A stretch of DNA of 64,000 nucleotides from assembly GCA_030220185.1 (NCBI GenBank), contig JASPKZ010007422.1, positions 310,001 through 374,000 on the forward strand, given 5' to 3'. Under the pieces are notes generated by a model. That model saw only the letters and a list, made by a program, of their open reading frames with translations, ran no database searches and was not told the origin of the DNA. Each line of letters begins with the position of its first letter. Position 1 is the first letter of the stretch. Source of the stretch: Diploptera punctata (lineage: Eukaryota; Arthropoda; Insecta; Blattodea; Blaberidae). A program made the translations under genes and the position numbers. Of the stretch, positions 1 through 64,000 are shown piece after piece.

Positions 1-118
1 TTGACATTGAAGGCCTCACTGTCACTGGCACTATCGAACCCTTACCGCGCGGACATAAGCTCTCCATACATCCATATTCTGATCTAATGTTTTCCATTAA
101 TTCCCTGTATAATCTATC
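1..118 (-). mobile_element. LINE group A, 3' end fragment
   Basis: Reverse strand matches the C-terminal coding tail of the commonest LINE here (group A; best copy 12118-12892). It is a non-LTR retrotransposon remnant of probable RTE type, truncated by the window edge and abutting a different LINE at about 119. Confidence 0.75.
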
Positions 119-895
119 TTCGGGGTTTTACAACTGCTGCCATCTTCCCGTGCCAAACCTCCAAAGCCTACGATCTTGGGCATCTTCAATGTCTTGCTTG
201 TATTAATGTCTTCATGTTTTCCTCCCATGTTAACTTTGGTCTCCCTCTTTTCTTCTTTCTGGTCGGATGCCATTTATATAGTTTCGCTCATCTTGCATTC
301 TTAAAATATGCCCTAACCACTTTAATTCCTTCTTCTCGATTCTTTCAATTATGCTTTCTTCTACTTCCATTTTGTTTTTAATTACCTTATTTCTGATATG
401 TTCTAATTTTGACTTTCTGGCACTTCTGCGTAAATAATCCATTTCTAGAGCTATTGGTCTATTCTTGTACTACTAATTGATTGTCCATACCCCATACATT
501 GCAACAGATTCCACCAATGTTTTACTAATACATGTTTTTGTGTCTTTCCAAAATGCTTATCACACCATATGGAATTCAACGATATTATTTTGCTATTCAA
601 TTCAGTGTTTTATGTTCTCTTTGCCTATATCCTGAATGTTATCCATAATTATTCCCAAATATTTAGTTTGTTTTACTTGCTTTATTTGGATTCCTCCTTC
701 ATATATTAAATTTTCTCTTTCATTGCTATTTATTGCCAAATGTTCTGTTTTTTTTTTGTAAATTTACTGTGAGACCAAATGATTCATATGTTTTCAACCT
801 TTTTATCATGAATTCCATATCAAATTTGTCTTGCGCTAAAACCAGTTGATCGTCAGCAAATTGTAATGTCAGCAAAAATGTGTTGCCTATTGGGA
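119..895 (-). mobile_element. LINE group B, reverse transcriptase 3' half
   Basis: Read on the minus strand this encodes, with several frame breaks, the end of a LINE ORF2: a degenerate FADD-like reverse-transcriptase active site near 860-840, then a peptide with LKWLGHILRM, RKEG and a terminal GRWQQL. The same ending recurs at 7570-7862 and 13985-14127. It is a pseudogenised non-LTR retrotransposon copy; the clade (RTE-like) is inferred from the WxGHxxRM...GRPxxxW style of the tail. Confidence 0.7.
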
Positions 896-904
896 TGCCC
901 ACAC

Positions 905-1352
905 CTTTGCAGCTTTGTTTCCCTCAAATCATGCTTAATGTTATTCTCCCACCACATTCTTGGTCTATCAACTGGGCGGCTTCCCTCTGGTTTTCCTACA
1001 AGAAGCTTTCATGCACGTCTTTCGTTCTCCATGCGTGTCACATGTCCTGCCCATCGCAGTCTACGAAACTTAGTGTTCCTATTATATCTGGCTTCCTATA
1101 AGGACCATGTATTTAACTGACATGTAAATCTTCTCCATTCACCTGTCTGTTCATCTCTCTTTGGTTCAAAAATGTTGCGTAAGAACTTTATTCACAAATA
1201 CTTGTAATCTCCTTTCCTCCCTTAAAGTAAGAGTCCATGTTTCACATCCATATAATATTACTGGTAGAATAACAGTTTTATATATTTTCAGTTTAACGTT
1301 TTTTGAAAGGAGATGGGACGTCAAGAGTCTCTGTAATACATAATAGCACGCA
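905..1352 (-). mobile_element. LINE group A fragment
   Basis: Minus strand repeats the group A tail (PSYNITG/YGCETWTL region to the RPxxGRPR region) with frameshifts. It was probably contiguous with 1-118 before the group B sequence interrupted it, as the order of segments is that of one element. Confidence 0.7.
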
Positions 1353-1419
1353 TTCTAACTATAATTTTAACAATATTAACATTAAAGGCCTCACGTCACA
1401 TGTCTATTCTACAGTAATT

Positions 1420-1570
1420 CTGCGTCTTTCGCTGCAATCTTAGCATTTTCATGCTATGCTTTGCAACTTTACTAGGGAATTATAGGTGTGGTAGCTTCCC
1501 ATTGCTTTTCCACACCGGTGAAGGATGATGATGATGGCCGCATGATTTTCGGAGTCTGTTGGGCCCTAAG
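1420..1570 (-). mobile_element. SINE S2, truncated (body only)
   Basis: Matches the body of SINE S2 (full copies at 25701 and 30704): a TTTCATGCTA-type stretch, an ACACCGGTGAAGGATGATG stretch and a GGCC end. The tRNA-like head is missing. Confidence 0.65.
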
Positions 1571-1655
1571 CTTGCAGACATTTGTGTAGTGACCCTGGAT
1601 GATCACCTACCTCTCATGTAGATGTGAGGCCAGGAGCCCTTAGTGCGCCACGGGA
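1571..1655 (+). mobile_element. SINE S1, tail fragment
   Basis: Short match to the tail of SINE S1 (GATGATC..CTACCTCT..ATGTGAGGCCAG..). The tRNA-like head is absent. Confidence 0.45.
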
Positions 1656-2294
1656 TGTTTATAGAGAGGATATGTTTGAGGAAGTTATATCCTGTGTTGA
1701 TGACGGAATTTAATGCTCTACAACTTTGTTTGCTGTGTCACAAGGAAAACCGCGTCTGCCTGGCCTCTATTGGTCTGATTAACAACCGCTATTCGACTTA
1801 AATCATTTCCTTCTTTTGGACACCGGGCTGGGTGAAAATCCTTCCTAGATTTATTCAACGTGAAATAGCTTCAAGTCACAGAGAGACAACATGTGTTGTC
1901 CGTTTGACGCTCAGATTAATGACAGAGCTGATCTCTCATTCGGGGATACCCTCCATGTCCTTGTGTGTGATCCCTCTCCCGACAGGTGGTGGCACGTAAA
2001 AGTACCTAAAACGAGGTCACGAGTCCCACAATACAAATCTGCTCATAAAATTGCACGGCGCGACAGGCAGTGTAGGGGTGACATGTGGTCAGCATTTCAG
2101 GTCCCTTTCTCCACCTGAAGCTGCTACTATTCAAATGCATCACAATGCTGGATGTCAAACTGTCCGAAATTCTAAGAGAAAAAAAAAAATCCGCCTAGGA
2201 ACTCAAATCAGCGCGAATTCCATAGTTCTGCCCCAACCACTCGGCTGTTGCGCGGGACATTCTGCACAAAAAGTGTACTCCAGTACAATTCCTT
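1656..2294. other. No recognisable gene
   Basis: Mixed-composition sequence. The longest open frame (1891-2118, 75 codons) matches nothing I recognise and has no flanking splice or repeat logic. I see no defined feature here. Confidence 0.3.
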
Positions 2295-3163
2295 TTAAGG
2301 GGGCGATGGGTGAAATTTCGATTTTCTACATTTTTTGAGCTAGAGACTAGATTTTTTATACAAACATTCACTGCATGATACATAATGACGTGTTTAAGTT
2401 TCATTCTTGTGAGACATTTATTTTATTAGTTATTAAATATTATATTTAAAAAATTGCATGTATTATAATTAAATGGGTTCCAATAGACTTCCAAAATTGG
2501 CATTCCAATATACCCCAACTGGACATAGGGACCAAGGAAGACCAAAACATCGGTGGAAAGATCAAGACCATCTTCGCTAGGTTTACCGTACAGGCCACAT
2601 GGCCTAAAACGAATTTGTTCATGATGATGATGATGGGTTCCATAATGTTTTAGTAAAATGTCTGATTTTTTTTACAAGGCCCCTCAAATATTTACAAAAA
2701 CATCATGCATTAGAATTCTTATAATGTGAATACAAAGGGAGAAAAAAAAAATGTACCTCATGCGTGAAATTACAAAAAAAAATTAATAATTGCATGTATT
2801 TTATTTTTTATTTCTTAAAATACTACTTCAATCATGAAACCCATGCACTACTTTGTTACTCATTGTTTTAGGACATGCAGTAAACATTTGAACGTTCTAG
2901 GACAAAATTTGTGAATTCCATTCAATTTTGAATGTACAAAAATGCAGTGAAAATAAAAGTGTGGAAAAACAAGTTTAAAGATTTGCATGCAGTTTAATAC
3001 AATATGTAACATACAGGCCTAATCAGCACTTTAGGGCACTTAGAAGCGTCATAGGCCTCTGAAACTTTGCCAACATATACATTAAAGTACAGGCTATTTT
3101 TTAGTACAAAAAAATGCCAATTTTGATCTAAAATGGTCAGTTTTTCACCCATCAGCCCCTTAA
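2295..3163. mobile_element. TTAA-flanked non-autonomous DNA element (piggyBac-type target site)
   Basis: TTAA occurs at 2295-2298 and 3160-3163. Immediately inside are imperfect inverted repeats: GGGGGCGATGGGTGAAA on the left, and the reverse complement of the right end reads GGGGCTGATGGGTGAAA. TTAA duplications with G/C-rich short inverted ends are typical of piggyBac-like transposons. The 860-bp AT-rich interior encodes no transposase, so this would be a non-autonomous (MITE-like) copy. A LINE fragment with its own target duplication sits inside it (2483-2632). Confidence 0.6.
2473..2642 (+). mobile_element. LINE group C 3' fragment with target-site duplication
   Basis: A roughly 150-bp, severely 5'-truncated LINE tail ending in a (GAT)n run, flanked by the direct repeat ATGGGTTCCA (2473-2482 and 2633-2642). 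The coding remnant includes PKLAFQYTPTGHRDQGRPKH. It appears identical by eye to 28437-28576, so this is a recent insertion into the TTAA element. Confidence 0.8.
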
Positions 3164-3189
3164 TTCATAAATGTTATGATATCTAATCT

Positions 3190-3475
3190 TAGTCTAACAT
3201 ACGGAAGGACGTTAAATACATTTGAAAAATACAAGATAGAAACGGCACAAATACGTTTGTTAAGAAGAACAGCAGGACACACTCTAAGAGATCATATCTG
3301 CAGTACCGACGTTAGAGAACAGTTACAAATATAGGAATTAGCAAATAAATTGACAGACAACAAATTAAAATGGTCTCAACATATAAATAGACTGGAGACA
3401 TCTCGTCTATTAAAACAGGCTTTACAATATATTCCAAGAGGTAATGGACGCCTCACCTTCAAGTCGTACAAGAAG
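3190..3475 (+). mobile_element. LINE group C fragment
   Basis: Plus-strand translation gives a group C tail (LLRRTAGHTLRDH, then NKLKWSQHINRLETSRLLKQ, then YIPRGNGR) with a stop between the segments. Pseudogenised. Confidence 0.65.
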
Positions 3476-3639
3476 AATCCTAGTCTACGAATTACATTTC
3501 ACATCTTCGTCATAAAATTAAATCGCTTTTAAGTTAATAAAGTATTATTTTCTGCTCAGAGGTCTGAACCTGTCGATCCACAAAACGGGACTTGAAAGTC
3601 ATTATTCTGCTGATAAACATATTAATATATGTAGCTCTT

Positions 3640-4296
3640 ATTTTAAGGGAGGAAAGGAGATTATGAGTATTTGTTCTTAGATTTTTTTTTGGACCAGCGA
3701 GAGATGAACAGACAGGTGAATGGAGAAGACTACTAAACAGTGAACTACATTATCTTTATAGCCATATATTATAATAAGAACAATTAAGTCTCATAGACTG
3801 CGATTGGCAGGACATGTGGCACAAATCCCACGTGCATGGAAGCTTCCTGTAGGAAAACGCCCACTTGGAAGACCGAGAATGAGGTGGGATAATAACATTA
3901 ACTATGATTTGATGGAAGTAGATTAGAGGCGCCGTAGCCGAGTGGTTAAGACAAGATGCCTTGGAGCAGAGCTACGGGACTTGCGCTGGTTCAAGTCTCC
4001 CGGGGGAAGAAATTTTCTCATGGAATTTTGGCCAGTATGGGACCGTGAGGCATTTGGGTAGCTACAATAAGTAGCGACTCCAGGTTGAGAAGACCAGCTA
4101 TAACGGCTGACAACCCCTACACTGGCTCATGGTCGTCTACCTGTATAATTAACACATGTGGACGTGAGGCCAGCAGTCGGATGGTAGGCCAAGGGCCTTC
4201 TAGGCCTGTCGCGCTTGGAGTTTTGGAGATTATACAGGGAAATGAGCTTATGTCCGTGCGGCCATGAACCTATGGGTTCGATAGTGCCAATGAGTT
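3640..4296 (+). mobile_element. LINE group A tail, interrupted by a SINE
   Basis: The group A C-terminal coding tail runs 3640-3925 and resumes at 4227-4296 after SINE S1. The resumed part has the usual final MNL..R-type codons and the CCAATGAGTTAG end. Several frameshifts; an internal stretch is deleted after the SINE. The SINE is therefore younger than this LINE copy. Confidence 0.75.
3926..4226 (+). mobile_element. SINE S1, full copy with target-site duplication
   Basis: The tRNA-like head GCCGTAGCCGAGTGGTTAAG (A-box-like) is followed by a B-box-like GGTTCAAGTC, then a body shared with 13380, 15681, 50085 and 52471. AGATTA is directly repeated at 3920-3925 and 4227-4232, splitting a LINE motif that is continuous in other copies. 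Probably transcribed by RNA polymerase III when active. Confidence 0.8.
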
Positions 4297-4544
4297 AGAT
4301 ATTTCCTGACCCTGATACAGTACAGTTAGTTGTGAAACCTTCGAGATGAATCATAATGGACGAAATCAATCAGGATGTGGTTGCCAGATTGAGGTCGTAT
4401 ATGTTTTAAGATTATATTACCCATTCACAAAACTCTTATGTATAGATTATAACTGTATAAGAAATAGTAGTACATTAGGATCTACAGATACTGGTAAAGT
4501 CGTCTAGTTTACAGGCGCTTTGCTTTGGAGTGTGGCTATCTGTA

Positions 4545-4770
4545 CAATAACACACAGAAAACGAAGTGAAGTAAATATATTCAAACTATTAGATAGAATT
4601 GCACAATACAGATATGTATGGATGGACCACATCAATAGAATTCCAAAACAGATTCATTACAAACCACTAGGACGAAGAAATGTTGGAAGACCCAGTAAAA
4701 TATGGACAGACCAATTGTAGCATGAGATCGGAACAGATCTTAAGGTCTAATGCTTGATGCTGATGATGAA
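4545..4770 (+). mobile_element. LINE group C fragment
   Basis: Encodes the typical tail (WMDHINRIPKQIHYKPLGRR, then VGRPSKIW) and ends in a GATGCTGATGATGA run, like other group C 3' ends. Confidence 0.7.
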
Positions 4771-5330
4771 ACATACTATATTATAATAATACTGCAAAAG
4801 ACAAAAGTTGCAACGCTGTTAAGATCTTATATATCCACGTGGAGTTGACATGGAAACAGTCATTTAAAAATGCGAAGGCGTTATTGGCAGAGAACTGTTT
4901 TCACTTTTTGGTGATTGCAGCGGTGTCTTAGAAGCCTCTAAACTCCCCGGCTCTGCCTGGCAGTAACAATGTCATCTATTATTGTATAGCTGGCTTAACT
5001 TGGCAGAGAGAGAGAGAGATGGAGATACAATAGTAGATCTTTGACCACTTTAGTCCAGATACAAAAGAAAGAACCCACCCTGTTGTCAGTTTTCCTCTTC
5101 CCCCTTGCCCCTATTAACATCTGATGAAGAAATACCGACAACACTGCTGCGAGTGAGAGACGTGAGCACAGTTGTCTCATTCTACAAATTTCTCGTAAAG
5201 TTAAACCAGAGAGACTATAAACCAGAGGGAAACTGTTACCTTTGATGGCGCCTGGAAACTAAAATATAGTTTGCCCAGTCATTTAGTGTCCAATGAACTA
5301 AATGATCTTTGTGAGAAACTAGATGTAATA
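4771..5330. other. No gene seen; short GA repeat
   Basis: Apart from a short (GA)n run near 5006-5020 I see no gene and no assignable repeat. The open frame on the minus strand in this interval is not supported by anything else. Confidence 0.3.
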
Positions 5331-5334
5331 ATAA

Positions 5335-5490
5335 AGTATCTTTTGCTGCGATGGGCAGAACATGAGGTACGAATGGGGAATGAAAGAGAGACGTGGACAT
5401 TTCTTGTGGGAAATTCAGAGAGAAAACGGTAGGCCAAGAATGAGAAAGGAAGATAAAATTTGCCATGATTTGAAGGAGGTAATTTATACG
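5335..5490 (+). mobile_element. LINE group A fragment
   Basis: Degenerate copy of the group A tail (RWAEH, RMGNER, ARPRMR, DLKEV) with indels. Confidence 0.6.
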
Positions 5491-5584
5491 TAAAGTAGAG
5501 AAAGAAATAAGCAGAAGAATAGCTCTCGCCTGGAAGGCGTTCTGGTCACTGAAATTTATACTGCTGGACAAGTCACTCAACCGG

Positions 5585-6110
5585 AAACTCAAAATGGAAA
5601 CACTACAAACCTGTGTTCTTCCAACACTGTTATATGGCTGCCAAACTGAAGTACACACTCCAAGTATGCCAAAGCAAAATGGAGAGGAAAATCTTAAGCA
5701 TAACTCTGAAGGACAGAATCTCGAATACAACACTTCAAGCGATGTCCTCAACAACTGATCCTGCACAACAAGCCATCAGGAAAAAATGGAAGTGGGGAGG
5801 CCAGTCGCAAGAATACAGGACGACAGGTGAACAATAAAAACAACCATGTGGGACCCGTACACAGGCAAGAGACAGCGCGGAAGACCAAGACGACGATGGA
5901 CTGACATCTTCAAACAACGAGCAGGGGCGCAATGGTCCAGAGTCGCCAGATGCAGAAGCTGGAGAGCCAACTGTGCATTAACTAATCACAGAACAGACAG
6001 TGTATACAAACCAAGTCAACTTCTCACCACGGAGTAGCTCACCGGGTGACACTCACAATAGAGCTTAACTCCTGTACAGGGAGGCCTTTGCCCTAAAGGG
6101 ACATATCAGG
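5585..6110 (+). mobile_element. RTE-like LINE group D, 3' end
   Basis: Broken ORF2 tail: an LPTLLYGCQT motif, then MWDPYTGKRQRGRPRRRWTD, ending with a CCTTTGCCCTAAAGGG stretch and TTTATTTAT. The MWxPYxGKRxRGRPRxRWxD signature is characteristic of RTE-clade elements. Distinct from groups A-C. Confidence 0.7.
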
Positions 6111-7555
6111 CTTTATTTATTTATACGTGGCATTATTGGAAAACATTCGCTCAAGATAGTGTCCATGCGGCGGCCACGTAAACGTGCAGATGCAGCCGGA
6201 TTTCGGTTGAGTTAGCACCGGAAATTAATCACGTGATTCCACTAAATACTACAATTTTGCACATTCTTCATGTGTTCCCAACAACCTTTGTTATTTAACA
6301 AGGTTGTAAACAGGCAAATGATATACATTATATTCCCAACCTGTCATGTCGACTGGAATGACTATTGGGCCGGTTCTCTCTAGGCCGTGTCATCTCCGTA
6401 AGCTGAGGCCCTCATCTGTCAATTATTCCCGAAAACTTTTTTAAATGAATATGTTGTTATAACCCAAGATTGTAATTTATAAATGTCGGTGTTATGAATA
6501 CATAGAGTATTTTACATAGATATTTAATTATTTCATAAATTATTTTAAATATTCAAATAAAACGTTGTTGAAATAAAACTTTAGACATATTATATTTCAG
6601 GACAGAGTTTTGACTTATGGCAGGAACAAAGTTTTCAAGGCTAACTGTAAAACCTCTACATTTAGACTCTGGAATGTTTAATACAGTTACTTGGAGATGT
6701 AGGTCAAGAACTTAGTATTTAACCCTGGCAAAGTAAGGGACTCGCGTCTGTCTGTGTAAAGTGCTGATGGGTAAGTTACCGACCATTTTTCTTAACAAAT
6801 TCGCTAGGATAGTTAGCAATGTAGACAATATCAAATATTGTAAGACTGTTTTATTCTCAAAGTGTAGGAATTAGTATGTACTTATTAAAATGTAGATTAG
6901 GGTAGATTTATAAAAACCCAATCCCTCTCTCAAACCCCAGGAAGTTCGAATGTAGGTTTTCTTAATATAAGCTTAGATTAGTTATTTAAGGTTAGAATAC
7001 TTAGGGATTGTAATTATTATTCTCTAGAAATAAAATAGTTAAAATTAAGAATCCATTTATTTATGTTCAAAACACATGTGCCTTTATAACTAATACATCC
7101 ACATAGGCCTACTAACGCTCAGCTAGAACCTCACGCTACCAACATTACCAAGTCCCGAAGGTCCTTTAAGCCCTAAGAAAACCAGTAGTTCGTAATAGTC
7201 GGTAAGACAAAAACTATGACGTTTCAAGGGAAAATACCGATGCGAACTAAAATTCTTATTAAGAACTGTGGAGTTGCCAGTCTCCCCAGGTGGCGGATAG
7301 GGGAATCCTCACCAGATATGGCGGGTACTGGGGAAATAAAATACCCAGGGCGGACCAAAACTAGCGCTGCTGTCTTGCAATAAGATACTGGACTATCAAA
7401 GGCTAGAGGAAGATATTGAACAAAAATTACCCGTTCCCCAGGTTGGGGGTTGATGCATCGGGCCAGCTCCTCGCTCATCATAAAAATAAATAATGCTAAA
7501 AAACCAAACATCATGTCTCGGAAAAACACTCTAAGACGATTAAAGCTTAAAAAAA
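6111..7555. other. AT-rich stretch without recognisable gene
   Basis: No coding exon or repeat with a sibling copy in this window is visible. A GC-richer block at 7230-7480 has open frames on both strands. It looks repeat-derived but I cannot assign it. Confidence 0.3.
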
Positions 7556-7569
7556 TTGACACATGGATT

Positions 7570-7862
7570 GGGTGTACAAGAGGAGCCGGACATCATAGGC
7601 ATTATAGAAAAGAAAATATTACAGTGGTATGGCCATGTCAAAAGAATGCCAGAGCAAAGATTGCCAAAAATTGTTATGGAATGGATCCTAATGGGAAGGA
7701 GGAAGAGAGTAAGACCGAAGAAAACTCGGAAACTCGGATAGAAGGGGTACAAGCAGCTATGAATATCAGAGGAATGGAGAAAGATCAATGGATGGACAGA
7801 GAGGAATGGCGTTTGGTTTCCGGAAGACGGCGGCAGCTGCCATGATACCGGATGATGATGAA
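7570..7862 (+). mobile_element. LINE group B fragment
   Basis: Encodes LQWYGHVKRMPEQRLPK, then a MEWIL..GRRKR segment and a final GRRRQLP, matching group B. Ends at a GATGATGATGA run. Frameshifted. Confidence 0.7.
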
Positions 7863-7874
7863 CACCGATATAAT

Positions 7875-8390
7875 AGCACAAGTTAATAACTTTACTTATC
7901 TTGGCTGCAATCTTTCCTACGACACGTGTAAAGACAGACATAAAATTGGTCAAATTTCAAAAACTTATAGGAACAATAAAAAGCATTCTTTTCCGAAAAG
8001 TACGCCCAGGTACAATTCTAAAATTTTATAAAACAATGGCTCTTCCAACTCTACTTTATGGTTCTGAAACCTGGACTCTTACTACAGGTAAATTAAATAG
8101 GATAGTAGCTGCAGAAATGAAGTTATTAAGACCTATAGCGGGTTATACGCTTTATGACCACATGCGTAATGAAACTCAACACACCAGCAATAACTGAAAC
8201 CATTCAAAAATATCAAAATAATTGTCATTAACACCTTCTTAGATGTCAAACGATAGACTACCTCTGCAGCTATTGAACTACAGACCCACAGGGCGAAGAG
8301 ACCCAGGAAGACCTAAGAAGAGATGGAGGGATCAATTTCTATCCTGAAGCGGAACAGGCCAATGGCCTAATCCATGTCACCAATTGATGA
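7875..8390 (+). mobile_element. LINE group C fragment
   Basis: Open for 98 codons: KFYKTMALPTLLYGSETWTL, then AAEMKLLRPIAGYTLYDH. After a break come RPTGRRDPGRPKKRWRDQF and a CCAATTGATGATC end. 5'-truncated, several stops. Confidence 0.75.
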
Positions 8391-8641
8391 TCTGTCAGCA
8401 CATGATGTTGAATAGAGTGAGCCAGTTCTGCATGAGAGACCAGCTGATACATAAAGCAGGGTTGTTGAATACCGGCCTAAAACATGTGGGTGGATTTCTC
8501 AGCCGAAGTCCAAACAACGACCCCGGTTTTCCAATTTTTTATTATTTCATAACACCTATAAAAATTACTAAAAAGTCACAGATTGTTATGAAACAATAGA
8601 CATGATTCAGACATTTCTTTTTTGAAATTAACAGCAGTCGG

Positions 8642-8850
8642 CCGCGGTGGACTAGTGGTTATGCTCCTTGCCTCTGGTCCCGAGGGTCGCGGATTCAAAC
8701 CCGGCCTGGGTCGATGGATTCTTTTTAGGATGGAAAAATCCAAGGAGCAAGTACTCCGGGAGGGACTTTAAGCCGTGGGTCGCGAGTCTGAAGATTTTCA
8801 TGCTCGTAAAAGATCCTTAAGCCTGAATGAAAATGCCTTCTTCACGGTTT
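8642..8850 (+). mobile_element. SINE S3, 5' part
   Basis: The tRNA-like head GGCCGCGGTGGACTAGTGG is followed by a B-box-like GGATTCAAACCC and a body shared with 28975-29340 and (reverse) 14390-14800. The distal part of the unit is missing. Confidence 0.75.
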
Positions 8851-8864
8851 AGGATTATTTACTA

Positions 8865-9060
8865 ACCTGTTCCGGCTCCAAATTGCTGCTCTTCCATCTT
8901 TTCCTCGGTCTTCCCAAACTACTTCTTCCTCATGGTGAATAGCTGTATGCTGCTTTTGGTATTCTGTTCTCAGTCATCCTTGCCAAGTGTTCTTTCCAGT
9001 TTGTTCTGTATTTCACTATTGTGTTTAATTCCTCTGCTTTTAGTTGTCTTATTTTTGTGT
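8865..9060 (-). mobile_element. LINE group C fragment, antisense
   Basis: On the minus strand a degenerate group C tail can be read (NKLERTLGK..., GKTEEKMEEQ), with frame breaks. Weak but in the usual order. Confidence 0.5.
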
Positions 9061-9389
9061 TGACATATTTTTAATATCCGATTGAAATGACATTTATTAC
9101 AAAATTTTAAAAAAATGTGTCGAAGAAAAACATACATTTGGATTTCCGGACTGGGTGTTCATTTTTCTGAAGAGGAATTGTGTTTTTAGTGTCATTGCTT
9201 CAAATGTCACGTGAAGTGTGTTTTCTTGGAATGAACTCTGTATTGAGATATTGGCAGCCGACAATGTGACGATAAGAAACAAACTGTGACGTAAGCGGCA
9301 GATATGTATTTTTTTCCAAGAAGGACATTTCATAGAAAATATCCTTGAGATAATGTTTGGCACAGCTTTAAAACAATGTTTGTGTGTTG

Positions 9390-9530
9390 TTATTATTATT
9401 ATTATTATTATCATCATCATTCATCATCATCATTATAAAGGAAAATTTGCAATTGCTTATCTCAATGGAATATTGTGGGATAAAAATGTAAGTAATAAAA
9501 ATAAAATGAATATATATATATATATATATA
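9390..9530. repeat. Microsatellites (ATT)n, (CAT)n, (AT)n
   Basis: Short trinucleotide runs at 9390-9435 and an (AT)n run near 9510-9530. The homopolymeric open frames here are artefacts of the repeats. Confidence 0.85.
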
Positions 9531-9544
9531 TCATACAATATTGT

Positions 9545-9958
9545 TAAAAGCATCATTACTTATGGAGCAGAACTTTGGCCATTAACAACAAAAACAAATA
9601 AGTACCTTTTGGCAACAGAAATGGATTTTATACGAAGGGCAGCAAGAATTTCAAGAAGAGAAAATAATTAGGAACTCAGTTATAAGGGAGAAAATGAAGA
9701 TTGAAGACACTATTTTAGATTATATTAAAACTCGGCAATTAAGATGGTACGGACATGTACAGCGAATGGAAGAAGATCGACTACCAAAATGTGTTTTGGA
9801 ATGGAAACCTGAGGAAAGACGAGGCAGAGGAAGACCTAAAACCTCCTGGAGTCAGGGAATATATTTATACATGAAGGAGAAACATCTACAACCAGGAGAT
9901 TGGATGGATCGACAACATTTGCTGTTAGGAATCGGACGATGTCAAAGACATTAATGAA
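9545..9958 (+). mobile_element. LINE group B 3' end
   Basis: One frame is open for 86 codons (from 9694): TRQLRWYGHVQRMEEDRLPK, then a GRGRPKTSW segment and a final IGRCQRH. It is preceded, in a different frame, by ITYGAELWPLTTKTNK. The copy runs straight into the (ATT)n microsatellite at 9968. Confidence 0.75.
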
Positions 9959-9965
9959 CAGATTA

Positions 9966-9967
9966 TC

Positions 9968-10058
<91 letters not shown>
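9966..10058. repeat. (ATT)n microsatellite, about 30 units
   Basis: Uninterrupted TAT/ATT repeats of about 90 bp, immediately after a LINE 3' end. The poly-isoleucine frames on both strands are artefacts. Confidence 0.95.
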
Positions 10059-10484
10059 GCTGATGGCATATTTTTTTCATTTTTTATTATGGAAAATTGG
10101 AGGATCGGCTGGTCTATGATCACAGAACAGGTTTTCTCGGTTTGTGCTTTAAAATGGTGGTTGAAATGTGCTGGGTCGTGCCAATGAATTTCAAACCCTT
10201 GACTACCGAGGGTTGGTCGACCCCGGGACCACCTGAACACGAGCCAGTTTGCACGCGAAAATATTAAAAGTTGATAATTTGTGGGGATCGATAATCAAAA
10301 TGTATTGAATTGTGGACTCGAAGTCGGGTCTGGCTGAAGCTATGGCGAAGTGTTCTCTCCGTTCCACATCCTGTCGCATCCCCCATCCACTGTACAGTCC
10401 TTCCCAACATATTGTAGCCTGATCCCAGCTTTAAACTCAAATTCCATTATTTTCCTTTGGTTTGTAGCTTTGAACAGCATTATT

Positions 10485-11042
10485 TTATAATAAGTGATGC
10501 CACGAGTGGTTTCCAAATTTATCTAGAGTAGCATTTGTTAGGACTATTTAACGAATAAAATTAAGCTGTTTACTCACAAATCATTATTTAAATATAGTTA
10601 TTTTAAAATATTTATATATTTAATGTAAACGGCGATGTTTGAAAACAAATCAGAAATATGAGGTTATGAATATTCACTGCAACTTGATCATATTATTTAT
10701 TGCCAAATAGGATCGCAATATTTAATGCACCCCAGTGGAGAAATAATGAAACACATCAAACTGTATATTATAATCAACATTATAGGTTATTCATTATTTT
10801 TTTAGTAAACAACACAGTAAAATCAAGGAATCTGTTCATTATTTGCTACATTCAGTGTATTTGTTGGAGAAAAATAATGCTATGAGCTGTTCAGAATATT
10901 AAAAAGAAGAAGCTTTCTTTATCACAAAAGCAGGAGCTGATAAAGAGAAACCGATAAAGAGCGAGGTGAAACACGATTGTTATGTAAAACTAAATTCATT
11001 GTAACATGATTGGTCGTTGGCTCCCATTTGCGGCATGAGTTA
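10485..11042 (+). repeat. Dispersed AT-rich repeat X, copy 1
   Basis: About 550 bp with reverse-orientation relatives at 17160-17790 and 31155-31920 and partial ones at 13725-13950 and 32355-32575. Shared blocks include TTTATTGCCAAATAGGAT and AAACAGCTTAA-type stretches. No ORF and no clear terminal repeats; probably a non-autonomous transposon. Confidence 0.65.
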
Positions 11043-11044
11043 AA

Positions 11045-11180
11045 TAGTCAAATTAATTGGTTACATGTCCAAAGAAGGGACCCATCTCGGTATCAACCTG
11101 AAGAACGTCGAGATAAAGGAAGACCTGGGCTACATAGGAACAGGCTCAAAGCGACCTGAACCTAAATAAGTTCATGATAG
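11045..11180 (+). mobile_element. LINE group C tail fragment
   Basis: Short degenerate coding tail (QRRDPSRYQPEERRDKGRPG), joined to the next LINE copy. Confidence 0.5.
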
Positions 11181-11189
11181 TGACGAAAT

Positions 11190-11870
11190 GCTTGACAACA
11201 CACTTTAAATAACATCTCTCTAAAATACAATTTAAGAATGTCTACATCTAAAACAAAAATATTAGCTCTGAAAGGAAAATGTGCAATAAGAACAAAAATA
11301 ATGATAAACAATGTAATTATAGACCAAGTTCAGAATTTTAATTATTTGGGATGTCATTTAGGCAATGACAGAAATTTAGATAAACACACTAAAATACAAC
11401 GATTCAATTATCTATGTGGCACAATTAAACGCACTTTATTGAATAAAACTAGAAAATAAACTATTTTGAAGTTTTACAAAGTATTGGCAGTTCCATCTCT
11501 TATCTATGGATGTGAAACCTGGACATTGACAAAGGCAGATAGTAAACAAATAGAGGCTGCTGAAATGAAGATGTTGAGAGCAATAGCAGGATACCAAAGG
11601 ACCGATAAAAAGAAAAACGAAGATATAAGAACAGAACTTAATATATTTAATCTCTGTGAAAGAATAAAATATTATCAAAATGCTTATCTTCAGCACGTAT
11701 TACGAATGAATGAACAGCGCATACCAAGAAGAATGTATAATTATAAACCAAAAGGGAGAAGAATGTTGGGAAGAGCATTGAAGAGATGGAAGGACCAATT
11801 CGACCTATAATGAGATCGGAACAGGCTATTGGACTTAATCCTTGTTGATGATGATGATGATAATGGCGAT
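11190..11870 (+). mobile_element. LINE group C copy with a single internal stop
   Basis: One reading frame runs from 11238 to 11812 broken only by TAA at 11457-11459. It encodes the region after the reverse-transcriptase core: NFNYLGCHLG, then AVPSLIYGCETWTLTKAD, IEAAEMKMLRAIAGY, VLRMNEQRIPRR and a final RWKDQFDL. It ends in a TTGATGATGATGATGA run, the 3' hallmark of this group. 5'-truncated. Confidence 0.8.
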
Positions 11871-12117
11871 GAAGATAATTATTCCCTTTCGACTCTCTAA
11901 TCTACCTGTAACATTAGCTTTTCGCATCGTTACATTTCAGTTACGTTACAGTGATTTGTCAGTTAAAGAAAAAGGAGTTAAATGTACATTTATTAGATTC
12001 TAGCATGCAATGGTTCCCTTGTTATTTACACAGTTATTTTTGTGTCTGTTTAGTTGGATTGATGAAGATATTTAAAAACACGTGAATAGTTCACAGTTCG
12101 ATAAAAGAGAGAAAGTC

Positions 12118-12892
12118 GATATTGAGTAACACTAAGAAATTAGGACTGGAAGTAAATATCAGTAAAACTAAATATATGGTCACACGTAGAAATTCAGTAT
12201 ATAATGGAAATGGACAGCTAATGACAAATGAGGGAAATTTTGAGGAAGTGGCTGAATTCAAATACCTAGGAACAATAATCACAAATAGGAATGAGGTGCA
12301 CAAAGAAATTAAACATAGGCTCAATTCTGGAAATGCGTGCTATTATGCATTGCAGAGACTTTTGATGTCCCAACTCCTTTCAAAAAACGTTAAGCTGAAA
12401 ATATATAAAACTGTTATTCTACCAGTTATATTATATGGGTGCGAAACATGGACTCTTACTTTAAGGGAGGAAAGGAGATTACGAGTATTTGAGAATAAAG
12501 TTCTTAGGAAAATGTTTGGACCAAAGAGAGATGAACAGACAGGTGAATGGAGAAGACTACATAACAATGAACTACATGGTCTTTATAGGAAGCCAGATAT
12601 AATAAGAACAGTTAAGTCTCGTAGACTGCGATGGGCAGGACATGTTTCACGTATGGGGAATGGAAGGCGTGCATGGAAGCTTCTTGTAGGAAAGCCAGAG
12701 GGAAAACGCCCCGTTGGTAGACCAAGAATGAGGAGGGAGAACAACATTAACTATGATTTGAGGGAACTAGATTATACAGGGAATGATTGGAAAGCATTAG
12801 CTCAGGATAGGGATGTATGTAGAGCTTATGTCCGCGCGGCCATGAACCTACGGGTTCGATAGTGCCAGTGAGTAAGTAAGTAAGAGAGAAAG
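12118..12892 (+). mobile_element. LINE group A 3' end, open reading frame intact
   Basis: The best-preserved group A copy: 246 codons (12122-12862) without a stop, from the segment after the reverse-transcriptase active site (KLGLEVNISKTKYMVTRR, FKYLGTIITNR) through PVILYGCETWTLTLREERR, RRLRWAGHVSRMGNGRR and GKRPVGRPRMRR to AAMNLRVR, then stop and a (GTAA)n tail. 5'-truncated, as usual for target-primed reverse transcription; RTE-like by its tail and simple-repeat 3' end. Not host coding sequence. Confidence 0.85.
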
Positions 12893-13375
12893 TGGAAGAT
12901 GGGTGTGAAATAAGCCCAGCTTCATTGAGCTGATAAGATTGTTGTCTTGCAGAATTCTTGAATAGCACGGAAATGACGTCAGAACAGCAGTTCCGCATAT
13001 GGACACACAACAGTAATTGTTGTACGTGCTATGTCATTATCGTGACCAATTGTCTGTCACGTACATGCAACATGTGATAACACGCCTCTGCAACTCCGTT
13101 TTGCTGGTTCATGAAATATGTGTATTTTGATAAATTGATCATACATACCTAGTTTCATTGCGAGGAAACTGAAATTGAGCCCGCTAGAGCAATTAAAATG
13201 TTCTGTTCCAGGTGAAAGATATATTGCCTCTGCTTCTGTACAACACATTGTCCACCTCATCACCCCTTTAATATTTATATTCGCTTCCATTCACTATCTT
13301 CCCACCATAACTTAAACACACGTTCGAGAGAATAAATTAACTCTAGCTGTACTTGTACATCTGCCGCAGAGCTAT
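12893..13375. other. No recognisable gene
   Basis: No assignable feature. The minus-strand frame at 13290-13057 has no splice partner I could join to the secreted-protein gene, although a further exon of that gene must lie downstream (left) of 16606. Confidence 0.3.
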
Positions 13376-13379
13376 TCTA

Positions 13380-13650
13380 CTTGCGCTGGTCTGAGTCTCC
13401 ACGGGGATGACATTTTCTCATGGAATTTCGGCCAGTATGGGACCGGTGCCCACCCAGCATCGTGAGGCATTTAGGTAGCTACAATAAGTAACAACTCCAG
13501 GTTGAGAAGACCAGCTGTAACGGCTGGGGGATCGACAAGCTGATCACATGTCGCCCCTATACTGGCTCGATGATCGTCTACGCCTGTGATTAACACATAT
13601 GGATGTGAGGCCAGCAGCCGGCTGGTAGGCCTGTAGCGCTTGGAGTTGGA
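13380..13650 (+). mobile_element. SINE S1, 5'-truncated
   Basis: Starts inside the head (CTTGCGCTGGTCTGAGTCTC) and continues with the S1 body (GCCAGTATGGGACCGGTGCC, GGCTGGGGGATCGACA). Confidence 0.7.
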
Positions 13651-13724
13651 GTACTTCTACAACACTATTCCTTGTTTCAGCTGCTCGATTCCCTCCCCTC
13701 TTATATCAAGGGTTGTCCGACTCA

Positions 13725-13950
13725 AAAACTCGCTAAATATTTCATTGAACTATTAACTCATGCCCCAAATGGGAGTCAATGACCAATCACATTTCAATTA
13801 TTTTTTATTTACAACCAATCACAGTCGTGTTTCGCCTAGAATTTGCCAACTAAAGTTTATCATAATAAAGAAAGCACCTCCTTTTTAACATTCTGATTAG
13901 GTCATAGCATTATTTCGCAGTGACTGGCTCTCTAAGAAATGCGGCTACCA
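13725..13950 (-). repeat. Dispersed repeat X, partial
   Basis: Matches the start of the copies at 17160 and 31155 (CATGCCCCAAATG, GTCAATGACCAATCAC, AACCAATCACAGTCGTG). Truncated at the CTCTAAGAAAT end. Confidence 0.6.
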
Positions 13951-13984
13951 GATTGTATATATGGTGCATGAATGTCAACACATA

Positions 13985-14127
13985 ACGTATGCGGGAGTTA
14001 ATATAAAAACATGGAAGGAAAACATGAAGACATTAATGCAAGCAAGAGGGCTGAGCATTGAAGATGCCCAAGATCATAGGCTTTGGAGGTTTGGCACGGG
14101 AAGACGGCAGCAGCTGTAAAAACCCGA
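13985..14127 (+). mobile_element. LINE group B 3' end
   Basis: Encodes TWKENMKTLMQARGLSIEDA, then the RRLWRF-like and GTGRRQQL ends seen (reverse) at 119-200. It abuts the GA microsatellite. Confidence 0.65.
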
Positions 14128-14128
14128 A

Positions 14129-14196
<68 letters not shown>
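14128..14196. repeat. (GA)n microsatellite, about 34 units
   Basis: Long perfect dinucleotide run directly after a LINE group B end. Confidence 0.95.
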
Positions 14197-14200
<4 letters not shown>

Positions 14201-14389
14201 GAGTGGCGCCCTTGTAAACTCAAAGTTATCACTTTACCAAATATTTAATTAAATGAGACACCTTAATTACATTGTAATCAGAAGATACCTGTGAATATTT
14301 ACAAATGCAGTTTTCCTGCTAATTGTCTTGCACAATCTCATTATTTCAACACATTGTGCTTTGTTTTAAATGTTATTTTTATCAAACAT

Positions 14390-14800
14390 CAGTCGCGCAG
14401 GAAGTAAGCCCGTGTTTCCATTAACAGAGATTTAGGCGCTCTCCCCCTACAGGGAAGAATTTGAACCATGCTAATTTAGTTACACTTGTTTTCGTATAGA
14501 TTTCATTTGAGTTGTACGTGGTCAGCGTTCCGCCTCATACTGACATCTAGGAAACCGAGGTAGTACTAGGACGGGAAAATTCGGTAAATTTTGCTTAGAG
14601 GCCTTTTCATTCAGGCTTAAGGATCTTTTACGAGCCTGAAAATCTTCAGACTCGGGACCCACGACTTAAAGTCCCTCCCGAGGACTCGCTCCTTGGATAT
14701 TTCCATCCTAAAAAAAATCCATCGACCCCTGCCGGGTTTGAACCCGCGACCCTCAGGACCAGGGGCAAGGAGCATAAGCACTAGTTCACCGCGGTCCATG
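14390..14800 (-). mobile_element. SINE S3, long copy
   Basis: Reverse orientation of the 28975-29340 unit, including its distal block (GGCGCTCTCCCCCTACAGGG, GGTCAGCGTTCCGCCTCATA). Head at the right end (TAGTTCACCGCGGTCC), B-box-like GGGTTTGAACCCGCG. Confidence 0.8.
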
Positions 14801-14944
14801 AGCGTATACTAACCGAATTCCTTCTCGGTAAGTCAAAACATTTTATCAGATTTTTGCTGGACGATGTTATGCATCAACTGGGTAACCGTCTTTTGAAAAA
14901 AATATTTTGATGCCATGATGATGTATTATTAGGCGATGATGTAT

Positions 14945-15000
14945 TATTGGGACTGGAAGTAAACATCAATAAAACTAAATACATATGTTCACACATAGGA
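14945..15000 (+). mobile_element. LINE group A small fragment
   Basis: Matches the GLEVNINKTKY coding segment only. Confidence 0.5.
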
Positions 15001-15424
15001 CCGGCAGCACGTTCAATTGCTGTGTCATGACCGGGCGATAAAAATGTAAGTTACTTCTTTACCATAAAATTCAGTAATTAAGAAGTTCGTAAGAAAACTT
15101 CTCACTGCCATCTGATGTGGCTCAAGAAGCTGCATTATGACATCACATTGCTGTCGCGCGGAATATGTCGGTAATGTAGATGACTATACATCTGACTAAA
15201 AAATCCTATTACTCGATCGCAACGCAATCTGCTGGATCCAAAATATTGTGAATCCAAACCATCCAGGATCCACTCAAACACACACACACACACACAATTT
15301 CATCAAAATCGGTTCAGTCGTTTATGCAGTTTTTTTTTTTAAATTTCGGATTTCAGGTAAACCCCCATTTCTAACGATCGGACTTCGCTCGTTTTTGTAT
15401 AATACGTGAATAGGTAGGATATTC

Positions 15425-15545
15425 CGGTGTCGATCGATATTTTTAGGATGCGGAAATCCAATAAGCAAGTCCTCCGGGTGGGACCTTAAGCCCAAGTCTG
15501 AAGATTTTGAGGCTCGTAAAATAAGTCTGAATAAAAAGACCTTAA
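15425..15545 (+). mobile_element. SINE S3, body fragment
   Basis: Matches the S3 body (GTCGAT..ATTTTTAGGATG, CAAGTCCTCCGGGTGGGACC) without the head. Confidence 0.55.
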
Positions 15546-15680
15546 CATCCTAGTAAAACCTTACTTCCCTGTTGGTTTGTTGACTGCATGTCATTCTTGA
15601 CATCCATAAGCAAATAAGGTAACTAAAAATTAACTTGGTATAATAACTTCTAACAAAACAGAGGCTATATTTCAACAATG

Positions 15681-15932
15681 TCCCGCGCCGTAGCCGAGTG
15701 GTTAAGGCAGGAAGCCTTGGCTCAGAGCTACGGGACTTGCGCTGGTTCAAGTAACTAAAATAAGTAGCGGCTCCAGGTTGAGAAAACCAGCTGTAACGGC
15801 TGGGGGACTCGACATGCTAACCACATGTCACCCCTACACTGGCTGATTATCATCTATCTCTGTGATTGACACATGTGGATGTGAGGCCAGCAGGTAGCCT
15901 AAGGGCCTTGTAGGCCTGTCGCGCCAGTAGTT
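15681..15932 (+). mobile_element. SINE S1 with 15-bp target-site duplication
   Basis: TATATTTCAACAATG is perfectly repeated at 15666-15680 and 15933-15947. The head GCCGTAGCCGAGTGGTTAAG is complete; a central deletion shortens the unit. A clean, young retroposition. Confidence 0.9.
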
Positions 15933-16149
15933 TATATTTCAACAATGGGCTACGCCATTATAGATGATGAGGTGTTGTCAGAAGCCCCGCCCCTCTTGTT
16001 TGACCCTACGTCGGATAGGTTGACAAGGTAAGACACTGCTACACTTGTCAATTGAGTTGTACCATCTTTTCACACCCAGCCAACAAGTTTTAACAGACCT
16101 GAGCTAGAGCGTTAAGGTTTAAATGCTCAATGTATTTCCCAGAAACCAT

Positions 16150-16565
16150 GTTTATATTGTCTATTTTCAGAAATTTAAAACAAACAAAAAATAACGTTAC
16201 TTGAGATCACAATAAGGGATAACCCTGTCAAGATGTGTACAAAATACATAACAGCGGAGCTAAGCGAGTATACCTCGTATTCTGAGTTAGTCATTCAACT
16301 GCCGGCGATTGTCTATTTTCAGACATTCAAAACAAACAAAAGAGAACGTTACTTGATATCACAATAAAGGATTACCTTGTCAAGGGATGTACAAAATATA
16401 TAACAGCGGAGCTAAGCGAGTATACCTCATATTCTGAGTTAGAGGTCATTCAACTGCCGGCGATTGTCTATTTTCAGACATTCAAAACAAACAAAAGAGA
16501 ACGTTACTTGAGATCACAATAAGGGATGTACAAAATATATAACAGCAGAGCCAAGCGAGTGGGTT
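16150..16565 (+). repeat. Tandem repeat, three units of about 130-150 bp
   Basis: Each unit carries TTGTCTATTTTCAGA, ACAAACAAAAGAGAACGTTA, TTGAGATCACAATAAGG and TATAACAGCGGAGCTAAGCG; the third is shortened. A diverged relative of one unit lies at 40058-40125. Noncoding. Confidence 0.8.
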
Positions 16566-16605
16566 AAAACACACACAAATTAGTAAATAAGATGGATGTA
16601 CTTAC

Positions 16606-16804
16606 CGTGATGGAATTGGCGAGCATCTGAAAGAGCCCTTCATAGTTGTAAGATCCGGGCACCATGAGGGCGTGTATCCTCTCCAGAGAGCCCCGGATGG
16701 AGCTTGGGTGGTGGGAAACAGCCCACGTCGCGAAGTTCTCCAGTGTGTGTTGCTCTACGCTCCAGCCCTCTTCAGTCGTACTGTTGTACCCGCGCTCGAT
16801 GTAC
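16606..16804 (-). CDS. Putative secreted insect protein, exon 3 (partial gene)
   Basis: Minus-strand exon of 199 nt. Acceptor TTTGTACAG lies just right of 16804 and donor GTAAGT begins at 16605. Its first base completes an Arg codon with the AG carried over from exon 2, and it ends on a codon boundary. It encodes YIERGYNSTTEEGW, HTLENFATWAVSHHPSS, RIHALMVPGSYNYEG and FQMLANSIT: soluble, mixed-charge, probably helical, no membrane segment. I cannot name it; it resembles insect-restricted secreted proteins of unknown function. Low codon bias toward repeats and correct splice phasing argue for a real host gene. Further exons to the left of 16606 were not found. Confidence 0.7.
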
Positions 16805-17154
16805 CTGTACAAATTACAATACAACTGTTGGCTGAGTATTTTGATGTGAGTCATAGTCTACCTGTTCCGATCTCACATCTGTTCAGCCCAGAGAACGTGG
16901 TGGGTTTCCAGCCCGACGCACGACCCCCAACCTGGAAGACCGCAGGTTTTCTATTGGGTTATTTGTATGCAAATAAAAGTATTTTTACTCTAATATGAAC
17001 ACTCCTAAAACATTTATTTTGCTAAAGACTGACTTGGCCTAAATTCCAGACCAGGGGAGCCACAGGCATAATCGCTTTAAGGAAAAATTCATATGGTCTG
17101 GCCGGGAATCATACCCGTGACCACACGAGTTGTGGGCTGATTATTAGCTCATGA

Positions 17155-17790
17155 TATCCTTTATTGTACATTGGTTTAATTTATTATTTTTGACTATTTA
17201 ACTTATGCCCCAAATGCTAGTCAATGACCAATCACGTTTCAATGAATTTTGTTTTACAACCAATGACAATTGTGTTTCACCTCACTCTTTATCCATTTTT
17301 CTTTATCAGCTCTTGCTTTTGTGATAAAGAAAGCTCCTCCTTTTTAATATTCTGAACATAATCAGAGCATTTATTTTTCTCCAACAAATACATTGAATGT
17401 AGCAAATAATGAACAGATTCCTTGATTCTACTGAGTTGTTTACTAAACAAATAAATTAATAACCTATAATGTTGATTATAATATACAGTTTGATGTGTTT
17501 TAGTATTTCTCCACCGCATTCTTACAATATTGCGATCCTATTTGGCAATAAATAATATGATCAACTTGCAGTGAATATACATTTTTTATTTGTTTTCAAA
17601 CAGCCGTTTACATAAAGTACCGTATATAAATACTTTAAAATAACTATATTTAAATAATGATTTTTGAGTAAACAGCTTAATTTTATTCGTTAAATAGTCC
17701 TAACAAATGCCACTCTTGATTTCCAAATCCTCTAGATAATTTGTAAATCACTCGTAGGATTACTTATGATAAACCAGCAGAAATTATTAA
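17155..17790 (-). repeat. Dispersed repeat X, copy 2
   Basis: Near full-length copy in the orientation opposite to 10485-11042. Begins TTGACTATTTAACTTATG; includes TTATTTGGCAATAAATAATA-type block and an AAACAGCTTAATTTTATTCG block. Confidence 0.65.
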
Positions 17791-17979
17791 AATATGTGTC
17801 AAATCACACGATATACAGTTCTAACTTACGTATACAGTGCAAGATTTTGTTTTCTCTGCGGTCCGACAAGTTTATGTAATTGGCACGAGAATTTGGCGTT
17901 TCACAATGTCAAAATATTATGTAATTATGTGCTATAACTCTGTACAATTTATTACGTTTAAAAAATGATGGCTGGTGCT

Positions 17980-19140
17980 GTGCTCTTCCCCTTGGCTGCA
18001 ACCACAATGGACAAGCTCCCGGGACCGACTATTTCAATGAAGGTTTTCTGCTGTTTCCCCTGATTCAAGAGCAAATGCTGAAATACGGAGGGTTGTTTCT
18101 GATCTCTGATAACAAATGATTTTTAAGTTTTACCTTAAGAAAAGCCGTGTCCTTACCATCGATCATGCTCTATTTGATGGCCCTTCACCCGAGCTATGGC
18201 TCGGCATCGGAGTTTACACTGCAGAGCCATGTCTAGAAGTTCCCACTCCTCTTTACATGCTTTCCAGAGACCGTCTATTGTTCGAGGACGCCTGTTTCCC
18301 AGTGCCCTTTTGAAGAGTCCAAAGACACAAAGTCCATCGGTGATGCATCAGGAGACTTCACTGGGATGTTGCTGAATGGAATAGCATGTATTCCAGTTTC
18401 CTGCTCCATTTCTCCAGGAATGTCAGGGTTGAACCCGAAGTGTGACTGGAGGCCTAGTGTTGGTGCACCCAGACTTGGTTTTTGTCTGTACCATAGAGAG
18501 CTGGGATTTCAGTCCGGTAAATTGGGGTGGGAACTTCTTCCTGGTAGTACTGGGAGTTGATTTTGGCCTTTTTAGCTACTCTACGAATGGTCAGTTTTTC
18601 ATTGTAGCAATATCCCGCGATGACCATAAATCCATTGGAGAAACTTTCTCTGCATTCAGCATACCACTTTTGAATTTTTTTTTCACCCCTTTCTCTATAG
18701 TAAATTGCCCGGGGTTTGATAAACATATGCTTCATCAAGTGTGACCAAAAATTTCCATTTTTCTCCTGCCAGGTGCTTTTCATAGTTTCCTGCTGTTGGT
18801 GCGGCATTCGGCAATGCGACGTGGCAACAATTTATGAACCCTGCTTTTGTGGCGCTTCTCCATGTTTATTATGGTGTTTACAGTTTTAAGGGATATTCCC
18901 AATCTGTTCGCAATCACCCTTTGTGTAGCAGAGTTACCACCAGAGATAAGGACCTTGACCTTTGTGATTACATCTGGGGTGCGGGTAGTAGCAGGTTGTG
19001 GATTTGCCCGTTTTTTTTTCCCCCTTTTGGAATTAATCCCAAGCGACCCTTTCCCTTTTTCTTAAGCACTGAACTAATTCCACACTTTGACACTACAAAA
19101 TTACGTTTTTGCAAGCCTCAATAATCGCGGAATAACTATA
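17980..19140 (-). pseudogene. Decayed mariner (IS630/Tc1-mariner) transposase
   Basis: The minus strand, with frameshifts and stops, carries in order: an N-terminal helix-turn-helix region (RVIANRLGISLKTVNT) near 18950-18870; AGEKWKFLVTLDEAYVYQ, where the Asp is the first catalytic residue; a run including YAECRESFSNGFMVIAGYC and RVAKKAKINSQYYQ; WVHQH where the family has a catalytic Asp (D to H change), followed by a stop and ASSHTSGST; then DASPMD with the third acidic residue; and RALGNRRPRT, CKEEWELLDMALQ near 18300-18160. Catalytic substitution plus stops make it non-functional. It lies in intron 2 of the secreted-protein gene, same strand. Ends were not resolved. Confidence 0.8.
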
Positions 19141-19671
19141 ATTAGCGTCGGAAAGGGCAGTAATATATCCTTCCCAAAACGGCTCTATCTGCTTAGGCAT
19201 TATGAGAGCAACACGCGTGCGAGTGTATCAGAAGCAGCACACTGGCTGGTTTGATCACCTCGCACGCTCCTGTCCTGACGATTCACACTCCAACAATCAC
19301 AATCTACTTGGAAAATCGTTATCAGAGATCGGAAACAACCGTCCGTAGACCAAAAAGACCGCTGCAGCGGCAGTAAGAAACAAATAAATTCTAGCGCTAT
19401 AAATAAGAACCTCCCCATCAGAGGCTTACATGGCGCAGCTCCCATAAACGACTCGGGGAGCTTGCACGCTGCCATCTCCATCAACAAATACATCACAATC
19501 AATCAATGCACAAAAATCGACCAATTCGAAATTACTACTATTGAAAATTTAACATAGTCGAAATTTACAAAATCAAAACGTTTGGAAACTTTGTCGATCA
19601 CACAGGGACGATGAATCCTCACAATTATTTAAGACAAAGTTACATAAAAACCGAACTTACAAAAATGTTAC

Positions 19672-19924
19672 CTTTTGAGCTGTAAATCGGAAACATTGAT
19701 GATCCCCACCAAGTCTTGAACCCTGTCCATCTTGAGTTCGTATCTGACGAGGCGCGGTATCTCCTTGAGGATGGTGTGGACCATGCCCGCGGCCGTCACT
19801 TTCTGTTTAGCTTCCAGGTTTTGTATCTGCCGCGATATTTCACCGATCATATCCATCAACTGGCGCTCCTTACCTCTCAAGAACGGGAACTCTACTGCGT
19901 CCTCCGGCGACATCTTGTCCGGGG
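19672..19924 (-). CDS. Putative secreted insect protein, exon 2
   Basis: Minus-strand exon of 253 nt, acceptor TGTGTGCAG right of 19924 and donor GTAACA starting at 19671. The first two bases complete an Ala codon with the G left by exon 1, and two bases (AG) carry into exon 3. It encodes PDKMSPEDAVEFPFLRGKER, then QLMDMIGEISRQIQNLEAKQ, KVTAAGMVHTILKEIPRLVR and YELKMDRVQDLVGIINVSD. The periodic hydrophobics from QLMDMI to LEAKQK suggest a coiled coil or amphipathic helix pair. Function unknown. GC content is higher than in flanking intron sequence, as expected for coding DNA. Confidence 0.75.
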
Positions 19925-20049
19925 CTGCACACAACACACACTCTCCTCAGCACGTGGCAAAACAATTGTTGACAAAAAGCTGCGGAAATGTACTTAAAAG
20001 TGAAACGGTGACAACCTCGCAAAATTTAAGTGACTGGCCCTAATGAGGG

Positions 20050-20690
20050 TTTTGCCGGCACGTCGCCTTTGTTCAATGATCTCTCCTTTAGGGGCGGCAG
20101 ATTTACGACAGCTTGGAGGAAAATATCTTAAGACTTGTCCCAAAGTATACCACGTGACCACGGAGCTCAATCAATACACACGGTCTTAAGTGTGTAGTGT
20201 AGGCCATGCTTTAACGTCCATCTCTCACCCCCAAAGAAACCTAAGCTAATAAAAAAAACACGCAGCAATGGTTCCACTTTTCAGTGTTGCCAATCTATAT
20301 CACTCTTTAAAAATAGGATTTTAAAATTAAACCATTCTATGCTATATTAATATGCACATATCTGTAAAAAGATCGGTTAGTTGATTTGACAAATTCGGAA
20401 TATCTCCGTCTCTTTCCCTCTAATGAGGGTTGAAAGGCGGTCGGCTTTTAAATCACACCTAGGAGGTGGGTTAAAACCGAAGATATTTTGTCATTTGAGG
20501 CCGTTAAAGCATGGCACGTACAATAACATCAAGTCTTCCCTCTACACTCAAATTCAACCCAGGAAGTTACTACAGACCTTATGGGCTACGCCAGTGCCCC
20601 CCCCCCCGCTACGTACAGAGGGTAGATGTTGCCAAACTCATAATAACGGTATTTGTTTGTTTAGGGTATTCTGCAATTTAAACACTGATT
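20050..20690. other. Intron 1 of the minus-strand gene, nothing assigned
   Basis: A (C)n run near 20600 and otherwise unassigned sequence. The small open frames have no support. Confidence 0.35.
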
Positions 20691-20699
20691 TCTGCAAAT

Positions 20700-20915
20700 C
20701 ATCTTCATTCTCCGCTGTTGAACATATACAAAATTATCAGATTAAATGGTTCTAACACGTCCAGAGAATGTCAAATTACCGTTTACCAAAGGTGATTTAC
20801 CTCAACCCTAAAGGCAAAAGATACCTCGGAAGACCCTTCAACCGATGGAAAGATCAGTTTTGTAGTCGCAGAACGGGCATCATCACCTAATACTGCATTC
20901 GGAAGAAGAAGTTTG
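20700..20915 (+). mobile_element. LINE group C 3' fragment
   Basis: Encodes VEHIQNYQIKWF, HVQRMSNYRLPKVIYLNPKG and GRPFNRWKDQF with one stop. Ends in a (GAA)n-like tail. Confidence 0.7.
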
Positions 20916-21484
20916 TTTAGGGAGGGGAGGAGGGGCAAGGTTAGCAGTACTTTCTCCGACTCTATGTACTATACATTTAAAAAACATAGTTTTTCTTTTA
21001 CGGCATGCAAACTAGTTTTATTGTAAATATGAGAGTCCACACTTTCAAAACAGGATAGTACAGATCCGCACGAGCTCAGTGACAAGTGATAACTGGTTTT
21101 TTTTTTCTTTAAGAGGGGGTGACTTGGACGCCTACAACTTACAACTATGTACCTGCTGTGTTGCAATCTTCAGTTTGATTTCTCTGAATAAAATACTGTC
21201 AAAATGGCAACCCAGTTCCCTGTTCTAAACACACAGTAACTTTCTGGCTTTGCTGGTTTACGGAATATATATTTATTTTGTTAAAATTGGAGAAACTTAA
21301 TTTCTGATCCCAGCTTATTTAAGTTATACCCCATATTTTAGGTCTTACCCCTTTCTTTCGTGAAGGAAGATATGAATAAAAACCAATTACATAGCTTCCG
21401 TCTCAGCTATCTGTGAAGTAAATGAGTGCAGATGTGGGCGGTCGCTAATACAGGCCCTTTAAACGCTATCCTATAGGGCCACAT

Positions 21485-22050
21485 GCAAATACATTAGTCT
21501 CTGGTGAGTTGAGTTTTCCGTGAGAACGTGCTAAGTTCGAATTAGTAAGTCGCTGACTGGTCATGCATCAAAGTAGTTTTTTTCGTAATATTGGCAAGAA
21601 ATTACCCAGAATTCTCAGCGATAAAACCACTTCCGTTATTTTTGTCTGCTAGAGGAACGCATTTACGCTTGCGTCCCGCAAATAATACCTATATGACGTC
21701 TGCGCCGCGCGATATTACGCCGATTCTCCTGTTCTTCCAGTTGAATTCTGTGGTAGACTCTATCAAATTCCTCTTCTCCGCGTATACCGAAAAATCGATC
21801 GCAGTCTTCAAGGTCCGACATCTTGGATAAAGCACCAAGGTACGCGGCAAGGTTTCAAAGTACATCGGTTCCCATCGGGTTGCTCACGATACGTTCTCTG
21901 CAAAGTCACCTCGCCAGGTAGCTTAGGAATTTCGACAATTATTATCGCATGAACAGATTTTTGAGTACGCAAAAACGTCTTTGGATGCAACTTTCTCAGC
22001 AGAGAACGACTTTTACGGTCTAATGCGTTCATAGATACGACCCTTAAAGT
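21485..22050 (-). mobile_element. Non-autonomous DNA transposon H, copy 1
   Basis: The minus strand is the same unit as 35728-36295 and 56301-57215. The right end reads (reverse complement) TTAAGGGTCGTATCTATGAA and the left end TAGGGCCACATGCAAATACA. It encodes a short conserved frame (MSDLEDCDRFFG-like start). Imperfect terminal repeats and TAA/TTA flanks suggest PIF/Harbinger, not proven. Confidence 0.65.
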
Positions 22051-23217
22051 GATCATCAAAACAAAACCATGTGACCTGCTCGTTTTTGATTGGTTATGGA
22101 CACCTACGTACGATGTAAAAGCAGTAAGTACGCGAAAAAGTAGTTCCCTTCATTAAATTAAAAATATGTCCTCTGAATATACTTGTTATTCTCACTTACT
22201 TACTTACTCACTGGCACTATCGAACCCATAGGTTCATGGCCGCGCGGACATAAGATCTCCATACATCCCTATTCTGAGCTAATGCTTTCCAATCATTCCC
22301 TGTATAATCTACTTCCCTCAAATCATAGTTAATGTTATTCTCCCACCTCATTCTTGGTCTACCAATTGGGCGTTTCCCTCTGGCTTTCCTACAACAAGCT
22401 TCCATGCAAGTCTTTCATTCCCCATACGTGCAACATGTCCTGCCCATCGCAGTCTACGAGACTTAACTGTTCTTATTATGTCTGGCTTCCTATAAAGACC
22501 ATGTAGTTCATTGTTATGTAGTCTTCTCCATTCACCTGTCTCTTCATCTCTCTTTGGTCCAAAAATCCTCCTAAGTACTTTATTCTCAAATACTTGTAAT
22601 CTCCTTTCCTCCCTTAAAGTAAGAGTCCATGTTTCGCACCCATATAATGTAACTGGTAGAATAATAGTTTTATATATTTTCAGTTTAACGTTTTTTGAAA
22701 GGAGTTGGGACATCAAGAGTCTCTGCAATGCATAATAGCAAGCATTTCCAGAATTGAGCCTATGTTTAATTTCTTTGTGCATTCTCATTCCTATTTGTGA
22801 TTATTGTTCCTAGGTATTTGAATTCAGCCACTTCCTCAAAATTTCCCTCATTTGTCATTAGCTGTCCATTTCCATTATATAATACATTTCTACGTGTGAC
22901 CATATATTTAGTTTTATTGATATTTACTTCCAGTCCTAATTCCTTAGTGTTACTCAATAGTGTGTGCGTGTTGGCCTTTAGTATCTCCTCGCTATCGGCC
23001 AACAATACATCATCAGCATAAACTAACAGCTTATTAATACCATTGAGTTGTAAGCCTTCCTCATTCTCTAAAGATTTAATGGCATGCTCTAGTACAAAAT
23101 TAAACAGTAGAGGAGATCTCCTTGATTCAACCCATTCTGGATTTCAAAGTATCCGAAAACTTAATGTTGTGTGATTCCGGGTTCTGTGGCCGTGGTCCAT
23201 AGTTGGTGTTGATACCA

Positions 23218-23252
23218 GACGTTTCGCCCTCAACTGCGGAGGGCATCTTCAG
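23218..23252 (-). ncRNA. Hammerhead-ribozyme-like motif, left arm
   Basis: Mirror image of the motif at 23385-23427: CTGAAGA, a 6-bp stem II, then GAAACGTC, read on the minus strand. Confidence 0.65.
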
Positions 23253-23384
23253 TGGCGAGTGCTTCTAGGCGTGTTTCCTGGTCGGAAGATCTACTTAGAG
23301 TGAGCTCTGCTGACGTGATACCAGACGTCAGCAGAGCTCACTCTAAGTAGATCTTCCGACCAGGAAACACGCCTAGAAGCACTC

Positions 23385-23427
23385 GCCACTGAAGATGCCC
23401 TCCGCAGTTGAGGGCGAAACGTCTGGT
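23385..23427 (+). ncRNA. Hammerhead-ribozyme-like motif, right arm
   Basis: Stem I GCCA (23385-23388) pairs with TGGT (23424-23427). Core CTGAAGA at 23389-23395 fits the CUGANGA consensus. Stem II is GCCCTC (23397-23402) with GAGGGC (23410-23415), 7-nt loop. GAAA follows at 23416-23419, stem III is a minimal ACGT, and C23423 is the expected cleavage base. One unpaired T (23396) precedes stem II. The tiny stem III is typical of retroelement hammerheads that act as dimers. Activity is untested. Confidence 0.7.
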
Positions 23428-24470
23428 ATCAACACCAACTATGGACCACGGCCACAGAACCCGGAATCACACAACATTATGATTACCGGCCGTGAAAGCC
23501 TGCATTCAACTATCCGAAAACTGTTTGCCTACACGCACCCTACTCTTTGTGCCATTTAGAAACATTCGTATAAGTCTAACTAACTTTTTAGGAATTCCGA
23601 ACTCCAACAGGATACTATATAACTTCTCCCTTTTAATTGAATCATATGCTTTTTTGAAGTCTACATACAGTTGATGTACTGTACCATTATATTCCTATTT
23701 CTTTTCTAAAATCTGTCTTATACTAAAAATCTGATCTGTTGTAGACCTGTTTCTTCTAAATGCACATTGATGATCTCCTAGAATGTCATCAATATAGGGA
23801 GTAAGTCTGCTTACTAATATATTTGTTAGAATTTTGTACGAAGTTGAAAGTAATGAGATGCCCCTGTAGTTGTTGCAATCAGTTTTATCTCCTTTCTTAT
23901 AAATTGGTACGATAATTGATTCCTTCCATTCATCTGGAAGAGCTTCTTTTTCCCAAATCATACTAAGCAACCAGCGTATCTTGTCCATCAATTTTTCTCC
24001 CCCTGATTTTATCAGTTCTGCTGGGATCTCATCTGAACCTGATGCTTTATACATCTTCAATTTTTCAATCGCCATTTCAACATCTAATGCACTTGGCTCT
24101 GCAACTAACATTTCCGCCGTCTGTAAATTATCCTCCTCAATGTCCTGATCTGTATGTGCATTTAATAGGTGATTAAAGTAACTTTTCCATCTATTTAATA
24201 TACTCCTGGAATCTGCAATCATATCCCCATTTTCATTCCGAATTATGTTTGTTCTAGCCTGAAACCCTTTCTTCTCTATACTAATTCCCTGATATAATTC
24301 TCTAATGTACCTATTTTTTTGCATTCATTTCAAGTTCATTAATCTTCTCTCTCAAATATTCCCTCTTTTTACTCTTTAGTAACTTGGTGGTTTCCCGTCT
24401 AATACTACCAATTGCTCTAAATTTACCTCATTTGGCTCGTGTAGTCATTTCATTTTTGCTAGCTTTACTT

Positions 24471-25149
24471 GTTATTCTTAGTGAATTAAAATAATAATAT
24501 TCAAAACAAAGAACATTTTCTAAAATATACCTAATCAATAATTACAACATAAAACAGTTTATTACGTATGGATGATACATCTGAGTTACGCTTCAGTCTA
24601 TTCTGATGCAACAAAATGACTGAAGCTGTCGAGTCTTGTGTTGTGTTGCCATCTAAATTTTTAAAACACAAGTCTAGCAAACCTTTGGCCGGTGACCAAA
24701 TAACAGTTATTTTAAATGTATTCACAGTTCACCAGCTTTCTTGTAATCTACCCTATTCAACTATCATACCTGCTCCCTGTCAATTGTGGCGCGAAGGGCG
24801 GAAGGATACAATTGGTGTTTGTTTATGTTAGGATCACTCTAAGAACGGATACGGTATAGTAGCTTTTTCACAAATTTGCAGCTAGTTATGTTTTCAAGAT
24901 GGCCAGATCTAGCTATAAAGTGGCTAAATTGGCAACACTGGATGGTGACGTATATGACAAGTGCACAATGTAACAATAGGGAGTGTGACGTGATAGGTAC
25001 AAAGGAACATAAAAACTGACTCACGCAGGAACTGTGCTCCAAGTCCAATTTATGGTTTCATTTTGCTGACGAATATTCTTATTTTGTTAATAAAATCGAT
25101 TGTATCCAGTTTCTAGAGCAAACTTATTTGTATCGTGTGTCATACAATA
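24471..25149. other. Intron 1 of the minus-strand gene, nothing assigned
   Basis: No repeat with a sibling in the window and no exon I can support. Confidence 0.35.
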
Positions 25150-25602
25150 ATAACTAACTCACTGGCTCTATCGAACCTCTAGGTTCATGGTCGCGCGGAC
25201 ATACATCCCTATCCTGAGCTAATGCTTTCCAATCATTCCCTGTATAATCTGTTTCCCTCAAATCATAGTTAATGTTATTCCCCCACCTATTCTTGGTCTA
25301 CCAACTGGGCGTTTTCCCTCTGGTTTTGCTACAAGAATCTTCCATGCACGTATTTCATTCCCCATACGCGCAACATGTCCTGCCCATCGCAGACTACGAG
25401 ACTTAACCGTTCGTGTTATATCTGGCTTCCTGTAAAAACCATGTGGTTAATCATTATGTAGTCTTTTCCATTCACCTGTCTGTTCATCTCTCTTCGGTCC
25501 AAAAATGTTCCTAAGAACTTTATTCTCAAATAATCGTAATCTCCTTTCCTCCCTTAAAGTAAGAGTCCATGTTTCACATCCATATAATATAACTGGTAGC
25601 TC
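25150..25602 (-). mobile_element. LINE group A 3' fragment
   Basis: Antisense group A tail from the CTAACTCACTGGC end to the PVILYGC region, with many indels. Confidence 0.75.
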
Positions 25603-25700
25603 CTCTTGTACACCCGTAATTTCCCCTTATTTCGTATTCTATCCATGCTAGATTTTCCAACAGATACTGATAATAATAATAATATAATTTATTATTATTG

Positions 25701-26016
25701 TCCACCGCTGTGGTCTCGAGGTAGCGTGCTGCCTTGTCACGCAGCGGGCCCGGGTTCGATCCCCGGTCGGGGCAGTTTTTCTGGGTGAGGTTTTTATCGG
25801 GGTTTTTCCTCACCTGTAAGACAAATGTCAGGAAAACTTTAAGGCCCAAACGGTCCCCGAAATCATATGGCCATCATTATCATCATCCTTCACCGGTGTG
25901 GAAAGCAACGGGAAGCTACCACACCTAAAATTCCCTAGTAAAGCTGCAAGCATAGCATGAAAATGTTATGATTGAAGTGAAGGACCTGCCTTCGGGCAGA
26001 ATTACTATGGATGGAT
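25701..26016 (+). mobile_element. SINE S2, full copy
   Basis: The head TCCACCGCTGTGGTCTCGAG with B-box-like GGGTTCGATCCCC is followed by a body with GGGTTTTTCCTCACCTGTAA and an end at TTACTATGGATGG. An (ATT)n tail follows. Other copies at 30704, 48142 (reverse) and 26225 (reverse, partial). Confidence 0.8.
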
Positions 26017-26036
26017 TATTATTATTATTATTATTT

Positions 26037-26180
26037 ATGCAATGCCACCACGTCATTTCGACATTCTGGTATTCTCTCCTGGCGTAGCAATATTGTAACC
26101 CAGTTCTGAGGTTGAGGTGCCTGGAAGGCGGAGTTATGCTGCCCCGATAGGTGTTGGTGTAACGATGCGCCAGGAGAGGC
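26037..26180 (-). mobile_element. SINE S5, tail fragment
   Basis: Reverse match to the tail of the S5 copy at 42125-42420 (GGTGCCTGGAAGGCGGAGTT and GTATTCTCTCCTGGCG blocks). Confidence 0.55.
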
Positions 26181-26224
26181 GGTAATCCTAAACTTTAATG
26201 AATGTTATTAATGGTGGCCAGATG

Positions 26225-26352
26225 ATGTTCGGGGGCCTTAAAGTTTTCCTCACATTTGTCTTACAGGTGAGGAAAACCCCCGATAAAAACTTGCCCCGGC
26301 CGGGGATAGAACCAGGGCCCGTTGTGTGACAAGGCAGCACAGCGGTGGACAA
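26225..26352 (-). mobile_element. SINE S2, 5' part
   Basis: Reverse copy of the S2 head and first body segment, with a small deletion in the head. Confidence 0.7.
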
Positions 26353-26359
26353 CTCTGTA

Positions 26360-27100
26360 TATAAGAACACATATAAAATTACAGTCATACGATGATAAAA
26401 CTTGGGATTCTGGTGCGAAATGCAATCTTCGCTAATTCAAAGAAAAAGAAAGTGTAAGTTATTGTATTTAGCAGCGACGGCCTAACGATATTTGGTGGGT
26501 ACCAGATCCAAGATGGCCGAAATTCCATGAAAAAAATGTATTTCCCCGTGAGACTCAACCAGGGTAGCTCTGCGCCAACTCTGCTACTTCTTTTTGGCCG
26601 AACAAAAAAAGTTACATAAAATATTTGAGTATTGAGATAGGGGGGGGAAAAGAAGAAAAAGCCACATTAACAACTATCTAGTACTAGACGCTAAAAACTG
26701 AAAAAATAATGCACGTCAGTTTTGAATTTAAACAAAACAATAGTAAATACTGACCATTCCTTGTATTTGACAATTTTATGCATCATAATGTTGTTAAATT
26801 ATATTCCATAATCCATAGACTGCCATTTACGGTAGAATACCATGCGTTATCATTTAATTTTTAACCATGTGTGTGTGTTTGTGTCAAATACAATTTACGG
26901 TCCTATCGTTAAAATAATGTATTTCCAAATACGTGCATTCATGTCACGTTCGAGGGTTGGCAACACTGATTCACTAGAAACCGGTTTTGTACCGTTTCAC
27001 GTCTCGATATGAAAAATGTCTGAACTTTCTTATTAACTAAAATTGTCACAAATGATCAGTTACATTCCACAAGAAAAATGAAGAAAGTACAGTGAGCCTA
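26360..27100. other. Intron 1 of the minus-strand gene, nothing assigned
   Basis: A (G)n run near 26640; otherwise no feature I can support. Confidence 0.35.
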
Positions 27101-27105
27101 CATAC

Positions 27106-27247
27106 CTAGTGCGTTCCAAGTAAACATGATTTCCTTGACGATGTCACGGGCCATTGTGACGGCATCCACAACGTCGCCCAATTGGAAACAATTTGAATGT
27201 GATATCGAAGTCAGGAGAATAAAATGTATGAACCAACGACCAAACAT
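27106..27247 (-). CDS. Putative secreted insect protein, exon 1 with signal peptide
   Basis: The minus-strand first coding exon starts at ATG 27247-27245 and ends at donor GTATGT (27105 leftward). It encodes a secretory signal, MFGRWFIHFILLTSISHSNC, with a hydrophobic core FIHFILLTSI. It is followed by FQLGDVVDAVTMARDIVKEI and MFTWNAL. Exon length is 142 nt, leaving one base (G) that completes an Ala codon with exon 2. This Met was chosen over an in-frame Met 27 codons upstream because it places the hydrophobic stretch at the N-terminus. The gene is not recognised; it resembles insect-restricted extracellular proteins of unknown function. Intron 1 is about 7.2 kb and intron 2 about 2.9 kb. 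It may lie antisense inside a UBR3 intron. Confidence 0.7.
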
Positions 27248-27249
27248 GA

Positions 27250-27935
27250 TGCTGTTACACTGCACTAAACCTGTTGTCAAGCTGTGAACATTTTTCCAAT
27301 ATTGTTTGATTTTAATTTCTTCCTGCAATACTCAAATTACCTTATGATGCAACAATGGACAAAAACATATTCACACAATTTTTTAATCGCCTTCTGGAAT
27401 ACACATTAATGACGCACAATGAACAGATAATAACAGTAATTATTTCTGCCGTATTTCAAGATGCAATCAGTTTTCTTCTTAAAATGTAATAATTATTTTA
27501 TACAAATAGTATTTAAAGCAAAATTTGTTGGACACAAAAGCTGAAACGTCTGACTTCTCCAGCGAACATAGATGATAGTGATTCCCCGTGTTGATTCTCT
27601 GATGACGTAATGGTGGATTTTTTCTGTTGTCAAATAAAATGAATAGCTCTGTACGTATGGTCCGTTATCCAACATGTGGCGAGAGAAAAGAAAAAAAGTG
27701 TTGAGCCACTCCTACATCTCCTCAGCTGGTGGCCTTGGCTTTGATGTCTTTGCACAAAGAACGTTATAATAATTGTGTCCAGTGCACTTTGAACCGGAAA
27801 TAACAGTCGGGGCCTCTAATTTATCTGATGACTTCCACAGCCTCCAAAATAAACTTTATCAGGAGGCAAATAAACAAGTTCGTAACATAAAAACTGGATA
27901 CCATTTTAACACTTCCAGATTAGACATTGTTTATT
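27250..27935. other. Upstream region of the minus-strand gene, nothing assigned
   Basis: Would contain the promoter of the secreted-protein gene. I cannot point to a convincing core promoter motif. Confidence 0.3.
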
Positions 27936-27939
27936 CCTC

Positions 27940-28035
27940 TCGTTTTCCAACAAAAAGCTTCCATGACTGTCTCCCATTCGCCATTCGTGCCACACGTCCT
28001 GGCCATCGCAGTCTACGAAATTTAACTATTTTATT
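27940..28035 (-). mobile_element. LINE group A small fragment
   Basis: Antisense match to the RRLRWAGHVxRMxxxR part of group A only. Confidence 0.6.
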
Positions 28036-28136
28036 AGGGAAAGGATTTTGAGGTTCGGCACTTTTCCAAAAAAATATAGCAGTTTTCATACCAATAGTTC
28101 AATATAATTGATTCAAAATTACAAAAATATAATAAA

Positions 28137-28580
28137 ATGAATGGGGTAATACGAAGACATTTTGGTAAACAGATGAGGACAGACACAAAACTAAGATTAC
28201 ATAACATCACATCAAAAGCTGCTCTAAAATACGGAAGTGAAATTTGGATTTTAAATAAAAGAAACTCTCATAAACTTCAAGTAAACCAAATGCGCTTCTT
28301 ACGATCATTGTTAGGAGTTAATAGACTGGATCACCAAAGGAACACTATTATCAGAGGAAAACTTGGAGTAACAAGTTTAAATGAAGATATACAAAGATAC
28401 CAATAAGAATGGAAAAATCATCTGAGGAGAATGGCAAGAAATAGACTTCCAAAATTGGCATTCCAATATACCCCAACTGGACATAGGGACCAAGGAAGAC
28501 CAAAACATCGGTGGAAAGATCAAGACCATCTTCGCTAGGTTTACCGTACAGGCCACATGGCCTAAAACGAATTTGTTCAA
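28137..28580 (+). mobile_element. LINE group C copy
   Basis: Open for 89 codons (AALKYGSEIWILNKRNSHKL, QVNQMRFLRSLLGVNRLDH), then a stop and the tail shared exactly by eye with 2483-2619. Ends at a TATATG and (G)n run. Confidence 0.75.
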
Positions 28581-28972
28581 TATATGTATTTGGGGGGGGG
28601 GGATAAAATGAAACTAAATGAACACAATTTGTTGCACATTTTCGTGACATTACTACATTTTGCCCCTTCTTCTCTCTTCAACATCTGTACGTCCACTCTC
28701 CTCTGCATTTTTAAAAGATGGGACAGAAAAAATGTATTTTTTTCTTTTTGAAGAGTTTTTTAAAATCTCAATCAGAAGTCAACAATATTAAAATATAATT
28801 TACGTAATTTATATGCCAGCAACAATGGGCAGCTGTGAAGTGAACAGTGTTGCTGTAACAGTTTAAGTTAGTGCTGGCAATAATTTAACAGTTTTCTATC
28901 CACCGACTTGTTGTTAGCTGTGTTTTACTAGTCTCAATCACAACGTATTTTTATTAGTACATAACAGGTATC

Positions 28973-29342
28973 GGTCGCGGTGAACTAGTGGTTATGCGGG
29001 TTCAAACCCGGCCGGGGTCGATGCATTTTTTAGGATGGAAAAATCCAAGGAGCAAGTCCTCCGGGAGGGACTTTAAGCCGTGGGTCCCGAGTCTGAAGAT
29101 TTTCAGGCTCGTAAAAGATCCTTAAGCCTGAATGAAAAGGCCTCTAAGCAAAATTTACCGAATGTTGCCGTCCTAGTACTACCTTGGTTTCCTTGATGTT
29201 AGTATGAGGCGGAACGCTGACCACGGACCACTCAAAGGACATCTATGCGAAAACAAGTGTAACTAAATTAGTATGGTTCAAATTCTTCCCTGTAGGGGGA
29301 GAGCGCCTAAATCTCTGTTAAGGGAAACATGGGCTTACAAGA
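28973..29342 (+). mobile_element. SINE S3, long copy
   Basis: Head with a small deletion (GGTCGCGGTGAACTAGTGG, then GGGTTCAAACCCGG), the S3 body and the distal block also seen at 14390-14590. Confidence 0.8.
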
Positions 29343-29635
29343 AGACCTAATAGGTTTTCACAACAATAACATGGCGAATGTTAAGAAGGATACATTGTAT
29401 GCACTTTCAGAATCAAAACTGATGGCATCATTGTTCGATGTTCCATCCGTGAAGTAAATATTGCAATAAACTAAACAACTGTGAATTACCTCTTGTGGAC
29501 TCTGTGAAGATATGCATATTATATAAACTGGTATAAACCTTAATTCAATTGTTTCAGCAGCACCTTTTTGTATGTATTTTCAAAACCTTCCCTCCCCCTT
29601 TACGACCAAAATTTGCACCTTAAAATCCTTCCCCT

Positions 29636-29885
29636 AGTTATATCTGGTTACCTATAAAGACCATGTAGCTCACTGTTATGTAGTCTTCTCCATTCACCTG
29701 TCTGTTCATCTCTTTTTGGAACTTTATTCTGAAATATTCATAATCTCCTTTCCTCCCTTAAAGTAAGTCCATGTTTCACATCCATATAATATAACTGGGA
29801 GGATAACAGTTTTATCTTTTTTCTAGAGACGACTGAAGTTGTTGTAATGCATAATAGCACGTGTTTCCAGAACATGTTTTAATTA
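29636..29885 (-). mobile_element. LINE group A fragment
   Basis: Degenerate antisense segment of the group A tail (YGCETWTL to the GLYRKPD region). Confidence 0.65.
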
Positions 29886-29889
29886 GCTG

Positions 29890-30700
29890 AACCTCCCCAC
29901 TTGAAGCAAGGTTGGTTCTTGCGGCAATTACTCTACCGAGCTTAGTTACGTATACTTTCCTACATGTCAATGAGTGACGTGGTTAGCTCATCGCCTAAAA
30001 GAGACTCAGAAGGAGTAACTTGGATGCAAAACACCTATTAAATTTGCTCAGAGGCTCTAATTTAGACTTGAAGTTATTTTATAAAGCTGACTCGGGATCC
30101 ATGACCTCCCTGACGACTTGTCGCTTGTTTTTCTTCGTCCCAAAAAAAACTGCATCGACTCCGGTCAGGTTTGAATCCTCGACACTCAGGACCCCTACAT
30201 CGCTGACCCCGATTATCTCTGACCTATCCGGATATTTAGTATTTATGAAGATAAAAATGTGTCCACAATCAATATGACATCGGGTTTCCGAGCACAAGTA
30301 AGGAAATATAGAGTGGAATGTTGCGAGGTGCTTCAATAGTCCTGAGACAGGTGAAAGCCCTGTGTTTGTGCAACAAAAAACAACATACTTCAGGTTGAGG
30401 CTAATCTTGTAAATAACTTGATTATAGTTATTTAAAGGAGCTTTAATTGTCTTTAACTTCTCCGTTCTCTATTTTTTGCTGTGTTTATATAAGACTGTCG
30501 GGTGTAGTGTTGACCTTGGGGGCCACTCAGCCTCCTTATTCTTTAATTTTCATTAATTTCTTTCTCTTTACGTGAATTCCGTGGTAACTGACGTAATAAT
30601 TGTAAAAAATACTTATTTTACTAGTTTTTTTTTTCTCTTAAAACGTTTATATATATATGTTTTATTCTCTTTAAAAGAAAACACGTAGTTTGTATCTTTA
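29890..30700. other. Mostly unassigned; SINE S3-like remnant at 30050-30200
   Basis: A diverged reverse S3 head and body (GACTCGGGATCCATGACCTC, GGTTTGAATCCTCGA) lies at 30050-30200. The rest holds nothing I recognise. Confidence 0.4.
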
Positions 30701-30703
30701 ATG

Positions 30704-31012
30704 TCCACCGCTGTGGTCTCGAGGTAGCGTGCTGCCTTGTCACGCAGCGGGCCCGGGTTCGATCCCCGTTTGGGGCAGTTTTTCTGGGTGAGGGTTTTTA
30801 TCAGGGTTTTTCCTCACCTGTAAGACATGTCAGGAAAACTAAGGCCCAAACGGTCCCCGAAATCATATGGCCATCATCATCATCCTTTACCGGTGTGGAA
30901 AGCAACAGGAAGCTACCACACCTACAATTCCCTAGTAAAGCTGCAAGCATAGCATGAAAATGCTATGATTGCAGTGAAAGACTGCCTTCGGGCAGAATTA
31001 CTATGGATGGAT
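30704..31012 (+). mobile_element. SINE S2, full copy
   Basis: Closely similar to 25701-26016 with the same head, B-box-like GGGTTCGATCCCC and TATGGATGG end. Confidence 0.8.
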
Positions 31013-31154
31013 ACTGAGCTTCTTTGCAAAACATTAAAAATTGCAATTGTTAGCAATTTCTAAATTTTCATTTTTGTTGAACTCCTACGCCCAATGGTTT
31101 TGTGCTGGTGAGCACAAACGTATGCCGGCTGAATGTGTAGATTTAACAAAACAA

Positions 31155-31920
31155 ACATTTAAATAACTATTTAACTTGTGGTAGTCAATGACCAATCACT
31201 TTTCAATCAATTTTGATTTACAACCAATCACAGTCGTGTTTCACCTGATATTTATCACTTAAGTTTATTATATTAAAGAAAGCTCTTCCTTTTTAATATT
31301 CTGAACAGGTCAGAGCATTATCTTGCAGTGACTGACTCTCTAAGAAATACATTGAATATAGCAATTTATATGTTAAGGTGTAAGAATCCTGGAATACAAG
31401 TGGCTCCCAGATTGTATATATAGTGCACTAATGTAACCAGGTACTGCTTGTGTGATATAATAGAAAAAAAAATTGTAGCAATTGATTATACCACAATAAA
31501 AAATAAAGCACTGTTTGTACTTTCTTAAACATATTATTTCCAGAAAAATTGACATATTTGCATCAGAAATTAATTAACCTATAATGTTGGTTATAAACAG
31601 TTTGATGTGTTTCATTTTTTCTCCACTAGGGTACAACATTGCAATCCTATTTGGCAATAAATAATATGATCTGGTTGCAGTGATGAACAAATGAAACATA
31701 ACATTCTCATTTGTTTTCAAACATCCCCGTTTACATTAAATATATAAATATTTTAAAATAAATATATTTAAATGATTTGTGAGTAAACAGCTTAACTTAT
31801 TCATTAAAAAGTCCTAACAAATGCCACTCTTGATTTTTCCAAATCTTCTAGATAATTTGGAAATCACTCGTGGCATTACTTATGATAAATTCTGAAATAA
31901 AAATAAAGTAATGCGTGAGG
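31155..31920 (-). repeat. Dispersed repeat X, copy 3 with internal insertion
   Basis: Same orientation as copy 2. The stretch 31375-31555 has no counterpart in the other copies and may be an insertion. Confidence 0.6.
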
Positions 31921-32054
31921 ACATTAATTAAACAATGTGTTGTAAAATACGTTGACAGCCAGCGATAAAACTGTTATTTTTCAATTGTCTTTACAAACCT
32001 GTTTTGTACAAATCTTTCCATTACGATGAGTTGTGTTATCGCTGACATTTAAAG

Positions 32055-32093
32055 CTTTGTACCATGTTGAGGAATCATTTGCTGCTTGTGCAG
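32055..32093 (+). CDS. Ubr3: Possible UBR3 mini-exon (doubtful)
   Basis: Thirteen codons (LCTMLRNHLLLVQ) ending in phase 0 at a good donor (CAG followed by GTAGGTGAG), compatible with the phase-0 start of the next exon. In UBR family proteins a leucine/valine-rich segment precedes the MWxRNG motif, which fits. The only possible acceptor (TTTAAAG) lacks a polypyrimidine tract, and TGA lies in frame just upstream, so this is weak. Confidence 0.25.
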
Positions 32094-32354
32094 GTAGGTG
32101 AGCGTCTGTTAATTTCACTCTTCTAACATTATACCGGGTGTGCTATATATTCTTCAATTTTACACGCTTTATATTAGCTTGACCTGTATCTGTCTATCTA
32201 TGTAACGGAATCTTTCAACACGATTTTCACCCACTTACAAAACATTGGATCGACTTGAAACTTTCTATTTCTTGTAAAGGACCAATGACAATACAATAAT
32301 TTCATAATTTTTTTCTCTGATCCTGGCCTGGATCATCAGGACATAAAATCATAA

Positions 32355-32575
32355 ATACCGGTATAATTGGTGTAATATGATCTGGTTGCAGTGATGAACA
32401 AATGAAAAATAATATTCTCATTTGTTGTTCGAACATCCCCGTTTACATTAAATATATAAATATTTTTAAATAACTATATTTAAATAATGATTTGTGAGTA
32501 AACAGCTTAACTTATTCATTAAAAAGTCGTAACAAATGCCACTATTTAGATACTCACTTGTAGGATTGCTTATGA
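32355..32575 (-). repeat. Dispersed repeat X, partial
   Basis: Matches the distal third of copies 2 and 3 (GATCTGGTTGCAGTGATGAA, TTGTGAGTAAACAGCTTAAC). Confidence 0.6.
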
Positions 32576-32672
32576 AAACAAAACTACTAATGATATAGAA
32601 TAAATGTGTTTGACTTGACCCCAGATATCTGTGTTGCAGTGAAATACAGAGAGATGTATGTATGTATTGCAG

Positions 32673-32854
32673 GTGGCATTCTACGAGATCCTGGCTGGGA
32701 TGTGGGTGCGCAACGGTCTGCAGATAAAGGGACAAGCAATGACGTACATCCAGTGCAACTTCTGCAACTCGATGGTGGATGCTGATCTCTACCTACTGCA
32801 ACTGTGCGCCACACAGATTTCTCCTGAGATCTTCCTCACAACTGTCATCGACAA
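32673..32854 (+). CDS. Ubr3: UBR3 exon a (E3 ubiquitin ligase, partial)
   Basis: UBR3 is a single-subunit E3 of the UBR family that transfers ubiquitin from an E2 through a C-terminal RING. This 182-nt exon has acceptor TGTATTGCAG and donor GTGCGT, starts in phase 0 and leaves two bases. It encodes FYEILAGMWVRNGLQIKGQA, then MTYIQCNFCNSMVDADLYLL and QLCATQISPEIFLTTVID. The MWVRNGLQIKGQAMTY block is the part of the UBR-family helical body that I recognise as UBR3-specific (UBR1/UBR2 have MWRRNG at the same place). It begins the C-terminal half; the UBR box and earlier body are not visible in the window. Confidence 0.92.
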
Positions 32855-32986
32855 GTGCGTACACAACACCCTGTTGTCACTAGATTATTTTTTGTACGGC
32901 ACAACCAATTTTTTTTTTCTGGTTGGGAATACACGCCTGCAGTTATTATTAAAATATCAGGCGTTACATTACTAGCCTAAATACAA

Positions 32987-33530
32987 GGTGATTCAGAAAT
33001 ATGGCTATACGTTTGATCGCATTTTGTGACAAAAATATTATTATTAAAGGAAATATGATATCATTGGAAAGGGAATCCTTCAAATTACGATTGACTGATA
33101 TGAAGCTCACGTGCAGCTTGGTAGCTTGATTTTTGTGGGCTAGCGTCGAACGCCTCCACAATTCTCTTCGTTGTTTCTGCATCCGTGCTAATGCAAGGGC
33201 TTCCAGGAGGTTTGATTTTCTGCATCCTTTCAGTTTCCAGCAGTCGGTTTCTCCACTTCCCCATAGTCGACGGCTGCAATGCTACGTTAAACTCACATCT
33301 TGCGGCCTCACGAACATTAGCATACATTATTGCCCATGCAGCAATTGTAATTTGCTGTTGCATATTTAATGCCATTTTGACTAATGATGTAAGTTCTACA
33401 CTGTTTTGTTTTATTCCATTGTTGTAATTTGAATAATTACCTTTCCAATGGTAATTTCTTGTTTCCTGTAATGGTAATATTTTCATGACACAACTTGATC
33501 AAACGTATAGCCATATTTATGATTCATCCC
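32987..33530 (-). mobile_element. Tc1-mariner-type non-autonomous element with DUF4817-like frame
   Basis: Terminal inverted repeats of about 30 bp (ATATGGCTATACGTTTGATC and its reverse complement) lie at 32990-33020 and 33490-33525. The minus strand has a 133-codon frame with a helix-turn-helix-like region: MALNMQQQITIAAWAIMYAN, QPSTMGKWRNRL, SPQKSSYQAARELHISQS. This order resembles the N-terminal DUF4817 region of some Tc1-mariner-type transposases. No catalytic DDE domain, so internally deleted. Lies in UBR3 intron a-b. Confidence 0.7.
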
Positions 33531-33581
33531 ATACTAAATTTTATATCTAATATAAATACATATTTGGGGAGAAAAATAAAA

Positions 33582-33848
33582 TGCTCAGACTGGGGTTTGA
33601 ACCCAGGACCTTTGACTTTCTAGTCCAATGCTCTACCCCTGAGCTACCTGAGAAACTCCAATCTAAAAGCAAATTTTTCTCTTATACACTGTTAACTTGT
33701 TAAATTAGAAGCCGCCATTTGTGAGGTTGAGCAAATGCTCGGTGTAGAAGAGAAAAATGTGCATTTAGATTGGAATTTCTCAGGTAGCTCAGTGGTAGAG
33801 CATTGGCCTGGAAATTAAAGGTCCTTGGTTCAAGCCCCAGACTGAGCA
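33582..33848. repeat. tRNA-like palindromic repeat, locus 1
   Basis: Two tRNA-like sequences in divergent orientation: minus 33582-33653 and plus 33778-33848. The plus copy has A-box-like TAGCTCAGTGGTAGAGCA and T-arm GGTTCAAGCC. Flanks share GAGAGAAAAAT-type sequence. The right anticodon arm is broken. Confidence 0.75.
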
Positions 33849-33947
33849 TATCATTTTTCTCTTCAAATATAATTTGTCCTTCAGTTACAAGTATTAAATT
33901 AATAATAAAAACATTGTATTCGCGTAGACTTTCACGACCGGAGTTGC

Positions 33948-34330
33948 TATGATGATCCTGAAGAAGATTTTCAGTAGAAAAGAAGAATCATTAAAAGTCA
34001 ACAAAGTATGGATACCGGTTCTAAAAAACGCAGAATGTAAACCTCTACAAGTACAGTCGACCAGACCATCAAACAGCAACCTCATTGGAACAATGGAAGT
34101 CCCTAACGCTGACCAATCAGAAGGCAGATATAACTTATGAACACGTCACAGTAAATGTATAAATAGGACAGACAGTGGACAGAATTGCCAGTCTCAAGAC
34201 AACCCTTGAGGATGCCAGATGCAGTCTCTGGCGAAACGTCGGGAAACTACAAGCCTCACGACCATGGCCTACAGCCCGAAAATCTTCTTCAAGATCATGA
34301 AAATAAAAACATTAAAAATACATAATTATA
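33948..34330 (+). mobile_element. Penelope-like 3' fragment with short inverted ends
   Basis: Short inverted ends (GATCCTGAAGAAGATTTTC near 33955 and its mirror near 34278-34297) bracket an open stretch that reads like a Penelope C-terminal tail. A hammerhead-like motif lies at 34203-34243. Confidence 0.55.
34203..34243 (+). ncRNA. Hammerhead-like motif (C3 changed)
   Basis: Stem I CCC/GGG, core TTGAGGA (consensus CTGANGA, first base changed), T, stem II GCCAGA/TCTGGC, GAAACGTC. The changed invariant C would be expected to cripple cleavage. Confidence 0.5.
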
Positions 34331-34544
34331 TGGTAGATAGGTAATTACATTTTGTTCTGGAAAAAAGGCATACATTGACCATAACAGTGGATGATAGATA
34401 AAAAGTAGGTAGATATGATGTATGGATTCTTATTTATAGAAAAAAATCACTTTGAGGTTTAACTTAAGATTTAAATTAAAATGTAGCTGTTTATGCTTGG
34501 CCTGAAAAACATTTAATTGAATGAAAAGCCAGTCTAATTAAACA

Positions 34545-34790
34545 AATTGATAAACAAAAAGAACTCACGGTTTGGGAAAAAAATCCACATTCAAAAAAAC
34601 AAGAAAGAAAAACTTATATATGAATTTTGAAATTCCTGGGGATTTTGATTTGATCCGGAGGTTCATTGGTCCACCAACAGAGGGAGGAAGAAGCAGTTCT
34701 CCTGATCAACATAACATCAGTCAACAAGAAATTACTGAAGATGAAGCTGCACAAGCTTTGAAATTAGAAGACTGGATGTGAGGTGAGGTG
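34545..34790 (+). mobile_element. Penelope-like element, C-terminal tail fragment
   Basis: Encodes ELTVWEK then, after a frame change, MNFEIPGDFDLIRRFIGPPT: the LTxWEKxxIxKN...MNFxIPxxxDLIxxF ending found after the GIY-YIG domain in the other copies here. Confidence 0.65.
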
Positions 34791-34874
34791 TAAAACATTT
34801 TAATTTGAATGTTTATGGACTCTTCCTAAAAGGTGTCCATCTTACAAACATCGATGTAAAATTATATTTGAAGA

Positions 34875-35430
34875 GAAAAATTTTTGCCTAGACCAAGACT
34901 CGAACCCGGAACCCTTGGCTTTCCGAGCCAAGTGCTCTACCAACTGAGCTACCGAGGCGAGTTGGGATCTAGATGCAAATTTTTCTCTTATATACATTGT
35001 AATTCCCTCGCACCAAATGCTTGAAACCATAGCTTCTATGTTTGCAAATGGCGGCTTCTTAGTTAAGAAGACATTTATTGGGAATTTATCCTTCAGTGAG
35101 AAGTGTTAAATTAATAATAAAAACATCAATAGAAGCCTTACTAGCTTTATAAAGTAGTATTAAATTCCCAATTAATGTCTTCTTAACTAAGAAGCCGCCA
35201 TTTGCAAAGATAGAAGCTACGGTTTCAAGCATTTGGCACAAGGGAATTACAACGTATATAAGAGAAAAATTTGCGTCTAGATTGCAACTCGCCTCAGTAG
35301 CTTAGTTGGTAGAGCACTTGGCCCGGAAAGCCAAGGGTCCCGGGTTCGAGCCTCGGTCTAGGCGAAAATTTTTCTCTTTAAATATAATTTATCCTTCAGT
35401 GAGAAGTGTTAAATTAATAATAAAATCGTC
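34875..35430. repeat. tRNA-like palindromic repeat, locus 2 (long form)
   Basis: A long inverted repeat with tRNA-like ends: minus 34885-34959 and plus 35290-35364. The plus copy has TAGCTTAGTTGGTAGAGCAC, anticodon arm TTGGC-CCGGAAA-GCCAA (loop triplet GGA) and GGGTTCGAGCC. Arms contain the shared block AAGAAGCCGCCATTTGCAAA; the outer end is TAAATTAATAATAAAA. Confidence 0.8.
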
Positions 35431-35727
35431 AATCTATGTAAAATTTTGAATCAAATAGCAGAATTCTTACAGGTGGGTTATAGTATGGCAGTACTACCAC
35501 ATGTATTTTGAAGTGATGTGTCCAAATCTTTAATTATATTTTGCAATCAAATAATAGGGTTTAGTCTGAAATAAGTTTCATTTAGGAGGAGAACCACAAC
35601 ATGTGATGGATAACTTAAATTCACTTTGAACTTTCAATATCTAGTTATTAATTCAAAATAACCCCAGACCCTGTTGAAGGACAAGCACCTCTAACACACA
35701 TGTAGTGCTATTCTTGTCTGAACTCTA

Positions 35728-36295
35728 CCAAACTAAGGGTCGTATCTATGAACACATTAGACCGTAAAAGTCGTTCTCTGCTGAGAAAGTTGCATCCAAA
35801 GATGTTTTTGTGTACTCAAAAATCTGTTCATGCGATAATAATTGTCGAAATTCCTAAGCTACCTGGCGAGGTGACTTTGCAGAGAACGAATCGTGAGCAA
35901 CCCGATGGTAACCGATGTACTAAAACCTTGCTGCTTTATCCAACATGTCGGACCTTGAAGACTTTGATCATGTTTTCGGTATACGCGGAGAAGAGGAATT
36001 TGATAGAGTCTACCAAAGAATTCAACTGGAAGAACAGGAGAATCGGCGTAATATCGCGTGGCGCAGACATCATGTACGGTTTTATTTGCGGGACGCAAGC
36101 GTAAATGCGTTCCTCTAGCAGACTAAAATAACGGAAGTGGTTTTATCGCTGAGAATTGTGGATAATTTCCTGCTAATATTACGAAGAAACTACTTTCATG
36201 CAAGACCAGTCAGCTACTTGCTAATTCGAACTTTGCACGTTCTCATGGAAAACTCAGCTCACCAGAGACTCATGTATTTGCATGCGGTGGAAATG
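35728..36295 (+). mobile_element. Non-autonomous DNA transposon H, copy 2
   Basis: Starts CTAAGGGTCGTATCTATGAA; carries a frame MSDLEDFDHVFGIRGEEEFD, RVYQRIQLEEQENRR (at 35949 onward) like copy 3. The right end is diverged. Confidence 0.65.
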
Positions 36296-36376
36296 AAGTC
36301 TCTAATAAAGTAGATGTTTGATATACTTGTACAAAAGTATAGATATGTTACTTAACTCGCATGCATGTTGTGTCAG

Positions 36377-36516
36377 GTTCCATGTGATGGAGTGGATGAG
36401 CCTCGCCCCCTACGTGGTGAACCAGAACTCGTATCTGGACGGTGAGCACGACACTCCGATGCTGGAGAGCTGCCTCACATTCCTCGCCACGCTCATGAAC
36501 ATCCGCACCAACCTCG
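36377..36516 (+). CDS. Ubr3: UBR3 exon b
   Basis: 140 nt between acceptor TGTGTCAG and donor GTAAGC. Its first base completes a Lys codon from exon a, and one base is left over. Encodes FHVMEWMSLAPYVVNQNSYL, DGEHDTPMLESCLTFLATLM and NIRTNLG, matching the helical segment of UBR3 that follows the MWVRNG block. The PMLEscLTFLatL motif corresponds to PMLEgaLTFLviL in the vertebrate protein. No frame damage. Spliced to exon a across about 3.5 kb of transposon-filled intron. Confidence 0.92.
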
Positions 36517-36750
36517 GTAAGCACAATGTAAAGTAAATTTCCCAAACACTAATATCATATCCCATTACTACTCTATACATGAAGGTGGTATTTATGTAAC
36601 TGATCAAATAGCATAGGCAATTCTTATGTATTTGAAAAGAAAAATATACTCAATCGAGTTGGTGTTTACTTGATGAAAATCCATATTTATTAATTAAATA
36701 AAAATAAAACGTAGTTTTATTTGATTTTCATATTTATTATATAATTCAGT

Positions 36751-36783
36751 GACAGCTGTTTCGGTACACTGTACCTTCTTCAG
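36751..36783 (-). ncRNA. Hammerhead-like motif, left arm of Penelope element
   Basis: Mirror of 37239-37275: CTGAAGA, stem II GGTAC/GTACC, GAAA, palindromic ACAGCTGT, C. Confidence 0.6.
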
Positions 36784-37238
36784 ACATCTTAACAAATTAT
36801 GAATTGTCTTCCAACTGATCTAAGCAACAATACAACAATATTTATTTAAATTTTTTAATTTAACAAAGTGTATATAAATTGAAGTGTGGCACATGTGACA
36901 ATGTCTATATAGGACAAACTGGTAGACCTTTTATCTCTCGGATAAAGGAACACATGAAAGCATATAACAGAAATTTAGAAAATTCAAAATATGCTAACCA
37001 CCTATTCCAATTTAATCATTGTTTCGATCCAAATTTTGAAATTTTACATATTTGTGATAAGGGTAAGAAGTTAGATCTTTTGGAGGCTGTAGAAATTAAT
37101 AAATTTAAAAGTAGTAAAAAACTGTTAAATTCTCAACTTGATTTGAATGAATTCCATTTGTTAAATTAAAAAATTTAAATAAATATTGTTGTATTGTTGC
37201 TTAGATCAGTTGGAAGACAATTCATAATTTGTTAAGAT

Positions 37239-37275
37239 GTCTGAAGAAGGTACAGTGTACCGAAACAGCTGTCAC
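37239..37275 (+). ncRNA. Hammerhead-like motif, right arm of Penelope element
   Basis: Core CTGAAGA at 37241-37247, one unpaired A, stem II GGTAC/GTACC with loop AGT, GAAA at 37262-37265, self-complementary stem III ACAGCTGT ending at 37272, C37273 at the cleavage position. Stem I is only two pairs (GT/AC). Confidence 0.6.
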
Positions 37276-37344
37276 TGAATTATATAATAAATATGAAAAT
37301 CAAATAAAACTACGTTATATTTTTATTTAATTAAGAAAAATGTA

Positions 37345-37508
37345 TGCCTAGACTGGGGTTTGAACCCAGGACCTTTGATTCTCTATGTCAGTGCTCTTCC
37401 ATCTGAGCTACCTAGGCCTACGCATTTAGATTGGAGGCCTAGGTAGCTCAGATGGAAGAGCATTGACATAGAGAGTCAAAGGTCCTGGGTTCAAACCCCA
37501 GTCTAGGT
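37345..37508. repeat. tRNA-like palindromic repeat, locus 3 (short form)
   Basis: Minus 37345-37419 and plus 37436-37508, only 16 bp apart. The plus copy: TAGCTCAGATGGAAGAGCAT, anticodon arm TTGAC-ATAGAGA-GTCAA (T33, triplet AGA), GGGTTCAAACCCC. Confidence 0.8.
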
Positions 37509-37944
37509 GTAATATTTTTATATTTTTCTTTTCAAATATAATTTGTCCATCATTAAGATGTTTATAAACGAATAATATTAACATTGTTGTATACTTCACA
37601 TGAAATTCAAATTTATTAACACAATGACGTGTGTATGGTCAGTTGCTATTGGGCAGAGTTGAAGAAAAATAAAACCAAAATAAACTTGTTTAAAACTTAT
37701 TTCAAAACTTCCAAGACACTTCCTTTTTGGCTGTGTAGGATATTGCAACTGTTTTTTTTAACACAAAATTCTGTGGCATTGCCTTTTATTTTTTTTCACA
37801 GCACAAATTTCCATAACAGTTGAGTTATATAAAACTTTCAGTGCGTGATGTTTACATAATTATTTTGACATTAACCAAGGAAACTCGCCTTAGTAACAGC
37901 TTTGCCCAGGTAGTTTGGACATTCGTAAATTGAGTTTTTTTTTT

Positions 37945-38230
37945 ACATCTTACCTCATATTTTATGTTTCTTTAAACACGGGAACTAGTTTTCAAGAGAA
38001 GGATCTCTCTCATTTTCAACCTATATTATGACTTCCGGCTTTTCATTGGAATCTCCATCAATAACGTTGCCATCTGGTGTTGATTTGATGAACTTCAAGA
38101 TGAGGTCGCGTTCATCAGGAATCTCGAAATTCATGGATCAAAATTTGTTCTTCTGAATTTATATATATTCTCCCAAATTGTTAATTCTAAACGTTTTTCC
38201 ATTTTTGGACATTGTTGTTCACTGCCTTGG
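37945..38230 (-). mobile_element. Penelope-like C-terminal tail
   Basis: The minus strand encodes IPDERDLILKFIKSTPDGN, then the NERDPSLEN ending, as in the copy at 62976-63728. Confidence 0.65.
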
Positions 38231-38799
38231 ATTAACATTATTGCCATCCGAAGTAAACAGTTTAGTTAATGACCGACGTTTTACAACATTCTCGTATTTA
38301 AAGTTTATTATTTATTAAATTTATTAATTCTCGTATTTACTTGATTGTCTGCAACATATATGTGAGAGATTTGAAGTTCTTGTAGGATGTCTGCATTTCC
38401 GTTTTGTCTTATTATGTTATTCTGACGAACTTCAATCCACAGCTGTGATTCTCTTTTCCAAACCATTGCTGTCACCTCTTGCTTGTGTCTGCTCTACAAA
38501 CAGTTTGAACGAACTTGTTACAATTTTATATTTCAGCTGATATATCAATTTGATTGTATTTTTTTTAAGAGAAGAAGGCAGGAATTGAACCCAAGAGCTC
38601 TGATTTTACACACGAGTGGCTTCCTTGTTGAAACACAACTTTTGTCTCTGTTTGCCTGCAGCACGAATCTTTGTTCACAATACAATTATGCGGCTTCTGT
38701 TTCAACAACACTAAATGATCAGATTACTGTTATCATGGTGCATATTTACACAGCCAGATTGGCTCATGCTATGTAGAAATGGGTTATATAAGAGAGGAA

Positions 38800-38935
38800 T
38801 TTGTTAATAGTGAGTGGAGAACATATTTTTAACGACTCACCTCATATCATTTCAAATTTCTGTGATACTGGCGGTTTCAGACAATATGTTGTCCCTCTTC
38901 AGTCATGACTTCCACTCAGTGGAATAATTTAAATA
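38800..38935 (-). mobile_element. Penelope-like terminal repeat with hammerhead-like motif
   Basis: The same block occurs at 62110-62250. On the minus strand (38862-38902): CTGAAGA, then GGACAA...TTGTCT stem II, GAAA and an ACCGCCAGT stem III region. Confidence 0.5.
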
Positions 38936-39234
38936 AAGAGAAATTTGTGTTTGAACAAGGAAGCCTGGTGCATAAAAACCAGAGCTCTTGGGTTCAATTC
39001 CTGGTCCAAGCAAAAAAATTCTGAAAAGTTTAGTTTACCTCTACCAAGAATTTTTCTAAGTTCTAAAGAATCATAGAGTGCAAACACTTGATAAAACTTC
39101 TGCTAGATGGCAGACATGTGTGTGAAATCGGTATGATCAACCTTCACAATAAATTTCCAAACATTTATAAGAAATGGTTATATAACCCTTCCTAACCTAA
39201 GAAAGCATTTTCAACATTTCTAAGGTGTTCTTTC

Positions 39235-39600
39235 AATCTTGTATTTAAGTTCCCTTTTGTTTTATATTATTTTTTTAGTCTGATCATCTTACCTCAATAT
39301 TAATGTTGATTTGTTCTTGAACATGTTTCAAAACAATTCTGTTTTATCGTCAGCTTGTCCCTTTTGTTTTCCCTATCTATATTTTTTCTCAATCTTTACA
39401 ATCAATTTGATAAATCCCTGATTTGTTGCTGTCTTCAATCTTTTCATTTTTGTTTGTTTTAATTAATTTATTCAAACTGTAATCATTTTTTGGTGCTAAT
39501 TTAATGTTGAATTTGCTGAAATTTTTTTGAAACTTGTTAAATACTAAAGGATGGTATGTAAATTTCTTGAATTTTTTATCAATTTCTTTTATCTTCTGAA
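39235..39600 (-). mobile_element. Penelope-like fragment with hammerhead-like terminal block
   Basis: The minus strand encodes KKFKKFTYHPLVFNKFQKN, FSKFNIKLAPKNDYSLNKL and SGIYQIDCKD (start of GIY-YIG) before the terminal block with a hammerhead-like motif at 39320-39353. It ends only about 26 bp before the UBR3 exon c acceptor. Confidence 0.7.
39320..39353 (-). ncRNA. Hammerhead-like motif
   Basis: Minus strand: CTGACGA, T, stem II AAAACA/TGTTTT with loop GAAT, GAAA, stem III ACATGT, U at the cleavage position. All core bases match the consensus; stem I is poor. Confidence 0.55.
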
Positions 39601-39626
39601 TCTCAGAATGCTGTTGTGTTGTGCAG

Positions 39627-39769
39627 GTGTGAACGATGCATCGCTGTCGCAGCTGGAGATGGTGACATTGTTGTGTATGGGTGACAAGACACACAGCCAG
39701 CTGATGGAACTGATGCCAGAGCGATGTGGAGCTGGCCAGAGTCGCGACTTTGAAGTGGTTCTCGCCAGG
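39627..39769 (+). CDS. Ubr3: UBR3 exon c
   Basis: 143 nt, acceptor TTGTGCAG, donor GTGAGC. Completes a Gly codon and ends in phase 0. Encodes VNDASLSQLEMVTLLCMGDK, THSQLMELMPERCGAGQSRD and FEVVLAR. The EMVxxLCMxDxTHSxLxxLxPE motif is the UBR3 version of the conserved UBR-family REIIHxLxxxPxxHSEL segment. The open frame continues past the donor but becomes SINE-like S1 sequence (39815-39990), so the splice site is preferred. Confidence 0.92.
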
Positions 39770-39814
39770 GTGAGCTACTGCTTGTGTCTCTTAAAATATC
39801 TGTACTCCATGGAG

Positions 39815-40000
39815 CACATCCACATGTCGGGTCTCCGAGCCGTTACAGCTGGTTTTCTGAACCACAACCCACTGCTTATTGCAGCTACCCAAATTCCTCA
39901 ATATACTGGGTGGGTTCGAGTCCTGAGCTGGCTGAAATTCCTCGAGAGAATTTCTTCCTCAAACCAGCACAAGTCTGCACCAGGGTGTGATGTCTTAACT
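39815..40000 (+). mobile_element. SINE S1-like remnant
   Basis: Diverged reverse S1 body (CACATGTCGGGTC, CCGTTACAGCTGGTTTTCT, GCTTATTGCAGCTACCCAAA), just downstream of exon c. Its head on the right is degenerate. Confidence 0.45.
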
Positions 40001-40685
40001 CATTACGTGCTCAATGGATTTCCCCAGATACCAGATTTAAGTTACCGTAAAGTTTGTATATGTTCAGACATTCAAAACAAACAAAAGATAACGGTACTTG
40101 AGATCACAATAAGGGTGAAGGCCAAAACATATTCCTCTACTATTCATAAATGTTAACAAAACATTACCCTGCCGAGGGATGTACAAAATATTGCCTCAAA
40201 TCTTGAATGAAACATTTCAATTCACCTTATGCACACCTAAGCTATGGACTATTGCAGAACTTGTATATAGTTTACGTAGGAAAAATCACCAAGTAGTGTA
40301 ACTATACCCAAGCTGTCATATCTCCGGCTCTGAAGTTTAGTTTATACAAGGGGTAAAGGGAGGATTCACCCTCTGCTGTCAAAAGGATATGGTTGTTGTA
40401 GGAGTAGATGTCTGCCACAGCCAATCACTGCTCTTGACACAGCTATAGCATGCTAGTAAGGTTTGAAATTGCTGAGATGTTGTCAGCTGTACGTCTGCTA
40501 ACCACATACATAAAGCAGCCACTCCCACTGAATATCCATATTGGCAACACTGTCGTGAAAACATCGTGGCTGCAGTATATGTCATCAGCTACGACTGGAA
40601 ACATGTAATGAAAATGCAGTGTTGCGAACAGGCAGAGTGAAGCGTCTTCCCATGTATACATTGCTTAAGTTAGTGTGTGTTGCAG

Positions 40686-40852
40686 GTTGCAGACTACAAG
40701 GCACCCAACTTGGAAGCGAGCGGCAACATGCAGCAAGGGATGTACATTCCAAAATCAGAAGTGTGGGAGGAGCTGTATGATCCGATCCATGTGTTGTTGA
40801 GGGCTGTGCACCGCAGGGACTTCCAGACCTCCATGGACAGATTCACTGAGTA
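40686..40852 (+). CDS. Ubr3: UBR3 exon d
   Basis: 167 nt, acceptor GTGTTGCAG, donor GTAAGT; starts in phase 0 and leaves two bases of a Tyr codon. Encodes VADYKAPNLEASGNMQQGMY, IPKSEVWEELYDPIHVLLRA and VHRRDFQTSMDRFTEY. The VADxKAPxxExxGxMQQGMYxPKxEVW signature is strongly conserved in UBR3 and corresponds to the VAHFKKP...GMYELK region of UBR1. Confidence 0.94.
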
Positions 40853-40956
40853 GTAAGTTAACTGTAAAGAGACCAGTAGTTATATATGCTTGTGAAACTT
40901 GTGTCCTAAAACAAACAATAAAACAGAAGAATTAAATTAATCATGATTATTTCATA

Positions 40957-41103
40957 CCTCATACTTCTATATTTCTTTAAATACAGCACTGCAGTATCGG
41001 CAAGTTCTTATCACCATCATCAGCTGTTTTCACGATGATAGTGATAAGAAATTGCCGATACTGCAGTGCTGTATTTAAAGAAATATAGAAGTATGAGGTA
41101 AGA
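40957..41103. repeat. Penelope terminal-repeat palindrome
   Basis: Inverted arms about 40957-41018 and 41041-41103 containing GCACTGCAGTATCGGCAA and its mirror, with GATGATAGTGAT in the spacer. Belongs to the GATACTGCAGT group of terminal repeats. Confidence 0.65.
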
Positions 41104-41124
41104 TGAATTTTTGTACCAAATAGA

Positions 41125-41455
41125 GGAACTGATAACTGTTGGAGAATCTAAACAAATTAATAAAAAATCAGAACATAGTAAACCACATGAGATCTCTCGG
41201 AATTGGTTGGCTTGGACATTTGATAAGAATGGATGATCAGAGACTGGTCAAAAAACTCTACAAATGGAAACCTATAGGAGGCAGAGCTGTAGGAAGACTG
41301 AAGATCAGATGGGAGGACGACACAATGAACGATCTAAAGAAAATGAAAGTGACTAACTTGAATATGGCAAGAGACAGATTGGTACGCAGGAGGATTGTTG
41401 AGAAGGCCAAGACTTTCACTTTTGAAGTTGTCGTGCCTTAAGATGATGATGATGA
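41125..41455 (+). mobile_element. LINE group C-like 3' end
   Basis: Open for 100 codons: IGWLGHLIRMDDQRLVKKLY, GRLKIRWEDD, LNMARDRLVRRRIVEKAK. Ends in a (GAT)n tail. LINE tail, not host coding. Confidence 0.7.
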
Positions 41456-41607
41456 GGTTTGAACCCAGCTCTTTGGCTTTCTATGCCAATGCTCTACCAA
41501 TGTATAAGAGAAAAATTTGCATTTAGATTGGAGTGCTCAGGTAACTCAGTAGATATAGCATTGCCATAGAAAGTCAAACGCCCTGAGTTCAAAACCCAGT
41601 CTGAGCA
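41456..41607. repeat. tRNA-like palindromic repeat, locus 4
   Basis: Left unit truncated; plus unit 41534-41607 (CAGGTAACTCAGTAGATATA, then GAGTTCAAAACCC) degenerate. Confidence 0.6.
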
Positions 41608-41639
41608 TCTATTTTTTTTATTTGAAGAGAAAAATTGTA

Positions 41640-41804
41640 CGCTCAGACTGGGACTCAAACCCAGCACCTTTGGCTTTCTATGCCTATGCTGTAACGTATA
41701 TAAGATAAGAATTGCATTTAGATTGGAACTCGTCCAAATAGCTCAGTAGGTAGAGCATTGGCCTAGAAAGCCAAAGGTCCTGGATTCGAGTCCCAGTCTG
41801 AACG
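41640..41804. repeat. tRNA-like palindromic repeat, locus 5
   Basis: Plus unit 41730-41804: AGCTCAGTAGGTAGAGCATT, anticodon arm TTGGC-CTAGAAA-GCCAA (T33, triplet AGA), GGATTCGAGTCCC. Left unit truncated in the D arm. Confidence 0.7.
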
Positions 41805-42068
41805 TATAATTTTTCTCGTCAAATATAAATCCTTGTTATCGAAAAGTATGTTTATATACTTGCCTTAAAACAATGAGAAAGCTCCAATAGTAAATCAAAA
41901 AGATTCTTCCCATTTTTTCCTTAAGCAAACAGGAAATGCTCTGCCGACAGGTCATGTCACTCTATGAACCGTGTGGGGGACATATGTAACCGTGTTCCAT
42001 GTATACTTTTATCATTCCTCTATATTTTAAACTTTCTTTACCAAGCTATTTACTTAATCTAATTATAG

Positions 42069-42112
<44 letters not shown>
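42069..42112. repeat. (ATT)n microsatellite
   Basis: About 15 TTA units, just upstream of SINE S5. Confidence 0.95.
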
Positions 42113-42115
<3 letters not shown>

Positions 42116-42124
42116 AATTTTTAT

Positions 42125-42420
42125 TTCGATCAGCCTCATGGGCTAGTGGTCAGTGTTTACTACTGTTCATGAGGTCCTGGGTTCGATTCCCGGTGAAACC
42201 ATAGGAATTTTTTTGCTTAAAGGGAATCATTCCTGTGGTTGCCCATGGTCTGGAATTTAGATTAAGAACTCTCCTGGCGCTTTATTATCATTTATCACCA
42301 TCATATCATCGGAGTAACGTAACTCCGCCTTCCAGGTGCCCCAACTTCAGAAGTGGGTTACAATTGAGCCAATGTCAGGAGAGAACACCAGAAATGTTGA
42401 AATGACAACCTGGGGATTGA
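42125..42420 (+). mobile_element. SINE S5
   Basis: tRNA-like head CAGCCTCATGGGCTAGTGG with B-box-like GGGTTCGATTCCC, followed by a body sharing its tail with 26037-26180 (reverse). Confidence 0.6.
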
Positions 42421-42491
42421 ATAAAAAAATTAATCAATCAAAATGTTATACAAAACAATACATCTGAAATGTTATATGTGTTACTTTACAG

Positions 42492-42741
42492 CGTCCAGCA
42501 GTCGGGGAAATATAAAGCGAATCTGGCGCCGTGGCCGCCGTTCAGAATACCGGGCCCTTGCAATCCAGCGTATGAAGACCCTCGCAAGCTGCTGAGATCT
42601 CGAGTGTTCCACGCGATGGTGTTTGTGGTGCTGTACAAGGCTGTACACGGTCAGAACGTGTCCGAACACGTGATGGCCCTCGTCCTCTACCTCCTCGAGA
42701 TGGCTGTTGAGTCGGCTGAACCATTCGATCCACAAAGTCAG
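42492..42741 (+). CDS. Ubr3: UBR3 exon e
   Basis: 250 nt, acceptor TTTACAG, donor GTAAAC. Completes a Tyr codon and ends in phase 0. Encodes VQQSGKYKANLAPWPPFRIP, GPCNPAYEDPRKLLRSRVFH, AMVFVVLYKAVHGQNVSEHV and MALVLYLLEMAVESAEPFD. The SGKxxxNxxPWPP and QNxSEHVxxxVLYLxE motifs are UBR3 hallmarks in the helical region before the linker. GC-rich relative to its introns. Confidence 0.94.
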
Positions 42742-42894
42742 GTAAACAACTCCTCAAATTTACTTAAATTTTTTATTCTCTAGCAAACTATGAGCTGCAA
42801 CTGCTGATTTTTCAATTTTTTATATTTCTAATGTTTTCTTTTGTACGAGTCTCTAATTTCCTTTTAGTTTTCTTTATATATACTTTACTGCAGT

Positions 42895-43620
42895 CATTAC
42901 AACTTCTTCAAGGTTAGGCTGTAAGCCTGTGCCTCCATCTGGTCATGGGCCATCCAACGGAATATTCACCTCTTGGAATATATGTTGTTGTTATTTTCAA
43001 ATGCTGGGCCTTGGCACCGAAGCCATTAGTGTTCTTGCTCTCCAATATTTCTCTATGGTGGATCCAACAGGTAATACTTCACAGGTTTGTAGGTGTTCTT
43101 CATTCATTTCTTCGTCTTTGTTGTATAGAGGACAATTTGGATTTGTGTAGATTCCTATTTTATATAAATGTTTGGCCAAGTAGTCATGTTCTGTAAGCAG
43201 TCTAAATTTTGCTACTGTAGTTTTATGTGGAATTTCTGGAATAATATCTGGCTTCTTTACTAAAATATTCCATTTTTTTGTCTTTGGCTTTATTACATAG
43301 GTCTTGGTTTTGTTTGATTTTATATTTGTTTTTAATTATTCTTTTTATGGATGTGAAAGGTAAGCTTTTTGTAGTATCCTGAATTATATTGGAGCCTTTT
43401 TTGGCAAGAAAATCAGCAGTGTCATTTCCAGCAATTCCACAATGTGCAGGTATCCATTGCAATTGAATTCTTTTCTGTAGTTTTTGGAGTTGTTGAATCA
43501 TTTTGTAGCACTCTTTAATTTGTATTGACTTAATTTTGTGTGAATTTAATGCATATATTGCTGCCTTAGAATCAGAGAGTATGACAGCATTTTGAAATTC
43601 ACCTCTTGGAATATATTGTA
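42895..43620 (-). mobile_element. Non-LTR retrotransposon with RNase H domain, fragment
   Basis: The minus strand encodes an RNase H1-type domain: AVILSDSKAAIYALNS (acidic active-site Asp), IQLQWIPAHCGIAGNDTADF with LAKKG (the WxPxHxGxxGNxxAD motif), and then a C-terminal LYNKDEEMNEEHLQTCEVL region (Cx..H..C zinc-knuckle style). RNase H after the RT is known from I-, Jockey/R1-related LINEs. Two frames, broken; in UBR3 intron e-f. Confidence 0.8.
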
Positions 43621-43764
43621 AAGCCTGTCGTCACAACTAATTTGATAAATTCCACATTCCTTACAAATTCAAAATTTGCCTCATTTGTTGTTAAGTGCCC
43701 ATATTCATTTATTAATAAATATAGAATATATGAACAATTAGTATTGTTTTATGTAATGATGCAG

Positions 43765-43918
43765 GTTTGCCAACCGCCACGGACTGAAACAAAGGAGATT
43801 AAAGACAGAGATTTGAGTACGTGGTACAAGTCAGACTGGTTGTCCAGCAACTTGCGAACTGTCATCAACGTGATCAAGGTGGAGCCCGAACCAGCCGTCG
43901 TGTTCGACAGTTCTGACA
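43765..43918 (+). CDS. Ubr3: UBR3 exon f
   Basis: 154 nt, acceptor GATGCAG, donor GTAAGT; starts in phase 0 and leaves one base. Encodes VCQPPRTETKEIKDRDLSTW, YKSDWLSSNLRTVINVIKVE and PEPAVVFDSSD. The W(Y/F)xSxxLxxNxRxxIxxIxV pattern matches UBR3 just before the variable serine-rich linker. Confidence 0.9.
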
Positions 43919-44039
43919 GTAAGTAGTAACTTGACAGTGAATGAGAACCTGTACAGGCCCTTCTTAATGTGTGTATAAGGTAACTATCATATCACTCCTG
44001 TAGGGTCACGATTTTTAAACACATTCAAACCTTGGTGTT

Positions 44040-44395
44040 AAACTAACTCACTGGCACTATCAAATCCATAGGTTCATGGCCGCATGGACATAAGATCTCC
44101 ATACATCCCTATCCTGAACCAATTTTTCCAATCATCCCCTGTATAATCCACCTCCCTCGAATCATAGTTAATGTTATTCTCCACCTCATTCTTGGTCTAC
44201 TAACTGGGAGTTTTCCCACTGGTTTTCCTACAAGAAGCTTCCATGCATGTATTTTATTCCCCATTTGTGCCACATGTCCTGCCGATCACAGTCTACGAGA
44301 CTTAACTGTTCTCATTATATCTGGCTTCCTAAAAAGACCATGTAATTCACTGTTATGCAGTCTTCTCCATTCACCTCTCTTTGGTCCAAAAATGT
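44040..44395 (-). mobile_element. LINE group A 3' fragment
   Basis: Antisense group A tail from the CTAACTCACTGGC end to KRxEWRRLHNSELHGLFRKP, ending where Penelope sequence starts. Confidence 0.7.
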
Positions 44396-44399
44396 TCAC

Positions 44400-44950
44400 C
44401 TTCTTGATGTTTTTATTATTAATGTAACACTTCTCACTGAAAGATAAATTATATTTGAAGAGAAATAAAAAGCTTATAATTTTTCCGTTCAAATATATAT
44501 TCTTGTTTAAGTTATGTAGATAGGAAATAACATTATGAGGTTTTTTAATATTGTTTATTTTTTATTTCACTCACCTCATACTTCATAACTCCTAGCAGAC
44601 CCAGGGTTTCGTCACATCCTTTGTGACATTCTCAATGCTGTGTCACGTTCACAACTGATGTCCGGCTGCCTTCTATCCTGCAGACTGACCTCCGCGCCAT
44701 CTGATGGCTGACCAACGAACTTCCAAATCAGTCCCCTCTCCTTATAACCGGGTATTTCAAAATTCATAGTTGTATTTTCGTTCTTGCATATGTAAATTTT
44801 TTCCCAAATTGTGAGTTTCTTCGGTTTTTCCAATTGTTTAAGTAATTTTGTTTTGGTTTCTATTCTATGTTTTTCTGACCAGGCATGTGCAGCTATTGCA
44901 GATTTTTCTGTTTCTCCATTTTTAACATTTCTGAATTTCTAAATACAAGA
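44400..44950 (-). mobile_element. Penelope-like C-terminal fragment and terminal block
   Basis: The minus strand encodes KLTIWEKIYICKNENTTMNF, EIPGYKERGLIWKFVGQPSD and RRQPDISCERDTALRMSQRM. Its terminal block is repeated as a palindrome at 54068-54408. Confidence 0.7.
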
Positions 44951-44957
44951 TTAAAGG

Positions 44958-45492
44958 AACATTGCAGAGACTCTTGATGTCCCAACTCCTTTCAAAAAAT
45001 GTTAAACTGAAAATATATAAAACTATTATTCTACCAGTTACATTATATGGGTGCGAAACATGGACTCTTACTTTAAGGGAGGAAAGGAGATTACAAGTAT
45101 TTGAGAATAAAGTAATTAGGAAAATTTTTGGACCAAAGAGAGATGAACAGACAGGAGAATGGAGAAGACTACATAACAGTGAACTTCGTGGTCTTTATAG
45201 GAAGCCAGATATAATAAGAACAGTTAAGTGTCGTGGACTGTGATGGGGAGGGCATGTGGTACAAATGGGGAATGAAAGACGTGCATGGAAGCTTGTTGTA
45301 GGAAAGCCAGAGTGAAAATTCGCAGTTGGTAGACCAAGAATGAGGTGGGAGAATAACATTAACTATCATATGAGGGAGGTAGATTAGGGAATGATTGAAA
45401 AACATTAGCTCAGGATAGGGATGTATGGAGAGCTTATGTCTGTGCAGCCATGAACCTACGGATTTGATAGTGCCAGTGAGTTAGTTAGTTAA
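44958..45492 (+). mobile_element. LINE group A 3' end
   Basis: Open for 93 codons (RLLMSQLLSKNVKLKIYKTI, LPVTLYGCETWTL, RRLHNSELRGLYRKPDIIRT), then broken. Ends GCCAGTGAGTTAGTTAGTTA, the group A 3' tail. Confidence 0.8.
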
Positions 45493-45572
45493 TACCAAGT
45501 AAATGTTCATACTATTTGTTTTTAAACATCTTAATGATGGACAAATTATATTTGAAAAGAAAAATATATGCG

Positions 45573-45788
45573 TAGACTGGGGTTTGAACCCAGGACCTAT
45601 GTCAATGCTCTTCCAAGTGAGCTGCCTAGGCTTCGAATCTAAACGCGTATATAGTAAATTCCCTAACCCCAAATGCTACAATCCATTGCAATGATTTATG
45701 TGTTTAGATTGGAGGCATAGGTAGCTCACTTGGATAGAGCATTGACATAGAGAGTCAAAGGTCCTGGGTTCAAACCCCAGTGTAGGCA
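45573..45788. repeat. tRNA-like palindromic repeat, locus 6
   Basis: Minus unit 45573-45632 (shortened anticodon arm) and plus unit 45716-45788 with TAGCTCACTTGGATAGAGC, TTGAC-ATAGAGA-GTCAA and GGGTTCAAACCCC. Confidence 0.75.
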
Positions 45789-45864
45789 TATATTTTTCTT
45801 TTCAAATATAATATCAAGTTAATTTAATGAAGGTAATATGAAGTTGGCAATGTATGTGTTGCAG

Positions 45865-46056
45865 GTGACATAGAGTGGGAGCCGTCGGAGATGGAGGGAG
45901 ACATGTCTGATCTGCAGGCGGGCAGTGTGGCCGGGACTGGCAATAACTCTGTGCTGATGTTGGAAGGCTCGCTCGGCATGGATACATCACCTGGTGAGAA
46001 CTATCTGGCCCTGAGTGTGCCATCTGGTGACATGGTGGTGGTCTCTGCCCCTGACA
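45865..46056 (+). CDS. Ubr3: UBR3 exon g (acidic linker)
   Basis: 192 nt, acceptor GTGTTGCAG, donor GTGAGT, phase 1 at both ends. Encodes DIEWEPSEMEGDMSDLQAGS, VAGTGNNSVLMLEGSLGMDT and SPGENYLALSVPSGDMVVVS. Acidic and Ser/Gly-rich, low complexity, as expected for the poorly conserved linker between the helical body and the RING region of UBR3. Placement rests on splice phase and order. Confidence 0.85.
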
Positions 46057-46230
46057 GTGAGTACTCACTGCACCTCCTCCCACTCTCCCCTCCTAAAACC
46101 CAAAAATAAACAATTTTTTTTTCTCATAACTTTCAAATTGCGAGTGCTGTAAGGACTTGTTTGCACTAAAGATAAAGATTGGAAACTTCACACATGTCCA
46201 GGTGTCTGTCCCACATAACTGTATTGTGAT

Positions 46231-46577
46231 TTAACATTTTCCAATACTGTTATTTTAACACAGTTCCAATAATGGATCATATTATAATGATATTGTGAAA
46301 AGAAAAATTAATGTCTGAACCAGGAATCGAACCGTGGATCTCTAGTTCTCCAAACTAATGTGCAGTCCACTACACCATTCTAGACTTGGCACAAACACTA
46401 ACAATTATTTCCACATATATAAATCTATAATTCTCTAGTGGGTTGCACATTAGTTTGGAGAACTAGAGGTCCACGGTTCGATTCCTCGTTCAGACATTAA
46501 TTTTTCTTTTCAGAATATCATTATAATATGATCCATTATTGGAACTGTGTTAAAATAACAGTATTGGAAAATGTTAA
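46231..46577. repeat. tRNA-like palindromic repeat, locus 7 (long arms)
   Basis: Inverted arms from TTAACATTTTCC (46231) to GGAAAATGTTAA (46577), about 145 bp each. tRNA-like units: minus 46311-46380 and plus 46430-46496. The plus anticodon arm TTAGT-TTGGAGA-ACTAG has T33 and triplet GGA, with T-arm CGGTTCGATTCC. Sequence diverged from the other loci but architecture identical. Confidence 0.75.
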
Positions 46578-46584
46578 ATAACAT

Positions 46585-47990
46585 CATAATTAAATGAATC
46601 GTGATTTCTTCTTACCTCATACTTCTATGTTTTTTTAAACACAGCACTGCAGTATCAGCGACACGTTGTCGTCATCATCAGCTGTTTTCACGACTGTCAA
46701 TTTTTTTCCTTTTTGCCGGTAATTCTCTAGACTGCCATCTGGTGTTCTTTTGAAGGAATTACTCTTCAAACTGCCATCTGGTGTTATTTTGAATGAATCA
46801 TTTCCTAAACTGCTATCTGTTGTATTTTTGAAGAACTTTGTAATCAAGCTCAGTTCTTCCGGAATCTCATAGTTCTAGTATGGTTTTTTTGAATATATAT
46901 TTTTTCCCAAACTGTTAAATCCAAAGGTTTAGATAGATGTTTTAAAAGTTTTGCTTCTTTTTCAATCCTATGATGCTCTAATAAACTATGTGCTGCTATA
47001 GCTGATTTTTCAATTTCTCCAATCTTTATGTTTCTGAAGTGCTCTTTTTTACGAGTTTCCAAGTTCCTTTTTGTTTTTCCTATATATATCTTGTTGCAAT
47101 CTTTGCAATCAATTTGATAAATTCCAGATTTTTTGTTGTCTGGGGTATTACATTTATTATTAGTTGACAGCAGATTACCCAGGCTGAATTTGTTAATTGG
47201 AGGTAATGTTATATTAAATTTTCTGAAAATTTTTTGAAACTTATTATGAACTTCAGGATGGTAAGTGAATTTCTTGAATTTTACATCTTTCTTGGGACCA
47301 TGTAAGGTGGTGTATTCCTGTAACCTTTTTTGTTGTTTGAATTTCTTTAATTTATTCTTTATAATGTCTTCATCGAAACCATTTATTTTAGCAACATGAA
47401 CAATATGATTATATTCCTTGTCAAAATCTTCTACATTAAGTGGAATATTTAACAATCTGTGTAATAGACTATTGAAAATTGCATGTTTGTGTGTCAAATG
47501 ATTAAAACCTGAAGATTTTATGTAGTTGTCAGTATGTGTGTCTTTTCTGTAAATGTTAAATTCAATTTTTTGTTGTTGTTCATTTCTTATTAAGTATAAG
47601 TCTAAAAATGGGATCTTGTTATTTTGTTCCATTTCAATAGTGAATTTCACTGACTCATCTTGAAGATTAAGCAATTTCAATGCATCTTGAATGTATTTTT
47701 TATCAATTACAGCGATAATATCATCTACATATCTATACCAACACTTGAAAATCAAAGGATAAGCATTGGTGATATGTGATTCAAGATACCCCATAAATAA
47801 ATTGGCTAAAAATGGAGAAAGTGGATTTCCCATTGCCAATCCTGAAATTTGTTCAACTGCAAACTCAGCATTCTACACTCTTTCCTTTTTTGTATCCGCA
47901 TACAAACCATTTATTTTAATATTGTCTATCATCTGTTGTCTTTTTCTGCCTCTAATTTTCTTTCCGTTGACCTTCTAGGGCATTCGTCAG
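46585..47990 (-). mobile_element. Penelope-like element with reverse transcriptase and GIY-YIG endonuclease
   Basis: Best Penelope copy. The minus-strand frame (47839-46850, 329 codons) starts inside the RT: AMGNPLSPFLANLFMGYLES, then KCWYRYVDDIIAVID (catalytic YVDD), IPFLDLYLIR and the FNSLLHRLLNIPL region. Then come KKFTYHPEVHNKFQKIF, SGIYQIDCKDCNKIYIGKTK (CxxC plus GIY-YIG), EHFRNIKIGEIEKSAIAAH and LTVWEKIYIQKN. After a frameshift the tail (46847-46635) has three 13-residue repeats of the DGSLENxSFKRTP type. GIY-YIG after a telomerase-like RT is diagnostic of Penelope-like elements. 5' part missing; terminal repeat at 46585-46690. Confidence 0.88.
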
Positions 47991-48770
47991 CAGGCTGTTT
48001 CTTCTAAGCCAGTGTCCAATCGAATTTCTTTTCCTTCTTTATGAGTTCCAGCATTGTTCTTCCTTCACCCACTCTGTCTAGCACATCTTTATTTTTTATT
48101 TTCTCTGTCCATTTTATATGCTCCATCCTTCTCCATATCCAGCCATAGTAATTCTGCCTGAGGGCAGGTCCTTCACTGCAATAATAGCATTTTCATGCTA
48201 TACTTGCTGCTTTACTAGGGAATTGTAGGTGTGGTAGCTTCCCGTTGCTTTCCACACCGGTGAAGGATGTTGATGATGATAAGGGTGATGATGATGGCCA
48301 TATGATTTCAGGGACTGTTTGGCCTTAAAGTTTTCCTTACATTTGTCTTACAGGTGAGGAAAAACCCGATAAAAATCTCACCCAGAAAAACTGCCCCAAC
48401 CAGGGATTGAACCTGGGCCTGCTGCCTGACAAGGCAGCACACTACCACGAGAGCACAGCGGTGGACCTTCTCCATATCCACATCTCAAAAGCTTCTAGTC
48501 GCTTTTCCTCATTCCATCGTAATATCAAAGTATCTGCACCATACAATGCTATACTCCACACAAAGCACTTCAGTAGCCTTTTCCGTAATTCTTTTGCCAA
48601 AGGTCCGCAGAAAATGCTTCTCTTCTTGTTAAAAGCTTCTTTTACCATTGCTATCTTCTGATTTACTTCTTGACAGCAGTTCATCAACCTAGTATTTGAA
48701 GCTCTCCACTTGCTCAATGGACTCACGAATGAACACTGCACAAGGGAGGAGATAACCAACTGTGATATTG
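47991..48770 (-). mobile_element. LINE fragment group F, interrupted by SINE S2
   Basis: Minus strand, both sides of the SINE: MVKEAFNKKRSIFCGPLAKE, RKRLLKCFVWSIALYGADTL, RWNEEKRLEAFEMWIWRRME (right part), continuing MEHIKWTEKIKNKDVLDRVG, RTMLELIKKEK (left part). A non-LTR tail, continuous once the SINE is removed. Confidence 0.75.
48142..48465 (-). mobile_element. SINE S2 with 15-bp target-site duplication
   Basis: CCTTCTCCATATCCA is perfectly repeated at 48127-48141 and 48466-48480. Head at the right end (CACAGCGGTGGA), complete body with a GATGATG expansion. Young insertion into LINE F. Confidence 0.9.
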
Positions 48771-48894
48771 TGAACTGTTCCTATGCACTTGACAGATAGC
48801 TGAGATGGGCTTAAGTTTTTTTACGAGTTTTCTGAATTTGTAAATAATTGTTATTTTATATCATTACATATGTTTAATAGAAGAATGATTGCAG

Positions 48895-49008
48895 GTCCAC
48901 GCCAGATAGCAGGAGCTCTGCGACCTACTCCACACCTTGCCGTCCTCGCTGGCACCGAGGTGGTTCCTGTCGGCTCCAACAGTAGCACCAGCAGTGGTAG
49001 CAGTACAG
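48895..49008 (+). CDS. Ubr3: UBR3 exon h (symmetrical linker exon)
   Basis: 114 nt, acceptor GATTGCAG, donor GTAACT, phase 1 at both ends, so its loss would leave the frame intact. Encodes PRQIAGALRPTPHLAVLAGT, EVVPVGSNSSTSSGSSTG. The AVLAGTEVVP core recurs in exon i, suggesting an exon duplication. A cassette exon is possible. Ser/Gly-rich linker; no known motif. Confidence 0.85.
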
Positions 49009-49123
49009 GTAACTTAACAATTTTCTTTCACAGAGTAAATGTCAAATCATGACTCAATTTAAAAAAAAATTGGGAGTAAGTAACACTATGAGGTAAATTA
49101 TATTTGAAGAGAAAAAAAAAATT

Positions 49124-49197
49124 CACCTAGAGTGAGACTCGAACCCGGGACCTTTGGCTTTCCGGGCCAATGCTCTACCAACTGAGCTACTGAGGCG
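49124..49197 (-). repeat. tRNA-like repeat, locus 8 (single unit)
   Basis: Minus-strand unit with GGGTTCGAGTC T-arm (as GACTCGAACCCGG on +), anticodon loop triplet GGA and a shared flank ATGCTTTGAAACCGTTGCTT. The partner unit is missing. Confidence 0.7.
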
Positions 49198-49544
49198 AGT
49201 TGTGATCTAGATGCAAATTTTTCTCTTTATACGTTGTGATTCCCTCGTGCAAAATGCTTTGAAACCGTTGCTTCTATCTTTGCATATGGCAGATTCTTAT
49301 TTAAGAAGACATTTATTGGGAATTTCTTCTTCTTCTTCTTCCTTTCAAGTATTAGGCCAAGGTCTGTTACGATCCTATAGAAAATTTTCCCTTATGGGAA
49401 ATTCTCGTATAAGACTTGAAAGCATAATAATAGTCCCTTCGATTGGTTGCTGGTCAAAGGAAGGCAAACACTACTTTATAAAGCCAGTAGGACTTCTATT
49501 GGTTTTACTTAATAACTAAGTTCGCTCTGTGTTATTCTTACCTC

Positions 49545-49835
49545 ATATGGCACTGGCACTATCGAGTTCATGGCCGCACGAACATAAGCTCTCCATACAT
49601 CCATATCCTGAGCTAATGTTTTCCAATCATTCCTGTATAATCTACTTCCCACAAATCATGATTAATGTTATTCTCCCACCTCATTCTTGGTCTTCCAACT
49701 GGGCGTTTTCCCTCTGGTTTTCCTACAAGAAGCTTCCAAGCACTTCTTTCATTTACGATTTGTGCCACATGCCTTGCCCATCGCTGTCTACGAGACTTAA
49801 CTGTTCTTATTATATATGGTTTCCTATAAAGACAA
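49545..49835 (-). mobile_element. LINE group A fragment
   Basis: Antisense group A tail, joined at about 49838 to Penelope sequence. Confidence 0.65.
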
Positions 49836-49837
49836 TG

Positions 49838-50040
49838 TCACCATATGGGGGAAAATCTACATAGAGGAGAACAAGGGGAGAATTATGAATTTTGATATTC
49901 TCAGTGAGAGGAACGTTGTAAGCAAGGTTCTTTGGATCACAGAAAGTCACAGGAGTCAAGATCCAGGGCTGACAACTTGGGAAAAATCAGTCTGCACCAA
50001 CTGAAGATGTAAAAAACATGGTTTCAAACGTATGTCTTAA
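49838..50040 (+). mobile_element. Penelope-like C-terminal tail with decayed hammerhead-like end
   Basis: Encodes VTIWGKIYIEENKGRIMNFD and ILSERN, then a terminal block with CTGAAGA (50002) and an ACGTATGTC end, stem II lost. Confidence 0.55.
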
Positions 50041-50084
50041 AGAAACAATTATATGAGGTAAGAAGAATACAGGTTCTGCACCGA

Positions 50085-50395
50085 GTAGAAGAGTGGTTAA
50101 GGCAGGAAGCCTAGGCTGGTTCAGGTCTCCATGGGGGGAAGAAATTTTCTCATGGAATTTCAGCCAGCATGAGACCGATGCCCACCCAGCATCGTGAGGC
50201 ATTTGTGTAGCTACAATAAGTAGCAGCTCCAGGTTGAGAAAACCAGCTATAACGGCTGGGGGACTCGACATGCTGTCCACATGTCACTCCTGCACTGGCT
50301 AGATGATCATCTACCTCTGTAATTGACACATGTGGATGTGAGGCCAGCAGCCGGATGGTAGGCTAAGGACCTTCTAGGCCTGTCACACCGTGGAA
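50085..50395 (+). mobile_element. SINE S1
   Basis: Head diverged (GAGTAGAAGAGTGGTTAAGG), body as in other copies with GGCTGGGGGACTCGACATGC. Confidence 0.7.
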
Positions 50396-50409
50396 AGAAG
50401 AATACAGTT

Positions 50410-50860
50410 ATATTTGAAGAGAAAAATTTTCGCCTAGACCGGGACTCGAACCCTGGACCCTTGGCTTTCCGGGCCAAGTGCTCTACCAACTGAGCTACCG
50501 AGGCGAGTTACGATCTAGACGCAAATTTTTCTCTTATGTATGTTGTAATAATAAAAATCGTCAATAGAAGCCCTACTGGCTATAAAGTAGTGTTAAATTC
50601 CCAATAAATGTCTTCTTAACTAAGAAGCCGCCATTTGCATAGATAGAAGCTATGTTTTCAAGCATTTGGTGCGAGGGAATTACAACATACATAAGAGAAA
50701 AATTTGCGTCTAGATCGTAACTCGCCTCGGTAGCTCAGTTGGTAGAGCACTTGGCCCGGAAAGCCAAGGGTCCCGGGTTCGAGTCCCGGTCTAGGCGAAA
50801 ATTTTTCTCTTCAAATATAATTTATCCTTCTATGAGAAGTGTTAAATTAATAATAAAAAT
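50410..50860. repeat. tRNA-like palindromic repeat, locus 9 (long form)
   Basis: Minus unit 50431-50505 and plus unit 50723-50797. The plus unit: CGCCTCGGTAGCTCAGTTGG, anticodon arm TTGGC-CCGGAAA-GCCAA, GGGTTCGAGTCCC, end GTCTAGGCG. Acceptor ends pair at 1-4 of 7 positions or better. Inner arms share the AAGAAGCCGCCATTTGCA block. Confidence 0.8.
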
Positions 50861-50864
50861 CGTC

Positions 50865-51285
50865 AAGAATACAGTTGTTTATTTAATGAAAAGAAAACCT
50901 CAGAGAGTAATGTTTCTAGAAATAGCAGTTCTAAAAAAATTGGTTAATAAATTAAGTAATTATAAGTGTTTAAAATAGGAACACTCTGTATAATTTAGTA
51001 GCTAAAGTAAGCGGTTATTATTAATTCCTAACCACTTAATTTAAATTGGAGATGTACTTTCTTTTTTTTTTGAGTTAATTTTTACATGTCTTCCAGCAAT
51101 CAAAAATAAGTGTTTCATATATTGTGCGATTGAGAAAGGAATATAATTTATATAAACAAATTGAAAATAATTTTTATATCTCAGTTCATAAAACTGAGTG
51201 ATTTTCACAGGTAAATATTTAATTAATTTATATAAATTGTATCTGATTTATTTACATGATAGAGTTTAGGCTAGAAATATAATGA
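50865..51285. other. AT-rich intron sequence, nothing assigned
   Basis: Poly(A/T)-rich stretch in UBR3 intron h-i with no sibling repeat recognised. Confidence 0.35.
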
Positions 51286-51289
51286 AACC

Positions 51290-51660
51290 ATCTTTAGTAC
51301 AAAAGATTATGGCTTTATAAGGTTCTCGCAAGACCAGTATTAAGATATGGTAGTGAAGCATGGACAATATGAATAACAGATGAAAACCGAATAACAGCAA
51401 ATGAGATGTGATTTATGCACCATACAGCAGGCTACACAAAGTGGGACCATAAAAGAAATGAGAAAATTATGGAAGAGTTAGATGTAGAACCCATTCTCCA
51501 CCATATACAAAACTACCAGAACAACTGGAAAGCCCATTTTCAACGAATGCCGTCTGATAGAATTCCAAAAGCCATGCTTTGTTACTGCCCCAAGATCGCT
51601 GGGACGTCCAAAAAGTGCTGGATGGAGATTGTGAAGAGGCCAGATGGATGATGGTATAAA
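51290..51660 (+). mobile_element. LINE group C fragment
   Basis: Encodes HHTAGYTKWDHKRNEKIMEE, then HIQNYQNNWKAHFQRMPSDR and a degenerate RW-type end. It finishes 60 bp before UBR3 exon i. Confidence 0.65.
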
Positions 51661-51719
51661 TTGTAAATTACCTTTTAATATAATTTTTATTGATAAAAGT
51701 AACTGTAATATTGGTACAG

Positions 51720-51952
51720 GAGCCAGTTCGAGTCAGCAGCCGGTCCGCAGAGCGGTGCTAGCAGGCACCGAGGTGGTTCCAGCTGCCAACACGGCATCCA
51801 CTGTGGGTACCAGCTACAACTACATGGCTAATATAGCAACAGCCGTCGCCGTGCACGAACAGATGGCCCTCGCACCCCCCCACACGTCCACTGAGGTCCT
51901 CCCATCCAACACAGCTTCTCGTAAATTGCTCAAGAACAGAAGACAAGTGACT
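51720..51952 (+). CDS. Ubr3: UBR3 exon i (linker)
   Basis: 233 nt, acceptor TTGGTACAG, donor GTAAGT. Completes a Gly codon and ends in phase 0. Encodes ASSSQQPVRRAVLAGTEVVP, AANTASTVGTSYNYMANIAT, AVAVHEQMALAPPHTSTEVL and PSNTASRKLLKNRRQVT. Variable Ser/Ala/Thr-rich linker ending in a basic patch. AVLAGTEVVP duplicates the core of exon h. Confidence 0.87.
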
Positions 51953-52167
51953 GTAAGTACCTAACAAATTCCTCAGCCAGTTTAAGTTCCTATTTGTTAG
52001 AATTTTGAAGTCCATAAGTTTTTTCATTCTTGTTTTTTTGAACGTGAAAGAAAAATCCACTTCCAAATTAAATATTTTCTCCCTGGGAATTTCAAAATTC
52101 ATGATTTTTATTTTATTTTTCTGGATGTGAATTTTCTCCCAAATTGTGAGCTCCTTATATTTATGTG

Positions 52168-52456
52168 GGGCACGCCGTAGCGTAGTGGTTAAGGCACTGA
52201 GGTACAAGCCAGAGGGTCGAGGGTTCAAGTCCCGTTGGGGTCATGATTTTTAAACTGACCCAAACCCTCTGGCGGCACTAAGGCCCTGGGGTCGACTCAG
52301 CCTCTAACGGAAATGAGTACCAGACACTTGTTCTGGGGGTAAAGGCGCCGTCATGCAGGGCTGACAACCCGGCTGACATAAAGTGCCGATTGTCTAAAAA
52401 AAGTGGGAGCCTTAACCTCCTACTACCCCAAGGGCCTCCTGAGGCCTGTAGTGGGA
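52168..52456 (+). mobile_element. SINE S4
   Basis: tRNA-like head CGCCGTAGCGTAGTGGTTAA with B-box-like GGGTTCAAGTCCC. The body resembles other tRNA-headed insect SINEs. Single copy in this window. Confidence 0.65.
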
Positions 52457-52470
52457 TCACTTTACTTTGT

Positions 52471-52800
52471 CCCGCGCCATAGCCGAGTGGTTAAGGCAGG
52501 AAGCCTTGGCGCAGAGCTACGGGACTTGCGCTGGTTCGAGTCTCCATCGGGGAAGAAATTTTCTCATGGTATTTCGGCCAATATGGGACCGGTGCCCACC
52601 CAGCATCGTGATGCATTTGGGTAGCTACAATAAGTAGTGGCTCCAGGTTGAGAAAACCAGCTATAACGGCTGGGGGACCAGCATGTCACCCCAACACTGG
52701 CTGATTATCATCTACCTCTGTAATTGACACATGTGGATGTGAGGCCAGCAGCCGGCTGGTAGGCTAAGGGCCTTGTAGGCCTGTCGTGCCAGGAGTTTTT
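52471..52800 (+). mobile_element. SINE S1, full copy
   Basis: Complete head GCCATAGCCGAGTGGTTAAG, B-box-like GGTTCGAGTCTCC and the longest S1 body here. Confidence 0.8.
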
Positions 52801-53084
52801 TATATTTATCTGTTTGAATAACTTGGCTTTCTGACCCTCCTCGTGCATGTGCAGCTATTGCAGAGTTTTCTATTTCTGCAATTTATCATTTCTTTCAATC
52901 TTCCTATGTATATTTTCTCACAATCTTTATGTACGTACATAGCTAATGCTCCTTGTTGCTTCCCAACACTTGGATGTCACATCTTGAAGATGTTCCACTC
53001 AATACACCTCAGTATAGCAACTGCACATTTTCATGCTAGTTCTGGAATTATAGATGGATTTCTCACAGTAGCAATCAATTTGAT

Positions 53085-53420
53085 AAATCCCTGAACTTTG
53101 AAATTCCCGCATAAAGGAACCTCATTAGTAAATTCATTGGACCAGAGGCAAAGAGAGCAGGAATCAAGAATCAGGGCCAACAACATGAGAAAATTCAGTC
53201 TGTAATCGCTGACGATGGGCCTAAGAAGCTCTGAAACATATGTTCGACAAAAACAACTCTAAGAGGTAAGAATGAACAGACCAAATGTTTTAATCCCTGA
53301 TTTGTTGATTTCATTAATCTTTTCATTTTTGTTGGTTTTAATTAATCTATTCAAGCTACAATCATTTTTTGGTTCTAATTTAATGTTAAATTTCCTGAAT
53401 TTTTTTTAAATTTATTGTAT
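53085..53420. mobile_element. Penelope-like 3' block (+) abutting a Penelope fragment (-)
   Basis: 53100-53280 (+) is a terminal block with a hammerhead-like motif and a TAAGAGGTAAGAATG end. 53290-53420 (-) matches the segment before the GIY-YIG domain. Confidence 0.55.
53209..53244 (+). ncRNA. Hammerhead-like motif
   Basis: CTGACGA (53209-53215), T, stem II GGGCCT/AGCTCT (one mismatch, loop AAGA), GAAA, palindromic ACATATGT, U at the cleavage position. Sibling of 56246-56281. Confidence 0.55.
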
Positions 53421-53479
53421 ACCAAAAAAGCATAAAGGATATTTTTCTACTATATGAAGCATGTTTTGATGTGTTGCAG

Positions 53480-53691
53480 TCTGGCACATCCAGCAGCCCA
53501 GAGACTGTAGAAGTAAACGAGAGCATAATATCTCTGCTACTTAGGCTACACTCTCACCTATCAGGCACTCCAGACAGCTATAATCCCGAGGAGTCGTGTG
53601 GCTCAGAGGGTCTCGACAGCAGAATAGGAGATGGACCTTTCTTTGTAGCAAAACTCCTAGCACGGATAGCAGCACTCGACTCTCTCTGCAG
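53480..53691 (+). CDS. Ubr3: UBR3 exon j
   Basis: 212 nt, acceptor GTGTTGCAG, donor GTAAAC; phase 0 start, two bases left. Encodes SGTSSSPETVEVNESIISLL, LRLHSHLSGTPDSYNPEESC and GDGPFFVAKLLARIAALDSL. The ESIxSLLxxLHxxLSGxxxSY motif aligns with the conserved UBR3 segment after the linker, and GDGxxxVxxxLxxxA with the part before the basic helix. Confidence 0.93.
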
Positions 53692-53699
53692 GTAAACAC

Positions 53700-54035
53700 G
53701 ATATGTCTCATCTATCATGATCTTGTAGGGGCATAGGACAACAGCCTTCACTCGTATCCTCTTCACTTCATCATACACTTTCAGGTACCGTATTTTACGC
53801 ACCTTGATCTTTAAGCAATTTTTAAAAAAATAACATTTTTACCATTTTTATTATTAGATTGCAAAGCCAGACTAAAAAGATCTTATGTTAAACCATTCTG
53901 ATCTTTAAAATCCCTGAAAATTGTCATCTTAACTTTCTTTTTCTTCATTGTCATCATCGCTGTTCTCTTCATATATAAGATGGTCTTCACTGCCATCGAG
54001 AGCATTACTTACGCCGCACTTCTTGAAATATTTAA
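53700..54035. other. Intron j-k, unassigned
   Basis: No assignable repeat or gene. Confidence 0.35.
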
Positions 54036-54067
54036 CAATAATGCCTTGTTTATTTTTTATTATTTCA

Positions 54068-54408
54068 CTCACCTCATACTTCATAATTCCTAGCAGACCC
54101 AGGGTTTCTTCACATCATTTGTGACATTCTCAATGCTGTGTCACGTTCACAACTGACGTCCAACGGCCTTCTATCCTGCAGACTGACCTCCGCGCCATCT
54201 GGTGGCCGACAGAAGAATTTCCAAATATACCCAGTTATAAGGAGAGAGGACTGATTTGGAAATTCTTCGGTCGGCCACCAGATGGCACGGAGGTCAGTCT
54301 GCAGGATAGAAGGCCATTGGACGTCAGTTGTGAACGTGACACAGCATTGAGAATGTCACAAAAGATGTGAAGAAACCCTGGGTGTGCTATGAATTATGAA
54401 GTACGAGG
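54068..54408. repeat. Penelope terminal-repeat palindrome
   Basis: Arms 54068-54225 and about 54250-54408 are inverted repeats carrying a degenerate hammerhead-like motif (TTGAGAA, stem II, GAAA, ACCCTGGGT). The same block is at 44575-44760. About 25 bp of spacer. Confidence 0.7.
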
Positions 54409-54864
54409 TGAGTGAAATAATAAAAAATAAACAATATTAAAAAACCTCATAGTGTTATTTCCTACTACATAAGTTAATAATGCCTTCTCTCACACTAGAC
54501 CATGACTGTTTTATCCACTGACACACTTGTTTGATTGTGTGTCGTTTCAAAGCTCCCTTCACCGTGAATTCATGTTGGGTTTCATCCATCATCCATTTGT
54601 TCAAGTTCACTGGCATCGTAGACAGCAATGATGCATCATAGGCTAAACAGTGTTCTGGACGGGAGGGAGATAGTGTTAGCAAGCTTGTGAATCCCTGCAA
54701 CTCATGTTCGTCACATCGGTGCACTGCTGCTGCCAGTTGAATACAATGTTGCCAGATACAGATAATTCCCGCAGCATCGAATATATGGTCATTTTTAAGA
54801 CTAGCAGGGATTTTAAATCAAACGCGGGACATTTTTATATTAAATTTGGTTTTTAATTTTGAAG

Positions 54865-55200
54865 AGAAACATTTTTGCCCAGACCGAGACTCGAACCCGG
54901 GACCTTTGGCTTTCTAGGCCAATGCTCTACCATCTGAGCTACCGGGGCAAGTTCCAATCTAGACACAAATTTTTCTCTTATAATCATTGTAATATAAGAG
55001 AAAAAATTGCGTCCAGATTATATTCGTTGTAATATAAGACAAAAATTTGCATCTAGATTAGAACTCACCCCGGTAGCTCAGATGGTAGAGCATTGGTCTA
55101 GAAAGCCAAAGGTCCTGGGTTCGAGTCTGAGTCTATGCGGAAATTTTTCTCTTCAAATATAATTTATCCTTCAGTGAAAAGTGTTAATTAATAATAAAAA
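54865..55200. repeat. tRNA-like palindromic repeat, locus 10
   Basis: Minus unit 54877-54948 and plus unit 55067-55139: GGTAGCTCAGATGGTAGAGC, TTGGT-CTAGAAA-GCCAA (T33, triplet AGA), GGGTTCGAGTC. Inner block shortened and partly duplicated. Confidence 0.78.
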
Positions 55201-55369
55201 CATGTCATGTTAATTACTAAGATTGGTTGGAGAAAACCCTCAAAATGAATGAATGAATTGTTTCTGTCATATATTTTGCAAATGTTGATTTATTCTTATT
55301 GTTTTTAAAATGTTTGAAGTGTTATTTGAATCTTGTTAGTTTTAGTCTATCATGACATTGACGTTACAG

Positions 55370-55557
55370 GGAGAACATCCAGGAGACCCGCAACAAGCTG
55401 TGGCCTCGCAAGCAGGAGGAGGGGGAGGAGGAGATGCGGGAGAGGGAAGCGAGGGAGAAGGAAGACAGGAGACGGAGAGCGAAGGAGCGACAGCAGAAAC
55501 TTATGGCAGAGTTTGCTTCTAAACAGAAACTGTTCATGGAAAAGACAATGGAGACAG
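55370..55557 (+). CDS. Ubr3: UBR3 exon k (charged helix)
   Basis: 188 nt, acceptor ACGTTACAG, donor GTGAGT. Completes an Arg codon and leaves one base. Encodes ENIQETRNKLWPRKQEEGEE, then REAREKEDRRRRAKERQQKL and MAEFASKQKLFMEKTMETG. The RRxxAxERQQKLxAEFASxQKxFMExxM motif is highly conserved in UBR3 just before the RING. The Arg/Glu-rich stretch should be a long single helix or coiled coil. Confidence 0.95.
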
Positions 55558-55559
55558 GT

Positions 55560-55910
55560 GAGTTGCTACCTCAGCACTCCAATTGTTTTCTCTTCAAATA
55601 TAATTTATCCATCATTGAGGTGTATGAAATGAATAATAAATACATTGAAAGAGGCCGTACTGGCTTTATAATGTAATGTATAAAGGTCTTCTTAATAAAC
55701 AAGCCACCATGCATCATTGACCAATGGTTCGTAGCATTTGGCACTCGGGAATTAACAATGTATAAGAGAAATTTTTTTTTTTTAGATGGGAGTGCTCAGG
55801 TAGATCAGTTGGTACAACATTCGCATATAAAGTGAAAGGCCTGTTTTCAAACCCCAGTCTGACCATATATTTTTCCCTTCAAATATAATTGAATCTTAGG
55901 TTTACTGGCT
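55560..55910. repeat. tRNA-like repeat, locus 11 (degenerate)
   Basis: The tail block TCTTCAAATATAATTTATCC at 55591 and a degenerate plus unit at 55790-55864 (CAGGTAGATCAGTTGGTACA, TTTTCAAACCCCAG). It starts directly after the exon k donor. Confidence 0.6.
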
Positions 55911-56245
55911 ATAAATCTAGTGTTGATTTCTATTTAAAAATCTTCTTGTTTATGATGGCGTTAGTGGAACAAAGTTCACTGCTATCTGGCCGCAGCAATC
56001 ATTCTATTACTATAAGAGAAAAATCTATGTGTAAATTAAGATGCCTAATAGCTTAAATCATTAAAGCACTGGTGTACAGAACCAAAGTTATTGGGAATCA
56101 AACATTTTTCTCTTTACCATTGATTTACAATAATTTAATTATGTTCATTAATTTACTTATTTCTATCATAGTAACAGCTTTAGCTTCTCAATATTAATTT
56201 AATTAACAGGTTTGTTTCATAATTCAAACATTTTGTGTGTAATTG

Positions 56246-56281
56246 CTGATGATGGGGCTAAGAAGCTCTGAAACATATGTT
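56246..56281 (+). ncRNA. Hammerhead-ribozyme-like motif, core intact
   Basis: CTGATGA (56246-56252), T, stem II GGGGCT (56254-56259) with AGCTCT (56264-56269) around loop AAGA, GAAA (56270-56273), palindromic stem III ACATATGT, U56281 at the cleavage position. Stem I is possible as three wobble-rich pairs, an internal loop, and TTTTG/CAAAA. All invariant core bases present. Confidence 0.62.
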
Positions 56282-56300
56282 TGACAAAAAACAACTCTAA

Positions 56301-57215
56301 GGGTCAAATGTTTGAACGCATTAGACAGTAAAAGGCGTTCTCTGCTGATAAAGTTTTATTCAAACACATTTTTCTTACTCAGAAATCTATTCACGCAGTA
56401 ATAATTGGGTTCGAGTCCCGGTCTAGGCGAAAATTTTTCTCTTCAAATATAATTTATCCTTCAATGAGAAGTGTTAAATTAATAATAAAATCGTCAATAG
56501 AAGCCCTACTGGCTATAAAGTAGTGTTAAATTCCCAATAAATGTCTTCTTAACTAAGAAGCCGCCATTTGCAAAGATAGAAGCTATGGTTTCAAGCATTT
56601 GGCACGAGGGAATTACAACGTACATAAGAGAAAAATTTGCGTCTAGATCGTAACTCGCCTCGGTAGCTCAGTTGGTAGAGCACTTGGCCCGGAAAGCCAA
56701 GGGTCCCGGGTTCGAGTCCCGGGTCTAGGCGAAAATTTTTCTCTTCAAATATAATTGTAAGCTACCTGACAAGGTACCTTAAGATCGTAGCTCATGATAT
56801 AAACTTATGTGAAAATCCCGAAGGGAACCGATGGTAACCGATGTAGTTTGAAACTTATCCAAGATGTCGGACCTTGAAGACTTCGATCATGTTTTCGGTA
56901 TACGTGGAGAAGAGGAATTTGATAGAGTCTACCAAAGAATTCAACTGGAAGAACAGGAGAATCGGCGTAATATTGCGCGTCGCAGATGTGTTTGTATACG
57001 GTATTATTTGTGGGATACAAGCATAAATGCATTCCTCTATAGCAGACGAAAATAATGGAAGTGGTTTTATCGCTGAGAATTCTGGGTAATTCGTTGCCAA
57101 TATTACAAAAACATCAACATTCATGCATGACCGGTAAGGCGGCCGTTAGTTCGATCTCAGCTCACCAGTGATTGGAAGTAATTTGAGTAGAGACTAATGT
57201 ATTTGCATACGACCC
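56301..57215 (+). mobile_element. Non-autonomous DNA transposon H, copy 3, itself interrupted
   Basis: GGGTC...GACCC ends flanked by TAA (left) and TTA (right), splitting a Penelope terminal block that is continuous at 53251-53280 (CAACTCTAAGAGGTAAGAAT). Contains the frame MSDLEDFDHVFGIRGEEEFD at 56864. Interrupted at 56406-56752 by a tRNA-like unit. The TWA-type flank suggests PIF/Harbinger. Confidence 0.7.
56406..56752 (+). repeat. tRNA-like repeat, locus 12 (permuted direct unit)
   Basis: Begins inside a T-arm (GGGTTCGAGTCCCGGTCTAG), runs through the tail and spacer, then a full unit 56656-56731 and the start of the next tail (TCTTCAAATATAATT). Not a palindrome but a direct, circularly permuted arrangement. 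ATAATT at both ends. Confidence 0.75.
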
Positions 57216-57422
57216 TTAGAGGTAAGAATGAGCAGACAAAATGTTTGAATTAAATACATGTAACCATCGTTATGGAGCATAGTTGGCTACAAGGCAGAAT
57301 GTTCCAGGAGTCAGTATTTTTAACCTTCTGTTTTTTATTGGTCCTGGCTTTGACCCGGTCTCTAAAGGAAACAAGTAACAGGTACTTAAAGATGGCCTGA
57401 TGCATTGTCCATGATGTTTCAG

Positions 57423-57565
57423 ATGAGGGTTTAACAAACATGGACTGGACCGAGGAGGAAGGAACAACGCTACTGGCCAGTAAAAAGGAATACGACTGTG
57501 TGATATGCAACCAGACAACACCCAGCACTGAGGACAAACCAATGGGACTTGTTGTTTTGGTTCAG
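57423..57565 (+). CDS. Ubr3: UBR3 exon l (first RING cysteines)
   Basis: 143 nt, acceptor GATGTTTCAG, donor GTCAGT (weaker than the others). Completes an Asp codon and ends in phase 0. Encodes EGLTNMDWTEEEGTTLLASK, KEYDCVICNQTTPSTEDKPM and GLVVLVQ. YDCVICxxxxPSxEDxPxGLVVLxQ is the start of the UBR-type RING; the CVIC cysteines are the first zinc ligands. Confidence 0.95.
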
Positions 57566-57674
57566 GTCAGTAGATACACCTCCAGGAGAAGTTTCAACCA
57601 ACGGACATCTGACTGGCACTTGGTATTCCTCTGCTTCTTCTCTGTCTGTTCATGGAGCATTGAACCTCTAAATC

Positions 57675-57930
57675 AAATGTTTTTCCCCAGGAATTTCAAA
57701 GTTTATTATTTTATCTTCAAATTTTTGGATGTAAATTTTTTCCCAAACTGTGAGTGCTTTAAATTTTTTTAATTGTTTAATTAATTTTGCCTTTACTTCA
57801 ATTGTATGCTCTTCTTGCCAGCTTTGGGTAGCTTCCACACACTTTTCTATTTCCCCGTTCTATTTGTTGTGTTCCTAAGGTGTTCTTCATTCTGATGTTC
57901 TCGCATGTAGACAGTGGCCAAGCACAGGAT
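57675..57930 (-). mobile_element. Penelope-like C-terminal fragment
   Basis: The minus strand matches the region around LTVWEKIYIxK and the preceding RNLGTQ-like stretch, heavily frameshifted. Confidence 0.55.
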
Positions 57931-58333
57931 TTCAATAAAAATCAATTGAATCATGAATTCTTCTTAACTCATACATCCATGTTCTCTAACACAGAACTGC
58001 AGTATTGAGACACATCATTCCCATCCTCAGCTGTTGTCATGACTCTCGATTCTTCATTATGCCACCTGGTGTTGATTTGAAGAACTTTGTAATCAAATTT
58101 GGTTTGTCTGGAAACTCAAAATTCATGGATCTAAGATGGTTTTTCTGAATGTATATCTTTTCCCAAACTGTTAATTCCAAAGGTTTAGATAGATGTTTCA
58201 AAAGTTTTGCTTCTTTTTCAATTCTGTAATAAACTTTGTGCTGCTATAGCTGATTTTTCAATTTCATCATTTTTTATGTTTCTAAAGTATTCTTCTTTGC
58301 GAGTGTCCAGATTCCTTTTTGTTTTTCCTATAT

Positions 58334-58580
58334 CGTCGTCGTTCTGACAGATTTCACTAAGTCCAAAATTGTTGTTTTGAGGTAGAGCAATATTAAAATT
58401 TGATCATATATCAGAAGTGTGTTACGCCAGAAAACATTAAGCATCTATAAATTAGAAAAGGACGGGGATAGCACTTAGTGGCTTTTGCCAGAATGTAAAG
58501 AATCATTTTCGTAATATAGTAGGGTACATATCTCAAAACAGCCAATTTTGGACTTAGTGACTTCTGCTTGAACGCCGACG
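58334..58580. mobile_element. MITE with 38-bp terminal inverted repeats
   Basis: Ends CGTCGTCGTTCTGACAG... and (reverse complement of right) CGTCGGCGTTCAAGCAG..., both continuing to CACTAAGTCCAAAATTG. ATAT is repeated on both sides (58330-58333, 58581-58584). No ORF. Family not identified. Confidence 0.75.
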
Positions 58581-58831
58581 ATATATACTTTATATTATTT
58601 TTGGTCTGGACATCTTACCTCAATATTAATCTTGATTTGTTCTTGGACATGTTTCAAAACAATTCTGTTTTCCCAGTCTGGGAAAGGTGATGATAAAACA
58701 GAATTGTTTTGAAACATGTCCAAGAACAAATCAACATTAATATTGAGGTAAGATGTCCAGACCAAAAATAATATAATTAAAATAGCCTCAAAATATAACT
58801 TCCTAAAATTAAATATTGATATATACTTTAT
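58581..58831. mobile_element. Palindromic hammerhead-bearing insertion with 13-bp target-site duplication
   Basis: ATATATACTTTAT occurs at 58581-58593 and 58819-58831 around a 225-bp insert. Arms 58594-58671 and 58694-58773 are inverted repeats; about 45 bp of non-palindromic sequence follows. Right arm carries a hammerhead-like motif (58687-58720). Architecture matches 23150-23522. Confidence 0.75.
58687..58720 (+). ncRNA. Hammerhead-like motif (C3 changed)
   Basis: GTGATGA (first base G instead of C), T, stem II AAAACA/TGTTTT with loop GAAT, GAAA, ACATGT, C. The left arm has lost the first core box. Confidence 0.5.
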
Positions 58832-59293
58832 TGCAATCTTTGCAATTAATTTGATAAATACCAGATTTTTTATTGTCTGGGGTGTTAACTTTATTATTAG
58901 TTAACAGAAGATTACCCAGGCTGAATTTGTTAATTGGAGTCAATGTTATATTACATTTTTTTTAAATTTGTTATGCAATCTGGATGGTAAGTAATTTTCT
59001 TGAATTTTTCATCTTCCTTGGAATTATGTTGCAGAGAGATGTATTCATGTAACCTTTTTTGTTGTTTAAATTTCTTTATTATGTCTTTTTCTAAACTATT
59101 TTAAGATAGCTAAGTGTACAATAAGATTATGAATAAAATAGGATTTGAAACTAATCAATTTATTTTCTAGATTTGTAAATATATGTAAAATTCACATTTA
59201 GTAATATTGATAGATTTGTGCAAGAAACACTGATAACAGTAGATACATGTGTTGGGCTGATTCACAAAAATTGATTTGAGATGTATTTTGCAG

Positions 59294-59443
59294 GCAACAA
59301 GTATTCTCGGTCATAAGCGAAAAAGTCCAGAACAAGCAGTGTTACCAACTAGTGCTGAAGAAAGACAGAATCTCAGGAGGGATGATAGTCTGGCAAATGA
59401 ATTTGATCGTCGGGTTGAGGAACTTAATCGTCAATTTGACTGT
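59294..59443 (+). CDS. Ubr3: UBR3 exon m
   Basis: 150 nt, acceptor TGTATTTTGCAG, donor GTAAGT, phase 0 at both ends. Encodes ATSILGHKRKSPEQAVLPTS, AEERQNLRRDDSLANEFDRR and VEELNRQFDC. This is the insert between the first RING cysteines and the CGHxxH ligands; the ASSxLGxxR start is conserved in UBR3. The last Cys is followed in the protein by the conserved SWLLAVxxGWEGG of exon n. Confidence 0.92.
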
Positions 59444-59589
59444 GTAAGTTGGTATTTGAGTTGAATTGGTGACGTGTACCACTGTGACTGGATGAATGTT
59501 GGTATTTTTATTAATTGCACATCTTCACACAACGCTCAGTAGTCTTTAGTTGTAAATAATGTTTTATTTTAGGAAGTTGGTTCTTTTAA

Positions 59590-59722
59590 TTAAATTATTT
59601 TGAGTCTGTGAAATCTTACCTCAATATTAATGTTGATTTGTTTCGTTTAGTCTTCTATTCATCCTCAGCATCATGACCAGACTGGCCATCGAGATTTCAC
59701 AGACTCAAAATAATTTAATTCA
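59590..59722. repeat. Palindrome with CATCCTCAGC spacer (Penelope terminal-repeat type)
   Basis: Inverted ends AAATTATTTTGAGTCTGTGA and its mirror. The left arm extends into the CTTACCTCAATATTAATGTTG block shared with 39290 and 58610. Confidence 0.6.
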
Positions 59723-59744
59723 TAAGAATTAAATGAATAGTGAT

Positions 59745-60262
59745 TTCTTCTTACCTCATACTTATATGTTTTTTAAACACAGCACTGCAGTATCAGCGAC
59801 CATCGTCACCATTCTCAGCTGTTTTCATGACTGTCAATTTTTTCTTTTGCCGGTAATTATCCAAACTGCCATCTGGTGTTCTTTTGAAGGAATTATTTTC
59901 TAAACTGCCATCTGGTGTTCTTTTGAAGGAATCATTTTCTAAACTGCCATCTATTGTATTTTTTAAGAACTTTGTAATGAAGCTCGGTTCGTCTGGAATC
60001 TTGAAGTTCATGGTTCTAGTATGGTTATTTGAATGTATATCTTTTCCCAAACTGTTAAATCCAAAGGTTTGGATAGGATGTTTCAAAAGTTTTGCTTCTA
60101 TTTCAATTCTATGATGCTCTAATAAACTATGTGCTGCTATAGCTGATTTTTCAATTTCTCCATTCTTTATGTTTCTGAAGTGCTCTTTATTACGAGTTTT
60201 GAAGTTACTTTTTGTTTTTCCTATATATATCCTGTTGCAATCTTTGCAATCAATTTGATAAG
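59745..60262 (-). mobile_element. Penelope-like C-terminal part with tandem peptide repeats
   Basis: Minus strand: FLKNTIDGSLENDSFKRT, PDGSLENNSFKRTPDGSLDN (three 13-residue units), the TMNFKIPDEPSFITKF stretch before them and the GEIEKSAIAAH region further upstream. Terminal block at 59750-59830. Confidence 0.7.
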
Positions 60263-60475
60263 TTCTTCAAAAATACAACAGATGGCAGTTTAGAAAATGG
60301 TTCCTTTAAAAAAACACCAGATGGCAGTTTAGAAAATAATTCCTTCAAAAGAAAACCAGATGGCAGTTTGGATAATTACCACCAAAAGAAAAAATTGACA
60401 GTCATGAAAACAGCTGGGGATGGTGACAATGGTCGCCGATACCGCAGTGCTGTGTTTAAAAAAACATAGAAATAT
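60263..60475 (+). mobile_element. Penelope-like C-terminal tail, inverted neighbour
   Basis: Plus strand: FFKNTTDGSLENGSFKKT, PDGSLENNSFKRKPDGSLDN, then KKLTVMKTAGDGDNGR and a terminal block with CTGGGGATGGTGACAATGG. Head-to-tail mirror of the preceding fragment. Confidence 0.7.
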
Positions 60476-60479
60476 GATT

Positions 60480-60840
60480 TAATTCTTATCTTTGTATTTA
60501 ATTACACTGGTCGATAAGGTTTTCTTCACAAGAAATCTGATTAGTGAATCCAGTGCATTTTTTCATTCTGAATTCAGATATGTAGTCAGAATGTTTCCAT
60601 CAGGCACAGTTTTTTTGTGATAGCTACTTTTTAAAAATTGATTTTAGCATTCTCTTTGACCTGTCATAGGAACCTTTACCTTATATGTAGCAATTTTATT
60701 CAAGCTGTATGTAAGGAAATTATATGCAATGTCGTGCTGAACCACCAAAAGACAAGACTGTGTTATTTGTGCGAATGGGACAGCAGAGATAAGAAGTCTT
60801 ACTACGTTAGAAAATCATGACCTAAACTTGAATCTCTTAT
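60480..60840. other. Intron m-n, unassigned
   Basis: No gene or sibling repeat recognised. Confidence 0.35.
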
Positions 60841-60844
60841 CATA

Positions 60845-61160
60845 TTTGAAGAGAAAAATTATATGCTCAGACCGGGACTTGAACCCGGGACCCTTGGTTT
60901 TCTAGTCCAAGTGCTCTACCATTTGAGCTACCTGAGCAAGTACCGATCTAAACGCAAATTTTTCTCTATATACGTTGTAATTCCCGCCCACCAAATGCTT
61001 GAAGCCTTTGCTTCTATCTTTGCAAATGGTGGCTCCTATATTAAGAAGACATATTTGCGGGTTCAAGTCCCGGTCTGAGCGTATAATTTTTCTCTTCAAA
61101 TATGATTTATCCATCGTTGAGATGTATGAAATTAATAATAAGAACATCGTGAATCTCATA
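60845..61160. repeat. tRNA-like palindromic repeat, locus 13
   Basis: Minus unit 60868-60938; the right unit is reduced to its T-arm and 3' end (GCGGGTTCAAGTCCCGGTCT, 61058-61080) followed by the tail block. Confidence 0.7.
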
Positions 61161-61329
61161 TCCCTGGCCAGAAACATGTGTCACATATCCCATTAGTAAA
61201 TCCTGAAAAAATGTATTTATCTCCATTGCATATTAAATTAGGAGCAATGAAAAATGTTGTCAAAGCTATGGATAAACTTTCTGATGCATTCTAGTACTTG
61301 AAATGGAAATTACCTAAAGTCAGTTTCAT

Positions 61330-61630
61330 TAGAAGCCCTACTGGCTTTATAAAGTAGTGTTAAATTCCCAATAAATGTCTTCTTAACTAAGAAGCCGTCA
61401 TTTGCAAAGATAGAAACAATGGTTTCAAAAGCATTTGGCGATAGGGAATTACAACGTATATAAGAAAAAAATTTGCGTCTAGATCGTAACTCGCCTCGGT
61501 AGCTCAGTTGGTAGAGCACTTGGCCCGGAAAGCCAAGGTTCCGGGTTCGAGTCCCGGTCTAGGCGAAAATTTTTCTCTTCAAATTTAATTTATCTTTCAT
61601 TGAGAAATGTTTAATCAATAATAAAAACAT
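61330..61630 (+). repeat. tRNA-like repeat, locus 14 (half unit)
   Basis: One arm only: AGAAGCCCTACTGGCTTTAT spacer start, plus unit 61490-61565 (CGCCTCGGTAGCTCAGTTGG, CCGGAAA loop, GGGTTCGAGTCCC), tail to TAATAATAAAAACATC. Confidence 0.75.
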
Positions 61631-61904
61631 CATCAAGTCAGAATGAGTTACAGTTAGATGGATTTTATTAAAAAATTATAAAAAATGTAAATGAATATCA
61701 CAGAAAACTCTTGCCTGATAGGAAAAAACTGAAATGATATTTAAATTCAGGATGAAAAATACTTCTAAAATCTCATATTTTTATTCTTGTGAAAGAAAAA
61801 AAGTTAATTTTTGTTGACGAGTGTTATATATAACAGCTGTTAGAAGCTCCGGGGCTTTGAAGCTAGTTTAAATGTAGCTGAGCAAGTGTTGTGTGTTGTT
61901 GCAG

Positions 61905-62050
61905 TTGTCATGGTTACTGGCTGTGAATCTGGGTTGGGAGGGAGGTGTCCACGTGCAGACGTGCGGACATCACCTGCATCTCGACTGTCTCAAGTCATAC
62001 CTGCACTCTCTGCGCAGTCAGCAGCGCCAACAGAGTATAGCCGTCGAGAG
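61905..62050 (+). CDS. Ubr3: UBR3 exon n (RING histidine ligands)
   Basis: 146 nt, acceptor GTTGTTGCAG, donor GTAACT; phase 0 start, two bases left. Encodes LSWLLAVNLGWEGGVHVQTC, GHHLHLDCLKSYLHSLRSQQ and RQQSIAVE. CGHHLHLDC supplies the central Cys-His-x2-His-x2-Cys ligands of the RING-H2, and the GWEGGVxVQTCGHxLHxDCxKSY block is nearly invariant in UBR3. Confidence 0.96.
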
Positions 62051-62109
62051 GTAACTCAGCAATGAGAAATCTTTATCTTATATTTAAATTAATATTGGAA
62101 AGTAAACAT

Positions 62110-62250
62110 TATGAGGTTATATCATTAATAGTGAGTGGAGAACATATTTTTAACGACTCACCTCATACAATTTCAAACTTCTTTGATACCGACGGTTTCA
62201 GACAATATCTTGTCCCTCTTCAGTCATGGCTTCCACTGATGAAATTCTCT
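62110..62250 (-). mobile_element. Penelope terminal repeat with hammerhead-like motif
   Basis: Minus strand 62185-62223: CTGAAGA (62223-62217), G, stem II GGACAA/TTGTCT with GATA loop, GAAA, stem III ACCG/CGGT, then ATC. Same block as 38800-38935. Confidence 0.6.
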
Positions 62251-62254
62251 GGTT

Positions 62255-62750
62255 GTTGATTTCTCTAAGGACATCACCTCTTGTGCTGCCATCTTTGGTT
62301 CTGATTATAAACTTTGAAATAAAATTTTTATCCACCGGAATATCAAAGTTCATAGATCAATATTTATTCTTCTGAATAAATATCATTTCCCAAATTGTCA
62401 ATTCCAACGGTTTATCTAATTGTTTCAAAAGTTTTGCTTCTTTTTCAATTTTATGATGTTCTAGCAAACTATGTGCAGCAATTGCTGATTTTTCAATTTC
62501 ACAATTTTTAATATTTCTAAAATGTTCTTTAGTGCGTGTTTCTAAATTCCTTTTTGTTTTTCCTATGTATACTTTGCTACAATCATTACAATTAATTTGA
62601 TAAATTCCAGATTTCTTACTGTCTGGGATGTTGATTTTTTTATTGGTGCTTAGAAGTTTTTTCCAGACTAAATTTATTTATTGGTGCCAAAGTAATGTTG
62701 TGTTTGTCAAACATTTTTTTAAATTTGCAATGTACTCAATTACTTACCAT
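62255..62750 (-). mobile_element. Penelope-like 3' half
   Basis: Minus strand, frameshifted: the SGIYQINCNDCSKVYIGKTK region (about 62610-62550), KNIKNCEIEKSAIAAHSLLE, LKQLDKPLELTIWEMIF-like and MNFDIPVDKNFISKF. Confidence 0.72.
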
Positions 62751-62814
62751 TCAGTAGTACATAGGCTAATTTAATATAATAAATTTGAGATTTTTAACAT
62801 TATGAGGTTTTATT

Positions 62815-63770
62815 GATAAGAATTAAATGAATCATGAATTCTTCTTACCTCACACTTCTATGTTTTTTTAAACACAGTTGTGAAAACAGCTGAGGATGGT
62901 GACAATGGTCACTGATACTGCAGTGCTGTGTTTAAAAAACATAGAAGTATGAGATAAGAAGAAGTCACGATTCATTTGATTCTTAAATTGGCTATGTTCA
63001 ATGAAGAAGATTTTAAGAAAGAATACAATCACATTTTGAACATAGCGAATTTAAATGGTTTTGGAAAAGAAATAATTGTAAATAAATTAAAGAAATTCAG
63101 ACAACAAAAAAGATTAAAAGAATACACTACCCTGCAATCTGATTCAAAGAAAGGAAAACAGTTTAAGAAAATTACGTATCATCCTGAAATACATAACAAA
63201 TTTCAAAAAATGTTCAAGAAGTTCAACATTACATTGGCACCGATAAATAAATTTAGTCTTGGTAATCTATTAATAACTAATAAGAAATTGAACACCCCAG
63301 ACAGCAAAAAATCTGGAATTTATCAAATAAATTGTAAGGACTGCAATAAAGTATACACAAGAAAAACAAAATGGAATTTGGACACTCGCACTAAGGAACA
63401 CTTCAGAAATATTAAAAATGGTGAAATTGAAAAATCAGCTATTGCAGTACATAGTTTATTTGAGAATCATAAAATTGAAAAAGAAGCCCTACTTTTAAAA
63501 CATTTGGAAAAACCTTTAGAATTGACAATTTGGGAGAAGATATATATTCAGAAGAACAAATTTAGATCCATGAATTTCGATATTCCTGATGAATGTGACC
63601 TCATCTCAAAGTTCATCAAATCAACACCAGATGGCAACATTATTGATGAAGATTCCAACGATTCCAACAAATATCCGGTAGTCATAATGTTGGTTGAAAA
63701 TGAGAGAGATCCTTCTCTTGAAAACTAGTTCCCGTGTTTAAAGAAACATAAAATATGAGGTAAGATGTTT
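62815..63770 (+). mobile_element. Penelope-like 3' half with palindromic 5' block
   Basis: A palindromic terminal block (62816-62980) precedes a 250-codon frame (62976-63728): FNEEDFKKEYNHILNIANLN, KKITYHPEIHNKFQKMFKKF, SGIYQINCKDCNKVYTRKTK (YIG changed to YTR), EHFRNIKNGEIEKSAIAVHS, LELTIWEKIYIQKNKFRSMN and a NERDPSLEN end. Open but lacking the RT core and with a damaged nuclease motif. It ends about 110 bp before the UBR3 exon o acceptor. Confidence 0.82.
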
Positions 63771-63878
63771 AAAAAATGACTCATTAATGTACATATATAA
63801 TATGTAAAGGAAGTGACACTTTCAAATAATAGAAATTAGAAAATTCACGACTGACGTAATGTTTAATTTCTGTTACAG

Positions 63879-63963
63879 AGGGGAGTACTGGTGCCCGCTT
63901 TGCCGACAGCTGGCCAACTCCGTGCTGCCGCTGTCCCCGCAACTTGGAGAATGTGCGGCCATG
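63879..63963 (+). CDS. Ubr3: UBR3 exon o (last RING cysteines), end uncertain
   Basis: Acceptor CTGTTACAG; the first base completes an Arg codon. Encodes GEYWCPLCRQLANSVLPLSP then QLGECAAM. GEFxCPLCRQxANSVLP is the last pair of RING ligands in UBR3. A donor-like GTGAGG follows at 63964 in phase 0. The frame stays open to the window edge, so the exon may instead run on. The conserved cap region of UBR3 should follow outside the window. Confidence 0.9.
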
Positions 63964-64000
63964 GTGAGGTCACGACCTGCAAGTCTGCCATCTATAGTTG

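Follow-up and report, generated by a model that had tools for sequence, protein, structure and literature searches.

The window analysed here, a stretch of 64,000 nucleotides from Diploptera punctata, carries a 349-bp insert (23162-23510) that probably represents a young RT/GIY-YIG Penelope-like retrotransposon inserted with extreme 5' truncation, by two-ended priming and joining. That the insert is a Penelope-like element (PLE) is close to certain. The origin of the odd direct and inverted repeats of PLEs has been an open question, and the excerpted text of an in vitro PLE study describes the steps after reverse transcription as yet to be validated (PMC11167929). The family found here is young, with many near-identical insertions, outer ends on two RT start sites and length-matched arms, and such insertions make two-ended priming and fold-back directly testable against each other. 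It also gives reason for caution, as a hairpin unit with hammerheads can turn out to be a truncated PLE and not a new ribozyme element.

The insert is bounded by a 12-bp target-site duplication (TSD), TATCCGAAAACT, found in exact form at 23150-23161 and 23511-23522, as the initial annotation had reported. The left arm (23162-23316, minus strand) is an antisense cDNA copy of the PLE 3' end that begins at RT start site 1 and has no tail. It matches the reverse complement of 23325-23479 with 0 mismatches. That second stretch is the right arm (plus strand), a sense copy of the PLE 3' end, or pseudo-LTR (pLTR), delimited by the palindrome and by the family copies. The near-perfect palindrome described between the duplications was thus found, with arms of 155 bp and a centre of 8 nt in place of the 152 bp and 10 nt first given. 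The centre, GATACCAG (23317-23324), is read as templated filler at the joint. The sense end alone carries a 31-nt tail (23480-23510, plus strand), running from site 1 to site 2, which was absent from the earlier description. A hairpin with an AC-rich loop, AAUCA-CACAACAUUA-UGAUU, was predicted at 23465-23484 on the plus strand with pair probabilities of 0.85-1.0 in four contexts. The left arm begins at the 3' edge of this loop (23479), which is site 1, and the same outer end was found across the family. Counted from the A of an ATG in stem II of the hammerhead-like motif described below, the AC-rich loop lies at 76-85 nt and the end of the tail at 116 nt. The flanks are a decayed LINE, with an RVT_1 score in the ORF at 23695-24324. 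Its frame had been called otherwise continuous, which is too strong, since the RT-like translation crosses the insertion site in differing frames: with the insert removed, it changes frame near the junction (judged by eye).

A search of the genome (3.12 Gb) with the arm, as proposed in the initial annotation, gave at least 42 matches, at least 40 of them at 100% over 160 bp, from 40 scored out of 765 candidates. The 160-nt query by which the loci were picked reaches 5 nt into the tail, and with 40 of 765 scored, tail-less and older copies are therefore under-sampled. The copies are many, with differing flanks and duplications of their own, in agreement with a mobile insertion. A second, opposed arm was found in 26 of the 30 loci that were cut (19 of 20 refetched at 8-10 kb and 7 of the 10 others). 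Among the unpaired loci, L040 is a plain sense copy of 323 nt, in L030 a second arm was absent within 1.1 kb and L027 extends past the end of its locus. Of 27 paired inserts, the window included, 26 are flanked by direct repeats of 9-19 bp; these lengths are upper bounds, as bases shared with the element are counted in. The duplication of L032 falls in a TTA repeat, and L033 was the sole paired insert without a duplication of 9-19 bp. L033, an older copy with a tailed inverted arm (88%) and a poor fit, was excluded ahead of the arm analysis, which reduced the set from 27 to 26. L026 is also head-to-head and is absent from the count of 27. The arms were head-to-head in all 26 analysed pairs. 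The sense (right) end carried a tail of 30-31 nt ending at site 2 in every one of them, and the antisense (left) end was complete at site 1 in 23 and within about 5 nt of it in the other three. Insert lengths ranged from 349 to 3,767 bp among the 27 paired inserts, and the longer copies carry RT-endonuclease ORF sequence within both arms.

Frame 0 of the arm reads ...TSAELTLSRSSDQETRLEALATEDALRS* and runs on in one longer copy, L045, as a 594-aa open frame with a Pfam RVT_1 score of 1.9e-15. Pfam reported no GIY-YIG in this frame at E<=0.01. In BLASTP the frame aligned to P0122, an RT/GIY-YIG PLE protein of Allacma fusca (32% over 579 aa, E 5e-82), with an alignment that spans the RT and GIY-YIG regions. 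It also aligned to the window's own PLE ORF at 46850-47839, which does score GIY-YIG, and the PLE protein matches include one from Diploptera punctata. As the arm frame opens into an RT-endonuclease PLE ORF in L045, the arm is the 3' end of a PLE and is not, as had been suggested, coding-free. Each arm holds the C-terminal codons and stop of this ORF, overlapping the hammerhead-like motif. In the right arm these are the last 28 codons and the stop (...EALATEDALRS*; 23325-23411, plus strand), in frame with the 594-aa frame of L045, and they are mirrored at 23230-23316 on the minus strand, with the stop within hammerhead loop II. The proposed link to Penelope was therefore borne out, and the RT of the element is the obvious agent of insertion. 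The features by which PLEs are recognized were all found, namely RT and GIY-YIG in one ORF in the longer copies, inverted pLTRs with a tail on one of them (optional in PLEs, where it measures 30-40 nt) and a duplication of variable length.

Stem II of the motif also contains an ATG followed by 38 open codons inside the insert (23395-23508, plus strand), a possible ORF start. A similar ATG start at 34212 differs by 7 synonymous and 13 non-synonymous codon changes over 26 aligned codons. It belongs to a lone PLE-type hammerhead/ATG start of a related family at 34200-34290 (MPDAVSGETSG...). The ATG frame was rejected as the N-terminus of known PLE proteins, with the motif in none of 63 long PLE proteins and no database candidate. 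It is the C-terminal frame of the arm that was found to encode PLE protein.

The two arms of an insert tend to be of near-equal length. They differed by at most 44 nt in 22 of 26 inserts, while the maximum under permutation was 11 (0 of 100,000 permutations); lengths were BLAST coordinates against L045, and those of L045 itself were set by halving its palindrome. Clearly unequal arms were found in four (L034, L042, L043, L049), the tail-less arm being the shorter in two. Where the arms differed by 11-44 nt, the left, tail-less arm was the longer in nine of nine (two-sided 0.004). Six inserts (L031, L044, L048, L022, L025, L029) are exact loop-free palindromes of 512-1226 bp; in the other inserts the longest exact palindrome is short and local because loops, fillers or arm differences break the match. 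The arms of one insert were also more alike than expected, with 1.03 substitutions per kb as compared to 3.25 for chance pairings (16 of 20,000 permutations, counted over 25 elements with L037 excluded; 88 of 20,000 when L046 was left out). Private variants were present in both arms in L046 (11) and L044 (2), and in a single arm in 12 cases. Eleven of these 12 sit in the tail-less arm (the left arms of L042, L046, L045, L039, L032 and L043), ten of them outside the 160-nt stretch used for locus selection, and this excess perhaps reflects error-prone or later synthesis of that arm.

The centre of the window copy, with its flanks (23316-23328), repeats 13 nt from the 3' end of the antisense hammerhead (23210-23222). 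None of 20,000 random spacers gave a 12-nt copy of this sort. In 29 of 30 fetched copies TACAACGTCCACA adjoins the sense arm (L030 departs in the last base), which means that GATACCAG is not native at this place. A search with the whole insert found eight places besides the window that match nearly end to end. The seven pLTR-only copies that we examined are 337-364 bp long (five at 337-343 bp), and each has its own 13-16 bp duplication. The comparison of centres covered L051-L056, L024 and the window, with C7301 and C8572 left out. Seven distinct centres were found among these eight palindromes. L052, L054, L056, L055 and L024 have 3, 0, 6, 19 and 23 extra bases, respectively, or different arm ends, and the window has 8; L051 and L053 have in common a blunt joint of ACGT to ACGT, with duplications that differ. 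Given the seven distinct centres and the separate duplications, most or all of the copies would have been made anew, apparently by extreme truncation in independent events. Native palindromes were not enriched at the joints (at least 4 nt in 4 of 12, background 0.34), and joining at native palindromes was for this reason ruled out as a rule.

From the anatomy and duplications, the two outer ends, the near-equal arms across the family, the PLE ORF in the longer copies and the excess similarity of the arms, we infer priming from both strands, the order of events and the mode of joining. The PLE enzyme would make a staggered cut in the target, with a stagger of 12 bp in the window. The 3' end of one target strand would prime copying of the PLE RNA at site 1, giving the tail-less antisense arm, and priming by the other strand at site 2, which lies 31 nt to the 3' side, would yield the tailed arm. 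Both cDNAs would halt at nearly one place, 155 nt past site 1 in the window, and the self-complementary ACGT would then serve to join their ends, with 8 nt of filler copied at the joint from the hammerhead region. For this filler, the ...ACGT end of one cDNA would anneal to the ACGT in the hammerhead region of the other and be extended by 8 nt, a route that resembles microhomology-mediated end joining. The outer ends at two start sites indicate that both arms began as reverse transcription, and the near-equal arms with shared variants indicate that the arms stopped together and either share a template or were copied one from the other. Two-ended target-primed reverse transcription with joining agrees with the tails, with the filler and with the palindromes that have no loop. 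A more specific version, possible but tentative, is that such PLEs integrate as a pair, in which two RT subunits, each extending one of the target strands, travel along one RNA in single file, the site-1 subunit leading and the site-2 subunit trailing. The cDNA ends would lie near each other when synthesis halts and would be joined by microhomology with occasional templated filler. If this is true, the head-to-head palindrome would be the normal product and the classical 'inverted pLTR' its unequal-arm form.

Some of these observations are also expected from a fold-back route, which we find unlikely. Here one target end would prime a cDNA whose 3' end snaps back and copies itself into the second arm, the other target end giving only the tail and the outer part. 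Near-equal arms would be automatic, and to this extent they count against two-ended joining. A hairpin loop would leave the left arm longer by 11-44 nt, as seen in nine of nine, a bias that is not expected if two cDNAs are simply joined. For rotifers, the available text of PMC3846280 reads the junction palindromes of inverted PLEs as self-priming on an antisense template. However, the tail stands on the second arm and not on the first, so the outer end of the second arm must derive from RNA. Exact loop-free palindromes of 512-1226 bp would be hard to self-prime without a loop, and the very unequal arms of four of the 26 inserts, two with the tail-less arm shorter, fit fold-back poorly. The same four also count against two-ended priming and joining, as do the unpaired loci L040, L030 and L027, the misfit L033 and the lack of enrichment of native palindromes at the joints. 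A single RNA end in common was considered as the only cause of equal arms and was set aside, as it is inseparable from the single-file and fold-back readings.

The initial annotation had inferred a separate non-autonomous, ribozyme-processed family consisting of paired terminal repeats only. The eight near end-to-end matches to the 349-bp insert favour such a family, and non-autonomous hammerhead retrozymes are known in animals (PMC7229834, as excerpted). Internal junctions in common, which it would be expected to have, were found in L051 and L053 only. One of these two could have been copied from the other, and their shared centre gives slightly more weight to a non-autonomous family and slightly less to two-ended priming, but a blunt joint at a native ACGT could also recur. 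Seven distinct centres among eight mean that most copies are not descended from one another, and the differing centres largely refute this reading. Retrozymes are moreover direct tandem repeats, whereas these inserts are head-to-head. A distinct kind consisting solely of terminal repeats is also unsupported, the unit lying at the short end of a continuum of 337-3,767 bp that includes ORF-bearing copies. Altogether we hold a non-autonomous family to be very improbable. Missed adaptors or chimaeric reads can create long inverted repeats, and the palindromes could in principle be sequencing or assembly artefacts. There is next to no chance of this, as the flanks on the two sides differ, the palindrome lies between direct repeats, just one side has a tail and some variants occur in a single arm. 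Extreme truncation with two-ended priming and joining is the reading that we prefer.

Each arm contains a minimal hammerhead-like motif, CTGAAGA-U-GCCCTC-(7)-GAGGGC-GAAACGTC, on opposite strands. The motif lies at 23389-23423 on the plus strand, with a predicted cut after C23423, and at 23218-23252 on the minus strand in the left arm, with a predicted cut after plus-strand coordinate 23218. It was characterised by motif scans and folding. The GCCA/TGGT stem I, the 6-bp stem II and GAAACGTC were confirmed in both arms, in line with the core first described. Helix III consists of nothing beyond the palindrome ACGT, and one extra U (the U of AUG) stands between A9 and stem II. The excerpted text of PMC3088659 gives the conserved core of the hammerhead as CUGANGA...GAAA...UH with paired stems adjoining; as compared to this definition the core and stems are present, yet the motif has the extra U, lacks an Rfam match and is a minority fold. 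The covariance-model search that had been suggested matched no Rfam hammerhead family, neither at gathering cut-offs nor at E<=10. Strong Rfam scores for microRNA precursors were below the gathering scores of those families and merely reflect the long hairpin, and this identity was rejected. A strict descriptor, composed only once the motif had been seen and hence post hoc, matched twice in the window and never in 200 windows simulated with a first-order Markov model. With a looser scan, 8 matches were obtained in the window as compared to 9 in 100 simulated windows. Besides the two arms, they include a related start at 34206, with equal stem and loop sizes, the same extra U and a T as first core base, a mirrored pair at 36783/37241 flanking a GIY-YIG-like fragment, and sites at 56246, 39353 and 38902.

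In the isolated 69-mer the hammerhead fold was predicted to be a minority state (pair probabilities of 0.005 for stem I and 0.067 for stem II), another fold being favoured (-18.0 kcal/mol, as compared to -13.8 kcal/mol when the two stems form). When the entire insert is transcribed, the predicted structure is a 155-bp hairpin between the two arms (-340.7 kcal/mol), which is predicted to outcompete the ribozyme fold and would hide the motif. Of 52 cDNAs, 51 extend beyond the hammerhead cut and one (the left arm of L049, L049:4681-5053) stops at it. As 51 of 52 pass the cut site, ribozyme processing of the template, as implied in the initial annotation, is unsupported. Judged from the sequence, the motif in the window insert would be carried along passively with the 3' end of the PLE.

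The general plan of these inserts is largely known from rotifers. In the available text of PMC3846280, endonuclease-containing Penelope elements of Adineta vaga (Pen2a_Av and others) have inverted pLTRs, mostly head-to-head. An optional 31-bp tail on one inverted pLTR, TSDs (8-10 bp in the rotifer), junction palindromes and insertion into another retrotransposon are likewise shared with those elements. In the rotifer examples described there, however, the pLTRs enclose captured DNA or all or part of an ORF, whereas the arms here are near-equal copies of one 3' stretch (22 of 26), down to the pLTR alone. No pointer to near-equal-arm PLE palindromes was found among the titles and abstract openings seen on PLE inversions, tails and palindromes. 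Poseidon from Anolis (PAc) was studied by in vitro assay. As excerpted, that work found both target strands to be cleaved and extended, the 'tail' to span the interval from one RT start site to another, and insertion to be unaffected in hammerhead mutants (PMC11167929). As in PAc, the hammerhead here overlaps an ATG in stem II and an AC-rich stem loop lies at an RT start. The hammerhead cut falls 26 nt after the ATG in PAc and 29 nt here, and the PAc RT start at 111-118 nt into the ORF compares with the tail end at 116 here. The AC-rich loop, which in PAc is at 111-118, lies at 76-85 (site 1) in our insert, so the two do not align one to one (PMC11167929, excerpt). According to the parts of PMC6155905 and PMC7761336 at hand, minimal type I hammerheads in the pLTRs of PLEs and Terminons are also without helix III, like the motif in our pLTR, but are in tandem and may act as dimers; the motifs here are opposed and on different strands. 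Metazoan retrozymes resemble the insert in being small, hammerhead-bearing and perhaps moved by PLE enzymes; in the excerpt of PMC7229834 they are tandem repeats in direct orientation, with type I hammerheads of canonical form and with circular RNAs. By contrast, all 26 pairs here are head-to-head, carry ORF sequence and lack direct tandem repeats.

Additionally, the window contains a second PLE family insert of the same one-tailed plan at 59713-60485, which supports two-ended priming and joining as the best reading. It is flanked by a 9-bp TSD (ATTTAATTC), and its head-to-head arms hold hammerhead-like motifs that have decayed, with a tail of about 35 nt on one arm only and an endonuclease-end ORF between the arms; its boundaries, in AT-rich sequence, were judged by eye. 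Pattern scans of viral contigs and genome contigs and a PLE locus scan returned nothing. At 36679-37345 two head-to-head arms of 189 nt (98%) carry CTGAAGAAG...GAAACAGC motifs and enclose a GIY-YIG-like fragment, and this pair ends at a tRNA-model match (37345-37417). Seventeen tRNA-model matches (Rfam) were found in total, confined to the right half of the window (33582-61565), and they are perhaps tRNA-derived SINEs or a tRNA cluster. Inverted repeats of 154 bp, 97% alike and 130 bp apart, were also found at 50396-50549 and 50679-50831.
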